NCBI RefSeq assembly: GCF_001434255.1
Contig: NZ_AZEY01000090.1
Coordinates: forward strand, 157,792 to 221,791
Origin: Lentilactobacillus diolivorans DSM 14421
GTDB lineage: Bacteria > Bacillota > Bacilli > Lactobacillales > Lactobacillaceae
Direction of reading: 5' to 3'
Length of the DNA stretch: 64,000 nt
Shown here: piece by piece, positions 1 through 64,000 of the stretch
Numbering within the stretch: the first letter of the stretch is position 1
Layout: the number at the start of each line of letters is the position of its first letter
Notes under the pieces: generated by a model
Seen by the model: only the letters and a program-made list of their open reading frames with translations
What the model was told of the DNA's origin: nothing
Databases searched by the model: none
Made by a program: the position numbers and the translations under genes

Positions 1-1
1 G

Positions 2-42
2 AAGATTTTTAAGTCTTATCAAATTTTAAAAATCTTTTTTTA
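2..42. terminator. Hairpin terminator of an upstream gene outside the window
   Basis: AAGATTTTTAA and TTAAAAATCTT form an inverted repeat that ends in a run of seven T. It reads as a rho-independent terminator on the + strand for a gene lying left of the window. No coding sequence is visible in the first 116 bases. Confidence 0.55.
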
Positions 43-54
43 TACATTTTTTAC

Positions 55-83
55 TTGTCACATCCTTAGTATTATGGTATAAA
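55..83 (+). promoter_or_regulatory. Promoter of tRNA-Asn
   Basis: A -35 box TTGTCA (55-60) and a -10 box TATAAA (78-83) are separated by 17 bp and lie 33 bp before the tRNA. Seen directly; use is inferred. Confidence 0.5.
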
Positions 84-116
84 TAATACATGGCAATTTT
101 GCCAAAACAATATTTT

Positions 117-188
117 TGCTCCGTAGTTCAGTGGTAGAATAATTGACTGTTAATCAAGAGGTCGCTGGTTCGAACCCAGCCGGAGCAG
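117..188 (+). tRNA. tRNA-Asn (GTT)
   Basis: The acceptor arms TGCTCCG and CGGAGCA pair over 7 bp. The D-arm, an anticodon loop CTGTTAA (anticodon GTT) and a T-arm GCTGG-TTCGAAC-CCAGC follow in order. CCA is not encoded. The outermost anticodon-stem pair (position 27-43) is A.G; the other four pairs are Watson-Crick. Confidence 0.93.
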
Positions 189-298
189 TAATAGAATTTC
201 TGATTGAGGTTAAAGTAATTTTGCTTTAATCTCTTTTTGTTTATGATGACCGTTTAAATGATAAAGTGGTCGGACTAGTGTTTTAAGCGACTGACAAT

Positions 299-359
299 AA
301 AAACCGTTAATTAACCGAGCTACTGTAAATTTAGGTAGCAAGATCAATTAACGGTTTTT
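299..359. terminator. Bidirectional hairpin terminator
   Basis: AAAACCGTTAATT (about 300-314) and AATTAACGGTTTTT (346-359) are complementary. The U-tract fits + strand readthrough from the tRNA, and the A-tract on the other side fits termination of the minus-strand gene ending at 419. Confidence 0.6.
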
Positions 360-418
360 GACTGTTTCTTGGTATTTTTCATTAATTCAATGATCCTTAT
401 TTAAAGAAGTGGTCGGGT

Positions 419-727
419 TCAGATGTTAATTTCTGACGGTGTTGCGATAATTTGTCGATTACCACTGTCATAGACCACCAGTGATTTAGGAAAACTGTTA
501 TCATATGGGAACGGTGAATCAAATGTTGCCACCAACTCATTTCCCTGAATAAAATCATAGGAGAGTTTACCATCATTATTAATGAGGTTAAAAGTCACTA
601 AATTAGATAGTGGAAAAACTCCCTGAAGATCATTGTCAATAATAAACCAAACATTATCTATTGCCCGATCTGGTAAAGAAGACACAATACTAAAACTCGC
701 AAATCGTGAACTGTTTGGATCAAACAT
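419..727 (-). CDS. DUF960-like small protein of unknown function
   Basis: This is a 102-residue soluble protein with no signal peptide or membrane segment. Its layout resembles the DUF960 family of lactic acid bacteria: an N-terminal SSRFASF segment, a central VWFIID helix, a beta strand around LVTFNL, and a C-terminal LVVYDSG strand. The assignment is by pattern recall and is tentative, and the function is unknown. The frame is open back to a TTG at 742, but that codon overlaps the AAGGTG ribosome site. The ATG at 727 sits 6 nt after it and is the better start. The gene is monocistronic and ends against the hairpin at 299-359. Confidence 0.6.
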   Translation of the reverse strand: MFDPNSSRFASFSIVSSLPDRAIDNVWFIIDNDLQGVFPLSNLVTFNLINNDGKLSYDFIQGNELVATFDSPFPYDNSFPKSLVVYDSGNRQIIATPSEINI

Positions 728-802
728 ATTAAACACCTTCAATCTTAAATGTTTTTATTGTCAATAAACTAACAAATATTATCACCCGTTGCAAGCAAAT
801 GG

Positions 803-1627
803 CTAGCCTTCAAACTCTTGGTTATCCATGATTAGTCTGGCAATGTGCTTATCGTTTCGTTGATTAACTGGTGGTAATTGTAGGTAATTGCCATAAATGT
901 TGGTAAGAATCGTATCAAAGTCCTTTGGAACGGTTATTTGCGTATTCTCAAAGGGTAGTGCCATCGTATTCTCCAATTGGTCTTGAGAGATTATCTCTTT
1001 ATCGTAGGCGTATTGTGAGGCCAAATTCTTGAAATCTGTGAGAGCTAACTTACTATTGAATTGAGTCATCACTTGTTGGCGCTGGTTTTTGAATTGTGAG
1101 GCAGCTAATATTTGTTCTGGAGATAAGGAACTTTGAAGTCTTCTAATCGGATTATCAATTACATTATAACGCAGCTTAAGATAAATCCGACTATCCAGCC
1201 TGCGCATCTGGATAATTTGATGACGTTGGCGGGAAGGTGAAGCAGGAATCTTATCTAGGGGGAAAATATCCAAGAATACGCCTTTACGTGCGTTATTAAC
1301 GTTGTTCTTCTCTTCGATGTATGTATTCCTGTCCAAAATTTTGGCATAGCTTAGGGCGTAATTTTCGTCTGTCCATGGTGTTTGTAAAAAATATGAATCA
1401 TTTTGGAATTCAGCTGAACAGATCTGTAAGAATTTTTCATAATCATCTCGCAGCATTCCAACATCCATATCATCATCCCATGGAATAAAGCCATGATGAC
1501 GAACTGCACCCAATAACGTGCCGCCCATTGCGATGTATGGGATTTCGTACTGCTGGACAATTTGTTTGAATCGTTTAAAAATTTTTAGCTCGACTTGGTG
1601 GATTAACGAAATTGTTGTCTCTGACAT
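803..1627 (-). CDS. LicD family phosphotransferase
   Basis: A LicD-family protein (274 aa), of the nucleotidyltransferase fold that moves phosphocholine or another phospho-polyol onto teichoic acid or cell-surface glycans. The family signature is clear: GGTLLGAVRHHGFIPW at residues 35-50, followed by the metal-binding acidic run DDDMD at 51-55. There is no membrane segment, so it probably acts at the cytoplasmic face on lipid-linked precursors. AGGAG lies 9 nt before the ATG. No licABC choline uptake or activation genes are nearby, so the donor group is unknown. It is transcribed divergently from the MarR gene. The family is certain; the substrate is not. Confidence 0.85.
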   Translation of the reverse strand: MSETTISLIHQVELKIFKRFKQIVQQYEIPYIAMGGTLLGAVRHHGFIPWDDDMDVGMLRDDYEKFLQICSAEFQNDSYFLQTPWTDENYALSYAKILDRNTYIEEKNNVNNARKGVFLDIFPLDKIPASPSRQRHQIIQMRRLDSRIYLKLRYNVIDNPIRRLQSSLSPEQILAASQFKNQRQQVMTQFNSKLALTDFKNLASQYAYDKEIISQDQLENTMALPFENTQITVPKDFDTILTNIYGNYLQLPPVNQRNDKHIARLIMDNQEFEG

Positions 1628-1706
1628 AATGATCTCCTAAATGATCTTATTAGTTTAAATTATAAGCTATTATTGGAAAAAAAGGCCCAAAAGGATGTGC
1701 ATACAG

Positions 1707-1735
1707 TTGCTACTAAGGTACAGACAATATATAAT
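1707..1735 (+). promoter_or_regulatory. Promoter of the MarR gene
   Basis: TTGCTA (1707-1712) and a perfect TATAAT (1730-1735) are 17 bp apart. The predicted start site is about 1742, some 40 nt before the MarR start codon. Confidence 0.55.
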
Positions 1736-1780
1736 TAGTGCAGTATCGATATTAATAATTAATGGGGAATGGTGAGGGAA

Positions 1781-2248
1781 ATGAGTAAGACAAACGAGGA
1801 ATTATTGAAAGAAGCAATTGATGTTTATCTATCTTCTTTAAAGTATTTAGATAATTTTGTTTCTGAACCGGCAACTAAGTACGGATTATCATTTGAGCAA
1901 TATTTGATTTTGCATACGATTGCCGAACGTGACCATGTTTCTTTGATGGATATTGCAAGTGAACGTAAAGTAACGCGAAGTGCAATTTCACGTCAAATTA
2001 AGGTACTACTTCAGCATGACTATATTTTTCAGAAGCCGGCTGAAAGTGACCGCCGTCGATTATACTTACATCTAACACCAAGTGGTGAAGATGTTGAAAA
2101 GAATGTCAATGATCTGATAACGGCAAGATTCGATAATTGGATTCACCGTTATGGGGAAGATAAGGTCAAAGAGATTCTTAATTTTATAAAGGATTTTTCA
2201 TCTCATGAAATGAATAAGCGCAATCCTGAAACTCAAGGGCAGTCATAG
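1781..2248 (+). CDS. MarR family transcriptional regulator
   Basis: A winged-helix DNA-binding protein of about 155 aa. The recognition region reads SLMDIASERKVTRSAISRQIKVLLQ, and the wing contains the MarR hallmark DRRRLYLHLTPSGE. These proteins usually repress a nearby efflux or stress gene and release DNA on binding a ligand or on oxidation. No conserved N-terminal cysteine is present, so it is not of the OhrR type. The frame opens at 1769, but that ATG directly abuts GGGGA. The ATG at 1781 follows GGTGA with usable spacing and is preferred. The divergent licD-like gene and the downstream membrane protein are possible targets, but nothing in the sequence proves it. Confidence 0.85.
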   Translation: MSKTNEELLKEAIDVYLSSLKYLDNFVSEPATKYGLSFEQYLILHTIAERDHVSLMDIASERKVTRSAISRQIKVLLQHDYIFQKPAESDRRRLYLHLTPSGEDVEKNVNDLITARFDNWIHRYGEDKVKEILNFIKDFSSHEMNKRNPETQGQS

Positions 2249-2272
2249 TCACGTTTTATTCACCACGTCTGC

Positions 2273-2313
2273 AAGAGGCTGAGACAAACTGAGGATTTGT
2301 TTCAGTCTTTTTT
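2273..2313 (+). terminator. Terminator of the MarR gene (degenerate type C palindrome)
   Basis: GGCTGAGACAAA and TTTGTTTCAGTC pair and are followed by a run of T. The sequence is a diverged member of the GGCTGGGACAAA palindromes found in many gaps of this window. Confidence 0.7.
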
Positions 2314-2532
2314 TAACGGTTAAGATTAAAATGGAACGGCGTTATTTTGACGTTACAAATTAATTTAGCACTGTTTAAAAGTGTAAAACCATGATTTTTT
2401 ATATCAAGTGATTGATGTATTGAAACGAGAAACAATGGTTGATGAAGGCGACTTCCTGCATTGTTGGGTAATCGTTATTTTCAATCTCAATCCAAGGATA
2501 ATTAATAATTAAATAAAAGGAGATGTTTACTA

Positions 2533-3585
2533 ATGAACTGGGTTCCTTATTTTCTTGCGTTGATTCAAGTTGTATTATTAGTGACGCTTGGGGCATATTT
2601 AATTCGGAAACGTAATTCTTCATTTATCGGGTGGTTAGTAAATCTAAATTTATTATTTTTTCTGGCACTACTGTTAGAAACTATTGTTCTAACAAATAGT
2701 GTGCTTATTGGTACGATTGTTGGCGTTTTAATTGTTATTCTTGCCATTATTATTTTCGTTGGTTTGTCACTAAGCTTTATTTTTCTATTTGCTAACGCAA
2801 TTGTTGTTTGGCGGCGAGAGGGACACAGTTTGGCAAGTTCGTTAACATTAATTACTGGTGTTGGGGTTATTTTAGTTGATGTGTTATTCTTTTTTGATCC
2901 AATTAAGGCGCCTGAACCAATTAAAGTATTTATTAACGTGTTGCTTTCGACGATTATTTTTTACATATTGCTTACCGTTTGGAATACATTAACATCGATG
3001 TTTATTTATCGATGGTATTTTCCAAAGAAAAATAAAGATTACATTATCGTGCTGGGGGCCGGTTTGGTTGATGGTTATAAAGTAGGTCGGTTGCTTGGAA
3101 ATCGAATTAATACGGCAATCAGTTTTTATAGTCAGCAAATTTTCGAAACACAAAAACATCCCAAGCTTATTTTTTCCGGCGGCCAGGGTGGTGACGAAAA
3201 GCTACCAGAAGCTGAAGCAATGCAAAAATATGCGATTCAACATGGTGCCTCGGCCCAGGACACGTTAATTGAGAATAAGTCAGTCAACACGTTTCAAAAT
3301 ATGAAATTTTCAAAACAACTGATTAAAAGCGATGGTGGTAATGATCAAAGTAAAGTTGTTTTTGTAACCAATAACTTCCATACGATGAGAGCAGGAATTT
3401 TAGCAGACCGAGTTGGCTTAAAAGCTTATGGTATTGGGGCACCAACGCCTTTTTATTATTTGCCCAACGCTGTTATTCGGGAATATTTGGCTTTATTTGT
3501 GATGCACAAACGGTTTCATATTATCATGTTTATTCTGATCTTTTTAATTGCCGTTTTAAATGGTGTGATTACGTGGATAAATTGA
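2533..3585 (+). CDS. YdcF/SanA-like membrane protein with DUF218 domain
   Basis: The N-terminal half (residues 1 to about 160) holds about five hydrophobic helices. The C-terminal half is a DUF218 (SanA/ElyC/YdcF) domain, starting near residue 170 with IIVLGAG and continuing with the conserved FSGGQGGDE, a glutamate-rich EAEAM segment, and VTNNFHTMRAG. A last hydrophobic helix closes the protein. Members of this superfamily are linked to envelope maintenance, but a biochemical reaction is not established for the Gram-positive forms. The start ATG follows AAAGGAG. The 220-base gap upstream shows no other gene. It is monocistronic, with composite repeats behind it. Confidence 0.8.
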   Translation: MNWVPYFLALIQVVLLVTLGAYLIRKRNSSFIGWLVNLNLLFFLALLLETIVLTNSVLIGTIVGVLIVILAIIIFVGLSLSFIFLFANAIVVWRREGHSLASSLTLITGVGVILVDVLFFFDPIKAPEPIKVFINVLLSTIIFYILLTVWNTLTSMFIYRWYFPKKNKDYIIVLGAGLVDGYKVGRLLGNRINTAISFYSQQIFETQKHPKLIFSGGQGGDEKLPEAEAMQKYAIQHGASAQDTLIENKSVNTFQNMKFSKQLIKSDGGNDQSKVVFVTNNFHTMRAGILADRVGLKAYGIGAPTPFYYLPNAVIREYLALFVMHKRFHIIMFILIFLIAVLNGVITWIN

Positions 3586-3660
3586 TAGTCTAATTAAATT
3601 GCCTGGAGAAGAAGGCTCGCAAAAAAATAATTAAAGTTTAAGCGAAGAACCAGGGTAAAC

Positions 3661-3936
3661 CCAGCCAGTGGTTAGACCCCAGAATATAAGCCCCCTAACT
3701 TGATATTCCCGATTTTGGGATGTTAAGTTAGGGGGCTTATATTCTGGGGTCTGTTTGTTGGTTCACATTTTTACTAAGTAAAAGTTCAACGAGATATCCC
3801 GGGTTGAGTATTGGGACAATTTGGTGACACGGTCGGAAGGTTGTCTTTTGTCCCGCATTTTTCTCGTTAACAGTTGAGTTTACACTAACAGCGACTGGCA
3901 AAACGATTATTATCCCAACCTCATTTTTTGTGCAAT
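3661..3936. repeat. Composite palindromic repeat, order A-B-C
   Basis: Type A occupies 3661-3766: arms GACCCCAGAATATAAG... (3675-3700) and their exact complement (3725-3751) around a short TTCCCGATTTTGGGA loop. A half type B follows at about 3791-3856, ending GTCTTTTGTCCCGC. A diverged type C follows at about 3891-3936, ending in a T run. The stretch 3586-4064 contains no open reading frame of interest; 3937-4064 shows nothing I can name. Confidence 0.8.
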
Positions 3937-4064
3937 TGCAGTTATGATCTACTCAAACCGACCTGTTCTTCATTTGTAAGTCTTCTAAAGCTTGTATCCT
4001 ACTGTTTAAAGTAATGTCCAAAATCACGTGGTAAGCATGACACGAAAAGTGCAAGCTTTCTTCA

Positions 4065-4103
4065 TAACTTATTCACACAATAAGATGTAACTTATTGTAG
4101 AAT
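4065..4103 (+). promoter_or_regulatory. Candidate promoter and operator of the gls operon
   Basis: TAACTTATT occurs twice, at 4065-4073 and 4088-4096 (23 bp apart, about two helical turns). The second copy is the right half of an inverted repeat CAATAAG-N6-CTTATTG (4078-4097) that runs directly into TAGAAT (4098-4103), a plausible -10 box. There is no good -35 box at 17 bp, which would suit a regulated promoter. Repeats are seen; the regulatory role is inferred. Confidence 0.4.
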
Positions 4104-4162
4104 GTAGATATAGCCAAAGAGCTATTAATGATTTGAATTCTATAACAGAAAGGATGATTACT

Positions 4163-4414
4163 ATGTTCAGCTTAATTTGGACATTGATTATTGGTGGTGT
4201 GATTGGAGCACTTGCCGGAGCAATTACAAGTCGGGACATGCCAATGGGCTGGATCGGCAACATTGTTGGTGGTTTGATTGGCGCATGGCTTGGACAGGCG
4301 TTATTAGGAACTTGGGGACCTCAACTGGCCGAAATTGCAATCTTTCCTGCTATTGTTGGCGCAGTTATTCTGGTACTGGTTGTCTCACTCATTACTCGTG
4401 GTCTGGCAAGCTAG
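4163..4414 (+). CDS. GlsB/YeaQ/YmgE family stress membrane protein
   Basis: This small membrane protein of 83 residues has three hydrophobic stretches and glycine-zipper spacing (GGVIGALAGAI, GNIVGGLIGAW), typical of transglycosylase-associated GlsB proteins. These are general-stress proteins co-expressed with Asp23/Gls24 in enterococci and lactobacilli. GAAAGGA lies 8 nt before the ATG at 4163; the upstream in-frame ATGs at 4133 and 4154 lack a proper site. It is the first gene of a five-gene envelope-stress operon that runs to 6183. Its molecular function is unknown. Confidence 0.85.
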   Translation: MFSLIWTLIIGGVIGALAGAITSRDMPMGWIGNIVGGLIGAWLGQALLGTWGPQLAEIAIFPAIVGAVILVLVVSLITRGLAS

Positions 4415-4444
4415 TCTTTAGAATGATCGAGAGGAGGTTTAGTT

Positions 4445-5008
4445 GTGAGCAGAATTACTAAACTGTTAATCATGATTGTGAGTATTCTTGGGATGGTCCA
4501 GACAATCTGGTTGTTAGGAGCTGTGATGCCAATTGATTATTTATCAAAGGCAGTACTTGTGACAATTCAGACGTCGGAATCTTGGATCTTGATTAGTGTG
4601 ATCACGATCAGTACCATTTTGGGAATTGGCTGGATTATGGCAATGCTATTAATTGTGCTGGCACCCAAAAAAGCTGATCAATTAGATTTTTATTCGTCGC
4701 ATGGAAAATTAACCCTTTCTAAACGGGCAGTTGAAAAGTCCTTGCAGGAAGCGGTTATGGCTGGTGGTTTAGTCACGGATGTTGACGCCCACGTTCACCT
4801 ACAACGTAAGAACCGGGTATCAAAGGTCAAATTATCAGTTGTTGAAAAGAATAATCAAGATCTGGTTGAATTAGGAGAGCGACTTCAAGCAATTGTGGTC
4901 AATGAAATGAAAAACTTAATGGATGTCCCTGTAAAAAAAGTAAAGGTAAAAATGAAGCCCTATTCGGAGATTGCGAACAAGCAACGCGGAAAGCCACGGG
5001 TGGTTTAA
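4445..5008 (+). CDS. amaP: Alkaline shock response membrane anchor protein AmaP
   Basis: Two transmembrane helices span roughly residues 5-28 and 47-72. A cytoplasmic Asp23-like domain follows, with the sequence KLTLSKRAVEKSLQEAV and a basic C-terminal tail. This is the AmaP architecture: in Staphylococcus aureus, AmaP tethers Asp23 to the membrane. The start is GTG, preceded by GAGGAGG. It lies between glsB and DUF2273 genes, as in the conserved asp23 loci of Firmicutes, and presumably anchors the two Asp23/Gls24 proteins encoded just downstream. Confidence 0.85.
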   Translation: MSRITKLLIMIVSILGMVQTIWLLGAVMPIDYLSKAVLVTIQTSESWILISVITISTILGIGWIMAMLLIVLAPKKADQLDFYSSHGKLTLSKRAVEKSLQEAVMAGGLVTDVDAHVHLQRKNRVSKVKLSVVEKNNQDLVELGERLQAIVVNEMKNLMDVPVKKVKVKMKPYSEIANKQRGKPRVV

Positions 5009-5019
5009 GGAGGAAAGCA

Positions 5020-5202
5020 ATGAAATCAATGACGTACGGCGGTGCAATTGGCATGATCTGCGGGATTGTTTGGGTATTTGGTAATTTCAGTGGTGTATTG
5101 CTGGTCCTTGCACTAACGGTTCTGGGATTAATGGTTGGTGCAGTTGTTGGTAAATTTGGTGGCCTTCGGAATCTCATTAGTCAATTGGTAAGTGATAATT
5201 AA
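5020..5202 (+). CDS. DUF2273 small membrane protein
   Basis: A membrane protein of only 60 aa with two hydrophobic helices joined by a short turn (GMICGIVWVFGNF, LALTVLGLMVGAVVG). Length, topology and its position directly after amaP match DUF2273 proteins of asp23 operons. It starts 11 nt after the amaP stop, behind AAGGAGG. It has no known activity and probably forms part of the membrane platform for Asp23. Confidence 0.8.
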   Translation: MKSMTYGGAIGMICGIVWVFGNFSGVLLVLALTVLGLMVGAVVGKFGGLRNLISQLVSDN

Positions 5203-5306
5203 CATGAATTAATCTCGAATAATGCAACACCAAATGACGCAACTGTGAATCGGAGATTAGAAACGAATCCAACAAAACTTAATTATTTGAAAGAAGGTCA
5301 TTAAAA

Positions 5307-5738
5307 ATGGATGCAACGATTACGAAAACGGACTTAACAAGAAAATTAACATTCGAAAATGGCGTTATTGAAAAAATTGCCGGCCTGGTATGCCGAAATG
5401 TTGATGGCATTTTATCATTGGATGGCGGAATGATCAGCGAGTTGACTGATCGTTTTTCAAAAACGACTGATCCGACAAAGGGGATTGATGCTGAAGTTGG
5501 CGAAAAGCAGGTTGCCCTTGATATGGAAGCAACAATTGAATACGGTGCGGATGCGCGTCAAATATTTGATGAAATTTGCACAAAAACGCAGCGGGCAATC
5601 AAAAACTACACGGGCTTGGACGTTGTCGAAATTAATCTGAATATTAATGATGTTCTAACTAAAAAAGAATGGGAACAACAAAGCACTCGAAAAAAAGATG
5701 ATATTGCCAACGAAGTAACGGATGACCGGGTAAAATAA
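5307..5738 (+). CDS. Asp23/Gls24 family envelope stress protein (first copy)
   Basis: A cytoplasmic Asp23/Gls24 (DUF322) domain of 143 aa. It begins with LTFENGVIEKIAGLVCRNVDGIL and contains the family's ATIEYG strand and INLNIND near the C-terminus. A charged tail (KKEWEQQSTRKKDD) follows. These proteins are abundant, respond to alkaline and envelope stress, and polymerise near the membrane through AmaP. It is about 45% identical by eye to the next gene, so the pair is a tandem duplication. A gap of about 100 nt separates it from DUF2273, without an evident terminator. Confidence 0.88.
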   Translation: MDATITKTDLTRKLTFENGVIEKIAGLVCRNVDGILSLDGGMISELTDRFSKTTDPTKGIDAEVGEKQVALDMEATIEYGADARQIFDEICTKTQRAIKNYTGLDVVEINLNINDVLTKKEWEQQSTRKKDDIANEVTDDRVK

Positions 5739-5769
5739 AAATCCAATATATTTTAGGAGGATGATCGTA

Positions 5770-6183
5770 ATGACTGAAGAAAATAGAAATTCTGGTTTAA
5801 CGACTGTTTTAACATATGAAGATGATGTATTGGGAAAAATTGCTGGTAATACTGTGAGAGATGTTGATGGGGTACTGTCATTAGAAGGAAACATTCTTGA
5901 TTCGGTAACCGATCGTTTTAGCGATGAAACCGACCCCACCAAGGGCGTTAAAGTTGATCTGGATAACGATGAAAAAGAAGTTAAACTAGCGATGGAAGCA
6001 GTGTTGGAGTACGGTAAATCAATTCCTAATGTCTTCAATAAGATCACGTCGAAATTGAATCAAGCCGTTACTGAAATGACAGATTTGAAGCCAACAGAAA
6101 TTAAAATTAATATTAAGGATTTACAAACTCGTGATGAATTCCTGAAAAAGAATCGCAAGACGGATAAGAAGAAAGATAAATAA
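5770..6183 (+). CDS. Asp23/Gls24 family envelope stress protein (second copy)
   Basis: Asp23/Gls24 domain protein (137 aa), paralogue of the preceding gene. The shared landmarks are VLGKIAGNTVRDVDGVLSLEG, DRFSDETDPTKG and ILEYG-like and IKINIKD strands. The lysine-rich tail (KKNRKTDKKKDK) may be a membrane or nucleic acid contact. AGGAGG lies 9 nt before ATG 5770; the in-frame ATG at 5761 abuts the ribosome site and is unlikely. It is the last gene of the gls operon, and a type C hairpin at 6252-6284 follows. Confidence 0.88.
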   Translation: MTEENRNSGLTTVLTYEDDVLGKIAGNTVRDVDGVLSLEGNILDSVTDRFSDETDPTKGVKVDLDNDEKEVKLAMEAVLEYGKSIPNVFNKITSKLNQAVTEMTDLKPTEIKINIKDLQTRDEFLKKNRKTDKKKDK

Positions 6184-6251
6184 AGTGGGCGATAAACAAT
6201 CTAAGGCAAAAAACGCTTAGCTTGGTAATAGTCGTGACTACAAAAACAATG

Positions 6252-6580
6252 GAGGCTGGGACAATAGTCATTTATCCCAGCCTCTGTTCGTGTAAACACG
6301 ATTGTTACCGAGCGAAAACGCGGGACAAAAGGCAACTTCCGGCCGTGTAACCGAATTATCCAACTATTCCGTTCAGAGCATATTCGGATAATTCAATTAC
6401 ATTCTGGAAGTTAAACGCCTTTTGTCCCGCTCTGCGTTTTGTGTAATCACGATTGTTACCGAGTGAAAACGTGCGCCAGCAAGCAGACCCCGGCCATATA
6501 AGCCCCTAACTTAACATTCCAAAATCAGGAATATCAAGTTAGGGGCTTATATTCTGGGATCTAATCGTTTGTTGGCCCAC
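6252..6580. repeat. Composite palindromic repeat, inverted order C-B-A
   Basis: Type C is at 6252-6284 (GAGGCTGGGACAA... with its complement). A full-length type B palindrome is at 6320-6430, running from GCGGGACAAAAGGC to GCCTTTTGTCCCGC. Type A is at 6471-6580. The linker between C and B (GTGTAAACACGATTGTTACCG) is the reverse complement of the linker seen in the A-B-C copies, so the whole unit is inverted. It fills the gap between the convergent gls operon and the next gene; no reading frame is present. Confidence 0.8.
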
Positions 6581-6603
6581 TCTGGTTTAATAATTGCCAA
6601 ACA

Positions 6604-6966
6604 TTAAGCCATCGCTTCGTCTTCCTCTAATTCCAACCATAATGCTAATGCAGTTGGGTTGAAATCAGGCCAATTGGAAATATGTGTGTAACCACGTGCA
6701 AGCAATGAGCTCGGCTTGCGTTTTTTAAGATCATCAAAAATTGTTAGTGCAAATACATTATCCTCAAGATCCGAAATTACGGTGCCAAGCTTATGTTGCC
6801 ACTCAGCAACAAGGTCTTGGTATATCAGCAATTTACGCGCATTTTTAATCGTATAATCAACCCCTTGCTGACGCAGAGTTTGTTTATAGTCCTCATATTC
6901 TTGTAGAACGGCATCTTTAGCGTGTTCCCATTGCTCATTATTGTACCTAGGCAATTTATTAGTCAT
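6604..6966 (-). CDS. Hypothetical protein
   Basis: This acidic soluble protein of 120 residues is not recognised. It is rich in charged and aromatic residues, probably mainly helical, and has no signal or membrane segment. Visible landmarks are YNNEQWEHAKDAVLQEYEDY near the start and an acidic end, LELEEDEAMA. A strong AAGGAGG lies 5 nt before the ATG at 6966, so the longer frame to 7005 is not needed. It is separate from the nicotinamidase gene behind it and could share its promoter region. Confidence 0.65.
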   Translation of the reverse strand: MTNKLPRYNNEQWEHAKDAVLQEYEDYKQTLRQQGVDYTIKNARKLLIYQDLVAEWQHKLGTVISDLEDNVFALTIFDDLKKRKPSSLLARGYTHISNWPDFNPTALALWLELEEDEAMA

Positions 6967-7089
6967 AATGATCCTCCTTAGTACAAAAATTACAGCCCAA
7001 CACATTGCTATGTCTGACCAGTCGAGCTAGTATTTTGTCTTCTGAAGACCATTAAACACTAAATGTTCACAATTTGCAAAGGTCAAAAA

Positions 7090-7647
7090 TTAATCAATTA
7101 CTTTAGCACCAAGGACATGTTCAAAATGGTTGAGTGCCCATTTTTTGCCTGCTGGTGTTAGGCCGGCCACACCATTTTTGTGAATCACTAATTGGTAATT
7201 AAGGTTGTAAGCATCGACCGCAGTATGCAGCACACAGATGTCAGTGCAGACGCCAACTAAATGGAGAGTGTCAATATGACGTTCCCGTAAGCGTAGATCA
7301 AGGTCTGTGCCAGCGAAAGCACTGTAACGAGTTTTATCATACATGTAGACTTTATCTTGATCTTGGTTGACTTTGAACCAATCTGCCAGATCGTCATAGA
7401 ATTCCCGTCCCCATGTATCACGTACATTATGTGGCGGAAATAATTTAGTTTCCGGGTGATAAGGATCGTTTGGTGTATGAACGTCAGTTGGTAGAATAAC
7501 CCAGTCATCGTCTTTAACAAATTTGTCGGCTAACTGAATGATTCGAGGCTCAATGTCTTGTCCGGCTTTTCCGCAAGTTAATGCACCTTTATCGGCAACA
7601 AAATCGTTTGTATAATCAATAATTAACAGTGCAGTATGTGATGTCAT
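7090..7647 (-). CDS. pncA: Nicotinamidase / isochorismatase family cysteine hydrolase
   Basis: A cysteine hydrolase of 185 aa that most likely deamidates nicotinamide to nicotinate for NAD salvage. The catalytic triad of the family is visible: Asp11 (LLIIDYTNDF), Lys105 (YDKTRYSAF) and Cys138 (VCTDICVLHTA). Asp55 and His57 (TDVHTPND) fit the metal site. The ATG follows AGGAGG. The Lactobacillaceae orthologues with this length and the FPPHN segment are usually called PncA, though a related amidohydrolase role is possible. It is monocistronic, on the minus strand, facing away from the T-box permease. Confidence 0.82.
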   Translation of the reverse strand: MTSHTALLIIDYTNDFVADKGALTCGKAGQDIEPRIIQLADKFVKDDDWVILPTDVHTPNDPYHPETKLFPPHNVRDTWGREFYDDLADWFKVNQDQDKVYMYDKTRYSAFAGTDLDLRLRERHIDTLHLVGVCTDICVLHTAVDAYNLNYQLVIHKNGVAGLTPAGKKWALNHFEHVLGAKVID

Positions 7648-7797
7648 AAAAAATCCTCCTAACAGTTAAAAGTAAAAACAACTTTTATTGTCTATAACCT
7701 ACACGTATTTAATCAAAATATCAACTTATTTATCCAATCATTTCGAATAAAAGCCGGACAATTTTCTGCCAAACTAAAAGATAGTTCAGAAAGTGGG

Positions 7798-7825
7798 TTG
7801 ACATTTTAAGTTTGTTACGTATACT
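7798..7825 (+). promoter_or_regulatory. Promoter of the T-box permease transcript
   Basis: A perfect TTGACA (7798-7803) and TATACT (7820-7825) with a 16 bp spacer. The predicted transcript starts near 7832, which leaves only about ten bases before the T-box AGAGAGC motif. Confidence 0.65.
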
Positions 7826-7831
7826 TTATAG

Positions 7832-8008
7832 TTATTAAACAGAGAGCTGATGTTGCTGAAAGTCAGCATTCGAAATGGCAATTAATTAATTGGCTGCATC
7901 CGTTATCTGCATGAGAGGCAATTCATATTCGAATTGTGGAATTGGGTGGAACCGCGTTTAATACATAACGCCCCTAGTACTGTAGTTGGTACTGGGGGCG
8001 TTTTTTTG
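7832..8008 (+). promoter_or_regulatory. T-box leader with shortened Stem I
   Basis: The T-box core GGGTGGAACCGCG is at 7944-7956. The terminator hairpin ACGCCCCTAGTAC / GTACTGGGGGCGT with seven T is at 7968-8007. The Stem I apical region AGAGAGCTGATGTTGCTGAAA...TCAGC is clear. The lower 5' arm is nearly absent, and AGTT replaces the usual AGUA. The specifier cannot be set firmly; GAA-ATG-G at 7872-7878 would give methionine. The leader should allow permease expression when the cognate tRNA is uncharged. Confidence 0.75.
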
Positions 8009-8033
8009 ACGAATTTTTAGGAGGAAATTGGAA

Positions 8034-9398
8034 ATGGAAAAAAGTAAAGCACCAAATCGTTTGTCACGTTCATTAAAAAGTCGACATATTCAAATGATTG
8101 CTATCGGCGGCGCAATTGGAACCGGCTTGTTTCTTGGTTCTGGATCGGCGATTCATACATCGGGACCATCGATTATTTTGTCGTATCTCATTGTAGGCTG
8201 TTTTTGCTTTCTGCTGATGCGGGGCATTGGTGAATTACTCCTTTCCGATACAAGTAAGCACTCGTTTCTGGACTTTGTAAAAATTTATTTAGGAGACCGT
8301 TGGGAATTTGTGACTGGATGGACGTATTGGTTCTGCTGGATTAGTCTGGCAATGGCTGATTTAACTGCAACCGGAATCTATATTAAATATTGGTTCCCGG
8401 CTGTCCCACAATGGATTCCGCCACTGATTATTTTGCTTTGCTTATTTGCTGCAAATCTCGTAAATGTTGGTTTGTTCGGGGAATTAGAATCCTGGTTTTC
8501 TATGATCAAAGTTGTTGCGATTATCTTATTGGTGGTGGTTGGATTTGGCTTAGCGATTTTTCAAGTAAAAACAGCAACCTCAACAGCTTCATTTTCGCTT
8601 TTGGTTTCTCACGGCGGCTTTTTCCCAACTGGTTTTCACGGTTTCCTGATGTCATTTCAAATGGTCGTGTTTGCTTTTGTGGGGATTGAAATGGTTGGGC
8701 TAACCGCTGGTGAAACAGATAACCCAGAGGAAAATTTGCCCAAAGCGATTAACAGTCTACCAATTCGGATTGGCCTTTTCTACATTGGATCAATGATTGC
8801 CGTTATGAGTGTGTTTCCATGGAATAAAATTACGACCACTGCCAGTCCGTTTGTTCAAGTTTTTTCAGGTGTAGGAATCGTTGGTGCCGCCGGTATTTTG
8901 AATTTCGTTGTTTTAACAGCGGCCGTTTCGGCTACTAATAGTTGCTTATTTAGCACCAGCCGGACGATGTACGCCTTGAGCATGGGGGGAAATGCGTCGT
9001 CATTTTTAACGAAGCTCGGTCGAAATGGGGTTCCGAATATTGCGCTCAATTTTTCAACGGCCTTTTTGCTCATTATCGTTATTTTGAATTATTTTATTCC
9101 AGCAGGTGTTTTTAATCTAGTCTCCAGTGTTTCAACGATTAATTTTGTAGTCGTCTGGGTAGTTTTAATTATTGTTCACATTAAATATCGCCGTAAGCAT
9201 CCTAAGGGGACCAAGACATTTTCGATGCCCGGATATCCGGTTACTGATTATTTAAGCTTAGCATTCTTCATTTTTATTCTTGGCTTTTTATTAATCAGCT
9301 CAGCCACGCGGATTGCAATGATTATTTCATTAATTTCGATTGGAATAATGTTAATTATTTATCAAATTATTTCAAGAAAATCGTCTTTCTCAAAATGA
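8034..9398 (+). CDS. APC family amino acid permease
   Basis: A polytopic membrane transporter of 454 aa with about 12 helices, in the AAT branch of the APC superfamily. The N-terminus SLKSRHIQMIAIGGAIGTGLFLGSG is the family signature, with IGGAIGTG forming the substrate-binding unwound helix. The GELESWFSMIKV segment is also typical. It imports an amino acid with protons; the substrate should be the amino acid read by the T-box in front. An in-frame TTG at 8028 exists, but ATG 8034 is 9 nt behind AGGAGG and is preferred. Single-gene transcript. Confidence 0.88.
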   Translation: MEKSKAPNRLSRSLKSRHIQMIAIGGAIGTGLFLGSGSAIHTSGPSIILSYLIVGCFCFLLMRGIGELLLSDTSKHSFLDFVKIYLGDRWEFVTGWTYWFCWISLAMADLTATGIYIKYWFPAVPQWIPPLIILLCLFAANLVNVGLFGELESWFSMIKVVAIILLVVVGFGLAIFQVKTATSTASFSLLVSHGGFFPTGFHGFLMSFQMVVFAFVGIEMVGLTAGETDNPEENLPKAINSLPIRIGLFYIGSMIAVMSVFPWNKITTTASPFVQVFSGVGIVGAAGILNFVVLTAAVSATNSCLFSTSRTMYALSMGGNASSFLTKLGRNGVPNIALNFSTAFLLIIVILNYFIPAGVFNLVSSVSTINFVVVWVVLIIVHIKYRRKHPKGTKTFSMPGYPVTDYLSLAFFIFILGFLLISSATRIAMIISLISIGIMLIIYQIISRKSSFSK

Positions 9399-9474
9399 CC
9401 GGGTTAAGTTGAAATCACTTGTCATTGACCTTACACTAATGAGTAACGAGTGTAGAAAAATGTGAGGAAAGACA

Positions 9475-10380
9475 ATGATAAAAATTCATAAATTGCCGCA
9501 ATATACTTGGATTGAGGTTGTTGAGCCGAAAGAATCAGAGTTAAGTGATGTGATTGATAACTATCAGTTGCCAAGAAAATTTAAAAACTACATGCTGGAC
9601 AAACATGAACAGCCGCGAGCCAACTACGATGATTTAACCGATTTTGGTGTGTTGGTAATTCGAGCATTGACCAACCATTCCGGAAACAACACAACCACCG
9701 TTCCCATCTTCATTGGTTTTGATAACCGGGTGCTCATCACAGTATGTCATGGCCTGGAACAATCGCAATTAATTAAAATTGCAGACGACTCAGGGGTTTC
9801 TGAGATAAGTGAACATATTTTTTCAGCTTTACTTGCTATCCTGTCACCTTATTTTGACAATCTTGATGAGATTAGTCAGAAAGCTGAGAAGTTGGAAGGA
9901 ATTCGCGGTCGGGGGATTAGCAATCGCAACTTGGATGCCTTATCGATATTGAAAACGAACTTAGTCTACCTACGATCGGCTACGGCAGGAAATCTCATTG
10001 CGCTTCAAGACTTACAGGGAATCTTGAAGGGCCGAAGTAATTTAATGGCCACAGGCGGAATTAAAGTTAATCAGCAGATTGCCGACCTGATTGTTGAATA
10101 TAAGCAGTGCCAAACAATGTTCGATGTCGAAGGTGATGTCGTGAGCGAAACCGAATCGGCATTTGGTAATATTTTGAATAATAAATTGAATCAAACAATG
10201 CAATTTTTAACTGTCTGGTCGTTGATTCTGGCAATCCCGCCAATTATTTCGGGATTTTATGGGATGAATGTTAAATTACCATTTGCAGGTCGAACAGAAG
10301 CGTGGTTTGATACGTTAATATTAACGTTACTATTTGTCTTGGGAATGGTTCTCTATTTGAAGATTAAAAAGCGGTTTTAA
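9475..10380 (+). CDS. CorA family divalent cation transporter
   Basis: This 301-aa protein has a long cytoplasmic funnel domain (residues 1 to about 235, with a helical, coiled region around 120-230). Two C-terminal transmembrane helices follow. The universal CorA signature GMN lies at the end of the first helix, in the run SGFYGMNVKLPF. It likely carries Mg2+ or another divalent cation as a homopentamer. It belongs to the short Gram-positive CorA branch, in which substrate specificity is poorly predicted. GAGGAAAG precedes the ATG. No Mg2+ riboswitch is visible upstream. Confidence 0.88.
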   Translation: MIKIHKLPQYTWIEVVEPKESELSDVIDNYQLPRKFKNYMLDKHEQPRANYDDLTDFGVLVIRALTNHSGNNTTTVPIFIGFDNRVLITVCHGLEQSQLIKIADDSGVSEISEHIFSALLAILSPYFDNLDEISQKAEKLEGIRGRGISNRNLDALSILKTNLVYLRSATAGNLIALQDLQGILKGRSNLMATGGIKVNQQIADLIVEYKQCQTMFDVEGDVVSETESAFGNILNNKLNQTMQFLTVWSLILAIPPIISGFYGMNVKLPFAGRTEAWFDTLILTLLFVLGMVLYLKIKKRF

Positions 10381-10439
10381 ATGTTGTCTTAGATTAACGC
10401 CAACTTGGCTAAATCGTTGGCTGTCTGTTGATTTTGTTT

Positions 10440-10571
10440 GTATATATATATAAATAGGACTGGGACAAAAGTAATTTTGTCCCAGTCCCGTTTTGTGTAA
10501 TTACGATTATTACCGAATGGAAACGTGCGCCAAAAGGCAACTTCCTGCCGCGTAACCGCCTTTCGTCCCAC
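10440..10571. repeat. Type C terminator hairpin plus deleted type B repeat
   Basis: A short TA dinucleotide run (10440-10451) precedes a type C hairpin at 10458-10488 (GGACTGGGACAAAA / TTTTGTCCCAGTCC). After the usual linker (GTGTAATTACGATTATTACCG), a type B copy at 10524-10571 lacks its whole centre: GCCAAAAGGCAACTTCC joins almost directly to CGCCTTTCGTCCCA. It sits between convergent genes and probably terminates both. Confidence 0.75.
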
Positions 10572-10604
10572 TCTCATTTTTGGACTTGAATGATAATAGC
10601 TGGA

Positions 10605-10964
10605 TTATTTTCCCTGACTTTTTACTGGTTCACCATTATCGTATCGTCGTAGAGCGTTCAGCGCATTGGTGACGTTTCCCCGGACAATATCGGTATGACT
10701 AACATCAATAATTTTTAAATCGGCGATTAGTTCGTCTGGTAAGCTGTTAAGAATGCGATCATCCATCAGAATAATGTCATTTGTCGGAACACTTGGATCG
10801 AAGAAATGTTCGGCGACTACGTTAATTGATCTTCTAATTGAGTGAATACCATTTTTTAATTGATCACAAAAATTTTGAATGAGTGCATCATCCACGATTG
10901 CATTTCCCGTCAATGAAGGTTGAATTTTACCAACCCGAATGTCGCCAACGACTCTTATGTTCAA
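10605..10964 (-). CDS. Hypothetical protein
   Basis: A soluble protein of 119 aa that I do not recognise. It alternates strands and helices (NIRVVGDIRVGKI, IILMDDRIL, DLKIIDVSHTDI) and has no signal peptide, membrane segment or obvious catalytic motif. The N-terminal RVVGDIRVGKIQPS strand pair could be a small beta domain. The start is TTG, placed 5 nt after GGTGAG. It is monocistronic, between a repeat and a membrane protein gene on the same strand. Confidence 0.6.
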   Translation of the reverse strand: MNIRVVGDIRVGKIQPSLTGNAIVDDALIQNFCDQLKNGIHSIRRSINVVAEHFFDPSVPTNDIILMDDRILNSLPDELIADLKIIDVSHTDIVRGNVTNALNALRRYDNGEPVKSQGK

Positions 10965-11099
10965 TGAATCTCACCGCCCCGTTTTTATTGCTCCAAGTCA
11001 TGGTATCACGTTAATAGAAGGTGATACGGAAAAATGAAATCATCTTTTATCAAAATTAACTTTATTAACCAAAATATAAGATTTAGTGAGGATGAGTTT

Positions 11100-11801
11100 T
11101 CAAGCAAAAGTAATCAACGCAAATAATAATTGACAAAATAGGGAAATATTTTGATGCTTATCTTCATTTTGTGCATGAGCCCGCAACTCAAAAAATAAAT
11201 AGAATGCTAAAATAATGGATATCCCTAAAATTCGGGTAAAGGAGATGCTTAAGGAGAAGCAAATGATCAAAATGACTACCAGAATTGCCCACAATGAAGA
11301 TTGGTTGTTTTTTTTCATAAATGCAGGAAATGAGAAAAAAATATTGGCAAAAATTAAGAGCGTAATATACATTAACGATACTAATGAAAAATAATGGTGG
11401 TAGGAAATGTTGAACAAAAAAACGATACCACTGCCATTAATAACGCCGTAAATAATCCACTGGCAGTGGGGCTCGTCCACCAGGTGGGTTAACGCAAGTA
11501 AGTTAGCTGCTCCAAAATCAATTAGGAGAAGCAGCCCATCAGCCAAGTGATTGTTGACATAAAAGAAAAGTCCCAAAATGCAAATAAAGGTATCACACAA
11601 AAACAGTGACAAGCGACTAAACTTTGAGGTAACGATTAAGCAGAATAAAGCAGCAAGTGGTAACCCCAATAATCCTAATTTTAGTAATTCATGATTGAGA
11701 AAGAATTGTGAGAATGCAATATTTGAAAATAACATCCAGATAGCTAATAACATCAACGTTCGAATGCCAAATTGAATTTGACTGGCATACCTTGCGATCA
11801 C
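11100..11801 (-). CDS. Hypothetical polytopic membrane protein
   Basis: An integral membrane protein of 233 residues with about seven or eight hydrophobic helices and few charged residues outside short loops. There is no family motif I can name. The only long polar stretch is near the C-terminus (RAHAQNEDKHQN). The start is GTG at 11801, directly behind AGGGGGG. It stands alone and diverges from metK. A role in transport or sensing cannot be deduced. Confidence 0.65.
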   Translation of the reverse strand: MIARYASQIQFGIRTLMLLAIWMLFSNIAFSQFFLNHELLKLGLLGLPLAALFCLIVTSKFSRLSLFLCDTFICILGLFFYVNNHLADGLLLLIDFGAANLLALTHLVDEPHCQWIIYGVINGSGIVFLFNISYHHYFSLVSLMYITLLIFANIFFSFPAFMKKNNQSSLWAILVVILIICFSLSISFTRILGISIILAFYLFFELRAHAQNEDKHQNISLFCQLLFALITFA

Positions 11802-12020
11802 AATGAAGCCCCCCTTAAACAGTTCTGAATAACAGTTTACTATAACTTGGAGGGGATTAAGTCAAGCTGTGTCAAAAGTAACTGATGTTTAATATTTTAA
11901 ATCAAATGTTGAAATTATCAATTCGGGTTGAATCTGATTGAAATCTGATGGCAGACACGGTTTTAACTCAAATTTTAGGTTCCAAAACAAAAAGATCTGT
12001 GATAATATGGAAAAGTTATG

Positions 12021-12086
12021 AGTTCCCGATAGGATTCGCGCTGGACGTGAAGAAGCCTTGTAACCTAAAAAATAAGTAGGGGGAAA
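12021..12086 (+). promoter_or_regulatory. SMK box (SAM-III) riboswitch of metK
   Basis: The conserved blocks appear in order: GTTCCCGATAGGAT, a variable hairpin, GCCTTGTAACC, and the Shine-Dalgarno run AGGGGGAA 7 nt before the metK ATG. In the known SMK class, S-adenosylmethionine stabilises pairing between the GTTCCC region and the ribosome binding site and so blocks translation. Here TTCCC can pair with the GGGGGAA directly. This is a translational feedback switch on SAM synthesis. Confidence 0.92.
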
Positions 12087-12091
12087 ATAAA

Positions 12092-13297
12092 ATGCGTGAA
12101 AGACATTTATTTACTTCGGAATCAGTTTCAGAAGGACATCCGGATAAGATTGCCGATCAGATCAGTGATGCAATTTTAGACGCGTTGTTAGCAAAAGATC
12201 CAGATGCACGAGTTGCATGTGAGACATCCGTTACGACCGGATTGGTTCTCGTATTTGGTGAAATTTCCACAAGTGCCTATGTCGATATTCAAAAAGTCGT
12301 TCGTGATACGATCAAACGAATTGGTTACGTTGATGGTCGTTATGGGTTTGATGGCGATTCATGTGCCGTCATTGTTGCACTTGATGAACAATCACCTGAT
12401 ATTGCCCAAGGAGTTGACGATGCCTTAGAAGAACGTCATGGACAAACCGATCCATTAGATAAGATTGGTGCCGGTGATCAGGGGTTGATGTTTGGTTATG
12501 CCATTAATGAAACACCAGAATTAATGCCACTACCAATTTCATTGGCTCATCACTTAATGCAAAAACAGGCTGAGTTACGTAAGAACGGCACCATCCCTTA
12601 TCTTGGTCCTGATGCCAAGGCTGAAGTGACCGTTGAATATGATGACGATGATAAGCCATTTCGTGTCGATACTGTTGTTCTAAGTACGCAACATGATGAA
12701 GGTGTTACGCTGGAACAAGTTCGTTCAGATGTGATTGAGCAAATTATTAAAAAGGTCATTCCTAGTCGTTATTTGGATGACAAAACGCGTTATTTAGTTA
12801 ATCCAACTGGTCGTTTTGTCATTGGCGGCCCTCAGGGTGATGCTGGTTTAACCGGCCGAAAGATTATTGTTGATACTTACGGTGGTTATGCACATCATGG
12901 TGGTGGTGCCTTTTCCGGAAAAGACGCAACTAAGGTTGATCGCTCAGCTAGTTATGCCGCTCGTTATATTGCTAAAAACATTGTCGCAGCCGGTTTAGCT
13001 GATCAAGTTGAGATTCAATTAGCTTATGCAATTGGAGTTGCCAAACCAGTTTCCATTGATATTAATACCTTTGGGACGGGGAAGGTTTCTTCAGAACAAT
13101 TGATTGAAGCAACTCGAAAGACTTTTGATCTTCGACCCGCTGGAATTATTAAAATGCTTGACCTGAAACGACCGATTTATGAACAAACGGCTGCTTATGG
13201 TCATTTTGGCAGAACTGATATTGATTTACCTTGGGAACATACTGATAAAGTAGATGCGTTAAAAGACTATTTCAAGTTAAAAACGGCTAAAAACTAG
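12092..13297 (+). CDS. metK: S-adenosylmethionine synthetase
   Basis: MetK (401 aa) makes S-adenosylmethionine from methionine and ATP. The family's signatures are intact: [21 protein letters not shown] at the N-terminus with the ATP-contacting HPDK, GAGDQG (metal and phosphate loop) and the GGGAFSGKD loop. Length equals that of other bacterial MetK. It forms the cytoplasmic link between methionine supply and all SAM-using methylation, including mnmM nearby. Translation is controlled by the SMK box directly upstream, and a strong hairpin terminator follows 6 nt after the stop. Confidence 0.97.
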
Positions 13298-13303
13298 TTA
13301 GCG

Positions 13304-13337
13304 AAACGCCCTTGAAAAAATTCAAGGGTGTTTTTTT
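13304..13337 (+). terminator. metK terminator
   Basis: AACGCCCTTGAA and TTCAAGGGTGTT pair around four A and end in seven T. Confidence 0.85.
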
Positions 13338-13367
13338 GACCAAAATTTTAAATGAAGGAGATATTTC

Positions 13368-14843
13368 ATGACAAAGACAGCTTCTAAAAGTAACGTTGCA
13401 TTAGTCACCATTGCATTATTTGTTGCAACGTTTATGAGCGCCATCGAGGGGACAATTGTCTCGACTGCTATGCCAACAATTGTCGGTGACTTGCGCGGGG
13501 TTGCCCTAATGAATTGGGTATTTTCGATCTTTTTACTAACAAATGCGATCGCGACACCGATATACGGAAAATTGGCTGATAGTGTTGGACGTAAACCAAT
13601 GTTTATTTTGGGAATTTTAATTTTTATCATTGGATCAGTCATGTCTGGCTTATCCCACTCAATGCTGGTTCTGATTATTTGGCGAGCTATCCAAGGCATT
13701 GGAGCTGGTTCGATTATGCCAATTTCAAATACAATTATTGCCGATATTTATCCCTTGGAAAAGCGCGCTCAGATCCTAGGCCTGAATAGCTCTGCCTGGG
13801 GAATTGCATCTGTAGTTGCGCCGTTATTAGGTGGTTTTATTGTTGATCACTTAAGTTGGCACTGGATTTTCTTTATTAATTTGCCGATTGGTTTGATTGT
13901 TTTGATCATGGTTCAATGGTTTTTTCATGAAGAAAAACGGCACGTTAAAAGTAAGATGGACATAGCTGGGACCTCTTGGCTAACTTTAACTTTATTGGCC
14001 GTGATGTACGCTTTTCAACTCATTGGCCAGAATCCTGTTAATTGGAAAGTTGTTGCGGTGTGTTTCTTGGTCACAATCATTTCAGCCATCATGTTTATTC
14101 GAGTTGAGCGAGTCGCTAAAGATCCATTAATTCCGATGGCCCTTTTTGACAATCGGACCTTCGTTGTTCAAAACATTGTCGTATTTTTAGTAAGCGGCTT
14201 TTTGATTGGATACGAAGTCTATTTGCCGGATTGGACACAGGGAATTTTGGGGTTACGAGCTTCAATGGCCGGATTTGCCGTTACTCCAAGTTCATTGATG
14301 TGGATATTTGGATCGTTCTTTGCTGGAAAATTATTAGCAAGAATTTCTCCATATCGGATTATCAATTTGAGTCTTTTTTTCATTTTAGTTGGGGCAATTG
14401 TTATGGTCTTGCTACCGGCATATACCCCGTTTGCCGGTTTTCTGCTGATTTCCGTTATTTGTGGAATTGGCTTTGGATTGACAATTACCACATCGATTAT
14501 TAGTGTTCAAAATACTGTTAAACCGACTGAAATCGGGGTCGCTACTTCATTTAATACGTTGTGTCGGACATTAGGCCAAACATTGATGATTTCAGTGTTT
14601 GGAATCGTCATGAATATGACGATGTTGCGTGGGGTGCGTCAGACTGAGGGAACGTCGTTGAAAATGATGGACAAATTAATTAACCCGCAAACAGCTAATG
14701 AATTATCAACCAACGTCTTGCCAAAACTAAGAAATATTCTGTACCAATCGCTTCATAATGTTTTTGTTGTGGCCTTGATTTTGATTTTAATCGCCTATGC
14801 GGCTAATTTTATCGATCGAAAAAATCGGAATGGGCACTTATAA
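13368..14843 (+). CDS. MFS drug exporter, DHA2 (EmrB/QacA) family
   Basis: A 491-aa transporter with about 14 membrane helices. Motif A is GKLADSVGRKP after helix 2. RAIQGIGAGSIMP is the motif typical of helix 4, and GLNSSAWGIASVVAPLLGG is the DHA2 motif C in helix 5. These proteins expel hydrophobic or cationic compounds in exchange for protons. Glu near the N-terminus in SAIEGTIV is unusual, because most family members have Asp there (the acidic helix-1 residue of QacA-type pumps). AAGGAG precedes the ATG. No regulator gene is adjacent, and the substrate is unknown. Confidence 0.88.
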   Translation: MTKTASKSNVALVTIALFVATFMSAIEGTIVSTAMPTIVGDLRGVALMNWVFSIFLLTNAIATPIYGKLADSVGRKPMFILGILIFIIGSVMSGLSHSMLVLIIWRAIQGIGAGSIMPISNTIIADIYPLEKRAQILGLNSSAWGIASVVAPLLGGFIVDHLSWHWIFFINLPIGLIVLIMVQWFFHEEKRHVKSKMDIAGTSWLTLTLLAVMYAFQLIGQNPVNWKVVAVCFLVTIISAIMFIRVERVAKDPLIPMALFDNRTFVVQNIVVFLVSGFLIGYEVYLPDWTQGILGLRASMAGFAVTPSSLMWIFGSFFAGKLLARISPYRIINLSLFFILVGAIVMVLLPAYTPFAGFLLISVICGIGFGLTITTSIISVQNTVKPTEIGVATSFNTLCRTLGQTLMISVFGIVMNMTMLRGVRQTEGTSLKMMDKLINPQTANELSTNVLPKLRNILYQSLHNVFVVALILILIAYAANFIDRKNRNGHL

Positions 14844-14848
14844 AAAGA

Positions 14849-15045
14849 GTGGTCTAAAGAGCGGTTAGATCCCAGAGTATAAGACCCCCAACCCTAATAT
14901 TCCGTTTCTGAATATTAGGGTTGGGGGTCTTATATGGCTGGGATCTTGCTCTTTAGACCACGTTTCGGCTTGGAAGTCGAAAAAAGATTTGATTTCAAAA
15001 ATTAGGTTAAAGTGTCTTATATGGCCGGGATCTGCTCTTTAACGG
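14849..15045. repeat. Type A palindromic repeat (CCAACCCTAATATT subtype) with a trailing half copy
   Basis: The full copy (14849-14961) has outer arms GTGGTCTAAAGAGC and GCTCTTTAGACCAC and inner arms AAGACCCCCAACCCTAATATT and its complement. A half copy follows at 14997-15045 (TTAGGTTAAAGTGTCTTATATGG...TGCTCTTTAACG). The remaining sequence up to 15171 shows nothing recognisable. The gap lies between convergent genes. Confidence 0.8.
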
Positions 15046-15171
15046 TTTGGGATAGGTGAGGTAAAGATTTAAGTGACCTGGTCTTTGACGTTAATCATCT
15101 AAAATCGGCTTTCAACTATACTGACTTGCGGATGAGTTTGGAAATCTAATCAAACAAACGCCATACTTTAA

Positions 15172-15768
15172 TTAACTGTTTTTAACTGTTGGAGCAATGT
15201 TTTGAATTACCAGAACGAACGGTGGCTCGTGTTTTTGATTAATGAATTGATAAGTAAGGGCAGCAAACTTTTTTTGGTCCAATGATTTGCCAAAATCGAG
15301 AATGGCATTCTTTTCCGTCTGTCCGCCAGGATGACCATAGTAGATGACGATTACCACTAGCCCATTTTGTTTTAAATGGTTTAAGCAGCCCTTAATTGCT
15401 TCGATAGTTGATTCTGGATGGGTGATAATCGATTTGTCTCCTCCGGGGAGATAACCAAGATTGAAGATTGCCGCTGAAATTAAGCTCTTTTTAGGTAAAA
15501 AATGATCGAGTTGAGAATGACTGGCTGTAAACAAGTGAATATTTTCTTCGTTCAAGCCATTTGCTTTCAGTCGATCATGTGTGTGATTAATCGCCGTTTG
15601 TTGAATATCGAAACCGTAGACACTTCCGGTTTTACCGACTAAATTTGCAAGTAGCAACGTATCATTACCGTTGCCAACGGTGCAATCAACGACAGTGTTC
15701 CCTCTGCTAATAATGTGTTTTAAAAGTTGATGACTATACGCCAATGCATTTGGCAATTTTTCTGACAT
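15172..15768 (-). CDS. mnmM: tRNA wobble-uridine methyltransferase MnmM (YtqB family)
   Basis: This class I SAM-dependent methyltransferase of 198 aa belongs to the YtqB family. In Bacillus, the family installs the final methyl of mnm5(s2)U at the tRNA wobble position. The SAM motif VVDCTVGNGNDTLLLA is followed by VYGFDIQ (motif II acidic residue) and the family-specific FNLGYLPGGD, where other methyltransferases have NPPY. IYYGHPGG also fits YtqB. The start codon overlaps the stop of the PAP2 gene (TAATG), with AGGAG 8 nt upstream, so the two are translationally coupled. Confidence 0.88.
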   Translation of the reverse strand: MSEKLPNALAYSHQLLKHIISRGNTVVDCTVGNGNDTLLLANLVGKTGSVYGFDIQQTAINHTHDRLKANGLNEENIHLFTASHSQLDHFLPKKSLISAAIFNLGYLPGGDKSIITHPESTIEAIKGCLNHLKQNGLVVIVIYYGHPGGQTEKNAILDFGKSLDQKKFAALTYQFINQKHEPPFVLVIQNIAPTVKNS

Positions 15769-16403
15769 TACAGAACTCCTATCTTTTCAAAAATAATTTG
15801 GCTGATCCGCAGTAGGAAAAATCCTAGTGTCCAGCCACCTAAAACATCACTTGCAAAATGGACGCCAACGTAAATTCTGCTCAATCCAATTAAAATGATA
15901 AACAATCCAATCAGGCAGTTAATAATAAGTCGTTGGGATTTCTTGGCCATTATATGGTTGATAATAATGATTAAGCTGCCGCCAACCATCATAGCACTCA
16001 TTGAATGGCCACTTGGAAAGCTGCTTGAATGAACTTGAACCAGATGGGCCAATGTTGGTCGTTGACGATCAATGAGCAACTTGATGAGTGAGTTAACCGG
16101 TCCCGCTAAGACAATGCCATTAACGAACAAGAAAAAGGCACTGCGGCCATTATCAATTAATAAAAGAATCAGACACGCACCGACAATAAATCCAATTGCG
16201 GGGCCAACATTCGCCATTTGAGTAAACTGAATTGTCAAACGGGTTAACGTCGGATTGGCAAATTCTCGGACAAATTGACTAGCAGTACTGTCAAAAGACG
16301 ATATCCAGGATTGTTTAAAAATAACGCCGTAAGTGATGATAAGAAAAACGGCTAACGATAAAATGGTAATCAGATAGTGGTTGTGACGAAATGATAATTT
16401 CAA
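15768..16403 (-). CDS. PAP2 family membrane phosphatase
   Basis: A membrane-bound phosphatidic acid phosphatase type 2 protein, about 211 aa with six helices. All three PAP2 signature motifs are present: KLLIDRQRP, PSGHS, and SRIYVGVHFASDVLGG. It probably dephosphorylates undecaprenyl pyrophosphate or a phosphatidyl lipid at the outer membrane face. The frame opens at ATG 16430, but an extended -10 box at 16433-16438 would start the transcript downstream of that ATG. TTG 16403, 9 nt after CTGGAG, is therefore preferred. It is co-transcribed with mnmM. Confidence 0.85.
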   Translation of the reverse strand: MKLSFRHNHYLITILSLAVFLIITYGVIFKQSWISSFDSTASQFVREFANPTLTRLTIQFTQMANVGPAIGFIVGACLILLLIDNGRSAFFLFVNGIVLAGPVNSLIKLLIDRQRPTLAHLVQVHSSSFPSGHSMSAMMVGGSLIIIINHIMAKKSQRLIINCLIGLFIILIGLSRIYVGVHFASDVLGGWTLGFFLLRISQIIFEKIGVL

Positions 16404-16432
16404 TATTTTCAACTCCAGTGTTAATATCATAA

Positions 16433-16441
16433 TTATAGCAC
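16433..16441 (-). promoter_or_regulatory. Extended -10 promoter of the PAP2-mnmM operon
   Basis: On the minus strand the sequence reads TGCTATAAT, a perfect extended -10 element. No good -35 box lies upstream, which is normal for this class. It decides the start codon of the PAP2 gene. Confidence 0.5.
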
Positions 16442-16450
16442 GGTGATCTA

Positions 16451-16479
16451 TTGTTTTTTATTGGTGGTTTTGTTATGAT
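16451..16479 (+). promoter_or_regulatory. Promoter of the leuS T-box transcript
   Basis: TTGTTT (16451-16456) and TATGAT (16474-16479) are 17 bp apart, about 30 nt before the leader structure. Confidence 0.45.
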
Positions 16480-16499
16480 AATAAGCAATAATTTCAATC

Positions 16500-16747
16500 T
16501 AGTGAAAAATGAAGAGACGAATTAGTAACTAATCATTTGTTGTCCAGAAACTGAGTGGGGGCTGTGAACTCAGAGCAAGTGGTGGTGAACTCATCGTCGA
16601 ATGCCTGGTCGAATTTGAGTAAGCCAGGTCGGTTTTATCGCCGTTATCGGTTTTGAGTGCTCATTTTATTGTAAATGAGAATATAGGTGGTACCGCGATA
16701 AATCGTCCTATAAGAAACCCAGTGTGGTTTCTTATAGGGCTTTTTTC
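16500..16747 (+). promoter_or_regulatory. T-box riboswitch, leucine specifier CTC, for leuS
   Basis: The specifier loop has AGTA (16524-16527) on its 5' strand and GAACTCA on its 3' strand, giving CTC (Leu) at 16590-16592. The apical AGAAACTGAGTGGGGCTGTGAACTCAG arm lies between. The T-box sequence AGGTGGTACCGCG is at 16685-16697. The terminator CCTATAAGAAACC / GGTTTCTTATAGG with a T run is at 16706-16747. Uncharged tRNA-Leu should favour the antiterminator. Confidence 0.92.
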
Positions 16748-16784
16748 ATTATTTTGAAAAAATTTGAAAGGTGGCAGTTGCATA

Positions 16785-19211
16785 ATGGCATACAATCATG
16801 AGGTAATTGAACGAAAATGGCAACATTATTGGAAAGAACATAAAACATTTAAAACATCAGATGACACCAGTAAAGATAAATACTACGTGTTGGATATGTT
16901 CCCGTATCCATCTGGTCAAGGACTGCATGTTGGTCATCCAGAGGGATATACGGCAACTGATATCATGGCGCGAGTGGCACGAATGCAAGGAAAAAATGTT
17001 CTTCACCCAATGGGATGGGATGCCTTTGGATTACCTGCCGAACAGTATGCTTTAAAAACAGGACATAACCCACGTGACTTTACAGCTCAAAACATTAAAA
17101 CATTTAAGCGTCAAATCCGCTCATTAGGTTTTTCGTACGACTGGGACCGCGAAATTAATACGACTGACCCTAAGTACTATAAGTGGACGCAGTGGATTTT
17201 TGAACAGTTATATAAAAAGGGCCTCGCTTACGAAGACAATATTGAAGTTAACTGGGCGCCTGATTTCATGGGTGGGACCGTTGTTGCGAATGAAGAGGTT
17301 GTTGACGGCAAGACCGAACGTGGCGGCTACCCGGTTTACCGGGTTCCAATGCGTCAATGGGTTCTCAGAATTACGGCTTATGCTGACCGGTTAATTGATG
17401 ACCTGGACACGGTTGATTGGCCTGAAAGTATTAAAGAACAACAACGAAATTGGATTGGCCGCTCTCGTGGTGCAAGTGTTTATTTTGAAGTTAAAGGGCA
17501 CCCGGATGCTAAAGTTGAAGTCTTTACAACTCGGCCAGACACGTTGTTTGGTGCAACATACATGGTGTTGGCACCAGAGCACGAGCTGGTTGACCAGATT
17601 ACGACACCTGAACAAAAAGCTGAAGTTGATGCTTATAAAGAAAAGGTTTCCCGTAAGTCCGATCTTGAGCGAACGGACTTAAATAAAGATAAGAGTGGTG
17701 TCTTTACAGGTGCATATGGCATTAACCCAATTAATGGCAAAGAAGTGCCAATCTGGATTGGTGATTATGTTCTGGAATCTTATGGAACGGGTGCCATCAT
17801 GGCTGTTCCAGCGCATGATGATCGAGATTATGAATTTGCCAAAAAATTTGATTTACCAATTGTTCCGGTAATCGAAGGAGGCGACATTGATGATGCTGCG
17901 TTCACTGGTGATGGTCCTCATTTCAATTCTGGATTCATGGATGGGATGAATAAAGACGATGCCATTAAGGCGGCTATGGACTGGTTGAAGGACCATAAAG
18001 CCGGTAAAGAAAAGGTCAATTATAAGCTTCGCGATTGGATTTTCAGTCGTCAACGGTATTGGGGCGAGCCAATTCCGGTTATTCACTGGGAAGATGGTGA
18101 AACAACCTTGGTTCCTGAGGATGAATTACCACTTCGACTGCCTAAAGCTAAAGATATTCAAACTTCCGGTGGCAAGGAAAGTCCATTGGCCAACTTAACC
18201 GACTGGGTTAATGTGGTTGATAAAAATGGTCGTAAAGGGAAACGTGAGACTAACACAATGCCACAATGGGCAGGAAGTTCATGGTACTGGCTTCGTTATA
18301 TTGATCCCCATAATGACAAGATGATTGCCAGTCCTGAAAAATTAAAGTATTGGTCACCAGTTGACTTATACGTTGGTGGTGCTGAACATGCTGTCCTACA
18401 TTTACTTTACGCAAGATTCTGGCATAAATTCTTGTATGATCTTGGGGTTGTTCCAACACCAGAACCATTCCAGAAATTAGTTAACCAAGGAATGATCCTG
18501 GGAACCAATCATGAAAAAATGTCTAAATCCAAAGGAAATGTGATTAATCCAGACGATATTGTCCGTGACTATGGTGCTGATACCTTGCGGGTTTATGAAA
18601 TGTTCATGGGACCAATTGATGCCGCCAAACCATGGAGCACTGAAGGAATCAGTGGTGCTCATCATTGGTTGGATCGGGTATGGCGGATGATCATTGATGA
18701 CAATAATCATCTGCGTGATCGGGTAACAACCATTGATAATGGGGAACTTGACAAAGTTTACAATCAAACAGTTAAGATTGTCACGGATGATTTTAAACAC
18801 ATGCGTTTTAATGTTGGCATTTCCCAAATGATGGTTTTTGTTAACGATGCTTATAAAGCTGAAGCGTTGCCGATTAAATACATGGAAGGCTTTGTTAAAT
18901 TACTTTCACCAGTTGCCCCACACATTGCTGAAGAACTCTGGAGTTTGTTAGGTCATGATGGGACGATCACTTACGAGCCATGGCCAACCTATGATCCAAA
19001 GCAATTAGTTGAAAACACAGTTCAAATGGTGGTTCAAGTCAATGGCAAGGTTCGCTCACATCTTAAAATTGCTCGTGATGAAGCAAAGGATAAGGTTGAA
19101 GCAGCTGCTAAAAATGATGAGAATGTTCAACGATATACTAAAGGAAAGACGATTCGCAAAGTAATTGTCGTTCCTAACAAGATTGTAAATATCGTTGTTT
19201 CAAATGGTTAA
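16785..19211 (+). CDS. leuS: Leucyl-tRNA synthetase
   Basis: LeuRS of 808 aa, charging tRNA-Leu. The class I signatures are present: HIGH as HVGH ([13 protein letters not shown]) near residue 45 and KMSKS ([10 protein letters not shown]) near residue 580. The CP1 editing domain contains [12 protein letters not shown] and the D-rich VPAHDDRD, needed for hydrolysis of mischarged tRNA. Length and domain order are normal. The frame begins at 16764, but the ATG at 16785 ([12 protein letters not shown]) is the family start. GAAAGGTGG lies upstream. Controlled by the leucine T-box. Confidence 0.97.
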
Positions 19212-19365
19212 ATTTGTTTGAATTAAAGGAAACTGGGTCAAAAATTATTTTGTCCAACGGCTTCCCCAAAATTGTTACCTGGTAGAACTTCAGTTGGTAC
19301 CTTTTGGCTGAAAAAACAGATATCAGATAAGCATTCTGACGGTATTTTAGTTCAATTCTGATTAC

Positions 19366-19420
19366 AAAAATAAAGGGATCTTTAAAATCAAAATTTGATT
19401 TTAAAGATCCCTTTATTTTG
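19366..19420. terminator. Strong bidirectional terminator
   Basis: AAATAAAGGGATCTTTAAAATCA and its exact complement pair over more than 20 bp around a short loop. It sits between convergent leuS and the acyltransferase gene and can terminate both. Confidence 0.85.
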
Positions 19421-19438
19421 CAGCAAAAGCGTTATGAC

Positions 19439-20467
19439 CTATTTTGTTGCCGGCCATCTTTTTGAACTCTTAATTTTACTTTTAATGTAAGCATAACCAA
19501 TTGATAAGATGAATGAAATTAGAACAGCAAAAATTGTTTCAACGATCGCACCATCGTAACCGGCCTCATCAAGGATATCAATGATTGCTTTGTGCAGAAA
19601 CATGATCCCAAGTGTCTGCTGGCCGACCAACTGGATTGGTTTAATAACAAATTGTGGCATTAGTTTGCAGAAATAATAACTAAAACTAAAGACAACTAAA
19701 CAGATGATAATAGGAATAAACATAATGTAAGAAACTCTGGAAATCGGGATATGGTGATAGGATGCATGAATGATCTTGGATTTTAAGAAGAAACCAAAAT
19801 TAAACCGATCCATGTGTTGTTCCCAGAAAATCCAGAGGGTAATAAGTGCACAAGGAACGATAATCCACAAATCACTGACAATTTGCTGAATTTTGTGAAA
19901 ATATAAATAGCCAAACAGCATGAAAAACAATGCAATGAATGCCACGTCAACATCCCAAGGGACATATTTCCACTGGAAAAAGTAAATGTGTTTATAGCTG
20001 GTTGAAACAATCAGCGAAATAAACGCGACGATAATCTGAGCTTCCCGGTTTTTAACGTATGTAATAATGATAGATGTGAACAGCAATGCTAATAGATAAA
20101 CGTTAATGTACCAAAAGACACTCAAATAGTTATTTAATGTTCGGCCACCATAAGCCAATCGGACAAAGTAAAAGAGTGTGTATGACCAACTTTCACCACG
20201 AATAAAATGTGAAAGCAGGATTAGAAAGCTACCACAGATAAAGTATGAAACCAATAACGGAATAATTCGTTTCTTTAAAAACCCCCACCAATTATTATTA
20301 ATAATTGGTTTTAAGAAAAATCCGCCCATAATGAAGAAGATCGGCATGTGCCACCAATAAAGGAAGTGAAACATGGTGCCGTGCCGAGTCATGGCATGAC
20401 CAAAGACAACGGCAACGATCCCAATTGCTTTGGCAACGTCAATCCATTCAATTCTTTTCTTACTCAC
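19439..20467 (-). CDS. Acyltransferase 3 family membrane protein
   Basis: An integral membrane acyltransferase of 342 aa with about ten helices. The N-terminus RIEWIDVAKAIGIVAVVFGHA carries the family's catalytic His in helix 1, followed by WHMPIFFIMGGFF. These enzymes move acetyl or other acyl groups from the cytoplasm onto surface polysaccharides, teichoic acids or peptidoglycan. This one resembles the EpsH/NolL-like branch, with an unknown acceptor. The start is GTG, behind GAGGTG. It is monocistronic and divergent from the flippase gene, which may hint at a shared envelope-glycan role. Confidence 0.85.
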   Translation of the reverse strand: MSKKRIEWIDVAKAIGIVAVVFGHAMTRHGTMFHFLYWWHMPIFFIMGGFFLKPIINNNWWGFLKKRIIPLLVSYFICGSFLILLSHFIRGESWSYTLFYFVRLAYGGRTLNNYLSVFWYINVYLLALLFTSIIITYVKNREAQIIVAFISLIVSTSYKHIYFFQWKYVPWDVDVAFIALFFMLFGYLYFHKIQQIVSDLWIIVPCALITLWIFWEQHMDRFNFGFFLKSKIIHASYHHIPISRVSYIMFIPIIICLVVFSFSYYFCKLMPQFVIKPIQLVGQQTLGIMFLHKAIIDILDEAGYDGAIVETIFAVLISFILSIGYAYIKSKIKSSKRWPATK

Positions 20468-20675
20468 AAGTTTTTCACCTCTAAAATTATTAAGAACACT
20501 AATAAAAGTATTTTAGTGCATATTGCATGGGATTGACAATACATTTTGGTCACTTGTTATCAAAATGACTTATGCTTAAGACATTTTTAATATGTCAGGG
20601 ATTAATTGTTATTGATAGCTTCTTTGATTACAATGAGTCAAGAATCATCGAAAGCAAACGAAAGTAGGAAACATC

Positions 20676-22322
20676 ATGGTTAGAAAACAAAGCGATTCTG
20701 ATGAATCCAGGGATCAAATGTTGTCTGGATCCGCTTGGATGACAGCTGGCAGCATTCTCAGTCGATTTTTAGGAGCCATTTATATTATTCCGTGGGGAAT
20801 TTGGTTTGGCAATTACTTTTTTCGAGCAAACGCGTTATATGGACTCGGATACAATATCTACAGCTTTTTCTTGATTGCAGCCATTGCAGGGATTCCTTCA
20901 GCAATTGCCAAACAGGTGGCTCATTATAATGCACTCAATGAGTATGGTGTCGGTGTTCGGTTATATAAGCGCGGCCTCGTCTTGGCAGCTATCATGGGAA
21001 TTATTTGTGCAGCCATTCTGTACTTTGGCGCTCCGTTAATTGATGATGGCAATCCGAATGTGATTCCAATTCTTCGCTCCTTGGCGTGGGCGGTCTTAAT
21101 TATCCCCACAATGAGTTTGACCAGGGGTTATTTTCAAGGGTATCAACAAATGGCACCTTCTGCAATTTCACAATTTGTTGAACAGTTGGCCCGGGTACTG
21201 TATATGCTGCTGACCGCGTTTGTTATGATGCAAATCCTACATGTTGATTGGGTTAAAGCGGTATCGCAATCAACGTTTGCCGCATTTGTTGGTGCCGCGG
21301 CCGGAATGATTTCTTTGATGGTTTACTACTTAAAGCACCGTGATGTTTTCAGATCATTAGTTCGAAATAGTAATAATCAACTGCGGGTATCCCCCAAAGA
21401 ACTTTACCGGGAAATCGTCGCTCAAGCTGTACCATTTATTATATTAGGTGCGGGAATTACAATTTTTATGTTGATTGATCAGTTTACATTTTTTAAAATT
21501 ATGCGAGTCGCGACGACTTATTCGGAAGCGACGTTGGCTGACTTATATGCCATGTTTGCTGTGAATGCCAATAAATTAATTATGATTACGGTTTCGTTGG
21601 CATCAGCTTTAGCCATTACAGCCGTTCCGCTGCTGTCCATTGCACTGACTAATAGCGAGAAAAAAGAAATTTCTCGCCAAATTTCCAACGTGATTGTCCT
21701 TTTCCTGTTCGTAATGATTCCGGCGTCGTTGGGAATGGCAGCCATTGCAGGGCCGTTAAACCGGGTATTCTATGGCACCACTCAGCAAGCATTAGGCGCC
21801 AATATTTTAACATTTTCATCAATTGTTTCAATTCCGATGGGGTTATTTGTCGTGATTTCGGCGGTCATGCAGGGATTGTCCGAAAACAAACGGGCCGTTA
21901 GGTTTTTCTTGGTCGGGACTCTTGTTAAATTATTGATTCAGTGGCCCTGTATATATTTTTTAGGTGCGTTTGGACCATTGCTGTCAACTGGAATTGGCCT
22001 GTCGGTGGCAAATTGGTTAATCTTACGGTCATTAGATCGGCAATTTGGGTTTGAAAAACGGATGCTGTCAATTGCCATGGAAAAGATTTCAAAATATTCA
22101 TTATTTATGTATCTCATTACAATTTTGGTGGTTCATGGTGCCAATATTGTTCTAGGGTATGTGTATCACCCATTTGGTAGGAGTGGCAGTTTGCTGGTGT
22201 CATTAGTGGGTGTGGGAATTGGTGGCTTGATTTACATTTATTTAACATTAAAAAGCCGAATTGCAGATATGGTGTTGGGCCCGAGAAGTAATCGGTTGAG
22301 GAGAATGTTGAGGATAAGGTAA
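20676..22322 (+). CDS. murJ: MurJ/YtgP-type lipid II flippase
   Basis: A 548-aa membrane protein with about 14 helices of the MOP flippase superfamily. Size and N-terminus (LSGSAWMTAGSILSRFLGAIYIIPW) match YtgP of Bacillus subtilis, one of its MurJ-type lipid II flippases. The internal RGYFQGYQQMAPSAISQFVEQ segment, with the arginine of the central cavity, is also characteristic. It should move lipid-linked peptidoglycan precursors outward. A Wzx-type polysaccharide flippase is the alternative, but no capsule genes are nearby. AGTAGGA precedes the ATG. Confidence 0.8.
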   Translation: MVRKQSDSDESRDQMLSGSAWMTAGSILSRFLGAIYIIPWGIWFGNYFFRANALYGLGYNIYSFFLIAAIAGIPSAIAKQVAHYNALNEYGVGVRLYKRGLVLAAIMGIICAAILYFGAPLIDDGNPNVIPILRSLAWAVLIIPTMSLTRGYFQGYQQMAPSAISQFVEQLARVLYMLLTAFVMMQILHVDWVKAVSQSTFAAFVGAAAGMISLMVYYLKHRDVFRSLVRNSNNQLRVSPKELYREIVAQAVPFIILGAGITIFMLIDQFTFFKIMRVATTYSEATLADLYAMFAVNANKLIMITVSLASALAITAVPLLSIALTNSEKKEISRQISNVIVLFLFVMIPASLGMAAIAGPLNRVFYGTTQQALGANILTFSSIVSIPMGLFVVISAVMQGLSENKRAVRFFLVGTLVKLLIQWPCIYFLGAFGPLLSTGIGLSVANWLILRSLDRQFGFEKRMLSIAMEKISKYSLFMYLITILVVHGANIVLGYVYHPFGRSGSLLVSLVGVGIGGLIYIYLTLKSRIADMVLGPRSNRLRRMLRIR

Positions 22323-22326
22323 AAGA

Positions 22327-22508
22327 GTGGTCTAAAGAGCGGTTAGATCCCAGAATATAAGCCCCCTAACCCTAATATTCCGGTTTTGAATATTAGGGTT
22401 AGGGGGCTTATATGGCGGGGATCTGCTCTTTAGACCACGTTTCGGTTAGGAAGCCTAAAACAGGAGGCTTTTAAATATTAGGGTTAGGGGGCTTATATGG
22501 CGGTGAGC
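22327..22508. repeat. Type A palindromic repeat with a trailing half copy
   Basis: The full copy (22327-22438) shares outer arms GTGGTCTAAAGAGC / GCTCTTTAGACCAC with the copy at 14849 but carries GCCCCCTAACCC in the inner arm. A half copy follows at about 22468-22508 (AATATTAGGGTTAGGGGGCTTATATGG). The gap then runs to 22752 without a gene; 22509-22752 shows nothing I can name. It separates convergent genes. Confidence 0.8.
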
Positions 22509-22752
22509 TCTTCTTTTCACTATCTTCTGCGAAAAAACGATTAAGTTTAACCCGGGTTCTGATTGACTTATATCATGTGAATTGATTCAGCAAATCATCT
22601 TTGAGTTAATTCAGACTCAAAGCAATTTGAAATTTATCTAAAAAAAGAAAAACAGATTTCGAAAGATTAATCGATAAGCAATCGTTGCAGATAGAGGAGG
22701 ATTGAGTTTCCAATTAATCATTTCGAATCCGTTTTTGTTTAGGGGACTATTT

Positions 22753-23583
22753 TTAGACACTCTGATTTTTCTTCATAAATTTTGGTAATGCTTCACTGAT
22801 TTGATGAGGTAAGACCACGTATTGTTTGTGGGCCAATTTATCGGCAATTGCACTATGGGCAAAGACAGCTGCTAACACAGCTTTGGGCTGATCAGCAAAT
22901 TGGGCGGTAAAGCCACCAACCATTCCTGCCAAGGTGTCACCCATGCCACCGGTTGCCTGAGCTGGCGTTCCACCTGTGTTTTCATAGACACTGTCTTGAT
23001 AGTAAACTTGGGTTCGATGTGACTTCACCACAACCAATGCGTTCAGTTTATTGGCAGCGGCTTGATTGGCTTCAGGTGTTTGATCAGCGATTTTAATACC
23101 GGAAACGCGTTGCCATTCCATCTGATGGGGTGTCAAGACATTCAGCGAATCTTGAGGTAGCGTTAAGTGGTTTTGTGCAACCAACGTTAGCGCAGAACCA
23201 TCAATAACCAATGTTTGATTTTTATGCGCAAGTTCGAACGTCTTTGTCAAAATTGTTAATGCCTGATTATCTGTTCCCAAACCAGGACCGATGACGACAA
23301 CGTCAGCAGCTGAAATAATTGGTGAAGCTGCCTGTGAATCATGATAATCAACAAACATCGCTTCTGGTAACCAATCGTGTAGGCTAGTTTGATTAGTCGG
23401 GTCAGTCATGGTAGTGACCAAGCCGGCTCCGGAATAAACGGCAGCAAGCGATGCCATAATGATGGCCCCACCAAAGTTTTGACTGCCACCAATTAAGGCA
23501 ATTTTACCATAAGTTCCCTTGTAACTATTTGCAGGTCGTTTACGGATAACTTTTTCGAGAATTGACTGCGTGATTTTTTTCAA
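22753..23583 (-). CDS. nnrD: ADP-dependent NAD(P)H-hydrate dehydratase
   Basis: A ribokinase-like fold enzyme (276 aa) that repairs hydrated NAD(P)HX back to NAD(P)H. The YjeF C-terminal domain motifs are present: KIALIGGSQNFGGA near residue 30, VVIGPGLG near residue 97, LTPHQMEW, and the nucleotide-binding GGMGDTLAG near residue 220, whose Asp is the catalytic base. The epimerase half (NnrE/YjeF-N) is not fused here. The start is TTG, 8 nt after GGGAGG. It is monocistronic, divergent from pepV. Confidence 0.9.
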   Translation of the reverse strand: MKKITQSILEKVIRKRPANSYKGTYGKIALIGGSQNFGGAIIMASLAAVYSGAGLVTTMTDPTNQTSLHDWLPEAMFVDYHDSQAASPIISAADVVVIGPGLGTDNQALTILTKTFELAHKNQTLVIDGSALTLVAQNHLTLPQDSLNVLTPHQMEWQRVSGIKIADQTPEANQAAANKLNALVVVKSHRTQVYYQDSVYENTGGTPAQATGGMGDTLAGMVGGFTAQFADQPKAVLAAVFAHSAIADKLAHKQYVVLPHQISEALPKFMKKNQSV

Positions 23584-23706
23584 ATTAAAAACCTCCCAAC
23601 AACATTCACTTTCTTTTAGTATAACATTATGAGTCCGACGGCAAGTCCAACAATCGTTACTGATTGTGATAAAATTGAATCATAAGATGACAGGAGTGAG
23701 AAAATA

Positions 23707-25110
23707 ATGACAATTAATTGGCAAGAAGAAGCAAAAAAATATCGGGATGACTATTTGAAAGACTTAAAAGAATTGATTAGCATCCCCAGTGTTCGCGATG
23801 ATGAACATGCAACTGATGAATATCCACTTGGTGAGGGGCCAACCAAAGCGTTATTAAAATTTCTTTCATTTGGTAAACGTGATGGGTTTGTTACTAAAAA
23901 CTTGGATAACATTGTTGGTTATATCGAATATGGTAGTGGTGACCAAACAATGGCCATGCAGTCTCACGCTGACGTGATGCCTGCCGGTGACGGCTGGCAA
24001 ACCGATCCGTTCACCATGACTGAAAAGGATGGCAATGTTTATGGTCGGGGAACTTCTGATGATAAGGGGCCGGGATTAGCAGCATACTATGGTCTAAGAA
24101 TCTTAAAGGACCATGGTGTAACACCTAAAATGAAGATTCGTTTGATTATTGGAACTGATGAGGAAAGTCAATGGACGGGCATGAAACATTACTTTGATGT
24201 TGAGCCGGAACCCACTTTTGGTTTCTCACCAGATGCAGAATTTCCACTGATTAATGGCGAAAAGGGGAATTCAACCTATGAAACAACTTTTGGCCATACC
24301 AACGGTGATGCGTATACGTTAAAGAATTTTAATTCAGGCCTACGTTTGAACATGGTGCCGGGTAACGCCACAGCAATGGTTGAGACAGATGATAATGAAG
24401 GATTTGTGGATGCCTTTACCGATTTTTTGGATAAGAATGCGGTATCCGGAGATATTAAAGCAACACCTAATGGAATTGCTGTTCATGTGATTGGAAAACA
24501 GGCCCATGCGATGGAGCCTAAAAATGGTGTCAATGCTGGAACCTATATGGCTAAATTCCTGAGTCAGTTTAATTTTGAAGGGGCAGCCAAGAACTTTATT
24601 CGATTTATTGCCGACAAGCTGCACGATGATTCCCGGGCAACCAAGATCGGTGCCGCTCATGTTGATGACGTGATGGGTGACTTGACAATGAACGTTGGTA
24701 TTATGACGTTTAATGAAAAAGACGGTGGTCTGGTTAATACCAACTTCCGTTATCCCAAGGGAACCAGTGATCAAGAAATCTTAGATCGACTACAAACCGT
24801 TGCTGAGAAGTTTGGTGGAACCGTTAAGGAAACTGAAAACATGGGACCACATTATGTGGATCCTGATGACCCAATCGTTAAGACATTGCTGCATGTTTAT
24901 GAAGCGCAGACAGGCACCAAAGATGTTCAACCGGAAGTTGTCGGTGGCGGTACCTATGCTCGGCTAATGAAGCGCGGAGTTGCATTTGGGGCATTATTCC
25001 CAGGAACTGAGGATACGATGCATCAAGCCAATGAATTTCAACCGATTAACGATTTGATCAAAGCAATGGCAATTTATGGTCGGTCCATTTATGAATTGAC
25101 AACTAAGTAA
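23707..25110 (+). CDS. pepV: Dipeptidase PepV
   Basis: This cytoplasmic metallopeptidase (467 aa) of the M20 (Sapep) family cleaves dipeptides with an L-amino acid N-terminus, the last step in peptide use by lactobacilli. The zinc and active-site motifs are in order: SHADVMPAG, GRGTSDDKGPG (bridging Asp), GTDEESQW (catalytic Glu), FSPDAEFP, and the late HQANEF. The ATG follows CAGGAGTGAG. A universal stress gene starts 19 nt after the stop and is probably co-transcribed. Confidence 0.95.
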   Translation: MTINWQEEAKKYRDDYLKDLKELISIPSVRDDEHATDEYPLGEGPTKALLKFLSFGKRDGFVTKNLDNIVGYIEYGSGDQTMAMQSHADVMPAGDGWQTDPFTMTEKDGNVYGRGTSDDKGPGLAAYYGLRILKDHGVTPKMKIRLIIGTDEESQWTGMKHYFDVEPEPTFGFSPDAEFPLINGEKGNSTYETTFGHTNGDAYTLKNFNSGLRLNMVPGNATAMVETDDNEGFVDAFTDFLDKNAVSGDIKATPNGIAVHVIGKQAHAMEPKNGVNAGTYMAKFLSQFNFEGAAKNFIRFIADKLHDDSRATKIGAAHVDDVMGDLTMNVGIMTFNEKDGGLVNTNFRYPKGTSDQEILDRLQTVAEKFGGTVKETENMGPHYVDPDDPIVKTLLHVYEAQTGTKDVQPEVVGGGTYARLMKRGVAFGALFPGTEDTMHQANEFQPINDLIKAMAIYGRSIYELTTK

Positions 25111-25129
25111 ACACATTTGAGGTGTTAGA

Positions 25130-25594
25130 ATGCTTGAGTTTAATTATACAAACATTTTGGTGGGGGTTGACGGTTCTAAGACGTCTATTAAGGCGGTTAC
25201 TAAAGCAATTGCCGTTGCCAAACGAAATCAGGCAAAATTGATCATTGCGGCGGTCATCAACGATCGTGAGTTCATGGGGGTTTCAAAGGCTGCTTCGATT
25301 GGTTTTGGTAATATTGATCCATCGACAATTGACGCTTTAAAATTGCGTTATGAAAAAATGGTCGCAAGGTATGCTGATCAAGCGCGGGCTGTTCATGTTA
25401 ACGTGAAAACGATTGTGACGTTTGGTGATCCGAAAACAGTTTTGTCAAAACGGCTTGTTGATGAAGAAGACGTTGATGCAATTGTAATTGGAGCAACTGG
25501 GGTTAATTTTGTCTCACGCTTAATGCTGGGATCGACGGCTTCCTTTGTAATTGCTCACGCACCGTGTGATGTCTTTGTCGTTCATCGAGATTAG
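25130..25594 (+). CDS. Universal stress protein (UspA family)
   Basis: This 154-residue single-domain UspA protein begins with YTNILVGVDGSKTSIKAV and ends with the ATP-binding type signature VIGATGVNFVSRLMLGSTASFVIAHAPCDVFVV. The G-2x-G-9x-G(S/T) spacing suggests nucleotide binding. The role is general stress survival, not more specific. It sits 19 nt behind pepV with its own site (GAGGTG). A second UspA-type gene lies at 46.6 kb. Confidence 0.9.
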   Translation: MLEFNYTNILVGVDGSKTSIKAVTKAIAVAKRNQAKLIIAAVINDREFMGVSKAASIGFGNIDPSTIDALKLRYEKMVARYADQARAVHVNVKTIVTFGDPKTVLSKRLVDEEDVDAIVIGATGVNFVSRLMLGSTASFVIAHAPCDVFVVHRD

Positions 25595-25636
25595 TGAGGC
25601 CATTTTTTCTTAGTGATCGTCGTGATGGCAAATAAA

Positions 25637-25674
25637 AGGAGGCTGAGGCAAAATTTGATTTTGTCCAGTCTCTT
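25637..25674 (+). terminator. Type C terminator hairpin
   Basis: GAGGCTGAGGCAAAATT and a partly complementary ATTTTGTCCAGTCTC lie behind the stress-protein gene. It is a diverged member of the type C family between convergent genes. Confidence 0.6.
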
Positions 25675-25761
25675 TAGTGTTATTCCAATTATTGCAGAGT
25701 AAAAAGGGTGGCAGAAAGTTAGTTCCATTCTCCGGTCTTCTTTCAGCATTAAGAAATAAAA

Positions 25762-26097
25762 TCATTTATTTTTGGCTTCCTTTTGCCGATTATTATTGAT
25801 AATCAACGCCCAAATGCCAGGAATGATATATAGCAGACTGCCAAGTATGCCAATGATCATCATCACAATTGGCCAAACATAACCGTTGTTTTGGTGTAGG
25901 CGTTTAAGTCCAAAAAATACGATGATCTGTTGTGCCAGGTACAGTCCGCCAAGGATTACCAACACAATGTTGACAATCCATGATGTGGGCTTAAAAATCA
26001 TGCCGGCAATTAATGTCAAAACTAAAATAACAGTGACAAACCACCAGATAATCCAGCCAACGATCTGGGCACCAGTGAGATTTTCTTTATTTTTCAA
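25762..26097 (-). CDS. Hypothetical three-helix membrane protein
   Basis: A small membrane protein of 111 aa with three hydrophobic helices (VGWIIWWFVTVILVLTLIAG, WIVNIVLVILGGLYLAQQIIV, WPIVMMIIGILGSLLYIIPG) and a basic C-terminal tail. No family is recognised. TTG is the start codon, with GAAGGTGA in front. It is divergent from the DUF1835 pair. Confidence 0.65.
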   Translation of the reverse strand: MKNKENLTGAQIVGWIIWWFVTVILVLTLIAGMIFKPTSWIVNIVLVILGGLYLAQQIIVFFGLKRLHQNNGYVWPIVMMIIGILGSLLYIIPGIWALIINNNRQKEAKNK

Positions 26098-26184
26098 GTA
26101 GCATCACCTTCTTTACGACTAACGTTTGGTTCAACTTTACGGTAATCAAAAGATTTTGTAAACTGACTGACGGGAGATGGTTAA

Positions 26185-26991
26185 ATGATTGTTGATATTA
26201 CTTTCGGGACAACTTTTGGGCATACATTAGCGCATTATTATCGGCTTAAACATCAACAAAGTGAAGTCATTGCGTTACCATTGGCACTTGACTTTGGGGA
26301 AATTAATCAGGATGATATTTTGGCATCACGACAGAAAACGTTTGAGATGATGGCATCTGGGTTTCATGAACAGCAGCTCAAAGACGCGTTGGTAACCCTT
26401 AGACAAGCATTACAACAGTTAAAAACGGTGATTAAACGGGGAGATACGTTACGAATCTGGTGGGATGAGTCGTCCGCTAATTACTGTGGCTTTCTTTGGT
26501 TGTGTCAGCAACTATCAACTATTGATAATCCGGTTTATCAGATCAAATTGCCGCTTGTATTTCCAACCCCGGAAGTTCTTATTGCCATTTCCAGTATCGA
26601 TGAATTAGCGGATCAGGATATTGATAAATTTAATTTATTCTCTTATCAGCAATCGCTCCCCAAACTGATTCGTCGGAGTTGGAGTTACGCGTGGAGATCT
26701 TTAAGAGATGACAATCGAGTGGTTCGGATTGTTTTAAATGGCCATGTATTAAGTCAGCCGATCACATTTTATGATCAATTTATTTTGTCAACAATGGATA
26801 CTGTTCATTTTATTAAGGTTGAGCAATTACTGGCAAAGATTCTTGGAACCTATGGCAGCGGGTTTGGCAGCCAATTTTCAGAGGTCTGGTATCGTTATCG
26901 GCTTCACACTTTGGCCAGCCAAGGGATGTTTGAAATTAAAACAGATAAAAAGTCTTCCAAAACAACGATTCGCTTAAAGTTGCCCAAATGA
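26185..26991 (+). CDS. DUF1835-type protein, first tandem copy
   Basis: A soluble protein of 268 aa resembling DUF1835/DUF3658 proteins of lactobacilli. The landmarks are an N-terminal VDITFGTTFGHTLAHYY, ALPLALDFGEIN, the tryptophan-rich RIWWDESSANYCGFLWLC, and WSYAWRSLRDDNRVVR near the middle, followed by a winged-helix-like C-terminus. The function is unknown. It is a paralogue of the next gene: same length, same order of landmarks and roughly 35-40% identity by eye. The ATG follows GGGAGATGG. Confidence 0.75.
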   Translation: MIVDITFGTTFGHTLAHYYRLKHQQSEVIALPLALDFGEINQDDILASRQKTFEMMASGFHEQQLKDALVTLRQALQQLKTVIKRGDTLRIWWDESSANYCGFLWLCQQLSTIDNPVYQIKLPLVFPTPEVLIAISSIDELADQDIDKFNLFSYQQSLPKLIRRSWSYAWRSLRDDNRVVRIVLNGHVLSQPITFYDQFILSTMDTVHFIKVEQLLAKILGTYGSGFGSQFSEVWYRYRLHTLASQGMFEIKTDKKSSKTTIRLKLPK

Positions 26992-27094
26992 TCATTTGAT
27001 TAGAAAAAATCACACAGGAGTTGCATGTGACCCATAAAAACGTTTATACTTTTCCAAGCGCACAAATTCGAAATTATTAAGTGAGGGAATCGTT

Positions 27095-27901
27095 ATGATT
27101 GATGTTTTATTTAATGAAAGCTTTTCATCGACGTTAAAATACTACTATCAGCAGCATCATATCGATCAAGAAGTATTATCAATGCCGATGTATTTGGGGT
27201 TAGGTGACATCAATCAATGGAGCTTTACTGAGGCCCGTAAGACCTTATATAAAATCATGAGTACTCATTCTAAGACAATTGATCCCCACGAGTATGGTGA
27301 GCATTTGAATGCAATGACGAGTCGATTAAAGCAAGCAATTAGTAATCGTGAGACAATTCGGGTTTGGTGGAGCGACTTGGCCGACGATTACTGTGGTTTC
27401 CTGTGGTTATGCGATTATTTATCGGAGCATCAGTTGCAAATGTTTAGCATTCACGTGCCTCTAAGCTATGCAATTAAAGGAAACCGATTGATAACATTGG
27501 ATAGTATTGGTGAAATTACGGAGGATCAGTTGGCGACCCTAAATTTATTTAAGACGGAAAAAGTAATTTCTGCAGAAAAGCAACTGGCCTATAGCTATGA
27601 ATGGCGGGAACTTAGAAGTGACAACACACCGGTTCGGGCAATGATAAATGGCCACATGCTTAGTCAGGAAATTGATTTTTATGATCAATTCTTGTTGGGA
27701 AACGTTAAAAAACATCGATTCCGGAATATTATCAGAGTAATCGGTGATACAATCGGGTCTTCACCAATTGGGGTTGCTGATTGGTGGTATTGGCATCGGA
27801 TTGATTATTTAATATCCAAAGGTGTCTTGGATTACAAAATGCCAACTAATATGGCGGTTGGTAGTATCAAGCTAAATAAAGTCAATCAAACCACGTTTTG
27901 A
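27095..27901 (+). CDS. DUF1835-type protein, second tandem copy
   Basis: This 268-aa paralogue keeps the landmarks of the preceding gene: IDVLFNESFSSTLKYYY, MPMYLGLGDINQW, RVWWSDLADDYCGFLWLC, and YSYEWRELRSDNTPVR. Conservation of the WW(D/S), YCGFLWLC and LRxDNxxVR blocks marks the probable active or binding surface. The 103-base gap between the copies could hold a separate promoter, so they may be expressed independently. The function is unknown. Confidence 0.75.
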   Translation: MIDVLFNESFSSTLKYYYQQHHIDQEVLSMPMYLGLGDINQWSFTEARKTLYKIMSTHSKTIDPHEYGEHLNAMTSRLKQAISNRETIRVWWSDLADDYCGFLWLCDYLSEHQLQMFSIHVPLSYAIKGNRLITLDSIGEITEDQLATLNLFKTEKVISAEKQLAYSYEWRELRSDNTPVRAMINGHMLSQEIDFYDQFLLGNVKKHRFRNIIRVIGDTIGSSPIGVADWWYWHRIDYLISKGVLDYKMPTNMAVGSIKLNKVNQTTF

Positions 27902-27920
27902 TCGTTGAAGATAAAACAGA

Positions 27921-28098
27921 GCGGGACAAAGGGCGTTTAACTTCCAGAGTGTAATTGAATTATCCGAATATTCTGAACTTGAATATTTGGGTAATTCGAT
28001 TACACGGCCGGAAGTTGCCTTTTGTCCCGCGTTTTCGCTCGGTAACAATCGTGTTTACACGAACAGAGGCTGGGATAAATGACTATTGTCCCAGCCTC
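27921..28098. repeat. Full type B palindrome plus type C hairpin
   Basis: Type B (27921-28030) runs from GCGGGACAAAGGGC to GCCTTTTGTCCCGC with a complementary centre (GAATTATCCGAATATTC / GAATATTTGGGTAATTC). The standard linker (TTCGCTCGGTAACAATCGTG) leads to a type C hairpin at 28066-28098 (GAGGCTGGGATAA / ...TTGTCCCAGCCTC). This is a B-C unit without A, between convergent genes. Confidence 0.8.
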
Positions 28099-28159
28099 TT
28101 GTCTGTTAAAACTTAAATGGTCTAATTGTCCATGCCTTGTGATCTCAATTTGAGGAGCT

Positions 28160-28813
28160 CTAAATGACATTTTCTTTCGGTTGCCTAATTTTCGCCAAAG
28201 CCTGATCGATTTGGCCCAGCACAATTTCAATATTTTTCGGATTGGATAGATCATATTTTTGTAAATCAATCCGAATTTTAGGACTAACATCATATTCTTG
28301 ATACCATTTTTTATAAGCGGTCCACATTTTAAAATAGTATTCTTGGAGGCCTGGATTGTCATCAAACTGCTCGTAATCGCGGCCTCGTTTTTTGATTCGG
28401 TACTTGATTGTATCAAAGTCACTGTCTGCATAAACCAATAGATCAGGGGCTTTTTTGGGCAACTGGTTTAACTCAGTCATCATGTTATCAAGTAGCTTGA
28501 GATAGACAGATAACTCAGTATCAGTAATGTTACCCTCGGCGTTGTTTTCTTTAGTAAATAAGGCATCTTCATAGATTGAGCGATCCAACACGTTATTGTC
28601 ATTATTAAGCGCCTGTTTGATCATTGCAAATCGTTTATTCAAAAAGTAAATTTGAAGTAGAAATCCATATTGTTTTGGATTTGAGTAATACAGTGGCAGA
28701 ACCGGATTTTCGCCGACTGGTTCAAAAAAGGCCTTTGTGCCTAAATGCTCTGCAATTTTTCCTGTAAGTGTTGTTTTGCCAACACCGATCATTCCTGCTG
28801 TGATTATCACCAT
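28160..28813 (-). CDS. Deoxynucleoside kinase
   Basis: A kinase of 217 aa in the dNK (dGK/dAK) family, which phosphorylates deoxyadenosine, deoxyguanosine or deoxycytidine for nucleotide salvage. The P-loop GMIGVGKTTL is at residues 7-16. The family's DRSIYEDALF (catalytic DRS) and the lid arginines in KYRIKKRGRDYEQ follow. Some lactobacilli carry adjacent dAK/dGK subunits; only one is seen here. The frame extends upstream to 28903, but ATG 28813, right behind GAGGGG, is the real start. Confidence 0.88.
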   Translation of the reverse strand: MVIITAGMIGVGKTTLTGKIAEHLGTKAFFEPVGENPVLPLYYSNPKQYGFLLQIYFLNKRFAMIKQALNNDNNVLDRSIYEDALFTKENNAEGNITDTELSVYLKLLDNMMTELNQLPKKAPDLLVYADSDFDTIKYRIKKRGRDYEQFDDNPGLQEYYFKMWTAYKKWYQEYDVSPKIRIDLQKYDLSNPKNIEIVLGQIDQALAKIRQPKENVI

Positions 28814-28971
28814 GGTAGCCCCTCTTTTAATAAAATTAACAATATATAGTGTACCATAGAATATGGTCACACAATATCTATAAATCTTGAAAAATCCAAT
28901 CACTATCTAAAGGCTTATTCTCATTAAGTAGTACAATGAAAGTATTGAATAACTGATGGAGGGAATTATTT

Positions 28972-29742
28972 ATGTATAAAGCGGTTGTTTTTTTCGATTT
29001 GGATGGAACGTTATTTGATAATGAAAAGAATGTCTCCAAAGAAAATATTGCAGCAATCAACGAACTACGTGCCAATCACATTTTGCCAATCATTTCGACT
29101 GGCCGAAATATTTTTGAGATTCAGTATGTCATTGATGCAACTGGTATTGACTCATTAGTAAGTGCTAATGGCAGTTATGTACAATATCAGGGTAAAAAGT
29201 TAAAAGCAGAAGCCATTCCTGATGATGTTATTGAAAACTTACTGACATTCGCTCAGAAGCAGGGGGATGTGATTTCATTTTATAATAACCGAGAATTTGC
29301 TTTAACAGCTGAAAATGAGTTAACGAAGGTCAACTATCGGCTTTTGCGGTTGACCCCACATGTTGATCCCGACTTTTATAAAAATAATGAAGTTAATTTC
29401 TTGAATGTCTTTAATTATGATAAGGATCAATTATATCAAGATGAGTTTAAAGGAAAATTGTCATTGGTTCGGAACAATCCGCGGTGTTTGGATACGATGA
29501 ACTGGGGTGTCTCCAAACAAACCGGCATTCAGGCCATGCTTAAACAAGCTAAGTTAGGTGATATTCCGTCTTATGCATTTGGCGATCAGTTAAATGATTT
29601 ACAAATGTTTGAAGAAGTGAAGTATCCAATTGCGATGGGAAATGGTCGGCCTGACGTCAAAGCCAAAGCTGCTTATGTCACGAAATCAAACATTAACGGC
29701 GGGATTGTTAATGGATTACGTCATTATGGATTGATTAAATAG
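28972..29742 (+). CDS. Cof-type HAD-IIB hydrolase
   Basis: A haloacid dehalogenase superfamily phosphatase of 256 aa. HAD motif I is FFDLDGTLFDN (nucleophile Asp10, second Asp12), motif II is ISTGRN and motif IV is AFGDQLNDLQMF. The cap domain between motifs II and III defines type IIB. These enzymes act on sugar phosphates, nucleotides or flavin phosphates; the substrate is unknown. GGAGGG precedes the ATG. It is monocistronic with a strong terminator behind it. Confidence 0.88.
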   Translation: MYKAVVFFDLDGTLFDNEKNVSKENIAAINELRANHILPIISTGRNIFEIQYVIDATGIDSLVSANGSYVQYQGKKLKAEAIPDDVIENLLTFAQKQGDVISFYNNREFALTAENELTKVNYRLLRLTPHVDPDFYKNNEVNFLNVFNYDKDQLYQDEFKGKLSLVRNNPRCLDTMNWGVSKQTGIQAMLKQAKLGDIPSYAFGDQLNDLQMFEEVKYPIAMGNGRPDVKAKAAYVTKSNINGGIVNGLRHYGLIK

Positions 29743-29820
29743 TGTCAATTGAAATAATAAAGTGAATTGCGCCCGTTTTACACGTGCAAAACCGGTAAAA
29801 ATAATGTCGTTTAATTATAA

Positions 29821-29880
29821 ATAGTAAAAGCGCGTTAGCCAATAAATCCCAATGATTTACTGGCTAACGCGCTTTTACTA
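29821..29880. terminator. Strong bidirectional terminator
   Basis: TAGTAAAAGCGCGTTAGCCA and its complement TGGCTAACGCGCTTTTACTA pair over about 20 bp. It separates the convergent Cof hydrolase and pgmB genes. Confidence 0.88.
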
Positions 29881-29895
29881 TTAGTAAGGTAACAA

Positions 29896-30570
29896 TTACT
29901 TGGTCATTTGTTTCTCAATATTAGCTAATGTCATTTCAGCAGTTGACTCAAAATTAACATCAGCGGCTTTGAGAATTGTTTTATCGCCAATTCCAATTGA
30001 AGTTTCACCAGCAGCATTGATTGATTCAACGCCGGCAGCAGCATCTTCAACCCCAATGCATTGGGCAGGTGCGAGGTTAATTAATTCAGCACCCTTAACA
30101 TAAATTTCCGGATCAGGTTTTCCTTTGCTTAAAGTCTTGGGGTCAACAATCTTAGGGAAATAATCTGTTAGTTGTAATTTTTTCAAAACAGTTGGGGCGT
30201 TCTTGGAGGCAGATGCCAATGAAAGCAGATACCCACCATTTTTGATTTCATCAAGAAATGCTTTGATACCTGGCAAAATATTTGCCGGCGTCATTTTATC
30301 AACTAATTTAAGATAATTGGTATTTTTTTCGGTAGCTAAAGCAACTTTTCGATCCTCAGTATATTTATTTTGAAGATTTCCTGCTTTTAAAATCATTTCC
30401 AAAGAGTCCATTCGGCTGATTCCTTTCAAGCCATCTTCAAGTTCTTTGGACCAAGGGGCGCCTACCTTATCAGCCACTTGGTGCCATGCTTGACTGTGAA
30501 AAACCGAAGTATCTGTAATAACACCATCTAAATCGAATACGAAGCCCTTAATATCAGAAAAATGTGCCAT
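29896..30570 (-). CDS. pgmB: Beta-phosphoglucomutase
   Basis: A HAD-superfamily mutase of 224 aa that converts beta-glucose 1-phosphate to glucose 6-phosphate. Motif I FVFDLDGVITDTSVFH contains the phosphorylated nucleophile (first Asp) and acid-base (second Asp). The cap segment GISRMDSLE and the SASKNAP loop match PgmB. It lies 17 nt downstream of the GH65 gene, behind AAGGAG. The pair splits an alpha-glucosyl disaccharide by phosphorolysis and feeds the product into glycolysis. Confidence 0.93.
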   Translation of the reverse strand: MAHFSDIKGFVFDLDGVITDTSVFHSQAWHQVADKVGAPWSKELEDGLKGISRMDSLEMILKAGNLQNKYTEDRKVALATEKNTNYLKLVDKMTPANILPGIKAFLDEIKNGGYLLSLASASKNAPTVLKKLQLTDYFPKIVDPKTLSKGKPDPEIYVKGAELINLAPAQCIGVEDAAAGVESINAAGETSIGIGDKTILKAADVNFESTAEMTLANIEKQMTK

Positions 30571-30587
30571 TCTTCATCACTCCTTAA

Positions 30588-33305
30588 TTATTTATATGAG
30601 ATTTCTGTTGGTTTATTTTTGGAAATTGAATATGCCTTATCAGCCACTTTAACGTGAGTATCTTTATCGGCCGTAATGATTAACCGGTGATGTGCAATTT
30701 CAAATTTATAGTTAATTCCTTGGTATGTTTGCTTGAATGAAAGTTTTTGCCACAAGCTTGGAAGATGCGGATTAATACTGAGTTCGTCAGTATCAAATCG
30801 GACACCACCATAACATTTGGTTTCAATTTCCAAGGTAGCTCCCATGACACCTAAGTGAATTCCCTCAGCGGTTGTGCCACCTTGAATATCATAGTAATCG
30901 GAAAATAGAGCGGTAGAAAACAGCTGCCATGATTGATCCATATTGCCATCCATTTCGTCAAGAACTGAATAGACAATCCGTGATAATGTTGAACCGTGGG
31001 TTGTTCGATCAAGATAGAATCTTAAGTTGGTTGTAAAGAAATTGGCAGGTAACTCATAGCCAAGTCGGGTGATGACGTTTTGCACTTCATTAAATGGTAA
31101 AACGTAGTATGCCATCAGCGTATCTGCTTGCTTGGCAACTTGATATGAGTCTGGCGATTTTCCTTCACCTTTTAATAGTCGGTCAATTCTAGATATATCG
31201 CCGTATTTCTTTCGGTAGGAATCAAAATTAAGTTTGGAAAGATTAAAGTATCCGGAGAATTGACCAATGATACCCTCTTCGTTGATATCCAAGCGAAGCT
31301 TATGGGCAATGTCACTCATTTTATCAAGCAGTTCGTTATCAGTTCCGGCCTTTTTATTTGCACTATCCACAACAGCTGCTTTTTGATTAGCGACTAATCC
31401 GGCAACTTTGTCAAATAGCCAGGAAACCATAATGTTTGTATAAGCGTTATTAGTCAGACCATGATCATCGGCGTTTGGATACTCTTCGTGGAATTCATCA
31501 GGACCCATGACGTGCCGAATATCGTAGCGATCCGCCGATTTGTCGTAATCAGCCATGCTGACCCAGAATTTGCAAATCGAAAGAAGCATTTCCAATCCGT
31601 ATTTTTGCATAAAGTCATGATCACCAGTGATATGAACGTAATTAATGACATCATAAGCAACGGAAAGCGAGACGTGTCGTTGTAGTCGGCTATTATCAGG
31701 GTCCCACTCACCGCTAACTGGATTCAGATGAACAAATTGTGATTGCTCGTCACCATACATTCCAGATTGCCAAGGATACATAGCGCCTTGCTTATCCTCT
31801 GAGGTCGCGTATTTTCGAGCTTCGCCAATCCTGTTATAGCGGTAAAGTAAGCATTGTTTTGCAATTGCAGGGTAGTGGATGGCATAAAACGGCAGATCAA
31901 AAGTAACGTCCCAGAAAATATGGCCACGATAAGCTTCACCATGAAGGCCACGAGCGCCAACCGATGAATCGAGTTTACCAGATGCCAGTGCGGCACTTGT
32001 GACCAACATATGATAAATATTGACCCGAGTGAGTTTTTGGCTGGTAATGTCGTTTTGAATTTGAATATCTGACTTATTCCAGACGTTACCCCAGAATTTC
32101 TTGCTATCTGCTAAAGTATCTTCAAGCGAAGAATCGTTAAGCTCATTTTGGGCAGCCGTTTCCAAATTGTCATCCGAGTTTTGACTAGTAAAGATCGTGA
32201 CGCATTTTTCGAATTCGTAGCTTTGACCTGGTTCAACATTAATGCTAAGTGATTGACGGATCATCTGATTTTCAGTTGTTGTATCAATTAGTTTTTGAAC
32301 ATCAACAGTTTGACTCGTTAACTTGGAATTAATGACAAAATCGACTTTAGATGTTTTGGTTTGGCCGCTTAAAGAAATCTGATTATCGTGAGCAGACATG
32401 CCAACAATGTCAATATGCTTTTGATTAAAGTCTTTATATCGATCAACATTTCCGTTAATGACGCTGCCGTCAATTTCGGAATAAAGTTGCAAACTACCGG
32501 AAAAGTTAATGGGCTTTAGCTCATACTTAATTGAATAGCGGTGCCAATTAGTCATATTAGCGACCTTTGTGGCCCGGACCTCCAAGATATGACCAGTTGA
32601 CAACTGAATATGCAGGGTCGTCGTTAGAACACCGGTTTTTAGATTTAGACTACGATAAATGTCTTGAATATCTTCTTTTTTAATGGTGAATGGTTGTTGA
32701 TGATCCACACCAAAGCTGATGTATTGTGCGTTTGGCAAGTTGACCAAGTCTTCATTAACCACATCACGGCCGTTAATATTGGTTGTAAGTTGGTTGTAGA
32801 CACCGGCAACATACATGCCAGGGTAGTTATCCTTGTTGGCGGTTGATTCGACGTAGGCCCCACGTAACCCGAAATAGCCGTTACCGATTGTCAGCATGGC
32901 TTCTTGACCATAGTTACGCTTGCCACTATATTCACCATAATAGTCTAAGTGCCATTTAAGATACTCGGCCTTTTGCTCAACGGCTTTTTCTAAACCGATT
33001 TCTTTAACAGTTTGTAAGTTAACAACCGGGACGTTCATCATATTGGCAATAGCCAATCCGATATCAATCTTTTGATGGTTGATTCCGATAATCGTATCGG
33101 AAAATTCATAATTAAGTGAATTTTCAATGATGGCTGCATCGATAGGTAATCCTGTCAGGGCAGCCTTAATATTTTCCAGGTTATCGCCAATTGAAAATTT
33201 GGGGTTGTATGTAATCATGAACTTCCGAAAGGGTGGCCTGTTGGAATTTTCGGAATAATTTAATTCCATAACCCCATCGCGAGCCCTAATAGCAAACGTT
33301 CTCAT
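30588..33305 (-). CDS. Glycoside hydrolase family 65 phosphorylase with N-terminal extension
   Basis: A long GH65 enzyme (905 aa; maltose phosphorylases have about 750-780). The typical GH65 N-terminal domain begins only near residue 125 (AEYLKWHLDYYGEY, then LTIGNGYFGLRG). The general acid is Glu604 in GPDEFHEEYPNADDHG, inside a longer loop than the GPDEY...VDNNAYTN of maltose phosphorylase. It is therefore probably a different disaccharide phosphorylase (trehalose, kojibiose or nigerose type), with beta-glucose 1-phosphate as the likely product given pgmB behind it. Residues 1-120 are an extra domain I do not recognise. ATG 33305 follows GAAGAGG. No transporter lies in the operon. Confidence 0.88.
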   Translation of the reverse strand: MRTFAIRARDGVMELNYSENSNRPPFRKFMITYNPKFSIGDNLENIKAALTGLPIDAAIIENSLNYEFSDTIIGINHQKIDIGLAIANMMNVPVVNLQTVKEIGLEKAVEQKAEYLKWHLDYYGEYSGKRNYGQEAMLTIGNGYFGLRGAYVESTANKDNYPGMYVAGVYNQLTTNINGRDVVNEDLVNLPNAQYISFGVDHQQPFTIKKEDIQDIYRSLNLKTGVLTTTLHIQLSTGHILEVRATKVANMTNWHRYSIKYELKPINFSGSLQLYSEIDGSVINGNVDRYKDFNQKHIDIVGMSAHDNQISLSGQTKTSKVDFVINSKLTSQTVDVQKLIDTTTENQMIRQSLSINVEPGQSYEFEKCVTIFTSQNSDDNLETAAQNELNDSSLEDTLADSKKFWGNVWNKSDIQIQNDITSQKLTRVNIYHMLVTSAALASGKLDSSVGARGLHGEAYRGHIFWDVTFDLPFYAIHYPAIAKQCLLYRYNRIGEARKYATSEDKQGAMYPWQSGMYGDEQSQFVHLNPVSGEWDPDNSRLQRHVSLSVAYDVINYVHITGDHDFMQKYGLEMLLSICKFWVSMADYDKSADRYDIRHVMGPDEFHEEYPNADDHGLTNNAYTNIMVSWLFDKVAGLVANQKAAVVDSANKKAGTDNELLDKMSDIAHKLRLDINEEGIIGQFSGYFNLSKLNFDSYRKKYGDISRIDRLLKGEGKSPDSYQVAKQADTLMAYYVLPFNEVQNVITRLGYELPANFFTTNLRFYLDRTTHGSTLSRIVYSVLDEMDGNMDQSWQLFSTALFSDYYDIQGGTTAEGIHLGVMGATLEIETKCYGGVRFDTDELSINPHLPSLWQKLSFKQTYQGINYKFEIAHHRLIITADKDTHVKVADKAYSISKNKPTEISYK

Positions 33306-33570
33306 AACAAAACCTCTTCTCAAAATTTAGGAATCATAAAATAATTCTTATAACTTAATTTTAGACCAGCCGGTAGTAAAGAGCAATTAATTGGGTGTGA
33401 AATCGGTTGTCCACCACCATTATTGAAAATGTTGGGTGATGGTCACAGAAATTCTTGGCTTGCCAAATAGTAAACGCGTGATACTTCTAAAACGTAATGA
33501 GCCAACTGTCGTCAGGCTAAACAGTAAATTACGCAAATGATCTTCTTTGATTAATCAACCAGTTTGATAA

Positions 33571-33966
33571 TTACTTAAGCGGGTTATCATTTTGCTTTTC
33601 TGATTGTTGTAATAAGTCTCGAATCTCAGTCAAGAGAACCTCTTTATTATCAGGAGCTGGTTCAGATTTAGCGGGTTCTTTGGTTACAAACTTGTTGATC
33701 ATTTTAATTAAAATGAAAACGACAAAGGCAATAATGAGGAAGTTGATGACTGAGTTTAAGAATGCACCGTATTTGAAAGTGGCATCGCCGACCTTAAGTG
33801 CGAGATTTGATAAGTCAATCTTTCCCAAAAAGATTCCGATAAACGGATTAATTAAGTTAGTCGTTAGTGACGTTACAATTGCTGTAAAGGCGCCACCAAT
33901 AATGACACCGACGGCTAAATCGATGACGTTTCCTCTCGAAATAAATGCTTTAAATTCTTTTAACAT
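33571..33966 (-). CDS. mscL: Large-conductance mechanosensitive channel
   Basis: MscL (131 aa), the emergency valve that releases solutes on osmotic downshock. The sequence starts with the family's amphipathic FKAFISRGNVIDLAVGVIIGGAF, where RGN and the glycine-rich pore helix are diagnostic. Helix 2 (SVINFLIIAFVVFILIKM) and a charged C-terminal bundle (EVLLTEIRDLL) follow. It is monocistronic with GAGGAG in front. The 265-base gap to the GH65 gene shows no further gene. Confidence 0.96.
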   Translation of the reverse strand: MLKEFKAFISRGNVIDLAVGVIIGGAFTAIVTSLTTNLINPFIGIFLGKIDLSNLALKVGDATFKYGAFLNSVINFLIIAFVVFILIKMINKFVTKEPAKSEPAPDNKEVLLTEIRDLLQQSEKQNDNPLK

Positions 33967-34126
33967 AAGTTCGTTCTCCTCTCTGAGATTGTGTTATGGT
34001 ATTAACATCAATTTATTATACAGATTAGATTTTTAAAACGCCAAAAATGGGTTTACCAATTCTCACGTTTCGTCTGATTTGTGAGTATGATAATATAGAA
34101 CAAGAAATTCCAAAGGTGAATAGAAA

Positions 34127-34396
34127 TTGAAAAAGAAAAATATTATTCTAATCGGCGCCATTATCATCCTTGTTTTATCAGCAACATTTTACATTACACA
34201 AACTTTTAGCTGGTCTTCCATTGCATTTATTGCAATCTGGATTGGTGCAATGATTTTGTTACGGTTGATGATTACACCCTTACTGGTATTCTTATTAAAA
34301 TCGGATAATCCCAAGGGTGATTGGAAAGACTGGGATGAAGATGATAATTACGAGGTTACTCAACAAACGAGTCAATCTAAGGATCAGAAAAAATAG
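34127..34396 (+). CDS. Small membrane protein of unknown function
   Basis: An 89-aa protein with two hydrophobic helices (about residues 5-24 and 31-57) and an acidic cytoplasmic tail with the run DWKDWDEDDNYE. No family is recognised. The start is TTG, 6 nt after AAAGGTGA. It ends 20 nt before the sedolisin gene, and a TATGATAATAT element lies just upstream, so the two are probably one transcript. A role in secretion or activation of the protease is possible but only suggested by position. Confidence 0.65.
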   Translation: MKKKNIILIGAIIILVLSATFYITQTFSWSSIAFIAIWIGAMILLRLMITPLLVFLLKSDNPKGDWKDWDEDDNYEVTQQTSQSKDQKK

Positions 34397-34416
34397 TTTG
34401 AACGAAGGAGAAGTTT

Positions 34417-36294
34417 ATGAAAAAAGACATGCTTAGAAAAATATTGATTTCGGCTGCAGTCCTTTTGTCACTTGTTGTTGGTGGATCAAACCTATTAACT
34501 TCAAGTGTTGATGCTAAGGCTAGGGCAACGAAAGCAAAAACAACTCAGGTTGCAAATTCTAAGCAGCAGTTGGTCGATATTGTTATGAAACCCAAGAGTC
34601 AGCAAAACCTGGATGATTTTGTTTATGACAGTGTTGACCCTGGAAATATTAATTACCGGAAATTTGTAAGTGCCAAGCAGTTCGCCGCTCAATTTGGTCA
34701 AAATGCGACAAATATTAAAAAACTCCGGGTTTATTTAAACAAGAATCACTTAAAGACAACCGTCTATCGAGGAAACCTGATAATGTCGGTGACGGGAACA
34801 ACTAAAAATATTGAAAAGGCTTTTAAAGTCAACTTGGTCAACGTGACTAAGGGAAGTCTCAAGTACCAAAAGGCGATAGGGACAGCTCGGGTTCCGAAAA
34901 CACTGAATAGGGCAGTTTACGCAATTATGGGACTCTCAAATTATTCGCCCTTTTCAAATACCAAACGAACATTTTCACCAGCATTATTTCATAAGTTAGC
35001 AGAAACGTCGGGTAGTTCTGGCATCTCACCTCGTTACTCCCCACAAAAGTTTGTTAACCGCTATAGTTTGTCATCACTCTATGCCAATGGTTCAACAGGT
35101 CGAAACAAGACAATCGGTATTATCACGTTTGCTAACTATCATCCCAGTGATGCTTATAAATATTGGGCAGGTCAAGGAATTACTGTTAAGCAAAACCGGT
35201 TAAGTGTTTATCGGACAAATGAATATGCCGGGACATGGGATGGTTATGATGAAACAACAATGGATGTTGAACAAGCAGGTGCAATCGCGCCGGATGCGAA
35301 TATTCGGACATACATCGGTAGGTCAAATATCACTGGTATGGTGAACTCGTTGGCTGCAGCAGTTGGTCAAAACATAGCTGATGCATTATCAATTTCTTGG
35401 GGGCAAAGTGAAGCTCAGGTTGCGTATGAAATCAAACAGGGCATTACGCCAGCTAAATATAATCAGATTCTAAATTTGCTGTTTGAGCAGGCGGCTGCGC
35501 AGGGAATGAGTGTCTTTACGGCAGCCGGTGATAACGGCGCCTACGATGGTATCTCAACGGGATTGACGAAGGGATTATCAGTTGATACCCCTTCTAATTC
35601 TCCGTATGTCACGTCTGTCGGTGGGACAACGTTGCCTAAAACTTACACAGTAAACGGAAACAAAGTGACAGTTTCAAAAGAGCGTGCCTGGGGATCAGAA
35701 TTTCTTTACCCCAACTATGATCATCAAAAGTTTTTTAACACAATGGACATGATTGACAGTTACTTCACTGGTGGCGGTGGTGGATTTAGTAAGTATAATG
35801 ACACGCCAAAGTACCAGAAGGGCTTCAGCGGAGTTGGAACCTACGAAGCAACAAAACTCTGGTCATTTAATAAAAATGGTCAGCCTAAGCAGCTAAGCAC
35901 ACCGGTTGAAATTAGTGGTAAACAGCAAGGACGTAATGTCCCTGATATTTCTGCCAATGCTGATCCCGCAACTGGTTATACGATGTTTGTCACCCCGAAA
36001 CATAATGCTGCAGACAAGGGTGAATGGGAAATTTCGGGTGGAACTAGTATTGTTGCTCCCCAAATTGCGGCAACCAGTGTCTTAATGTCGGATAATTCGG
36101 CTGGTCGACTTGGCTTTTGGAATCCACAAATTTACCGATTTGCTGCCAGCCATGATACGCCCTTTACAGTGTTGGATAGCCGAACCAACAATACGAATTT
36201 GTATTATACGGGTCAACCCGGCAAACTATATAATCAGGCAACTGGTTTAGGAACGGTAGACTTTACGAAATTGAATAATGCTTTTAATGGATAA
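34417..36294 (+). CDS. Secreted S53 (sedolisin/kumamolisin-type) serine peptidase
   Basis: An extracellular acid-active protease precursor of 625 aa. Residues 1-33 are a signal peptide, with a cleavage site near SSVDA. Residues 45 to about 180 match the pro-kumamolisin activation domain, which must be removed autocatalytically. The catalytic set is complete: Glu279 and Asp283 (DETTMDVEQ), oxyanion Asp372 (AAGDNGAYDG) and nucleophile Ser544 (SGGTSIVAP). No LPXTG or other anchor is seen, so it is released. It is likely optimal at low pH, which suits an acid-producing bacterium. It probably supplies peptides or attacks competitor proteins. Confidence 0.93.
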   Translation: MKKDMLRKILISAAVLLSLVVGGSNLLTSSVDAKARATKAKTTQVANSKQQLVDIVMKPKSQQNLDDFVYDSVDPGNINYRKFVSAKQFAAQFGQNATNIKKLRVYLNKNHLKTTVYRGNLIMSVTGTTKNIEKAFKVNLVNVTKGSLKYQKAIGTARVPKTLNRAVYAIMGLSNYSPFSNTKRTFSPALFHKLAETSGSSGISPRYSPQKFVNRYSLSSLYANGSTGRNKTIGIITFANYHPSDAYKYWAGQGITVKQNRLSVYRTNEYAGTWDGYDETTMDVEQAGAIAPDANIRTYIGRSNITGMVNSLAAAVGQNIADALSISWGQSEAQVAYEIKQGITPAKYNQILNLLFEQAAAQGMSVFTAAGDNGAYDGISTGLTKGLSVDTPSNSPYVTSVGGTTLPKTYTVNGNKVTVSKERAWGSEFLYPNYDHQKFFNTMDMIDSYFTGGGGGFSKYNDTPKYQKGFSGVGTYEATKLWSFNKNGQPKQLSTPVEISGKQQGRNVPDISANADPATGYTMFVTPKHNAADKGEWEISGGTSIVAPQIAATSVLMSDNSAGRLGFWNPQIYRFAASHDTPFTVLDSRTNNTNLYYTGQPGKLYNQATGLGTVDFTKLNNAFNG

Positions 36295-36404
36295 CTGATA
36301 CGTTGTTCTTAAGATAATCGCATATTTAGTTGCGTTCGTTTTGAGGTATTTTTTCAATTATCAATTTAACAACTTGGAAAATTCAGATTGAGGAGAATAA
36401 AATC

Positions 36405-37115
36405 ATGAATAATAATTCCCAAAAACTGACAGCGGGTGACTATTTTGAAAGAATTTTAATTTTTGTTGGATTAGTTGTCATGGTGTCAATTGTCCAATTA
36501 CCCCTTTTGTTCATTGCAAAAGGTGGTTTTTCGACAAAGGCAAATTATATATTTGGGGCGCTTTACTTAATCATTTTTGCAATATTTATTTGGATTGCAT
36601 TAATAATTTATAATAAATACGTTCATCCTGCGAAAAGGGCATTGACTTGGCAAAATGTTAAATGGATCGTTTTGTCATGGATCTCATTTTTAGTGATTGA
36701 AGTTATTTTAGGCCTTCTTAATCAAGTGATCTATCATGTTTCATCGACTTCGAACAATGAAATTATCAGTCAACTTATGACAACTAATCACCTTACAATG
36801 ATCTTAATGGGGATTACAGCTGTATTCTTCTCTCCAATTTTGGAGGAACTGGTTTTTCGTGGATTTCTGATTGGTGCATTTTTCAACAAGTCAAGTCGAA
36901 TACTGCCTGTTATTGTAAGTGGCGTATTATTTTCAACTATGCATATGGAAGATTTAAACGTCATTAGTTTTGTAACATACGCGTTACTGGGAATGATTTT
37001 GGCATATTTATATGTTCGAACTGATAATATAAAAGTCTCAATTGGGCTTCATTTCCTAAATAATTTGTTTGCGATGGGGATGATGGCGATCTCTATTTTT
37101 ACAATTGGCCAGTAA
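36405..37115 (+). CDS. CPBP (Abi) family intramembrane protease
   Basis: A 236-aa protein with about seven helices. The CPBP motifs are present: EELVFRGFLIG (paired glutamates and arginine), FSTMHME (first histidine) and GLHFLNNLFA (second histidine). These are glutamic intramembrane endopeptidases, related to Rce1, that in lactobacilli often accompany bacteriocin immunity. No bacteriocin gene is visible here. The ATG follows GAGGAG. It sits alone, 110 bases after the sedolisin gene. Confidence 0.88.
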   Translation: MNNNSQKLTAGDYFERILIFVGLVVMVSIVQLPLLFIAKGGFSTKANYIFGALYLIIFAIFIWIALIIYNKYVHPAKRALTWQNVKWIVLSWISFLVIEVILGLLNQVIYHVSSTSNNEIISQLMTTNHLTMILMGITAVFFSPILEELVFRGFLIGAFFNKSSRILPVIVSGVLFSTMHMEDLNVISFVTYALLGMILAYLYVRTDNIKVSIGLHFLNNLFAMGMMAISIFTIGQ

Positions 37116-37190
37116 TCAAAGATTAAATTCACTTAATTTTGAAAAAAATAATTGTTAAACAATTCAAATAATTTTTTGAGGTGAACAACT

Positions 37191-38300
37191 ATGGGACTAT
37201 CAGTAAAGCTAATCAATGATCTTTCAGACGGTACAAAAGGACCTAATAACCTAATTACAGATGTTGCTGGCGTTAAGGTAGGTCAAATCACAATTGATGA
37301 GGGTGATGTACACACTGGTGTGACAGCAATCTTGCCACACCAAGGTAATATTTTTCGAGAAAAGGTTCCAGCTGCATCCTATGTGATTAATGGTTTCGGC
37401 AAAAGTGTTGGCTTAGTGCAGATTGATGAGTTGGGGACGATTGAAACCCCAATTATTTTAACTAATACTTTTGGTGTGGGCACAGCTATTAATGCGCTGA
37501 CCAAACATATGTTGGATCAAAATCCGGAAATTGGGGACACAACCAGCACAGTTAATCCAATTGTGGCTGAGTGTAATGATGGCGATGTTTCAAATATTCG
37601 GGCGATGAGAATTACCGAAGCAGATGTTATGGCAGCCTTAAAAACCACGGAAACCACTTTTGAAGAGGGTGCCGTGGGCAGTGGTCGAGGTATGATGTGC
37701 TATGACTTGAAGGGTGGAATTGGTTCTTCATCCCGGCTTGTTAAAGTTGACGATACCCACACCTACACTGTTGGCTCATTAGTGATGACAAACTATGGTT
37801 TTCTTGACGATTTTATTGTAAATGGTATCCCAATTGGTAAACCGTTGGCTAAAATGCTGGCTGCTGATAAGAAAAAAGAAGAAAAAGGATCCATTATTAC
37901 AGTTTTGGCAACCGACGCGCCGCTTAATTCCCGTCAGCTCAAACGATTGGCTAAACGGGCAACTGTCGGTATTAATCGAAGTGGCGGATATATCGGCAAT
38001 GGAAGCGGTGAAATTGTTTACGCGTTTTCAACAGCTAATTTAGTTAATCATTTTGCTGATGATGATTTTGACACAATTGATCGATTCAATGATAATCATA
38101 TTGATTTATTTTTTAGAGCCGTTGCCGCCAGTGTTGACGAAGCAATCTTAAGCTCGATGGTTCATGCCAAATCGGTTGTTGATCGTAAGGGACGGTTGCG
38201 ATTGGGATTAGTTGATGCGGCAAATAAATTAGTTCAAGAACAACCTGATTATACTGAAATGGTTGAGCGGGTTTTGACACAACTTGGGGTGGTGCAATGA
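37191..38300 (+). CDS. P1 family (DmpA/BapA-type) peptidase
   Basis: A 369-aa Ntn-hydrolase-like enzyme of peptidase family P1 (DmpA/BapA; L-aminopeptidase D-amidase/esterase). It opens with the family's GPNNLITDVAGVKVG. The predicted autocleavage site is Gly233-Ser234 in KGSIITVLATDAPL, which would free Ser234 as the N-terminal nucleophile of the beta subunit. Such enzymes remove N-terminal residues from peptides including those with D- or beta-amino acids, so a role in murein peptides is plausible. There is no signal peptide. Its stop overlaps the next start (ATGA), and GAGGTG precedes the ATG. Confidence 0.9.
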   Translation: MGLSVKLINDLSDGTKGPNNLITDVAGVKVGQITIDEGDVHTGVTAILPHQGNIFREKVPAASYVINGFGKSVGLVQIDELGTIETPIILTNTFGVGTAINALTKHMLDQNPEIGDTTSTVNPIVAECNDGDVSNIRAMRITEADVMAALKTTETTFEEGAVGSGRGMMCYDLKGGIGSSSRLVKVDDTHTYTVGSLVMTNYGFLDDFIVNGIPIGKPLAKMLAADKKKEEKGSIITVLATDAPLNSRQLKRLAKRATVGINRSGGYIGNGSGEIVYAFSTANLVNHFADDDFDTIDRFNDNHIDLFFRAVAASVDEAILSSMVHAKSVVDRKGRLRLGLVDAANKLVQEQPDYTEMVERVLTQLGVVQ

Positions 38301-38848
38301 AGGGCTTGATTTTACTTGGTGCTGAGAATATTAATCAAAATGCTTGGGGTGCAATCAATGGCTGCGAGGCTGCCAGTTTATTAGAGGGCCTTCATTTCCA
38401 AAAACGGGCAGAAATGATTAATTATGGTCAATTTCTACTTGATATGCCAATTAGCGCGGATGGTAATCCTTATCGTGGATTCGGTGGGTCACCGTTTAAA
38501 AATCAGATCGGAAAATTTGAAGCAATTTTTGTGACGCCATTAATGCAATGGGGATCTCGATATGGTTCATTAATAAATTTAAGTGGCGCGGCTCCTTGGT
38601 GGTTATACCAGTCTCTCAAAGAGGGCAGTCCGGTACTAGTTTATGTCACGGTTCATTTTGAGGACCCTAAATGGGAACAATATCCGTTTGGGAAAGTACC
38701 AACGAATAATCACGCTGTTTTATTAGATGGCATTGATTCTGACCGCGTTCATGTTAGTGACCCAATTGATGGAAAATATTGGTTGGATAGGAATAAATTC
38801 GAAACGATCTATAATTCCCGACGGATGGCGGTTACAATCCAAAAATAA
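38297..38848 (+). CDS. C39-like papain-fold cysteine peptidase, cytoplasmic
   Basis: A 183-aa protein of the peptidase C39_2 type. The triad can be placed at Cys23 (INGCEAASLLEGL), His139 (TNNHAVLLDGI) and Asp155 (SDPIDG), the usual order and spacing. Secreted C39_2 proteins carry signal peptides; this one has none, so it should act inside the cell. The 4-base overlap with the P1 peptidase gene indicates coupled translation. Position in the murein-peptide cluster suggests a peptide or amide substrate, but this is inference. Confidence 0.75.
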   Translation: MKGLILLGAENINQNAWGAINGCEAASLLEGLHFQKRAEMINYGQFLLDMPISADGNPYRGFGGSPFKNQIGKFEAIFVTPLMQWGSRYGSLINLSGAAPWWLYQSLKEGSPVLVYVTVHFEDPKWEQYPFGKVPTNNHAVLLDGIDSDRVHVSDPIDGKYWLDRNKFETIYNSRRMAVTIQK

Positions 38849-38862
38849 TCACTTTTTCTTAC

Positions 38863-38902
38863 CAGGTCTGCTAAAAATTATTAGTAAAGGCCTGTTTTTT
38901 TT
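38863..38902 (+). terminator. Terminator behind the C39-like gene
   Basis: CAGGTCTGCTAA and TTAGTAAAGGCCTG pair imperfectly around a short loop and are followed by eight T. Confidence 0.6.
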
Positions 38903-38973
38903 ATAATTTTATGCTAAATTAGAAACTAAGTTTGGTTTGTTAAAAATCTTACATACAAATTGAGGAGTGATTT

Positions 38974-40596
38974 ATGATGCATTTATCACGTAGATTTACG
39001 GTATTGGCGGGGGTTGCAAGCATTTCATTGATTCTTGTTGGCTGTGGACAGAAGTCCAGTCAGCAAAAGAAAACGATTACGACATCAACTGATACTGAAT
39101 TGACGACGGTTGATCCTTCTAAAACCACAGCTGTTGGGACATTTAATGTTTTGAACAATGTTGATGAAGGTCTTTTCCGATTGGGCAAGGATAGTAAGGT
39201 TGAGCCTGGGATTGCCACTTCATCTCAAGTTTCAAAGGATGGGAAAACTTACACCTTTAATTTGAGGAAAAATGCAAAATGGAGCAATGGTGATCCGGTA
39301 ACAGCTCAAGATTTTGTTTATTCTTGGCGACGGACTTTGAATCCTAAGACAGCTTCTCAGTATGGTTACTTATTCTCTGGAATTAAGAATGCCGATAAAA
39401 TTCAAAACAAAAAAGCTGCAGTTTCATCGCTGGGAATTAAGGCTGATGGCAAGTATAAATTGACAGTGACTTTGGAACAGCGAATTCCTTACTTTAAACT
39501 TTTGATGGGATTCCCAGTATTCTTCCCACAAGACTCTAAGACAGTTAAAAAGTACGGTAGTGACTACGGAACTTCCTCAAAGACTCAAGTTTACAATGGT
39601 CCGTTTGTTCTTAAGAAGTGGACGGGGACAAATTTGACCTGGACACTTGCCAAAAATTCTTCATATTGGGATAAAAAGAACGTTAAGCTTGATGATATTA
39701 AATTTCAAGTTGTGAAAGATCCTGCAACTGGGTTGAACCTATATAATCAAAAGAAACTTGATATGGCACAACTCTCAGCAACACAAGCCAAACAAATGGG
39801 CAAGAAAAAAGATTTAGTTTCAAGACGACAATCTTCAAATTATTACATCGCGTTTAATTTAAAGAACAAAGCTTTCCAAAATTTGAAAATTCGCCAAGCA
39901 ATGTCAATGATCATCAATCGAAAGATGATGGCTAGCAAGGTTGTTGGCGGTGGCGCTATTGATAACGATAGTTTTGTTTCGAAAGGATTAGCTGTTTCAC
40001 CAAAGGACGGGACTGACTTTACCAAAGATGTTACTGCACCGGCCTCAATGAGCTATAACCCAACGAAAGCCAAGCAGTTATTCCGTCAAGGATTACAAGA
40101 AATTGGTCGATCATCCTTACATTTTACTTTGCTGAATTCTGATACTTATGACCAGAAGCAATTGAGTGAATATTTGCAAAGTGCATTACAAAAATTACCT
40201 GGGTTGACGGTTTCGTTGAATAACATTCCTGGAAGAGTTATCCTTTCACGACAGGCTGATCATCAGTTCCAAGCAACCGTGGCCAACTGGTTTGCCGACT
40301 TCTCTGATCCAATTACGTTCCTTAACATTTTAACGTCGACCAACCCAAGTAATATTTCTCGTTGGAAGAATGCGACTTACGATAAATTAATCAAGGCTAG
40401 CAACGATGATGATGGTAGCAACGCAGACGCCCGATGGGACGACATGGTGAAGGCACAAAATGTCGCCTTGAATAATCAGGCAATTATTCCATTGTATCAA
40501 TCAGGTGAACAATGGTTGATTAGTTCCAAAGTTAAGGGTGTCGTTTATAATACTGCAGGCGCTAACTATAACTTTAAGAACGCCTACGTTAAATAG
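38974..40596 (+). CDS. Oligopeptide ABC transporter substrate-binding lipoprotein
   Basis: An OppA/MppA-type lipoprotein of 540 aa. The lipobox is LILVGC, lipidated at Cys near residue 25. The SBP_bac_5 fold follows, with TTVDPSKT, GKTYTFNLRKNAKWSNGDPVTAQDFVYSWRR at the N-lobe and QATVANWFADFSDP in the peptide-binding region. No OppBCDF genes are adjacent, so it must share a transporter encoded elsewhere. Its place directly before dipeptide epimerase and NlpC/P60 genes suggests a murein-peptide specificity like MppA. GAGGAG lies upstream; ATG 38977 is an alternative start. Confidence 0.9.
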   Translation: MMHLSRRFTVLAGVASISLILVGCGQKSSQQKKTITTSTDTELTTVDPSKTTAVGTFNVLNNVDEGLFRLGKDSKVEPGIATSSQVSKDGKTYTFNLRKNAKWSNGDPVTAQDFVYSWRRTLNPKTASQYGYLFSGIKNADKIQNKKAAVSSLGIKADGKYKLTVTLEQRIPYFKLLMGFPVFFPQDSKTVKKYGSDYGTSSKTQVYNGPFVLKKWTGTNLTWTLAKNSSYWDKKNVKLDDIKFQVVKDPATGLNLYNQKKLDMAQLSATQAKQMGKKKDLVSRRQSSNYYIAFNLKNKAFQNLKIRQAMSMIINRKMMASKVVGGGAIDNDSFVSKGLAVSPKDGTDFTKDVTAPASMSYNPTKAKQLFRQGLQEIGRSSLHFTLLNSDTYDQKQLSEYLQSALQKLPGLTVSLNNIPGRVILSRQADHQFQATVANWFADFSDPITFLNILTSTNPSNISRWKNATYDKLIKASNDDDGSNADARWDDMVKAQNVALNNQAIIPLYQSGEQWLISSKVKGVVYNTAGANYNFKNAYVK

Positions 40597-40607
40597 GAGG
40601 CTGTGTT

Positions 40608-41687
40608 TTGGAAGAACCAACAATTACTCGAATTGAAGTTCAAACGGCCTCAGCTCCGCTTAAACGACCGTTCAAGACTGCGTTAAGAACTGTGACAACA
40701 GCTCAAACCCTGATTGTTCAAATTAGTGACAGCATGGGCTACGTTGGTTTTGGTGAAGCGGCGCCGACCCCTGTAATTACCGGTGACACTTTAGCTAGTA
40801 TTTCTGAAGCAATTAATCATGTGATTGGTCCCAAACTGATTGGTAAAGCGTTAAGTCGTTCAGAAGACATCAAAGCAATCATTGATCAATCAATGGTGCA
40901 TAATTCAAGTCCTAAAGCTGCTTTAAATATTGCAGTTAATGATTTAATCTCCCAACACTACGGCATTCCACTCTATCAACTGTTGGGCGGGAATGCTGAT
41001 CAGATCTTGACTGATTATACGGTTAGCGTGGGCTCAATTGATGATATGATTGGCCAAGCCAATGATTTAGTGGCTCAAGGGTTTACCACGTTGAAATTAA
41101 AAGTTGGTGATGATTCTGAAGCCAACGATGTTGCTAAGGTTTCTGCAATCAGAAAGGCTGTTGGACCTCAAATTAAGCTTCGTTTAGATGCAAATCAAGG
41201 ATGGCATCCTAAACAAGCTGTTGCAGCTATTAATCGAATGAAAACCCTTGGATTAGATATCCAGTTTGTGGAACAACCAGTTAGGGCAGCAGATTTTGAT
41301 GGTCTGGCATTTGTGACTGCTAATACGACAACAATGATTATGGCTGACGAGAGTATTTTTTCAGTTACGGATGCGCAACGGTTAATCAATATGCGTGGAT
41401 GTGATTTAATTAATCTTAAGTTAATGAAAGCCGGCGGAATTGATAACGTGTTGAAGATCAATACCTTAGCTGAAGCGGCTGGAATCCCGTGTATGGTTGG
41501 TAGTATGATTGAATCTTCGGTTTCAGTCACTGCAGCTGCTAATCTTGCAGCTGCAAAACAAAATGTCCGATACGTGGATTTGGATGCCTCAATGATGTTT
41601 TCGAGCAATCCAATTAGCGGTGGGTTGGTTAATAAACGAAATCAAATTAGTCTACCTCATCGTGCAGGTTTAGGTTTTCAATCTTAA
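40608..41687 (+). CDS. Dipeptide epimerase (L-Ala-D/L-Glu epimerase, YkfB-like)
   Basis: An enolase-superfamily enzyme of 359 aa. The catalytic lysines are Lys163/Lys165 (TLKLKVG) and Lys271 (LKLMK). The metal ligands are Asp194 (LDANQGW), Glu222 (FVEQP) and Asp247 (MADES). The late DLDASMMF matches the DxD motif that binds the dipeptide amine in Ala-Glu epimerases. It converts L-Ala-D-Glu from murein to L-Ala-L-Glu so that ordinary peptidases can finish the job. The start is TTG, 7 nt behind AGGAGG and 11 nt after the binding-protein gene. Confidence 0.9.
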   Translation: MEEPTITRIEVQTASAPLKRPFKTALRTVTTAQTLIVQISDSMGYVGFGEAAPTPVITGDTLASISEAINHVIGPKLIGKALSRSEDIKAIIDQSMVHNSSPKAALNIAVNDLISQHYGIPLYQLLGGNADQILTDYTVSVGSIDDMIGQANDLVAQGFTTLKLKVGDDSEANDVAKVSAIRKAVGPQIKLRLDANQGWHPKQAVAAINRMKTLGLDIQFVEQPVRAADFDGLAFVTANTTTMIMADESIFSVTDAQRLINMRGCDLINLKLMKAGGIDNVLKINTLAEAAGIPCMVGSMIESSVSVTAAANLAAAKQNVRYVDLDASMMFSSNPISGGLVNKRNQISLPHRAGLGFQS

Positions 41688-41702
41688 AGTAATGTTATTC
41701 TA

Positions 41703-41743
41703 ATGAGTGATTCGTTGTGACTTGTCACAGTGAACCACTTTTT
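41703..41743 (+). terminator. Hairpin behind the epimerase gene
   Basis: GAGTGATTCGTTGTGAC and GTCACAGTGAACCACTT form an imperfect hairpin, followed by TTTTTATTATTTT. Confidence 0.5.
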
Positions 41744-41831
41744 ATTATTTTGTCACTTACTAAAAAGTAGTAATCGTTTATGAAATGTTGGAATCGTGGT
41801 ATTATAATAAAAAACGAATGGAGGTGCCCAG

Positions 41832-42722
41832 ATGGAAACAAGACGTGTAAAGGTACCTGTAGCAACTATCTGGAAATCAAAAAATTCACCAAGATCTGTT
41901 GATCAATCGGCAGTTGATGGTGATGTAAAAAAATGGGTTGCCCAAATGACGGATCAGCAATCGGTGGATTTAAGCGAAAATGATTTACTTGAAACTCAAG
42001 CACTTTTCAATGACGAATTAATTATCGATCACTTTGATGGTGACTGGGCAAAGGTGTATGTTGCAAGTCAGAAAGATGATTCTGACTCTAGGGGGTATCC
42101 AGGATGGGTACCAATCAAATTATTGAGCGATCAGCAAGTGGCCTATCCGCCAATTACGGCAACGGTGAGGATTGCTGTTAAAAACGCCATACTGTATGAT
42201 ACAACCAAAAATCCGATTCTTGAATTGAGCTTAGGAACAGTGTTACCTCAGATCGGCAGTGATGATAAATTCATCGAAGTGGTGACACCGTTGGGAAAGG
42301 GATACATTGATGAAGCTGCCGCTGTTTTGCCGTTTGCCGGTGCGAATGCAGGTGAAACAATGGTTGAGATGGGGCGCCAATTTCTAGGGATGCGCTATCT
42401 CTGGGCTGGGATTAGTTCATATGGGTTCGATTGTTCAGGATTTGCTTATACGTTGCATCGCGTTTTAGGGTTTGATATTCCGCGTGATGCTGATGACCAG
42501 CGTGATGGTGGATTGCCTCTCTCGCCAGAAGAAATTCTGCCAGGAGACTTAGTATTCTTCGCATATGATCACGGAACCGGGTATGTGCATCATGTGGGAA
42601 TGTACATTGGTGATGGTAAAATGATCGAATCGCGGACTCCTGGTGCAAAAATTGATATTGCAAGTTTGACGGAACCTAAGTTTGCTTCAGAATTTGCAGG
42701 ATTTAGGAGATATTGGCGTTGA
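41832..42722 (+). CDS. NlpC/P60 endopeptidase with SH3-like domains (YkfC-like)
   Basis: A 296-aa gamma-D-glutamyl-L-diamino acid endopeptidase candidate. Two SH3b-like segments fill residues 1 to about 175, and the NlpC/P60 domain follows. The catalytic residues are Cys201 (YGFDCSGFAYT) and His254 (HHVGMYIGDG). There is no signal peptide, as for the intracellular recycling enzyme YkfC, which cuts between D-Glu and the diamino acid of free muropeptides. It is followed without a gap by a serine hydrolase gene (TGATG overlap). GGAGGTG precedes the ATG. Confidence 0.88.
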   Translation: METRRVKVPVATIWKSKNSPRSVDQSAVDGDVKKWVAQMTDQQSVDLSENDLLETQALFNDELIIDHFDGDWAKVYVASQKDDSDSRGYPGWVPIKLLSDQQVAYPPITATVRIAVKNAILYDTTKNPILELSLGTVLPQIGSDDKFIEVVTPLGKGYIDEAAAVLPFAGANAGETMVEMGRQFLGMRYLWAGISSYGFDCSGFAYTLHRVLGFDIPRDADDQRDGGLPLSPEEILPGDLVFFAYDHGTGYVHHVGMYIGDGKMIESRTPGAKIDIASLTEPKFASEFAGFRRYWR

Positions 42723-43477
42723 TGCAGAACCTTGATCATAAAATGACTGAATTATTGAGTCAAACGACGACACACACTGGTATCTTGATTCAGTTAAATG
42801 GTGAAACTATTTTTGAAAAGAATGCGAATCAAATATTTCCGTCTGCATCGTTAATTAAATTGGCTATTTTGAATGCAGTCATAGAACTGCGTCCCGATTT
42901 AAAACAGAATATTCGGATTGATCCGAACCGTCTCGCTGGCGGCGCCGGTATTCTCCAGTTAATGACAAGATCAACTTGGACGTTGCAAGATTTATTAGCA
43001 TTAATGATTAGTGTGTCTGATAATGCGGCAAGTAATGTGATCATTGATCATTTTGGAATGGATACAATCAACGAATATCTAGTTAATCATCAGTTTGAGG
43101 GAACCCGACTTAATCGATATTTGATGGATACAAATGCTTTACAAACTGGCCGTGATAATCTGACATCTGCTGTTGAAGCTGTTCGATTACTTCAGACTGC
43201 ATTAAAACATTCCACATTGGTTTCCAGTTGGTTTGCGAACCAACAGTCTCGGTACAAGTTACCCGGAAACTTTGACGAACTTACTGACCAAGTGACAGTC
43301 TTCAACAAAACCGGTGAAGGGGTTCAAATCGATCATGATGTTGCAAGATTTGTATATAACAATAACGTGGTAGATGTCGCTTTGCTAACTTCAAAATTCA
43401 AGAGGCGAATGGATGCACTGAGGTTGTTTAACCAAATTGGACAATTAATTTTTGACTTTATCATTTCGAAACCATAA
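42722..43477 (+). CDS. Class A beta-lactamase-like serine hydrolase
   Basis: A 251-aa serine hydrolase of the penicillin-recognising fold. The three motifs are Ser43-Leu-Ile-Lys46 (SASLIK), Ser99-Asp100-Asn101 (SVSDNAAS) and Lys196-Thr-Gly-Glu (FNKTGE). The KTGE form and the lack of any signal peptide argue against a resistance enzyme. A cytoplasmic D-amino acid or muropeptide hydrolase fits the cluster better. ATG 42722 overlaps the YkfC-like stop; upstream in-frame TTG codons at 42713 and 42719 are possible starts too. It is the last gene of the cluster. Confidence 0.85.
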   Translation: MQNLDHKMTELLSQTTTHTGILIQLNGETIFEKNANQIFPSASLIKLAILNAVIELRPDLKQNIRIDPNRLAGGAGILQLMTRSTWTLQDLLALMISVSDNAASNVIIDHFGMDTINEYLVNHQFEGTRLNRYLMDTNALQTGRDNLTSAVEAVRLLQTALKHSTLVSSWFANQQSRYKLPGNFDELTDQVTVFNKTGEGVQIDHDVARFVYNNNVVDVALLTSKFKRRMDALRLFNQIGQLIFDFIISKP

Positions 43478-43489
43478 AAAAATAACAGA

Positions 43490-43761
43490 GTGGACCAGCA
43501 AGCGGCTAGGCTCCAAAATATCGGCTCCCTAACTTGATATTCCTGATTTTGGAATGTTTAAGTTAGGGGCCTATATTTTGGGGTCTGCTTGCTGGCCCAC
43601 GTTTTTCTTCCAAGTAAAAAGCTTAACGAGATATTCTGAACTTGAATATTTGGATAATTCAGTGACATGGTAGGAAGTTGCCTCTTGTCCCGCGTTTTTT
43701 TGCTCGGTAATAATCGTGACTACACAAAACGAGGCGGGACAAAATTACTTTTGTCTCCGCC
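43490..43761. repeat. Composite palindromic repeat, order A-B-C
   Basis: Type A (43490-43600) has outer arms GTGGACCAGCAAGC / GCTTGCTGGCCCAC. A half type B lies at 43628-43693 (GAGATATTCTGAACTTGAAT...TCTTGTCCCGC), then the standard linker, and type C at 43733-43761 (GGCGGGACAAAA / TTTTGTCTCCGCC). Order and linkers match the copies at 3661 and 61444. It fills most of the 360-base gap between convergent genes. Confidence 0.8.
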
Positions 43762-43837
43762 GCGTTGTTGTTAATATATTGATAATATAATGGATAAGGA
43801 AAACTATTTAAATTAGAATTAAATAGATCAAAGTTGG

Positions 43838-44299
43838 TTAATTTGCATTGTGTTGTTCATTATAGTGATCAAGGTGGGCTTCAATTGTTGCAATTGTTTC
43901 CGAACAAGCAGCTTTCTCTTGCGGAGTTAAATTTAAAACTTTGAAGCAATTGCTAACTCGTTTAAATACACTGTCACGATTCGTAACAGCCATGTGGGTT
44001 AGCTGAATAATGACCGTTCTTTCATCTTTGTGACTTCGCTCTCGCTTGATCCAATTGTGACTTTCTAATCGTTTTAACAGTGGGGTTAATGTACCGCTAT
44101 CAAGGTGAAGATGGTTTCCAAGTTCTTTGACTGATAATGGTGCATATTGCCACAATGTCAACATCGCAATATACTGTGGATATGTCAAACTGAAAGGACT
44201 TAGGGCATCTTGATAAAATTTATTAAATTTTTTATTGGCTGTGTAAAGTTGAAAACACAGTTGAGAATTTAATTGGATTGGTGGTTGTGTATTGGGCAT
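43838..44299 (-). CDS. ohrR: OhrR-type MarR family regulator
   Basis: A 153-aa winged-helix repressor. The N-terminal LNSQLCFQLYTANKKF places a cysteine at residue 15, the conserved peroxide-sensing cysteine of one-Cys OhrR proteins. The recognition helix LDSGTLTPLLKRLE and the wing KDERTVIIQLT are also typical. OhrR normally represses the organic hydroperoxide reductase gene ohr, but no ohr gene is in this window. The divergent YjdF-like membrane protein gene starts about 130 bases away and could be a target. The sensor type is well supported; the target is not. Confidence 0.85.
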   Translation of the reverse strand: MPNTQPPIQLNSQLCFQLYTANKKFNKFYQDALSPFSLTYPQYIAMLTLWQYAPLSVKELGNHLHLDSGTLTPLLKRLESHNWIKRERSHKDERTVIIQLTHMAVTNRDSVFKRVSNCFKVLNLTPQEKAACSETIATIEAHLDHYNEQHNAN

Positions 44300-44427
44300 A
44301 ATTTCAACTCCTGCAAGTAGTGTATAATGTTATTGTAAAGTATTTGGAAACAAAATCAAGAAAAATAATATGGAGCAATTTAATTGCGAACAATACGTTA
44401 TTTTGTTCCAGTAAAAGGGGATTTAAA

Positions 44428-45129
44428 TTGATTAAACTTAGTAAATTAAGAATTAGTACATGGTTATTTATTGTTACCTTAATTTCGATGCTTGGCTACC
44501 TTGGCTATTTTGGTTATTGGTATTTGCAAGGATCTCCCAAATTCCATGGTCAGTTGATGCTATTAATTGAGGTTGCAGTAGGAATTGGTATTGCAGTGTT
44601 ACCGTTTCTAATTGAAAAACTTGGTCGTTTTTATTTTCCACAAGTTGAACTGATTTTTTTCTATATTTTTCTTTATATGTCGATTTTCCTTGGTTCCGGT
44701 CTTCAATTCTATAGCATTCTTTTTTGGGACAAGTATGAACATGTTCTTTCAGCAATGATGTTGGCTGGATTGGGCTTTTCAATTTTTCAGGGATTATTAG
44801 ATTCTCGTCAAAACTCTAGAACCCAGCCATTTTTGGTGAGTCTGTTTGCATTTACTTTTGGCGCAACCTGTGGCGTCTTCTGGGAAATGTATGAATTCAC
44901 GGCGGATGGTTTGGGCGGTCTTAATTTGCAACGATACGAGCAAGCTGGCCGGATGTTAGTTGGTCGTGCCGCCCTGATGGATACGATGACTGACTTAATT
45001 GCCGATTTGATTGGTGCTTTCTTAATGGCATTGATTGGCTATTTGATGATGAAAAATAATCCTAATAGTGGTCGTTATCTGGTATTTAAGTCAAAACGTC
45101 AAAATATCTTTTCAAGTCTCTACTTTTAG
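44428..45129 (+). CDS. YjdF/DUF2238-like membrane protein
   Basis: A polytopic membrane protein of 233 aa with about seven helices. The conserved polar residues sit within helices: KYEHVLSAMMLAGLG, FGATCGVFWEMYEF and DTMTDLIADLIGA. They resemble the YjdF/DUF2238 family, whose acidic intramembrane residues suggest catalysis or ion binding, though the function is unknown. The frame is open from 44320, but TTG 44428 is 6 nt behind GGGGA and gives the right N-terminus. It ends 21 bases before tRNA-Leu. Confidence 0.75.
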   Translation: MIKLSKLRISTWLFIVTLISMLGYLGYFGYWYLQGSPKFHGQLMLLIEVAVGIGIAVLPFLIEKLGRFYFPQVELIFFYIFLYMSIFLGSGLQFYSILFWDKYEHVLSAMMLAGLGFSIFQGLLDSRQNSRTQPFLVSLFAFTFGATCGVFWEMYEFTADGLGGLNLQRYEQAGRMLVGRAALMDTMTDLIADLIGAFLMALIGYLMMKNNPNSGRYLVFKSKRQNIFSSLYF

Positions 45130-45150
45130 TGTAAAATATAATATGTTGTT

Positions 45151-45234
45151 GCCCCAATGGCGGAACTGGCAGACGCGCAGCGTTCAGGTCGCTGTTTGAG
45201 AGATCAAGTACAGGTTCGAATCCTGCTTGGGGCA
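45151..45234 (+). tRNA. tRNA-Leu (CAG)
   Basis: A class II tRNA of 84 nt. The acceptor arms GCCCCAA and TTGGGGC pair. The anticodon loop TTCAGGT gives anticodon CAG, a long variable arm (TGTTTGAGAGATCAAGTA) follows, and the T-arm is CAGG-TTCGAAT-CCTG. CCA is not encoded. A perfect TATAAT lies at 45137-45142, so it may have its own promoter inside the end of the preceding gene region. Confidence 0.95.
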
Positions 45235-45255
45235 TAAAAAAGAACATATTAAAAG

Positions 45256-45296
45256 AAAGGGCCCCGTAATTACTGCGATTACAGGAGCCTTTTTTG
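45256..45296 (+). terminator. Terminator of tRNA-Leu
   Basis: AAGGGCCCCGTAAT and ATTACAGGAGCCTT pair with few mismatches and end in a T run. Confidence 0.65.
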
Positions 45297-45317
45297 ATAG
45301 CTACTAAGAATTATCAA

Positions 45318-45344
45318 GTTAATGGACAATGTTAATTAACTTGT
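45318..45344. other. Isolated inverted repeat in a gene-free stretch
   Basis: CAAGTTAAT and ATTAACTTG are complementary around a 9-base loop, without a T run. The surrounding stretch 45297-45557 contains no gene and no repeat I recognise. The meaning is unknown. Confidence 0.35.
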
Positions 45345-45557
45345 GATTTATTATGCTAGTTTTTAATCGATAAGAATGTGGTTGGGATCAAGGTGATTTA
45401 TTCCGGCCTAACTTTATAACAGCATAATTGAATCCAGAGCTGGATAGAAAATGTTCCTCATTCAGTGATCATAAGGATTATGCTAAAAAATGGGGTGAGT
45501 CAATAATTACTTTGCCTGGCCCCTATTAGTGTGAACACAATTATTATCGAGAAAACT

Positions 45558-45772
45558 GCGGGACAAAAGGCAATTTCCGGTTGTGTCACCGAATTATCCA
45601 AATCTTCAAGCCCAGAATATATCACCGAACTTTTTTAATTAGTAGAAAAACGTGGGTCAGCAGGCAGCCCCCTCAAAAAATATAAGCCCCCCTAACTTAA
45701 CATTCCAAAATCGGGAATATCAGGTTAAAAGGGCTTATATTTTTTGAGTGAGCTAACCGCTTCTTAGCTCAC
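45558..45772. repeat. Degenerate composite repeat, inverted B-A
   Basis: A half type B at 45558-45606 (GCGGGACAAAAGGCAATTTCC...CGAATTATCC) precedes a diverged type A at 45652-45772. In the A copy the arm reads CCCTCAAAAAATATAAGCCCCCCTAAC, and the other side pairs with compensating TTTTTTGAG. The outer arms GAGCTAACCGC/TTAGCTCAC are also altered. It lies between convergent tRNA-Leu and the lipoprotein gene. Confidence 0.7.
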
Positions 45773-45795
45773 TTTGGTTAATTAATAATTAGTTG

Positions 45796-46398
45796 TTAAT
45801 TGATTGTTGCAGTTGTTTTTGCATTTAATTTATTCTGGTTAAATGAAAATGTCACAGCATTACCATTTTTATCAGTGGCATATGTTAATTGTTGTAGGGA
45901 GTTTTTCCCCGCCCCCATAATTGATTCGCCGTTTGGTGTTCCAAGCGTCTTTAGCGTGGCATTATAGGAGTCACCTTTTTTGATCCCGGCAAGTCTGCTT
46001 TTGGAAGTGATCTTCATGCCGCTAGTTTTTTTAGCATCATACGCTTTTCCAACAACTTTGCCATCAATGGCATGGATAGTGACATCAGCAACTTTAAATG
46101 AAGGGTCAACCTTTGACCATGAGTATTGGACAATCTCTGTTTTTGACGCTTTAGACTTGCTACTAGGAGTACCAAATTTTGCTTTGACCGAGCTTTCTGT
46201 TGCGCCACCTTGGCCAGTCATAATGCCAACCTTAATTTTTTTATAATTGGCTAATGTAATGTTCTTGCTAAGATCTTGTGTTTGACTACTTGAAGTTTTG
46301 TTACTGCCGCTCTTCGATTTACTCGAATTCCCACAAGCAGCAAGTGACAAACTTGCTAAGACTGTTACCGCTAATACAACTGACTTTTTCATAAACAT
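45796..46398 (-). CDS. DUF3862-type lipoprotein
   Basis: A secreted lipoprotein of about 200 aa. The lipobox LSLAAC (Cys near residue 22) is followed by a Ser/Lys-rich linker (GNSSKSKSGSNKTSSSQTQ). Two repeated modules each carry a small helix and strands: one around IKVGIMTGQGGATESSVKAKFGTP, the other around AGIKKGDSYNATLKTLGTP. This is the DUF3862/SmpA-like fold found in many lactobacillus lipoproteins. It has no known function and is probably an extracytoplasmic binding protein. It is monocistronic and divergent from the stress protein gene. Confidence 0.78.
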   Translation of the reverse strand: MFMKKSVVLAVTVLASLSLAACGNSSKSKSGSNKTSSSQTQDLSKNITLANYKKIKVGIMTGQGGATESSVKAKFGTPSSKSKASKTEIVQYSWSKVDPSFKVADVTIHAIDGKVVGKAYDAKKTSGMKITSKSRLAGIKKGDSYNATLKTLGTPNGESIMGAGKNSLQQLTYATDKNGNAVTFSFNQNKLNAKTTATIN

Positions 46399-46611
46399 GT
46401 TATATCTCTCCCAATAAAATATTAATCACACAAAATACATTATAAGTTAAATGCCCCGTAATTACTACCGGAAGTCCAACAGCCCTTGATGATTAATTAC
46501 GCTTGTGATTTAAAATATATCCTTGGGCATATTTTTTGCATTTTAATCATAAACGTTGCATTATGATATTAGTAGTAACAATGTTGGCGCTTTCAAGAAA
46601 GGATGATCACA

Positions 46612-47058
46612 ATGTATAAAAACATTCTTGTTCCACTCGATGGTAGTAATAATTCACGACAGGCGTTACAGGAAGCTGTCACTCTGGCTAAGCAATTTGA
46701 CTCGACATTAAGTTTAGTGACGGTTATCAATAATACGAATTTTTATTATGGGACTGGTGCTGCCGGAATGCCACCACGGATGTATGATGATCAAAAGGCA
46801 ATGGCCAATAAGATTATTGATGAAGCTAAGAAATATGTTGAGGCTCAAGGTGTCAAATACGAAACGTCAGTAGATATTGGGAACCCCAAAAATATTATTG
46901 CCCATATTTATCCAGGCCAACACGACATTGATCTGATCGTCATTGGTAAATCCGGTGTTGATGCACTGAACCGATTACTCATTGGTTCGACAACGGCTTA
47001 TGTTGTTCGTAATGCAACTCGTAAGGTATTAGTTGTTAACGCAAAAGATTCAGATTAG
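46612..47058 (+). CDS. Universal stress protein (UspA family)
   Basis: A single-domain UspA protein of 148 aa starting MYKNILVPLDGSNNSRQAL and ending with the nucleotide-binding signature VIGKSGVDALNRLLIGSTTAYVVRNATRKVLVV. AAAGGA lies upstream. The in-frame ATG at 46603 overlaps that site, so 46612 is the better start. It is a distant paralogue of the 25.1 kb gene and stands alone, so its stress signal is unknown. Confidence 0.9.
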   Translation: MYKNILVPLDGSNNSRQALQEAVTLAKQFDSTLSLVTVINNTNFYYGTGAAGMPPRMYDDQKAMANKIIDEAKKYVEAQGVKYETSVDIGNPKNIIAHIYPGQHDIDLIVIGKSGVDALNRLLIGSTTAYVVRNATRKVLVVNAKDSD

Positions 47059-47220
47059 GAAAGATTAAAATTTGAAGCTGAATTAAAAACTTGAGAGTGG
47101 ATCAGGACATAAAACTTGCCCTGGTCCTTTTTATCGTTTTAGCTCAGGGATTGGAACCGGATTATAAGCGTAAAATGATTTTTGGATTAAGTGCTATGTT
47201 AAAAAATGATAAAAAAATAA

Positions 47221-47249
47221 TTGACAAGCCTCATAAATCGGGTTATTAT
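47221..47249 (+). promoter_or_regulatory. Promoter of the T-box ABC transporter operon
   Basis: A perfect TTGACA (47221-47226) and TATTAT (47244-47249), 17 bp apart; the transcript would start near 47256. Confidence 0.65.
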
Positions 47250-47255
47250 CATTTC

Positions 47256-47561
47256 TAATCAATATATCATTTGTTTTTAATATTATTTGTGTTGATGGGA
47301 AGAGTAACCGGATTAGTAACATTACAGAAAGTCTTGGATGATGAGATCAAGATGTTTGAAAGTCCGATGAAGATGAGCCCAGAGCATATTCAAGGTACGT
47401 TGCTATTGAATCGCAAGGATGCGTTATCATCCCAAGCTTGAACACGAGCTGTTGAGGTTTAGTAAGTGTGTGGATTAATAAATTACTAGACGAACAAAGG
47501 TGGTAACACGATAATAATCGTCCCTTTACCTGCATTTTAATGTGGGTAAAGGGACTTTTTT
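47256..47561 (+). promoter_or_regulatory. T-box riboswitch, probable methionine specifier ATG
   Basis: The specifier-loop 5' motif AGTA lies at 47302-47305, followed by ACCGGATT. That stretch pairs with AGTCCGAT just before GAAGATGA. Read with the spacing of the argS T-box in this window (GAA, one base, specifier, purine), the specifier is ATG at 47373-47375 (Met). Without the extra base it would be GAT (Asp). The apical GTCTTGGATGATG...ATCAAGA arm is present. The T-box core AAAGGTGGTAACACG is at 47496-47510. The terminator TCCCTTTACC / GGGTAAAGGGA plus seven T is at 47521-47561. Confidence 0.82.
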
Positions 47562-47640
47562 TATTCTTAAAAATTGGTTTAGATGACAATTTTTTGAAAA
47601 AATCGTGATTACTTTACATAACAAAAAAGGAGGTTACAAA

Positions 47641-48423
47641 ATGATCGAAATTACAAATGTCCATAAACAATTCAATAATCGGACAGTTTTGAATGGTATT
47701 AATTTACACGCAGAGACTGGAAATGTTGTCACATTAATCGGTCCCAGTGGTACGGGAAAGACCACGTTACTCAGGTGCATTAATCTACTTGAGGAACCTG
47801 ATCAGGGCACGATTGAAATTGATGGTGTCCGGGTTCAAATTCCAATCAAGAATAAAAATGATATATTGACACTTCGACGTAAAACCGCGATGGTTTTTCA
47901 GCAATACAATCTTTTTCGAAATCAAACTGTCCTTCAAAATGTGGTTCAACCACAGGTACTTGTTAAACGGACTAATAAGCAAGTGGCTAAGCAACGTGCT
48001 GAAACATTTTTACAAGAGGTTGGTATGCAGGATTATCAAAAGTATTATCCATCACAGTTATCTGGTGGTCAGCAGCAACGGGTCAGTATTGCAAGAGCAC
48101 TGGCACTTGATCCCAAGGTAATTTTATTCGATGAACCAACCAGTGCCCTGGATCCGGAGCTTTCGCGTGAAGTGTTGAATGCTATTCACAAGGTAGCAGA
48201 TCTGGGGATTACGATTGTACTGGCAACTCATGAAATGCAGTTTGCAGAAGAAATTTCAAATCAGGTTGTTTTTATGGAAAACGGCAATGTTGTTGAAGAC
48301 GGTACACCGGCTGAAATCTTTCATCATCCGGCGAATGAGCGGACCGCAAGATTCCTTGAAAACTATCGCGTTCGTCAAGCACCAATTTATTCTGCACAAA
48401 TAAAAAAGTTTAAGGTGGTTTAA
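47641..48423 (+). CDS. Amino acid ABC transporter ATP-binding protein
   Basis: A 260-aa ATPase of the polar amino acid transporter family. Walker A is GPSGTGKTT (near residue 35), the Q-loop is MVFQQYNLF, the signature is LSGGQQQR and Walker B is VILFDEPTSALDPE, followed by the H-loop ATHEM. The frame extends upstream to 47605, but ATG 47641 behind AAAGGAGG is the start. It is the first of five genes with gaps of at most 64 nt and mostly overlapping ends, all downstream of the T-box. Confidence 0.93.
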   Translation: MIEITNVHKQFNNRTVLNGINLHAETGNVVTLIGPSGTGKTTLLRCINLLEEPDQGTIEIDGVRVQIPIKNKNDILTLRRKTAMVFQQYNLFRNQTVLQNVVQPQVLVKRTNKQVAKQRAETFLQEVGMQDYQKYYPSQLSGGQQQRVSIARALALDPKVILFDEPTSALDPELSREVLNAIHKVADLGITIVLATHEMQFAEEISNQVVFMENGNVVEDGTPAEIFHHPANERTARFLENYRVRQAPIYSAQIKKFKVV

Positions 48424-48428
48424 CAATT

Positions 48429-49250
48429 ATGAAGAAGACACATCGAATTTTAGCAATTCTCCCAATCTTATTAATCGCACTCTTTTTGACAGCTTGTGGT
48501 AAATCATCAGGTCAAAGTAAGAAAACATATGATGTTGCCGTTTCAACAGCCAGTAAACCGTTAAGCTATCAAGAAAATGGCAAGTTAAAAGGTTATGAAG
48601 TTGATGTTTTAAAGGCAGTGGAAAAGAAACTTGGTAATGTTAAATTCAATTACAGTGCAGTTTCCCAGACGGCTGAACTAATCGGCCTTGATTCCAAGAA
48701 ATATGATTTTGCCGCCAATGGTTTTTATAGCAACCCTGAGCGTCAGAAAAAATATTTGGTACCTAAGCAAAATGACGGACTTAGTTTAGTGAAGGTCTAC
48801 TACAACAAGAATAAGGTCAAAAAATCAATCAAAAACTTGGATGACTTATCCGGTCTCCGCGTTGCTCCAGTCAATCCCAATGGTGGTATGTATAACTTGT
48901 TAACCACATGGAACAAAACCAACTCTAAGAAAGTAAAAGTTTTGACCAGCGATCAATTCCCATTACAACAACTTCTAAAAGATGTTAATAGTGGTAAGTA
49001 TGATGCGTTAATTGATCCTTCTAATTTAGGCGAAAACGAAATCATTTCTGGTTTGAAACTTAATAATATTAGGAGTTCAGAACCTGTTCGTGCATTTCCA
49101 ACTTATTTCTTATTCACCAAGGACAATACAGCAATCTCTAAGCGGGTTGATAAAGCATTAAAGGAATTAAAAAAGGATGGCACGTTGAGCAAACTTTCAA
49201 AGAAGTATTTCGGCGAGGATGTCTTTCAGTACAAAGTTAAGGAAAATTAA
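48429..49250 (+). CDS. Amino acid ABC transporter substrate-binding lipoprotein
   Basis: A family 3 solute-binding lipoprotein of 273 aa. The signal sequence ends with the lipobox ALFLTAC. The fold markers SYQENGKLKGYEVDVLKAV, the DFAANGFYSNPERQ loop and DALIDPSN follow. Absence of the usual amino-acid-binding arginine motif (SxxRxE) in a clear form makes the ligand hard to predict. The operon's Met T-box suggests methionine or a methylated or sulfur-containing relative. It starts 5 nt after the ATPase gene. Confidence 0.9.
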   Translation: MKKTHRILAILPILLIALFLTACGKSSGQSKKTYDVAVSTASKPLSYQENGKLKGYEVDVLKAVEKKLGNVKFNYSAVSQTAELIGLDSKKYDFAANGFYSNPERQKKYLVPKQNDGLSLVKVYYNKNKVKKSIKNLDDLSGLRVAPVNPNGGMYNLLTTWNKTNSKKVKVLTSDQFPLQQLLKDVNSGKYDALIDPSNLGENEIISGLKLNNIRSSEPVRAFPTYFLFTKDNTAISKRVDKALKELKKDGTLSKLSKKYFGEDVFQYKVKEN

Positions 49251-49314
49251 GCTTCAAAATTAAATTTATTAAGTCGTCAATAAAAAAGCAATGAATTAAA
49301 AGTCAGGTGAGCAT

Positions 49315-50025
49315 ATGCATAATTTTAGTGACGTAATTGGCCTTTTTAAACAGTTGTTAACAGGGTTGCCAATTACCCTCGGCTTCATTATTTCTTCGTG
49401 GATTATTGGATTTAGTTTATCGGTATTGGTGACTGCCGGTCGATTAAGTCCGCGGAGATGGTTGAGATATCCTCTAGACGTTTTGGTTTCCTTCACTAGA
49501 AGCATTCCAATTGTTTTGCAGCTGTTTTTGGTCTATTACGGATTGCCAGCGCTTGTTCAAACGCTGATCGGCGTTGACCTAAATGATGTCAATAAAATGA
49601 TCTTCTGTATTATCACGTTTTCAATTTACTATGGTTCCTATTTGTCTGAGATCCTCAGGCCAGCATATTTATCTGTTCGAAAAGAGCAGCATGATGCGGC
49701 CTATGGGTTGGGATATACCAAATTTCAGACGAATTTTCATGTTATTGTGCCGCAGATGTTCTCAATTGCGCTACCATCACTGGGAAATGAAGTCATTAAT
49801 TTAGTTCATCAGTCATCCATTCTGTTTGTTTTAGGAACTGTCGATTTAATGGGGCAGGCGGATATGATTATCACAACGGATTACACCTCATCACCGCTGC
49901 TGACTTATTTCTGTGCTGGGATGATTTATTGGGGATTAACGATTGTTATCACGGCCGTTGTTCATAGCATTGAAAGGTATGTTGATCGATACAAGCAAAG
50001 TGATTTAGAGGGAGGGACAATATGA
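49315..50025 (+). CDS. Amino acid ABC transporter permease, first subunit
   Basis: A 236-aa membrane subunit with about five helices. The inner-membrane coupling motif is EQHDAAYGLGYTKFQTNFHVIVPQM, the EAA loop of binding-protein-dependent permeases. The N-terminal RSIPIVLQLFLVYYGLP is the polar-amino-acid subfamily mark. A 64-base gap separates it from the binding protein. Its stop overlaps the second permease start (ATATGA), so both subunits are probably made in equal amounts and form a heterodimer. Confidence 0.92.
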   Translation: MHNFSDVIGLFKQLLTGLPITLGFIISSWIIGFSLSVLVTAGRLSPRRWLRYPLDVLVSFTRSIPIVLQLFLVYYGLPALVQTLIGVDLNDVNKMIFCIITFSIYYGSYLSEILRPAYLSVRKEQHDAAYGLGYTKFQTNFHVIVPQMFSIALPSLGNEVINLVHQSSILFVLGTVDLMGQADMIITTDYTSSPLLTYFCAGMIYWGLTIVITAVVHSIERYVDRYKQSDLEGGTI

Positions 50026-50726
50026 GCTCACATATTTTTGTTGGCGATTTCTGGACGATTTGGAAAGTGGTCCCTCAGACACTTGGATTGTCATTTTTGA
50101 TTTTAATTTTAGCAACGCTGCTTGGAAGTCTCTTTTGGCAGATTCAAGAGTCTAGGCACACAGCGATTAAGTTTCTATATCATGCCTTTTCTTCTTATTT
50201 CAGAGGTGTTCCGTTGCTAATTCATTTATTGATTTTTTATTACGGTCTACCGATAGTGATTAAGGCTCTTAGTGATCAATTTAATTGGGGGGTTAGCACC
50301 AATCAATTGAATCCCATTTATGCGGTCATTGTTAGTTACACGTTATATTCGGCAAGTTTCTTAGCTGAAATTATTCGTGGATCCTTTAAGTCAGTTGGTA
50401 CGGATCAACTGGAAGCGGCATCTGCATTGGGGTATACGGGGACTCAGCGCTTTTTCGCAGTTTGGCTGCCACAAGCGTTAAGTGAAGCTCTTCCCAAAAT
50501 CTTGAATTATTATACGCTTCTGATTCGTCAGTTATCATTAGCTTTTCTGGTGTCCGTAGTTGATATTTTTGCAAAAGCCAAGTTGGAGACGGCAGCTAAT
50601 GACCGTTATATTGAAGCGTTTTGTGCGGCCGCCATTGTTTATTGGATCTTATGTGTTGTTTTAACGTTAATCTTTTCAAAAGTTGAACACTATTTACGTC
50701 GATATGATAGGAGTGTGTTGGCATGA
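50022..50726 (+). CDS. Amino acid ABC transporter permease, second subunit
   Basis: This 234-aa partner of the preceding permease shares its arrangement: FRGVPLLIHLLIFYYGLP in the second helix region and the EAA loop DQLEAASALGYTGTQRFFAVWLPQA. The two subunits differ enough to suggest an asymmetric pore. The start overlaps the previous stop by 4 nt, and its own stop overlaps the next gene (ATGA). The tight packing includes the final, non-transport gene in the same transcript. Confidence 0.92.
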   Translation: MSSHIFVGDFWTIWKVVPQTLGLSFLILILATLLGSLFWQIQESRHTAIKFLYHAFSSYFRGVPLLIHLLIFYYGLPIVIKALSDQFNWGVSTNQLNPIYAVIVSYTLYSASFLAEIIRGSFKSVGTDQLEAASALGYTGTQRFFAVWLPQALSEALPKILNYYTLLIRQLSLAFLVSVVDIFAKAKLETAANDRYIEAFCAAAIVYWILCVVLTLIFSKVEHYLRRYDRSVLA

Positions 50727-51754
50727 ATCATTATGAACGAATTAAAGCAGCTTTAAATTTTCAACCAGTTGACCGGGTCCCAGTTAATTTATGGGCTCAT
50801 TTACCGGAATATGATCAAAATCCAAAATCCTTAGCCAGAAAGCAAGTCGAATTTGCGCAACAGTATGACTTTGATTTTATCAAATTAATGCCATTTGGCC
50901 TCTATGCGGTCGAAGATTATGGTGCCGAGATTAAATATTATGCGCAACGAGATCATCCGGCTGTTTTGAGTAAACCTGGGATTAATCATTATAGTGATTG
51001 GCAGAAGGTTGAACCTTTACCTGGCAATTATGGGACCTATGGGAAACAGGTCGAACTGGCAAAGTATGTTCGTGAATTCTCACAAGGGCAATTACCATTT
51101 ATTCAGACAATTTTCAATCCACTTACGAATGCTTTAAAATTAGCTGGTAATCGGTTAGTGTTGGATATTAAAGAACATCCAGATGAAGTTAAACAGGCCT
51201 TGGAAGCCTTAACTGAAACAACAATTAATTTTATTAATGAAAATATTAATGCGGGTGTTGATGGTTTCTTTTATGCAACTCAAACAGCAACTGCCAATTT
51301 ATTTACCAGAGAGGAATATTTGGAATTTGGTCGGCCTTATGATTTAAAAGTCCTTAATGCATTTAAGGATAAGACATGGTTTAATGTTGCTCATATTCAT
51401 GGTGATCATACTTATTTTGACTTGATTGCTGATTATCCGGTTCAAGCATTGAATTGGCATGATCGTTCAGTAGCTCCTTCATTAAAGGAGGCACGGCAAC
51501 AGACAAATAAAGCACTGATTGGTGGCCTTCATGAATTACCTTACGAGGATGTTGAAACCGGCAGCCGACCAAGTATTCTAGTGACTGGATCCGTTAATGA
51601 AGTTGAAAAACACGTTCAAGAAGCGATTGATGAAGTGAATGGGAAAGGGCTGATCATTGGTCCGGGATGCGTTGCCAGTCAAGAAGTACCCGATGCAAAT
51701 ATTTATGCATTACGATCTGCAGTGGGATTCTCAACGGCCAGAGAGAGTGTTTGA
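50723..51754 (+). CDS. UroD-superfamily protein with methyltransferase-type zinc ligands
   Basis: A 343-aa TIM-barrel protein of the uroporphyrinogen decarboxylase superfamily (starts ERIKAALNFQPVDRVPVNLW). It is not a haem enzyme by context. Unlike true UroD, it has the zinc-type residues of the MtaA/CmuA methyltransferase branch: His224 and His226 in HIHGDH (usually HxC) and Cys316 in GPGCVASQEVP. Such proteins activate a thiol and transfer a methyl group to it. Under a probable Met T-box and fused by overlap to an uptake system, it may methylate homocysteine or demethylate an imported compound. Family certain, reaction inferred. Confidence 0.78.
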   Translation: MNHYERIKAALNFQPVDRVPVNLWAHLPEYDQNPKSLARKQVEFAQQYDFDFIKLMPFGLYAVEDYGAEIKYYAQRDHPAVLSKPGINHYSDWQKVEPLPGNYGTYGKQVELAKYVREFSQGQLPFIQTIFNPLTNALKLAGNRLVLDIKEHPDEVKQALEALTETTINFINENINAGVDGFFYATQTATANLFTREEYLEFGRPYDLKVLNAFKDKTWFNVAHIHGDHTYFDLIADYPVQALNWHDRSVAPSLKEARQQTNKALIGGLHELPYEDVETGSRPSILVTGSVNEVEKHVQEAIDEVNGKGLIIGPGCVASQEVPDANIYALRSAVGFSTARESV

Positions 51755-51830
51755 TTAATTTAAAGTATTTTAGATAGCTGAATGATACGATTTTGATGCA
51801 ATTGAAAATATTCGAGTGGGTCATTTGACC

Positions 51831-51882
51831 AAAAGAAGTCCTGTAAGATCAGCCTTGAGACTGGTTTTACAGGACTTCTTTA
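51831..51882. terminator. Terminator of the T-box ABC operon
   Basis: AAAGAAGTCCTGTAA and TTTTACAGGACTTCTTT pair over about 15 bp, with a second inner hairpin possible. It can also serve the convergent small gene. Confidence 0.85.
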
Positions 51883-51959
51883 GCAATGTGATTCCCCACA
51901 CGCGTTAAATGATGATGTGTAAGTTGTTCGTCAAAGTTTCCGGGACAACTTACACGATA

Positions 51960-52208
51960 CTAAATTCGATCCGAAATGCGATATGGTTTTTCGTTCTTTT
52001 GTTGAGCAGCCTGTTGTTCGTTTGTATGACTAATGACATCGTCTGCGAAGAAAATATCAAAATTCTTGTTATCAACGCCGTGAACAACTAGCACCCGTTT
52101 GTTTTCGTCTTGCTTTTCCTTATAAATCTGAGCAGTTTTTACTGCTTCGTTATGATCGTGAAAATTACCAATTGAATCCCCCGGGTTAAAAAATACGACT
52201 TCATCCAT
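51960..52208 (-). CDS. Hypothetical small protein
   Basis: A soluble 82-aa protein, not recognised. It looks like a short alpha/beta domain (VVFFNPGDSIGNFHDHNEAVKTAQ, VLVVHGVDNKNFDIFFADD) with a polar, glutamine-rich end. The His-rich FHDHNE segment is conspicuous but not a known motif. The frame extends to 52226, but ATG 52208 with GAAGGGAG in front is better. It is divergent from asnB. Confidence 0.65.
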   Translation of the reverse strand: MDEVVFFNPGDSIGNFHDHNEAVKTAQIYKEKQDENKRVLVVHGVDNKNFDIFFADDVISHTNEQQAAQQKNEKPYRISDRI

Positions 52209-52427
52209 AAATCTCGCTCCCTTCAATTCTATTTCATGCTCTTATTTTAATTATAACTTAAAAGGGTGGTAAAATGAAATTCGATAACATTTAGTTTTCC
52301 GGTGGCTGCTGTTTTTTAAGAAAGCTTTATAGTACTGGTAGGTCTAGTCGTTATCTGATAAAATAAAAGCCGTTATGTTCGATGTTAAAGGCTAACAAAG
52401 ATAGATTTAATAAAAGGGGAATAAATT

Positions 52428-54308
52428 ATGTGCGGATTTGTTGGTTATGTTAACCAAAAAGATGTTCCTGAAAATACAATTAGTGACATGGCAGATAGAA
52501 TTAAGCATCGTGGCCCCGATGACGAAGCTTACTTTTCTGATGACAATGTTAAAATGGGATTTCGACGACTTTCTATCATTGATTTAGCCCATGGTGGTCA
52601 GCCAATGTATAATGCTGACCAGACAAAAGTCCTAACATTTAATGGTGAAATTTACAATTATAAAGAAATTCGTGAGGAGCTTCGTGATCTTGGCTATAAA
52701 TTCAAGACTGATGTTGATTCTGAAGTTTTGATCTATGGTTATGAAGAATGGGGTCCCGATCTTCTTCAAAAATTACGAGGGATGTTTGCCTTCGTAATTT
52801 ACGATAAAAAGAACAATGAGGTTTTTGGTGCCCGTGATCACTTTGGAATCAAGCCACTCTACTATTATGATGATGGTGATACATTCCTTTGGGGATCTGA
52901 AATTAAAGCTTTCTTGGAGCATCCAAATTTCAAAAAGCAATTAAACCTGAAGCTGTTGCCGATTCATCTGAGTTTCGAATTTATTCCTTCACGGGAAACG
53001 ATGTTCAAGAATGTTTATAAGCTGTTACCGGGCCAGTATTTCCTTCATAAGAATGGTCAGACTGAAACCCATCGTTACTTTAAGTTTAACTACGACCATA
53101 TTGACAATAGCCAAACGGTTCAGGGTGATGCTGAGAAGATTCGGAAAATTGTTGATGATTCAGTTAAAGCCCATATGATTGCCGATGTTGAAGTTGGTAG
53201 CTTTCTATCAAGCGGGATTGATTCCAGCTACGTTCTAAACGAAGCCGCAAAATTAAAACCAATTCAGTCGTTTTCAATTGGTTTTCATCATTCCAAGTAT
53301 AGTGAGTTGGCTTGGTCAACTCAATTCGCCAAAGAAATCAAGCAAAAGAATACCCCAATTTATATGGATGGGGATGATTACTTTAATTTCTTGCCAACTA
53401 TGATGTATTACATGGATGAACCGCTTTCAAATCCAGCAGCAATTCAACTTTATTTCCTATCTAAAGAGACTTCGAAACATGTGAAGGTTGCTTTGTCGGG
53501 TGAGGGGGCTGATGAATTCTTTGGCGGTTATAATACTTACTTGGAATCCATTCCGTTTGATCGGTACCAAAAGTATGTGCCAAAGCCAGTTCGTAAGGGA
53601 CTAGCAGGAATTGCCCGTCATCTACCACGATTCCATGGTAAGCGTTTCTTGGTCAGGGGTGCTGAGCCGTTGAGTGAACGCTATTATCGGGTCAATTACG
53701 TCTTTAATTATGATGACCGAAATAAAGTATTGAAAGATCCTTCACTCAACGTTGATTCCGGTACTTACACAAAGCACATTTTTGATGATGTTGCTGATAA
53801 AGATGAAATGACCCAAATGCAATATTTCGATATTAACACTTGGCTGCCATATGATATTTTGCATAAGGCTGATCGAATGAGCATGTGTAATTCTCTTGAA
53901 GTGCGAACACCACTAGTTGACAAGGATGTGGCTGCCTTTGCGGCGACAATGCCTGTTAAGACCCGAATTACTAAAGATGAGACTAAAATTTCGTTACGAA
54001 CCGCTGCTGAAAGTGAATTACCAAAGAAAACGGCTTTGAAAGAAAAGCTGGGCTTCCCATCACCAATTGCTAGTTGGATTAATGACCCCAAGTATCACGA
54101 ACGAATCGTAAAAGCCTTTCATTCAGATACTGGTAAGAAATTCTTTAATACCAGCGAATTGGACTATTTATTAAAGCAACATGCTGAAGGCAAGTCTAAT
54201 ATGCAAAAAATCTTTACGATTTATACATTTATTCTTTGGTATCAAGTTTACTTCCCAGAGGACACGACTGAGGATACGGTTAGTTTGGTACATCGGACTC
54301 AAATTTAG
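52428..54308 (+). CDS. asnB: Asparagine synthetase-type amidotransferase (AsnB/AsnH)
   Basis: A two-domain amidotransferase of 626 aa. Cys2 after the initiator Met (MCGFVGY) is the glutaminase nucleophile. The synthetase domain has the PP-loop SSGIDSSYV near residue 265. In lactic acid bacteria, some members amidate the cell wall instead of free Asp: AsnH of Lactococcus turns the D-Asp cross-bridge into D-Asn, and AsnB1 of Lactiplantibacillus plantarum amidates mDAP. Here the next three genes make the D-Asp bridge, so D-Asp amidation is the likely role. The stop lies 29 nt before murE. Confidence 0.9.
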   Translation: MCGFVGYVNQKDVPENTISDMADRIKHRGPDDEAYFSDDNVKMGFRRLSIIDLAHGGQPMYNADQTKVLTFNGEIYNYKEIREELRDLGYKFKTDVDSEVLIYGYEEWGPDLLQKLRGMFAFVIYDKKNNEVFGARDHFGIKPLYYYDDGDTFLWGSEIKAFLEHPNFKKQLNLKLLPIHLSFEFIPSRETMFKNVYKLLPGQYFLHKNGQTETHRYFKFNYDHIDNSQTVQGDAEKIRKIVDDSVKAHMIADVEVGSFLSSGIDSSYVLNEAAKLKPIQSFSIGFHHSKYSELAWSTQFAKEIKQKNTPIYMDGDDYFNFLPTMMYYMDEPLSNPAAIQLYFLSKETSKHVKVALSGEGADEFFGGYNTYLESIPFDRYQKYVPKPVRKGLAGIARHLPRFHGKRFLVRGAEPLSERYYRVNYVFNYDDRNKVLKDPSLNVDSGTYTKHIFDDVADKDEMTQMQYFDINTWLPYDILHKADRMSMCNSLEVRTPLVDKDVAAFAATMPVKTRITKDETKISLRTAAESELPKKTALKEKLGFPSPIASWINDPKYHERIVKAFHSDTGKKFFNTSELDYLLKQHAEGKSNMQKIFTIYTFILWYQVYFPEDTTEDTVSLVHRTQI

Positions 54309-54337
54309 AATTTTCGAGGAAATGGAAGGTGCTTAGA

Positions 54338-55873
54338 TTGGCAGAAATTACAGTTGATGAAGTCCTATTACTTCTCAATGAACATCATTTATTGATTGAA
54401 AGTCAATTTAACGACCCTCGTTTAAGTTTTGAACAAATTGCTTATAATTCCCAAGTTGTTTCTGATCGGTGCTTATTCTTTTGCAAGGGAAATTTTCGAC
54501 CAGAATATTTAATGGATGCTCAAAAACACGGCGCGACGGGATACATGTCAGAAACCCGTTACGACAATGTTCAGATTCCAGGCATCATTGTTAAGAATAT
54601 CCAAAAATCAATGTCGCTCATTAGTGCGGCATTTTTTGGGTTTCCACAAAATAATTTGCCAACCATTGCATACACTGGAACTAAGGGAAAGACGACATCA
54701 GCATACTTCACTAAGGCAATTTTAGACAGAACTTATAATAAACGGGTCGGGTTGTTTTCGACGATTAATACGGTTGTGGGACCGGCGAAGTCTGACGTGG
54801 TTAAATCAAGTTTAACAACACCAGAGTCACTGGACCTATTTACCAACATGGCTGCCGTTGTTAAAAACGGCATGTCACATTTAGTCATGGAAGTTTCGTC
54901 TCAGGCGTATAAGAAAAACCGAGTTTATAATCTCCATTATGATGTTGGAGTCTTTTTGAATATCTCACCGGATCATATTGGTCGCAATGAACATCCAACG
55001 TTTGCTGACTATTTACACTGCAAGGAACAGCTACTGGTAAACTCCGATCGTTGCATTCTGAATGCTGATGGGACTCATTTGAAAGATATTTACTATGCAG
55101 CTAAGGCAACGACACAACCGGAAAATATTTATATTTATGGTCGTCAAAAAGCACAAACTGCTACTGAATTTCCGCTTGATTTTCAGTATCGCTCACTTGC
55201 TGATTCTTTAACCAATAATAAAATTGAGTTAAAGGCGGTCAGTGAGAAGGCAAAGCAGTTGGATATTGACGGAGTTTACGAAATTGGAATTCCTGGGGAT
55301 TATAATGAAGGTAATGGTGTTGCGGCAGCAATTACCAGTGGGCTCATGCACGCCGGTAAAGATGATATAAAATATGGCCTTGCCCATACAACTGTTCCTG
55401 GCCGAATGGAGATTTATCGAACTAGAACGCATGGCACCATTTATGTTGACTATGCTCATAATTATGGCAGTCTGCATGCTGTGCTCGACTTCTTGAAGAA
55501 GCAATCACCAAGCGGTAAGGTAGTTGTTTTAACTGGTAGTACGGGTGACAAGGGAATTGATCGGCGCTCCGGTTTAGGTAAAGCAATCAATGAGTCAGCC
55601 AATGTCGCTTATTTAACTACTGATGATCCGGCCACTGAGGATCCTAAAGTCATTGCTCAGGAAATTGCGACTCACATTGACCGGGACAAAGTTTCTGTAA
55701 GTTATATTGCTGATCGGAAAACGGCGATTACTAAAGCCGTGAATGAAAGCCAAAAGGGCGATGTCATTGTGATCGCCGGTAAAGGCCATGATGCTTTTCA
55801 AAAGATTAATGGCAAGAATATTCCTTTTGAAGGGGATGCGTCAATTGTGGCAAATCTAGTGAAGGGACTTTGA
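54338..55873 (+). CDS. murE: UDP-MurNAc-tripeptide synthetase, L-lysine type MurE
   Basis: MurE of about 511 aa, adding the third stem residue to UDP-MurNAc-L-Ala-D-Glu. The P-loop GTKGKTT is at residues 114-120. The substrate-selecting motif is DDPA at residues 429-432; diaminopimelate enzymes have DNPR, so this one uses L-Lys. The catalytic carbamylated Lys region HLVMEVSSQ and HDAFQ near the C-terminus are also present. An in-frame GTG lies at 54329, but TTG 54338, 8 nt after GGAAGG, fits better. It is the second gene of the cross-bridge operon. Confidence 0.92.
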   Translation: MAEITVDEVLLLLNEHHLLIESQFNDPRLSFEQIAYNSQVVSDRCLFFCKGNFRPEYLMDAQKHGATGYMSETRYDNVQIPGIIVKNIQKSMSLISAAFFGFPQNNLPTIAYTGTKGKTTSAYFTKAILDRTYNKRVGLFSTINTVVGPAKSDVVKSSLTTPESLDLFTNMAAVVKNGMSHLVMEVSSQAYKKNRVYNLHYDVGVFLNISPDHIGRNEHPTFADYLHCKEQLLVNSDRCILNADGTHLKDIYYAAKATTQPENIYIYGRQKAQTATEFPLDFQYRSLADSLTNNKIELKAVSEKAKQLDIDGVYEIGIPGDYNEGNGVAAAITSGLMHAGKDDIKYGLAHTTVPGRMEIYRTRTHGTIYVDYAHNYGSLHAVLDFLKKQSPSGKVVVLTGSTGDKGIDRRSGLGKAINESANVAYLTTDDPATEDPKVIAQEIATHIDRDKVSVSYIADRKTAITKAVNESQKGDVIVIAGKGHDAFQKINGKNIPFEGDASIVANLVKGL

Positions 55874-55877
55874 ATCT

Positions 55878-57128
55878 ATGAAAAATGAACAAGCTAATTT
55901 CACTCCTGTTTTATTAGGTAGTGATTTTAACGTATACGGAATGGCACGCTCTTTGTACGATGTTTATGGGAAACCGGTTAAAGCATTTGCTCAAGTTAGT
56001 TTGGCACCAACCCGATATACAAAAATTGTTGATCTTGAATTAATTCCGGGATTTAGTGAGGATCCGACTTGGATTAACGAAATGATGAAGATCAAACAAC
56101 GGTATGCAGGCCATAAAGAACCGGTGATTTTGATTGGTTGTGGGGATGGTTATGCGGAATTGATTTCAAAACACAAGGCGGAACTATCCGACGTCTTTGT
56201 TTGTCCATATGTTGATTACGACTTAATCAAACGTTTGAATGATAAAGAGAATTTTTACAAGATGTGTGATCAGTATGATTTGCCTTACCCCAAAACGAAA
56301 ATTATCAGCAAGGCAATGTATGAATCTGGTGATCCAATTGAGCAGCCATTTGGTTACCCAGTTGCTTTGAAGCCGGCTAATAGTGTCGAATGGCTGGATA
56401 TTCATTTCGATGGTCGGAAAAAGGCGTTCATCATTAAAAGTGAAGCCGAATTCAAGGACATTGTTGCTAAAAGTTATGGCAATGGCTATACGTCCGACTT
56501 TATTCTTCAAGACTTTATTCCTGGTGACGACAGCAATATGCGAACCCTCAATGTTTACGTTGATCGATCCCATAAGGTAAAGTTAATGTGTCTTGGTCAT
56601 CCGTTACTTGAGGACCCGGCACCTTCAGCGATCGGAAATTATGTTGCAATTATTCCTGAGTTCAACCAGGATATTTATAATCGAGTTCAAAAATTCCTAG
56701 AAGAAATCAACTTTACCGGGTATGCTAATTTTGATATTAAATTTGATACTCGTGATGATTCCTATAAACTCTTTGAAATCAATTTGCGGACTGGACGGAG
56801 CAGTTTCTTTGTAACTTTAAATGGATATAAACTAGCTGACTGGGTTGTCCAAGATTATGTCTTCGATTCTCTGAAAGATCAACCGACGCTTTATGCGAAT
56901 AAAGATCAAAGCAACTATTTCTTATGGCTTGGTGTCACACCCCGAATTTTTGAAAAATATGCCAAGACGAATGATGTTAAACAACATGCCATGCAACTCA
57001 TTAAAGAGGGGCGGTTTGGCGATACTTTTTGGTATGGTAAAGATAAAAATCTGAAGCGGTTTGCCTTATATAAATGGATGATGCATAATTATGCCAAGAA
57101 CTTTAAACGCTATTTTGTCACAAAATAA
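55878..57128 (+). CDS. ATP-grasp D-aspartate ligase (Asl-fm type)
   Basis: An ATP-grasp protein of 416 aa resembling the D-Asp ligase Asl(fm) of Enterococcus faecium, which attaches D-aspartate to the epsilon-amine of L-Lys in the peptidoglycan precursor. Visible are an N-terminal VLLGSDFNVYGMARSLY fold, the ATP-binding YPVALKPANSVEW, SDFILQDFIPGDD and the metal-binding FEINLRTGRSS. It begins 4 nt after murE and ends 13 nt before the racemase. The neighbours, which make D-Asp and the L-Lys acceptor, support the assignment strongly. Confidence 0.88.
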   Translation: MKNEQANFTPVLLGSDFNVYGMARSLYDVYGKPVKAFAQVSLAPTRYTKIVDLELIPGFSEDPTWINEMMKIKQRYAGHKEPVILIGCGDGYAELISKHKAELSDVFVCPYVDYDLIKRLNDKENFYKMCDQYDLPYPKTKIISKAMYESGDPIEQPFGYPVALKPANSVEWLDIHFDGRKKAFIIKSEAEFKDIVAKSYGNGYTSDFILQDFIPGDDSNMRTLNVYVDRSHKVKLMCLGHPLLEDPAPSAIGNYVAIIPEFNQDIYNRVQKFLEEINFTGYANFDIKFDTRDDSYKLFEINLRTGRSSFFVTLNGYKLADWVVQDYVFDSLKDQPTLYANKDQSNYFLWLGVTPRIFEKYAKTNDVKQHAMQLIKEGRFGDTFWYGKDKNLKRFALYKWMMHNYAKNFKRYFVTK

Positions 57129-57141
57129 GGACTGATTTAGA

Positions 57142-57864
57142 ATGAAAGACTTTTTCACTATCATTGGTGGCATGGGTACCGAAGCAACTGAAACGTTTAT
57201 TCATATCCTGAATGAACGGACACATGCCAATAAGGATCAAGATTACTTGAATTATATATTGGTTAATCATGCAACGGTTCCAGACCGAACCGATTATATT
57301 TTGGATCATACCAAGCCTAATCCATTCGAACCACTGGCTGAAGACATTAAGCAGCAAAGCAAACTGGCACCCGACTTCTTTGCGATTCCTTGTAATACAG
57401 CTCATTATTTTTTAGCTCAGTTGCAGGCGTTAACCACAATTCCCATTTTGAATATGCCCCAGGAAACGATTAAAGCTATCAAGGGCTACGCACCAAATGC
57501 ACGCAAGGTTGGTTTAATTGCGACTAAGGGAACACTTGAAGATGGTATTTATGATCAAGAGATTATTGATGCTGGTTATGAATTGTTTAAGCCGACCCGT
57601 GAAGTTGCTGATGAGACAATGTCATTAATTTATGATGATATTAAAGAAAAGAACGTTGTTGATGGTGAGCTCTATCATCACATCTTATCTGAAATGGTTG
57701 ATGGGTTTCACTGCGATATTGTTGTTCTGGGATGCACTGAATTGTCGGTTGCCCAACAACGAGCTGGTGATCATTCTTATCCAGTCATTGATGCCCAAAC
57801 AGTTTTGGCTGATCGATCAATCGAGTTGGCGATGAAGAATCGTCAGAAAAGTAAACATGTCTAA
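57142..57864 (+). CDS. racD: Aspartate racemase
   Basis: A cofactor-independent Asp/Glu/hydantoin racemase of 240 aa. The two catalytic cysteines are Cys84 (AIPCNTAHYF) and Cys198 (VLGCTELSVAQ). It supplies D-aspartate for the ligase encoded directly upstream. A glutamate racemase (MurI) is the alternative, but MurI sequences differ around the first cysteine (CNTA with a different flanking set), and the cross-bridge context favours Asp. It is the last gene of the operon; a hairpin terminator follows about 40 bases later. Confidence 0.9.
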   Translation: MKDFFTIIGGMGTEATETFIHILNERTHANKDQDYLNYILVNHATVPDRTDYILDHTKPNPFEPLAEDIKQQSKLAPDFFAIPCNTAHYFLAQLQALTTIPILNMPQETIKAIKGYAPNARKVGLIATKGTLEDGIYDQEIIDAGYELFKPTREVADETMSLIYDDIKEKNVVDGELYHHILSEMVDGFHCDIVVLGCTELSVAQQRAGDHSYPVIDAQTVLADRSIELAMKNRQKSKHV

Positions 57865-57906
57865 GCAGGTCTGATTTTGAATAGCCAGAATTGTTTGCTG
57901 AGACAG

Positions 57907-57939
57907 AAAAAAGCTGAGATCAAATATCTCAGCTTTTTT
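57907..57939 (+). terminator. Terminator of the cross-bridge operon
   Basis: AAAAAGCTGAGAT and ATCTCAGCTTTTTT pair around five bases and end in T. Confidence 0.9.
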
Positions 57940-58021
57940 CGTGTAGCTATTTAGTTAAGCAAGGAAAATCCAGATAACCAGTCTTCTTAATTAGTTTATT
58001 TGGCACTTTGTCATGTACGCT

Positions 58022-58360
58022 TTAAAAATTAACTAATGTTTGAACCATTGCAGCTATTGGCACGCCTACTATAAGGAACCATAACAACTTTGGTGTGTAG
58101 TTGGTATCTTGCTTCCGGCCATAAGCGGTCTCTGCTAAAGCAATAATGCTTAGAGTGATTAAGCCGCCAATGATAACCAATAGTGGATGACGTTGAAATG
58201 AACGAAGGTCGATGACGACTTGGCTGATGACAATTACCCAATAAAATAATCGTGAAATCATCATTGAATCAATAACATGCTTTTTGATGGATCGGGTTAA
58301 CCCCCAAATGAAATTAATAAATAAAATGCCCCAACAAGCGTAATTTAATGCGACCCACAT
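58022..58360 (-). CDS. YisL family (DUF1516) membrane protein
   Basis: A 112-aa membrane protein with four hydrophobic helices. MISRLFYWVIVISQVV matches the LRLFYxLIILTG core of Bacillus YisL/DUF1516 proteins, and the length is right. The function is unknown. The ATG follows AAAGGGGTGA. It is monocistronic, divergent from tRNA-Gly. Confidence 0.75.
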   Translation of the reverse strand: MWVALNYACWGILFINFIWGLTRSIKKHVIDSMMISRLFYWVIVISQVVIDLRSFQRHPLLVIIGGLITLSIIALAETAYGRKQDTNYTPKLLWFLIVGVPIAAMVQTLVNF

Positions 58361-58445
58361 TCAGATCACCCCTTTACCTTTAGTATTATGAATTTAGGCA
58401 AAAAAAGCAATTGTTTGGCGAATTCTTTAGATATTTCAAAACATT

Positions 58446-58474
58446 ATGACAAGAACAGATTCTCGTGATATAAT
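58446..58474 (+). promoter_or_regulatory. Promoter of tRNA-Gly
   Basis: ATGACA (58446-58451) and a perfect TATAAT (58469-58474) with 17 bp between; TGA before the -10 box makes it also an extended -10 promoter. Confidence 0.6.
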
Positions 58475-58486
58475 TATTTCTGTTGT

Positions 58487-58557
58487 GCGGGTATAGTTTA
58501 GTGGTAAAATTCAAGCTTCCCAAGCTTGCGTCGCGGGTCCGATTCCCGTTACCCGCT
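58487..58557 (+). tRNA. tRNA-Gly (CCC)
   Basis: The acceptor arms GCGGGTA and TACCCGC pair fully. The anticodon arm CAAGC-TTCCCAA-GCTTG gives anticodon CCC. The T-arm GCGGG-TCCGATT-CCCGT is regular. CCA is not encoded. Confidence 0.94.
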
Positions 58558-58681
58558 TAAATACTTGGTCATCCAATTAGTAAATATTGGTGGATCATCC
58601 GCGTTTGTTATAAGATCTAAGACAGATAATAAAATTTGTTTTAGATCTTTTTATATATTTAACAAAATGAGGTGAATTTGA

Positions 58682-59419
58682 TTGCCGGAAAAACAATCTG
58701 TTTTGACACTAATTACTGGTGCCGATAAGGGAATTGGTTTTGAAACTGCAATGGAATTAGGGCGGCTGGGTCAGCATATTTTAGTGGGCTCACGAGATAA
58801 GTCGCGCGGGTTTCGGGCCGTGAAGCGACTTCATCAGCAAAGAATTAAGTCTGACTTGATGATTCTTGATGTGACATCAGCAGCCTCAATAAGAGCTGTT
58901 GCCGACCGCATCCGCAACCAGTTTGGTTATCTTAATATTTTAATTAACAATGCCGGAGTGGCGTTTGACCACCATGAGTCGGCGCTGACAATGAGTATTG
59001 AAACGATTAGAAGGGACTTCGATGTCAATTTCTTTGGCCTGATCCAAGTCACCCAAGCAATGGTGCCACTATTGCTGAAAGCTGATCACGCAAAGATTAT
59101 TAATGTTTCAAGCAACATGGGTTCCCTAGACCTTGCCAGTGATCCGACATCTCAATTTTATAATGTTAGTTCACTAGGTTATCAAGCTTCAAAAGCGGCT
59201 GTTAACTCAGCAACGATTACGTTTAGTAAAACATTAGCACATGTAGGAATTACGGTTAATGCGGTTAATCCTGGATATACGGCCACTGATTTTGGCGGTC
59301 GTTTTGGCGGAACTCAAACGGTTCAGCAAGGTGCTGCTAGAATTGTTTCACTAGCGCGTGATCTGGATAGTGAAGTAACAGGGACTTTTTCTGAAAATGC
59401 GGGTAAGTTGCCTTGGTAA
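58682..59419 (+). CDS. Short-chain dehydrogenase/reductase
   Basis: A 245-aa SDR with a Rossmann fold. The coenzyme motif is TGADKGIGFETA near residue 14, with the arginine in GSRDKSRG suggesting NADPH preference. NNAGVA and the catalytic Ser (NVSSNMGS), Tyr and Lys (YQASKAA) are all present, so it is an active oxidoreductase with an unknown carbonyl substrate. TTG is the start, behind GAGGTGAA. It lies between tRNA-Gly and the argS leader and is probably monocistronic. Confidence 0.88.
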   Translation: MPEKQSVLTLITGADKGIGFETAMELGRLGQHILVGSRDKSRGFRAVKRLHQQRIKSDLMILDVTSAASIRAVADRIRNQFGYLNILINNAGVAFDHHESALTMSIETIRRDFDVNFFGLIQVTQAMVPLLLKADHAKIINVSSNMGSLDLASDPTSQFYNVSSLGYQASKAAVNSATITFSKTLAHVGITVNAVNPGYTATDFGGRFGGTQTVQQGAARIVSLARDLDSEVTGTFSENAGKLPW

Positions 59420-59443
59420 TTGATAAGATTTAGACGATAAGTG

Positions 59444-59473
59444 TTGACATATCGCAGGCTAGCAAGGTATCAT
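59444..59473 (+). promoter_or_regulatory. Promoter of the argS T-box transcript
   Basis: A perfect TTGACA (59444-59449) and TATCAT (59468-59473), 18 bp apart. Confidence 0.55.
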
Positions 59474-59484
59474 ACATTTGTTAC

Positions 59485-59690
59485 GTTATGATTATTCAAT
59501 AATAAAAGAGAAGTAGTTGGTCACTAATTATTCAGCGAGTTCGGAGGGGTGGAAGCCGGACTAATTAGTCAACGAAGCGTGCTTTTTAGAATGCTAATTT
59601 AATAGTTGAGCGGATATTTATATCAAATAGAGTGGTACCGCGGGGGTTACTCGTCTCTTACAATTTTTTTGTAAGAGTTTTTTTGTGCAT
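59485..59690 (+). promoter_or_regulatory. T-box riboswitch, arginine specifier CGT, for argS
   Basis: The specifier loop has AGTA (59512-59515) and GAAGCGTG on the 3' strand, so CGT at 59578-59580 is the specifier. GTTG and ACTAATT pair with AATTAGT and CAAC around a GTC bulge, fixing the register. The apical TTCGGAGGGGTGGAAGCCGG arm is present. The T-box core GAGTGGTACCGCG is at 59630-59642. The terminator CTCTTACAA / TTGTAAGAG with a T run is at 59656-59685. Confidence 0.92.
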
Positions 59691-59713
59691 TTTTATAGAT
59701 GGAGGAAATAATA

Positions 59714-61405
59714 ATGGATTATAAGGCGCAGGTAACAAATTCAATTTTAACTGTTTTAAACGATGAATTATCTTCGGCAGAGGTATATCAAAAATTAGAA
59801 AAACCAAAGACACTTGCAATGGGTGACTTGGCATTTCCAGTATTTTCATTAGCAAAGGTATTTCATAAAGCTCCAAATATGATTGCTGAAGATTTGGTTT
59901 CGAAGATTGATCAGAGTTCCTATGACAAGGTTGAAGCAAAGGGTGCTTATATTAACTTCTTTCTTGACAAGGGTCAGTTTAGCCGCCAAATCTTAACTGA
60001 TGTTCTTGAAGAGGGATCGGCATATGGTCAAAACGATCGCGGAAAGGGTGGCAATGTACCAATTGATATGTCATCACCTAACATTGCCAAACCCATTTCA
60101 ATGGGACATTTGCGTTCAACCGTGATTGGAAATTCAATCGCTAATATTTTAACGAAAAATGGCTATCATCCAATTAAGGATAACCATTTAGGTGATTGGG
60201 GAACTCAATTTGGTAAGCTGATTGTTGCTTATAAAAAGTGGGGTAACGAGGAAGACGTTAAAAAAGATCCCATTAATAATTTAGTTAAATATTACGTGAA
60301 ATTCCATGTGGAAGATAAAGAACATCCGGAATTAGATGATGAAGCTCGAGAGACTTTCAAGAAACTTGAGGATGGTAACGAAGAAGAAATTCATCTTTGG
60401 AAATGGTTCCGTAAAGTTTCGTTGGAAGCCTTTAACAAAATTTATCAAAAATTAGGTATCGATTTTGACACGTATAATGGTGAAGCCTTTTATAACGATA
60501 AGATGGATGAAGGCATTCAAATTCTGAAAGACAAGGGTCTTCTCGTAGAGTCCCAAGGTGCTCAGGTCGTTAAGCTGGATAAGTATAATTTAAATCCTGC
60601 CTTGATTTTGAAGAGTGACGGGGCAACTCTTTACATCACCCGGGATATTGCAACCGCGATTTACCGTGATCGAACGTACAAACCAGCCATGAATCTTTAC
60701 GTTGTTGGCTCGGAACAGACTTATTACTTCAAGCAACTAAAAGCGGTTTTATTGGAAATGGGGCTAAAGTCTGCTGAAGACCTGCATCACATTCCATTTG
60801 GCCTCATTACTGTTAATGGTAAAAAATTATCGACGCGTTCCGGTCGGATTATTTTGTTGGACAAAGTGCTGGATGATGCGATTAACCTTGCGCAGAAGCA
60901 AATTGAAGAAAAGAATCCTGATTTGCCTCACAAAGATGAAGTTGCTAAAGAAGTTGGTGTTGGTGCTATTATTTTTGGCGATTTAAAGAATGAACGAATG
61001 AATAATATTGACTTTGTTTTAGAGGACCAACTTCGATTTGAAGGCGAGACGGGTCCATATGTTCAATATTCACATGCCCGTGCTGAAAGTATCTTACGTA
61101 AAGCTGGCGACATTGATTTACACGCGGCTAATAAATCATTAGCTGATCCTGAAGCTTGGGAGACAATCACTGCTTTAAAAGACTTTCCGAATGTTGTCAT
61201 AAATGCTTGCCGAGACTTCGAACCATCAGAAATTGCCAAGTATTCACTAAGATTGGCAAAGTCGTTTAATAAATACTATGCTCATTCAAAGGTTTTAGTG
61301 GAAGACGATCAGCTGGGAGCACGTTTATCACTTGTTAAAGCCGTTTCAATTGTGTTAAAAGAATCATTAAGTTTATTAGGTGTTAAGGCACCTGATGAAA
61401 TGTAA
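59714..61405 (+). CDS. argS: Arginyl-tRNA synthetase
   Basis: ArgRS of 563 aa. The class I HIGH motif appears as SMGHLRST (after SSPNIAKPI) near residue 125, and the N-terminal Add1 domain that recognises the tRNA D-loop is present. The C-terminal anticodon-binding domain begins near residue 450 (RAESILRK). As usual for ArgRS, KMSKS is replaced, here by KKLSTRSGR. The frame opens at 59699, but ATG 59714, 7 nt behind GGAGGA, is the start. It is controlled by the arginine T-box. Confidence 0.97.
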   Translation: MDYKAQVTNSILTVLNDELSSAEVYQKLEKPKTLAMGDLAFPVFSLAKVFHKAPNMIAEDLVSKIDQSSYDKVEAKGAYINFFLDKGQFSRQILTDVLEEGSAYGQNDRGKGGNVPIDMSSPNIAKPISMGHLRSTVIGNSIANILTKNGYHPIKDNHLGDWGTQFGKLIVAYKKWGNEEDVKKDPINNLVKYYVKFHVEDKEHPELDDEARETFKKLEDGNEEEIHLWKWFRKVSLEAFNKIYQKLGIDFDTYNGEAFYNDKMDEGIQILKDKGLLVESQGAQVVKLDKYNLNPALILKSDGATLYITRDIATAIYRDRTYKPAMNLYVVGSEQTYYFKQLKAVLLEMGLKSAEDLHHIPFGLITVNGKKLSTRSGRIILLDKVLDDAINLAQKQIEEKNPDLPHKDEVAKEVGVGAIIFGDLKNERMNNIDFVLEDQLRFEGETGPYVQYSHARAESILRKAGDIDLHAANKSLADPEAWETITALKDFPNVVINACRDFEPSEIAKYSLRLAKSFNKYYAHSKVLVEDDQLGARLSLVKAVSIVLKESLSLLGVKAPDEM

Positions 61406-61443
61406 TCCGGATTTGGATTAATCTGAATAAATTTTTAAACAGG

Positions 61444-61851
61444 GTGGGCCGGCAAGCGGTTAGACCCCAGAATATAAGCCCCTAACTTGATATTCCCGAT
61501 TTTGGAATGTCAGGTTAGGGGCTTATATGGCCGGGGTCTGCTTGCTGGTCCACGTTTTGGCTAAGTAACAAGTTTAGTGAGATATTCTGAACTTGAATAG
61601 TTGGATAATTCAGTTACACAGCCGGAAGTTGCCTTTTGTCGGCTATTTCCATACTTTAGTGAAATTTTGATGATGATTTTTAAACTTCAAACTAAAAACG
61701 GAATAACTTGGCGAGTTCAAACAATTTTCATCTGATTTAATTTTAAATTATCACTTCAACATGAAAAGAGCCATTTTGTCCTATATTTTCGCTTGGTAAC
61801 AATCGTGTTGGCACTAACTGGGACTGGGCAAAACGACTATTGTCTCAGCCT
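61444..61851. repeat. Composite palindromic repeat A-B-C, split by a MITE
   Basis: Type A (61444-61553) has outer arms GTGGGCCGGCAAGC / GCTTGCTGGTCCAC. The half type B starts at 61579 (GAGATATTCTGAACTTG) and breaks off at GCCTTTTGTC (61631-61640). It resumes after an insertion at TTTTGTCCTATATTTTCGC (from 61774). Type C with a T run lies at 61822-61855 and would terminate argS. The rest of the gap, 61856-62160, has no gene I can support. Confidence 0.8.
61641..61772. mobile_element. MITE-like insertion, about 132 bp, with ISL3-like ends
   Basis: The segment begins GGCTATTTCCATACTTTAGTGA, and the reverse complement of its other end begins GGCTCTTTTCATGTTGAAGTGA: imperfect terminal inverted repeats of at least 22 bp. 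It is flanked by an 8-bp near-duplication (CTTTTGTC at 61633-61640, ATTTTGTC at 61773-61780). Ends starting GGCTCTTT and 8-bp duplications are typical of the ISL3 family. It has no coding capacity. Removing it restores the type B repeat exactly. Confidence 0.75.
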
Positions 61852-62189
61852 TTTTCTTTTTGATGACATTCGAACTGATCTATATCCAAACAGGTATTAG
61901 TTGTTTTTCCAACTATCAGATTTGAAAATTTTTTCCTATCTGACTGGTAATGTCCAAGCAAGAATTTTAATTTGTGGTGGCATTTGCGATGACTTGCAAT
62001 TGTCAGATCATTAAATTGCAGCATATCGTAAGGAGCTATTTTTAATCAAGTGGCCTACATTTTGAGTGTTAAGTATTTCTTTAGCAATTCTAGTTAAAAT
62101 ATAAATCCTTTTTAAGTTTCCGCACCGCTCCTTAATGGATATATCAGTTGTGATACAATGTTTGAGTATCCATAAAAGGAGTATTTTTT

Positions 62190-64000
62190 ATGAACAACAA
62201 ATCGAAGAGATCATCCAAGAAATGGGTTGGGCCGATGTTCAGGCGGCTCAATCGTTTTTGTCGAAAGTTTCATTTAGTAAAATGGTTAGCAGTTCTTTTT
62301 CTAACAGTCATGTTGGCGATGAGTACTTATCTCGTTTTCCTGGCTAAGACTGCTCATGTGCAGAATCTGGAATCTTCACTTGCCAAAACAACCGAAATAT
62401 TTGATGCTAGTAATCATAAGGCTGGCGAATTGTATGCCCAAAAGGGGACTTATGTTCATCTTAATCGGGTCTCAAAAAATATTCCTAAAGCGGTTTTATC
62501 AACCGAGGATCGTGATTTCTATCATGAACACGGATTTTCGATCAAAGGAATTGGTCGGGCGGTGTTCTTATTAGTTAAGAATAAGTTACTTCATCGAGAT
62601 TATATTAGCGGTGGGGGTAGTACTTTAACGCAGCAACTCGTTAAAAATGCGTATCTTTCTCAAGAACAGACAATGACCCGTAAACTAAAAGAATTATTTT
62701 TAGCGATTCAAGTTGAAAATGTTTATTCGAAGAAAGAGATTTTGACAATGTATCTAAACAATGCCTATTTTGGAAACGGCGTTTGGGGGGTTCAAGATGC
62801 TTCTCAAAAGTATTTTGGTCAAAACGCAGTTGACCTATCAGTTCCTGATGCGGCTGTATTGGCGGGGATGTTGACGTCACCTAGTGCCTATAATCCAATT
62901 GATCATCCCAAGGCGGCGAAATGGCGGCGAAATGTTGTTTTGCAGCTCATGGTGGAAAACAATCAGTTAACGCAAGCTCAGGCCAATTACTATAAGAAAA
63001 CACCGATTGTTGTCAGAGATACTTATGTCCGCAAAGATGGCTATAAGTACCCTTACTATTTTGATGCTGTTATTGATGAGGCAATTAGTAAATACGGTTT
63101 AACTGAATCTGAGATTATGAATCGTGGTTATCGGATTTACACCAACTTGAATCAATCGCAACAACAAGCAATGCAGACCACTTATAATAATGATGCTCTA
63201 TTTCCATCTAATGCGGCTGATGGAACAGAAGTTCAATCTGCTTCAATTGGCGTTTCACCGACAACAGGTGGTGTGACAGCGGTTGTTGGTGGTCGTGGTA
63301 AACATGTTTTCCGTGGCTTTGATCGTGCTTCACAAATCAAACGTCAGCCCGGATCGACAATGAAGCCATTGGCGGTTTATACGCCCGCACTAGAGGCAGG
63401 GTATAAATTTGATTCCGAACTGGTTGACAAGAAAAAATCATATGGGTCTAATCATTACACACCTAAGAATTACAATAATGTCTATCAAGGTAAGGTGCCA
63501 ATGTATCAGGCGGTTGCTCAGAGTATGAATGCACCGGCGGTTTGGCTGCTTAATCAAATCGGCGTTAATCGTGGTTATCAATCGGTAAAGGACTTTAATT
63601 TACCAGTAACCAAGAAAGATAAAAATTTGGCTTTGGCACTGGGCGGTTTGTCTGGTGGCGTTTCACCGCAGCAGATGGCAGGCGCCTACACAGCTTTTGC
63701 AAATGGTGGTAAGATCGTTAAACCGTTTTATATTAGAAAAATCGTGGATTCAACCGGGAAAGTGATTGTTGACAATACAGCAAAGCAACAGGGACGACAG
63801 ATCATGTCCGCATCAGTTGCCAAGCAAATGACCAGTATGATGCTGGGCGTCTTCAATAATGGGACCGGTGTTGATGCCAAGCCATATGGCTATTCGGTTG
63901 CCGGTAAGACTGGAAGTACCGAGGCTGATAATACCGGTTCCTCCGATGCAACAAAAGATAAATGGATTATTGGGTATACTCCTGATTTGGTCGTTGCAAC
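62190..64000 (+). CDS. Class A penicillin-binding protein, 3' end outside the window
   Basis: A bifunctional peptidoglycan synthase; 603 codons are visible and the frame is still open at the window edge. There is a basic cytoplasmic head and a transmembrane anchor at about residues 31-52. The GT51 glycosyltransferase domain starts with Glu106 and Asp107 (STEDRDFYHEHG) and continues with GGGSTLTQQLVKN. The transpeptidase motifs are Ser389-Thr-Met-Lys392 (PGSTMKP), Ser445-Met-Asn447 and Lys573-Thr-Gly-Ser576. It is nearest to the PBP1a/PBP2a group. AAGGAG lies 7 nt before the ATG. It would build the wall from the Lys-D-Asp precursors made by the 52-58 kb operon. Confidence 0.93.
   Translation, partial: MNNKSKRSSKKWVGPMFRRLNRFCRKFHLVKWLAVLFLTVMLAMSTYLVFLAKTAHVQNLESSLAKTTEIFDASNHKAGELYAQKGTYVHLNRVSKNIPKAVLSTEDRDFYHEHGFSIKGIGRAVFLLVKNKLLHRDYISGGGSTLTQQLVKNAYLSQEQTMTRKLKELFLAIQVENVYSKKEILTMYLNNAYFGNGVWGVQDASQKYFGQNAVDLSVPDAAVLAGMLTSPSAYNPIDHPKAAKWRRNVVLQLMVENNQLTQAQANYYKKTPIVVRDTYVRKDGYKYPYYFDAVIDEAISKYGLTESEIMNRGYRIYTNLNQSQQQAMQTTYNNDALFPSNAADGTEVQSASIGVSPTTGGVTAVVGGRGKHVFRGFDRASQIKRQPGSTMKPLAVYTPALEAGYKFDSELVDKKKSYGSNHYTPKNYNNVYQGKVPMYQAVAQSMNAPAVWLLNQIGVNRGYQSVKDFNLPVTKKDKNLALALGGLSGGVSPQQMAGAYTAFANGGKIVKPFYIRKIVDSTGKVIVDNTAKQQGRQIMSASVAKQMTSMMLGVFNNGTGVDAKPYGYSVAGKTGSTEADNTGSSDATKDKWIIGYTPDLVVA

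Follow-up and report, generated by a model that had tools for sequence, protein, structure and literature searches.

In the accounts cited here, the zinc thiol methyltransferases described from the UroD superfamily use a methyl-corrinoid or, like MetE, methyl-folate. MetE holds its zinc with His-Cys-Glu-Cys ligands and transfers the methyl group directly to homocysteine. The Mlp proteins of type 1 mlp clusters, also of the UroD superfamily, are proposed to serve in methyl-sulfur or methyl-selenium salvage; according to the same source, genes for a corrinoid protein and for its activase belong to these clusters, and their Mlp proteins carry His-Cys-Cys with few exceptions (Kountz and Balskus, PMC10418091). 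As for regulation, the yckJ-yckK-metC genes of Lactobacillus paracasei place a methionine T-box on a cystine-type ABC transporter and a sulfur amino acid enzyme, which is described there as a cystathionine lyase and not a UroD homologue (PMC6004538).

Here we analyse an operon within a window of 64,000 nucleotides (the whole stretch of DNA studied) from Lentilactobacillus diolivorans DSM 14421. This lactic acid bacterium appears to induce, when short of methionine, an amino acid importer together with a probable zinc enzyme of a kind not described before. This enzyme may transfer methyl groups from one sulfur amino acid to another independently of vitamin B12. Our preferred reading, which we put at somewhat below even odds (about 0.45), is that a methionine-controlled importer works with a zinc enzyme that needs no corrinoid: an S-methyl amino acid is taken up, and the enzyme passes its methyl (or alkyl) group to a thiol, probably homocysteine. 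Among the titles listed in searches of the open-licence PMC literature, none deals with the importer–UroD pairing or the enzyme.

Layout of the operon and its T-box leader

The features, all on the forward strand, are as follows.

47221-47249, +, sigma-70-type promoter TTGACA-17-TATTAT, 11/12 consensus positions matched
47283-47528, +, T-box riboswitch leader, predicted specifier AUG (Met), RF00230 match of 90.8 bits, bulge UGGU
47520-47555, +, intrinsic terminator with a T-run after its 16-pair stem
47641-48423, +, polar amino acid ABC transporter ATPase, best NCBIfam model TcyN
48429-49250, +, SBP_bac_3-type substrate-binding protein, closest relatives of known structure 4c0r, 4eq9 and YtmK 2o1m
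49315-50025, +, ABC permease 1
50022-50726, +, ABC permease 2, overlapping permease 1 by 4 nt
50723-51754, +, UroD-superfamily protein (343 aa) with H224, H226 and C316 as candidate zinc ligands, overlapping permease 2 by 4 nt

An earlier note, made from the sequence alone, had described a five-gene operon with a TTGACA promoter and a last gene overlapping the second permease by 4 nt. All three features are present, and relatives keep the same gene set. The gaps between the five genes are, in order, 5, 64, -4 and -4 nt. In the ORF list the ATPase begins instead at an in-frame GTG, position 47605.

The T-box match (E 1.6e-20 in a 561-base scan) covers model positions 1-219 of 219 and lies 2.2 bits under the RF00230 gathering score of 93, which is why the default scan of the window did not list it. 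The leader folds with a z-score of -4.12, and none of 200 shuffles was equally stable. The earlier note had read the specifier as ATG by alignment on the window's argS T-box. That T-box is genuine (59490-59661, ahead of argS at 59699-61405), and its GAA-G-CGT has the same one-base offset as the GAA-G-ATG of the operon leader; a leuS T-box also lies within the window (16503-16713). Because the spacing between GAA and specifier varies (read by eye, 0 in leuS and pheS, 1 in argS and 2 in tyrS), the register alone is insufficient to settle the specifier. The operon leader of Secundilactobacillus kimchicus settles the main alternative: it reads GAA-U-AUG, as does the luxS-metE leader of the host genome, and the aspartate specifier (GAU) that would have overturned the methionine assignment is thereby excluded. 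An AUG T-box is present in all three relatives' leaders in view.

In the host genome this methionine pattern also stands before genes resembling metA, metQ and cystathionine gamma-synthase, before luxS-metE and before a paralogue of the B12-independent methionine synthase. GAA-N-ATG-R occurs in 17 of 54 leaders (gene names by eye), a set that includes one chance match, at another place in a thrS-like leader, and two unclear leaders. The bulge is UGGU in 14 of the 17, UGGC in two and UGGA in one. The UGGU of the operon fits A73 of tRNA-Met (tRNA-Asp has G73), which lends the methionine reading weak support, but UGGU prevails among these leaders and UGGC stands in the metA-like one; the bulge base is not decisive. 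Judged on its sequence, the operon leader is a methionine-class T-box with an AUG specifier. When charged tRNA-Met is low, uncharged tRNA-Met would pair with this specifier and with the leader bulge, preventing terminator formation and allowing the five genes to be transcribed.

The importer and the UroD-superfamily enzyme

Matches to ABC_tran, SBP_bac_3 and BPD_transp_1, all above their cut-offs, identify a polar amino acid ABC importer of the SBP_bac_3 type. It is a relative of the TcyJKLMN/TcyN-type cystine importers, with every component scoring below the NCBIfam equivalog cut-off: the ATPase reaches 288 bits against TcyN (cut-off 406), the permeases 116.8 and 104.4 bits against cystine permease (300 each) and the binding protein 86.3 bits against cystine binding protein (312). 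These nearest models and the nearest solved structures support the import of a sulfur-type amino acid, as the earlier note had proposed. Arg105 and Asp196 of the binding protein, which we take to be the alpha-amino acid contacts of this class, are invariant in the five rows aligned, and betaines and DMSP are therefore disfavoured as ligands. The structure model of the binding protein is poor (pLDDT 62.7) and gives no indication of the ligand.

The product of the last gene belongs to the UroD superfamily, as had been proposed: it scores 103.9 bits against PF01208 (gathering score 23.9), and Pfam assigns URO-D alone. Its AlphaFold model (pLDDT 93.8) has MtaA (4ay7) as its best PDB match, with a TM score of 0.78 and about 20% identity, followed by UroDs and then by MetE. 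A role in haem synthesis, already considered unlikely, is rejected by the HemE model TIGR01464 (24.6 bits, equivalog cut-off 302.95). The nearest NCBIfam models are methylcobalamin:CoM methyltransferases, yet the scores are far below the family cut-offs, with 82.5 bits against the MtaA/CmuA model TIGR01463 (subfamily cut-off 235.4) and 83.9 bits against PRK06252 (cut-off 244). By definition, Mlp proteins exceed 25% identity to an SCMT that has been characterised (PMC10418091); the operon enzyme, about 20% identical to 4ay7, the one SCMT compared, falls below this value and shares with Mlp the superfamily. MetE, which the host likewise places behind a methionine-pattern T-box (luxS-metE), is a weaker structural match (TM about 0.5-0.6).

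His224, His226 and Cys316 are conserved without exception in the 56 relatives compared; the loss of HxH...C that would have counted against the earlier note's interpretation does not occur among them. Within the surrounding motif HIHGDH, His229 is not conserved, and one relative has HIHGDN. The candidate site falls on the zinc positions of MtaA, as had been predicted, but the ligand set differs. The operon enzyme shares the fold of MtaA, MtbA and CmuA (TIGR01463, PRK06252) and the positions of their His and last Cys, whereas His226 occupies the place of the middle cysteine in the MtaA H-x-C...C site, giving His-His-Cys instead of His-Cys-Cys. Zinc at His224, His226 and Cys316 is a prediction from alignment.

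The nearest models and the nearest fold could also indicate an ordinary corrinoid-dependent MtaA-like methyltransferase, using a missed corrinoid protein or free cobalamin. The hosts make this very unlikely, as do the low family scores and the His-His-Cys site. Proteins of the MtaA/CmuA family have a corrinoid protein partner, whereas neither of the corrinoid-type domains PF02310 and PF02607 finds a match in the host genome, and the methyl-corrinoid domain PF02607 finds none in any of the five Lactobacillaceae carriers. These hosts do not suit the MtaA/CmuA mechanism. PF02607 is present in 11 of 11 other carriers examined. Unlike type 1 mlp clusters, the operon contains no gene for a corrinoid protein or activase.

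Hosts and genomic neighbourhoods

The UroD gene is rare, being found in five of the 398 genomes in a sample of the phylum, the host included. In all five Lactobacillaceae carriers found (the host and four named relatives) it forms part of the five-gene operon. Its rarity would suit an arrangement in which the importer alone matters during methionine starvation and the UroD gene is unrelated, catalysing for example a decarboxylation. We consider this highly improbable, since the 4-nt overlap with permease 2 is kept in five of five operons, the protein is 74-83% identical across two genera, and a MetQ-type importer is separately paired with a relative in Aerococcus. A full-length MetE ORF occurs in four of the five carriers, and the remaining one shows MetE matches in pieces; the enzyme therefore need not serve as sole methionine synthase of its host, and such a role is not supported.

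Outside the Lactobacillaceae, a cysteine-desulfidase (CyuA-like) gene shares the locus with the UroD relative in 20 of 46 loci, separated from it by less than 40 nt in 12 of those 20. Chance would give 0.24-0.72 of 46, an estimate that assumes gene numbers and independent loci, though the loci are non-independent. The full-length CyuA-like ORFs are 33-39% identical to E. coli CyuA. No CyuA-like gene was found in the remaining 26 loci, which include all 15 of one set and some on short contigs. CysK-like genes are also linked to the relatives, and M20-like genes, peptide-type ABC transporters and TRAP transporters lie beside some of them (the M20 and peptide ABC names were assigned by eye).

These neighbours could also accompany an enzyme, either a zinc C-S lyase or a thiol alkyl-transferase, whose substrates are cysteines with larger S-substituents (S-conjugates or mercapturates) and which would free cysteine for homocysteine and methionine synthesis, with no methyl transfer. 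The superfamily does include an epoxide coenzyme M transferase (PMC10418091), but the zinc members described in the cited papers mostly transfer methyl groups, and the lactobacillar operon has a methionine and not a cysteine T-box. We regard this alternative as unlikely.

Candidate donors and acceptors

Methyl transfer is easier with a sulfonium donor. The importer may thus bring in S-methylmethionine, the first donor named in the earlier note, and the enzyme may be a UroD-fold counterpart of MmuM/BHMT that passes the methyl group of this or another sulfonium or betaine to homocysteine. Methionine T-box control agrees with this, as does a gene run in the host genome that combines a methionine-pattern T-box, an ECF-type importer, an M20-type peptidase and an MmuM-type homocysteine S-methyltransferase. 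However, that run, whose enzyme family (PF02574) and importer class both differ from those of the operon, probably covers the reaction already, and a sulfonium donor leaves the cysteine-desulfidase-like gene beside the relatives unexplained. S-methylmethionine is accordingly a doubtful donor here. By analogy, the same run offers a precedent for importer–enzyme pairing under methionine control.

For the preferred reading, direct methyl transfer from an imported S-methyl amino acid, we propose that the ABC transporter would import a sulfur-containing alpha-amino acid bearing an S-methyl (or S-alkyl) group, and that the enzyme, holding zinc by His224, His226 and Cys316, would pass the methyl group straight to a thiol with no corrinoid carrier. 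The most likely reaction would be S-methylcysteine + homocysteine -> cysteine + methionine; in distant anaerobes, cysteine freed by the relative may be degraded by the neighbouring cysteine desulfidase. Sequence analysis shows the T-box and its specifier, the operon, the fold, the conserved site, the hosts without a corrinoid-domain match and the desulfidase-like neighbours; the zinc, the methyl transfer, its donor and its acceptor are the parts that we infer. Against this reading, thioethers donate methyl groups poorly unless activated, PF03313 finds no match in the host genome, 26 of the 46 loci outside the Lactobacillaceae show no CyuA-like gene, and the carriers have MetE ORFs or pieces of them. 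The S-demethylases of the superfamily named in PMC10418091, which are corrinoid enzymes, weigh on the same side. In its most specific form, the proposal is a corrinoid-free zinc S-methylcysteine:homocysteine methyltransferase of a new His-His-Cys UroD branch, which would obtain methionine from a plant thioether amino acid in a single step and, in anaerobes of other phyla, channel S-methylcysteine into cysteine desulfidase; this we hold only tentatively, as an improbable but specific case.

The conserved His-His-Cys branch, the lactobacilli without a corrinoid-domain match, the methionine regulation and the desulfidase-like neighbours in other phyla point to an unrecognized route by which methylated sulfur amino acids are used. 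Food plants contain compounds of this type, gamma-glutamyl-S-methylcysteine for example occurring in common bean seed (PMC3606967), and the route would be relevant to sulfur flavours in fermented plants and to the way Synergistota use amino acids.

Two of the five plasmid relatives of the UroD protein, the Polaromonas and Aerococcus records, were examined. In Aerococcus tenax, MetQ-type ABC genes are followed by an HxH...C UroD gene, and the locus and its leader have no Rfam match; the Polaromonas record has no importer or desulfidase annotated alongside. The binding protein also has plasmid relatives (about 41%); among 34 matching records, one from Rhizobium and one from Pantoea were examined, and neither has a UroD annotated nearby. 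An oxidoreductase gene lies near the binding-protein relatives on those Rhizobium and Pantoea plasmid records.

The methionine T-box leader

Re-examination of the sequence bore out the positions that the earlier note had given for the promoter, T-box, terminator and five genes of the operon (47221-51754). With 90.8 bits, the T-box falls 2.2 bits short of the Rfam gathering score and is therefore missing from a default scan of the window. Its leader folds with a z of -4.12, and none of 200 shuffles was as stable. With E up to 0.01 as the limit, T-boxes match at 54 places in the genome (3.26 Mb; completeness 100%, contamination 2.42), 38 of them below the gathering score. The matches in the window are:

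7806-7978, T-box
16503-16713, T-box, leuS leader
47283-47528, T-box, operon leader
59490-59661, T-box, argS leader

The window has another switch related to methionine: a SAM-III (SMK box) riboswitch at 12011-12094, which lies immediately 5' of a gene that by eye resembles metK.

The Rfam columns holding CUC in the leuS leader hold AUG in the operon leader. This agrees with the ATG specifier previously read by alignment to the argS T-box, an anchor that proved sound. The alternative reading of the position, GAT (Asp), does not hold: the operon leader of Secundilactobacillus kimchicus (L034) and the luxS-metE leader of the genome both read GAA-U-AUG, which has no room for an Asp codon. The operon leaders of L032 and S. 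similis read GAA-G-AUG. Within bases 61-140 of each leader, GAA-N-ATG-R (the Met pattern) occurs in 17 of the 54 leaders; 500 mononucleotide-shuffled sets averaged 1.1 such leaders and never exceeded 5. Genes 3' of these 17 leaders include metA-like, metQ-type and cystathionine-gamma-synthase-like genes (best NCBIfam models, below cut-offs), luxS-metE (luxS by eye) and a B12-independent methionine synthase paralogue. Several Met-pattern T-boxes sit before OppA-type binding-protein genes (named by eye), and one with GAA-T-ATG-G (L015, G000:C22:149370-149578) precedes a gene resembling, by eye, FAD-linked D-lactate dehydrogenase.

The bulge of the operon leader is UGGU; in the tRNA sequences of the genome we read A73 for tRNA-Met and G73 for tRNA-Asp. 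The bulge lends weak backing to Met specificity, because Met-pattern leaders vary at this site: 14 carry UGGU, two UGGC (L021, before the metA-like gene, and L067) and one UGGA (L081). The specifier assignment is independent of the bulge base. In L021 and L067, UGGC is a mismatch to A73 of tRNA-Met.

The regulation of the operon is ordinary, since Wels 2008 and a Lactobacillus paracasei study (PMC6004538) already describe transporter genes, and cystine-type ABC genes accompanied by a lyase gene, under the control of Met T-boxes; its enzyme is not. In the open-licence literature we found no paper uniting uroporphyrinogen decarboxylase, T-box, methionine and Lactobacillus, and nothing relevant on S-methylcysteine with UroD, the single match being unrelated. 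One paper with both UroD and cysteine desulfidase lists cdsB apart from a phyL-uroD-eamA operon, to which it gives no known role.

A conserved operon and the candidate zinc site of its enzyme

The UroD gene turned up, at E up to 1e-30, in five of 397 sampled genomes of the family, our own included, and in two of 40 genera. A search of genome contigs names Lentilactobacillus sunkii, Secundilactobacillus folii, S. similis and S. kimchicus, which we take to be the other four carriers, since identities and positions match. The same five genes stand in the same order in all four relatives, and both 4-nt overlaps are present in 5/5 operons. A T-box precedes the operon in all three relatives whose leader is in view, two scoring below the gathering score; the L031 contig starts 63 nt 5' of the ATPase gene. 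In S. similis the ATPase gene (L033 3458-4245) is split over two frames, perhaps through disruption of the gene or an error in sequencing. Upstream of the S. folii operon lie genes for a Cys/Met-metabolism PLP enzyme and, by eye, a serine acetyltransferase.

Pfam assigns the enzyme to URO-D and nothing else, and NCBIfam MtaA/CmuA-type models score about one-third of their cut-offs. The hemE model falls far below its own, in keeping with the earlier view that haem synthesis is an unlikely role. The confident AlphaFold model (pLDDT 93.8, pTM 0.92) finds as its best Foldseek match MtaA of Methanosarcina mazei (4ay7; TM 0.78, 20% identity), annotated as methylcobalamin:coenzyme M methyltransferase, followed by UroDs and then MetE. 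The proposal that His224, His226 and Cys316 occupy the zinc positions of MtaA stands as to location: His224 aligns with the motif His, His226 with the first Cys and Cys316 with the last Cys of 4ay7. The candidate ligand set differs, being His-His-Cys. All three candidate ligands are invariant in 56/56 sequences (ORFs of more than 280 aa), as are Trp24, His26, Asp31, Lys54, Thr129, Phe131, Asp207, Trp245, His246, Gly268 and Gly315; a separate alignment with shorter pieces keeps HxH...C in 33/33 rows, so no loss of the motif was seen among homologues. Many invariant residues lie within or directly after predicted beta strands (53-55, 126-131, 222-225, 242-245, 264-268 and 310-313), a placement to be expected of residues at the mouth of a TIM barrel. 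According to Kountz and Balskus (PMC10418091), S-methyltransferases of the superfamily are recognised by His-Cys-Cys, and O-methyltransferases by ligands replaced with carboxylate or non-coordinating residues; their passage on ligand types makes no mention of His-His-Cys. Family membership alone is no proof of a metal, because CdmB, a chloromethane enzyme that is likewise distantly related, is described as zinc-free (PMC13222342).

Desulfidase-like neighbours of distant relatives

At E up to 1e-70, UroD relatives occur in five of 398 sampled genomes of the organism's own phylum (itself included), 23 of 185 Synergistota, the phylum to which the L037 genome belongs, and two of 385 genomes in the class of L059. 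We compared 46 non-lactobacillar loci (L035-L059, L091 and L095-L114; three genomes contribute two each), leaving out short contigs of G922, G897 beyond L057, and L093 and L094, which lack a listed CTEP-type gene. One locus, L035 (G420), is labelled Sumerlaeota versus a placement in the phylum of the organism itself, so that one of the two assignments could be in error.

A gene similar to E. coli CyuA, annotated L-cysteine desulfidase, shares the locus in 20/46, some loci being too short to show its presence or absence. The CyuA-UroD gap is below 40 nt in 12 loci (L037-L040, L096, L097, L104, L106, L107 and L109-L111); no CyuA-like gene was seen in the 15 loci L043-L056 and L058 (Chloroflexota, Asgard, Symbiobacterium). 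Full-length CyuA-like ORFs are 33-39% identical to CyuA, to which they are much closer than to the serine deaminase TdcG. Pfam calls all six of the CyuA-like proteins examined SDH_alpha, and NCBIfam names none of four tested a desulfidase; the label CyuA-like thus depends on resemblance to the E. coli protein. In a midpoint-rooted FastTree phylogeny, the lactobacillar clade (support 1.0) lies inside an 11-leaf group (0.90) that also takes in four CyuA-linked loci (L091, L040, L059 and L036) and two without that link (L035 and L112). Two loci (L041, L095) have a CysK-like gene in place of the CyuA-like one.

On an Aerococcus tenax plasmid (L150 3516-7014), MetQ/NlpA-type ABC genes precede a UroD homologue (31%) that retains His224, His226 and Cys316; no T-box was found at this locus, and its MetQ-type gene is annotated as two overlapping pieces. 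Beside a homologue on a Polaromonas plasmid (40%), no gene of importer or desulfidase type is annotated. In L036, L037, L039, L040, L095, L102 and L103, two distinct HxH...C UroD paralogues lie close to each other, an arrangement that suggests a two-enzyme system outside lactobacilli. Near the CyuA-UroD pairs of L091 and L059 are genes 37% alike (3114-4862 and 1173-2999, respectively), guessed by eye to encode a regulator of sigma-54 activator type.

Possible methyl donors

A methyl-corrinoid donor is unlikely in lactobacilli, because neither B12-binding PF02310 nor B12-binding_2 PF02607 has a match in the genome (controls positive), and PF02607 is absent from the five Lactobacillaceae carriers, in contrast to 11/11 other carriers examined. 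Such a donor is possible in relatives of other phyla. The nearest solved relatives of the operon's binding protein are 4c0r and 4eq9, which we take to be glutathione-binding GshT proteins, and YtmK (2o1m), presumably a cystine-type TcyK. The evidence is best joined by an amino acid of cysteine type that bears an S-methyl (or S-alkyl) group. Because it would link methionine starvation in lactobacilli, sulfur- or methionine-type importers, the desulfidase-like neighbour and a zinc thiol-methyltransferase fold, we propose that the enzyme would pass the methyl group of such an amino acid directly to homocysteine or another thiol; the identities of donor and acceptor are guesses. MetE is a precedent for zinc-driven methyl transfer without a carrier from a donor that we would call poor (PMC539065).

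The main rival has S-methylmethionine as the donor, but an MmuM-type enzyme already stands behind a Met-pattern T-box in the same genome: at L116 3050-8868 (G000:C67:70049-75867), the T-box precedes an ECF-type importer and an M20-type peptidase (both by eye) and a homocysteine S-methyltransferase. In the divergent direction, L116 carries a further Met-pattern T-box, which precedes a gene for a 167-aa protein.
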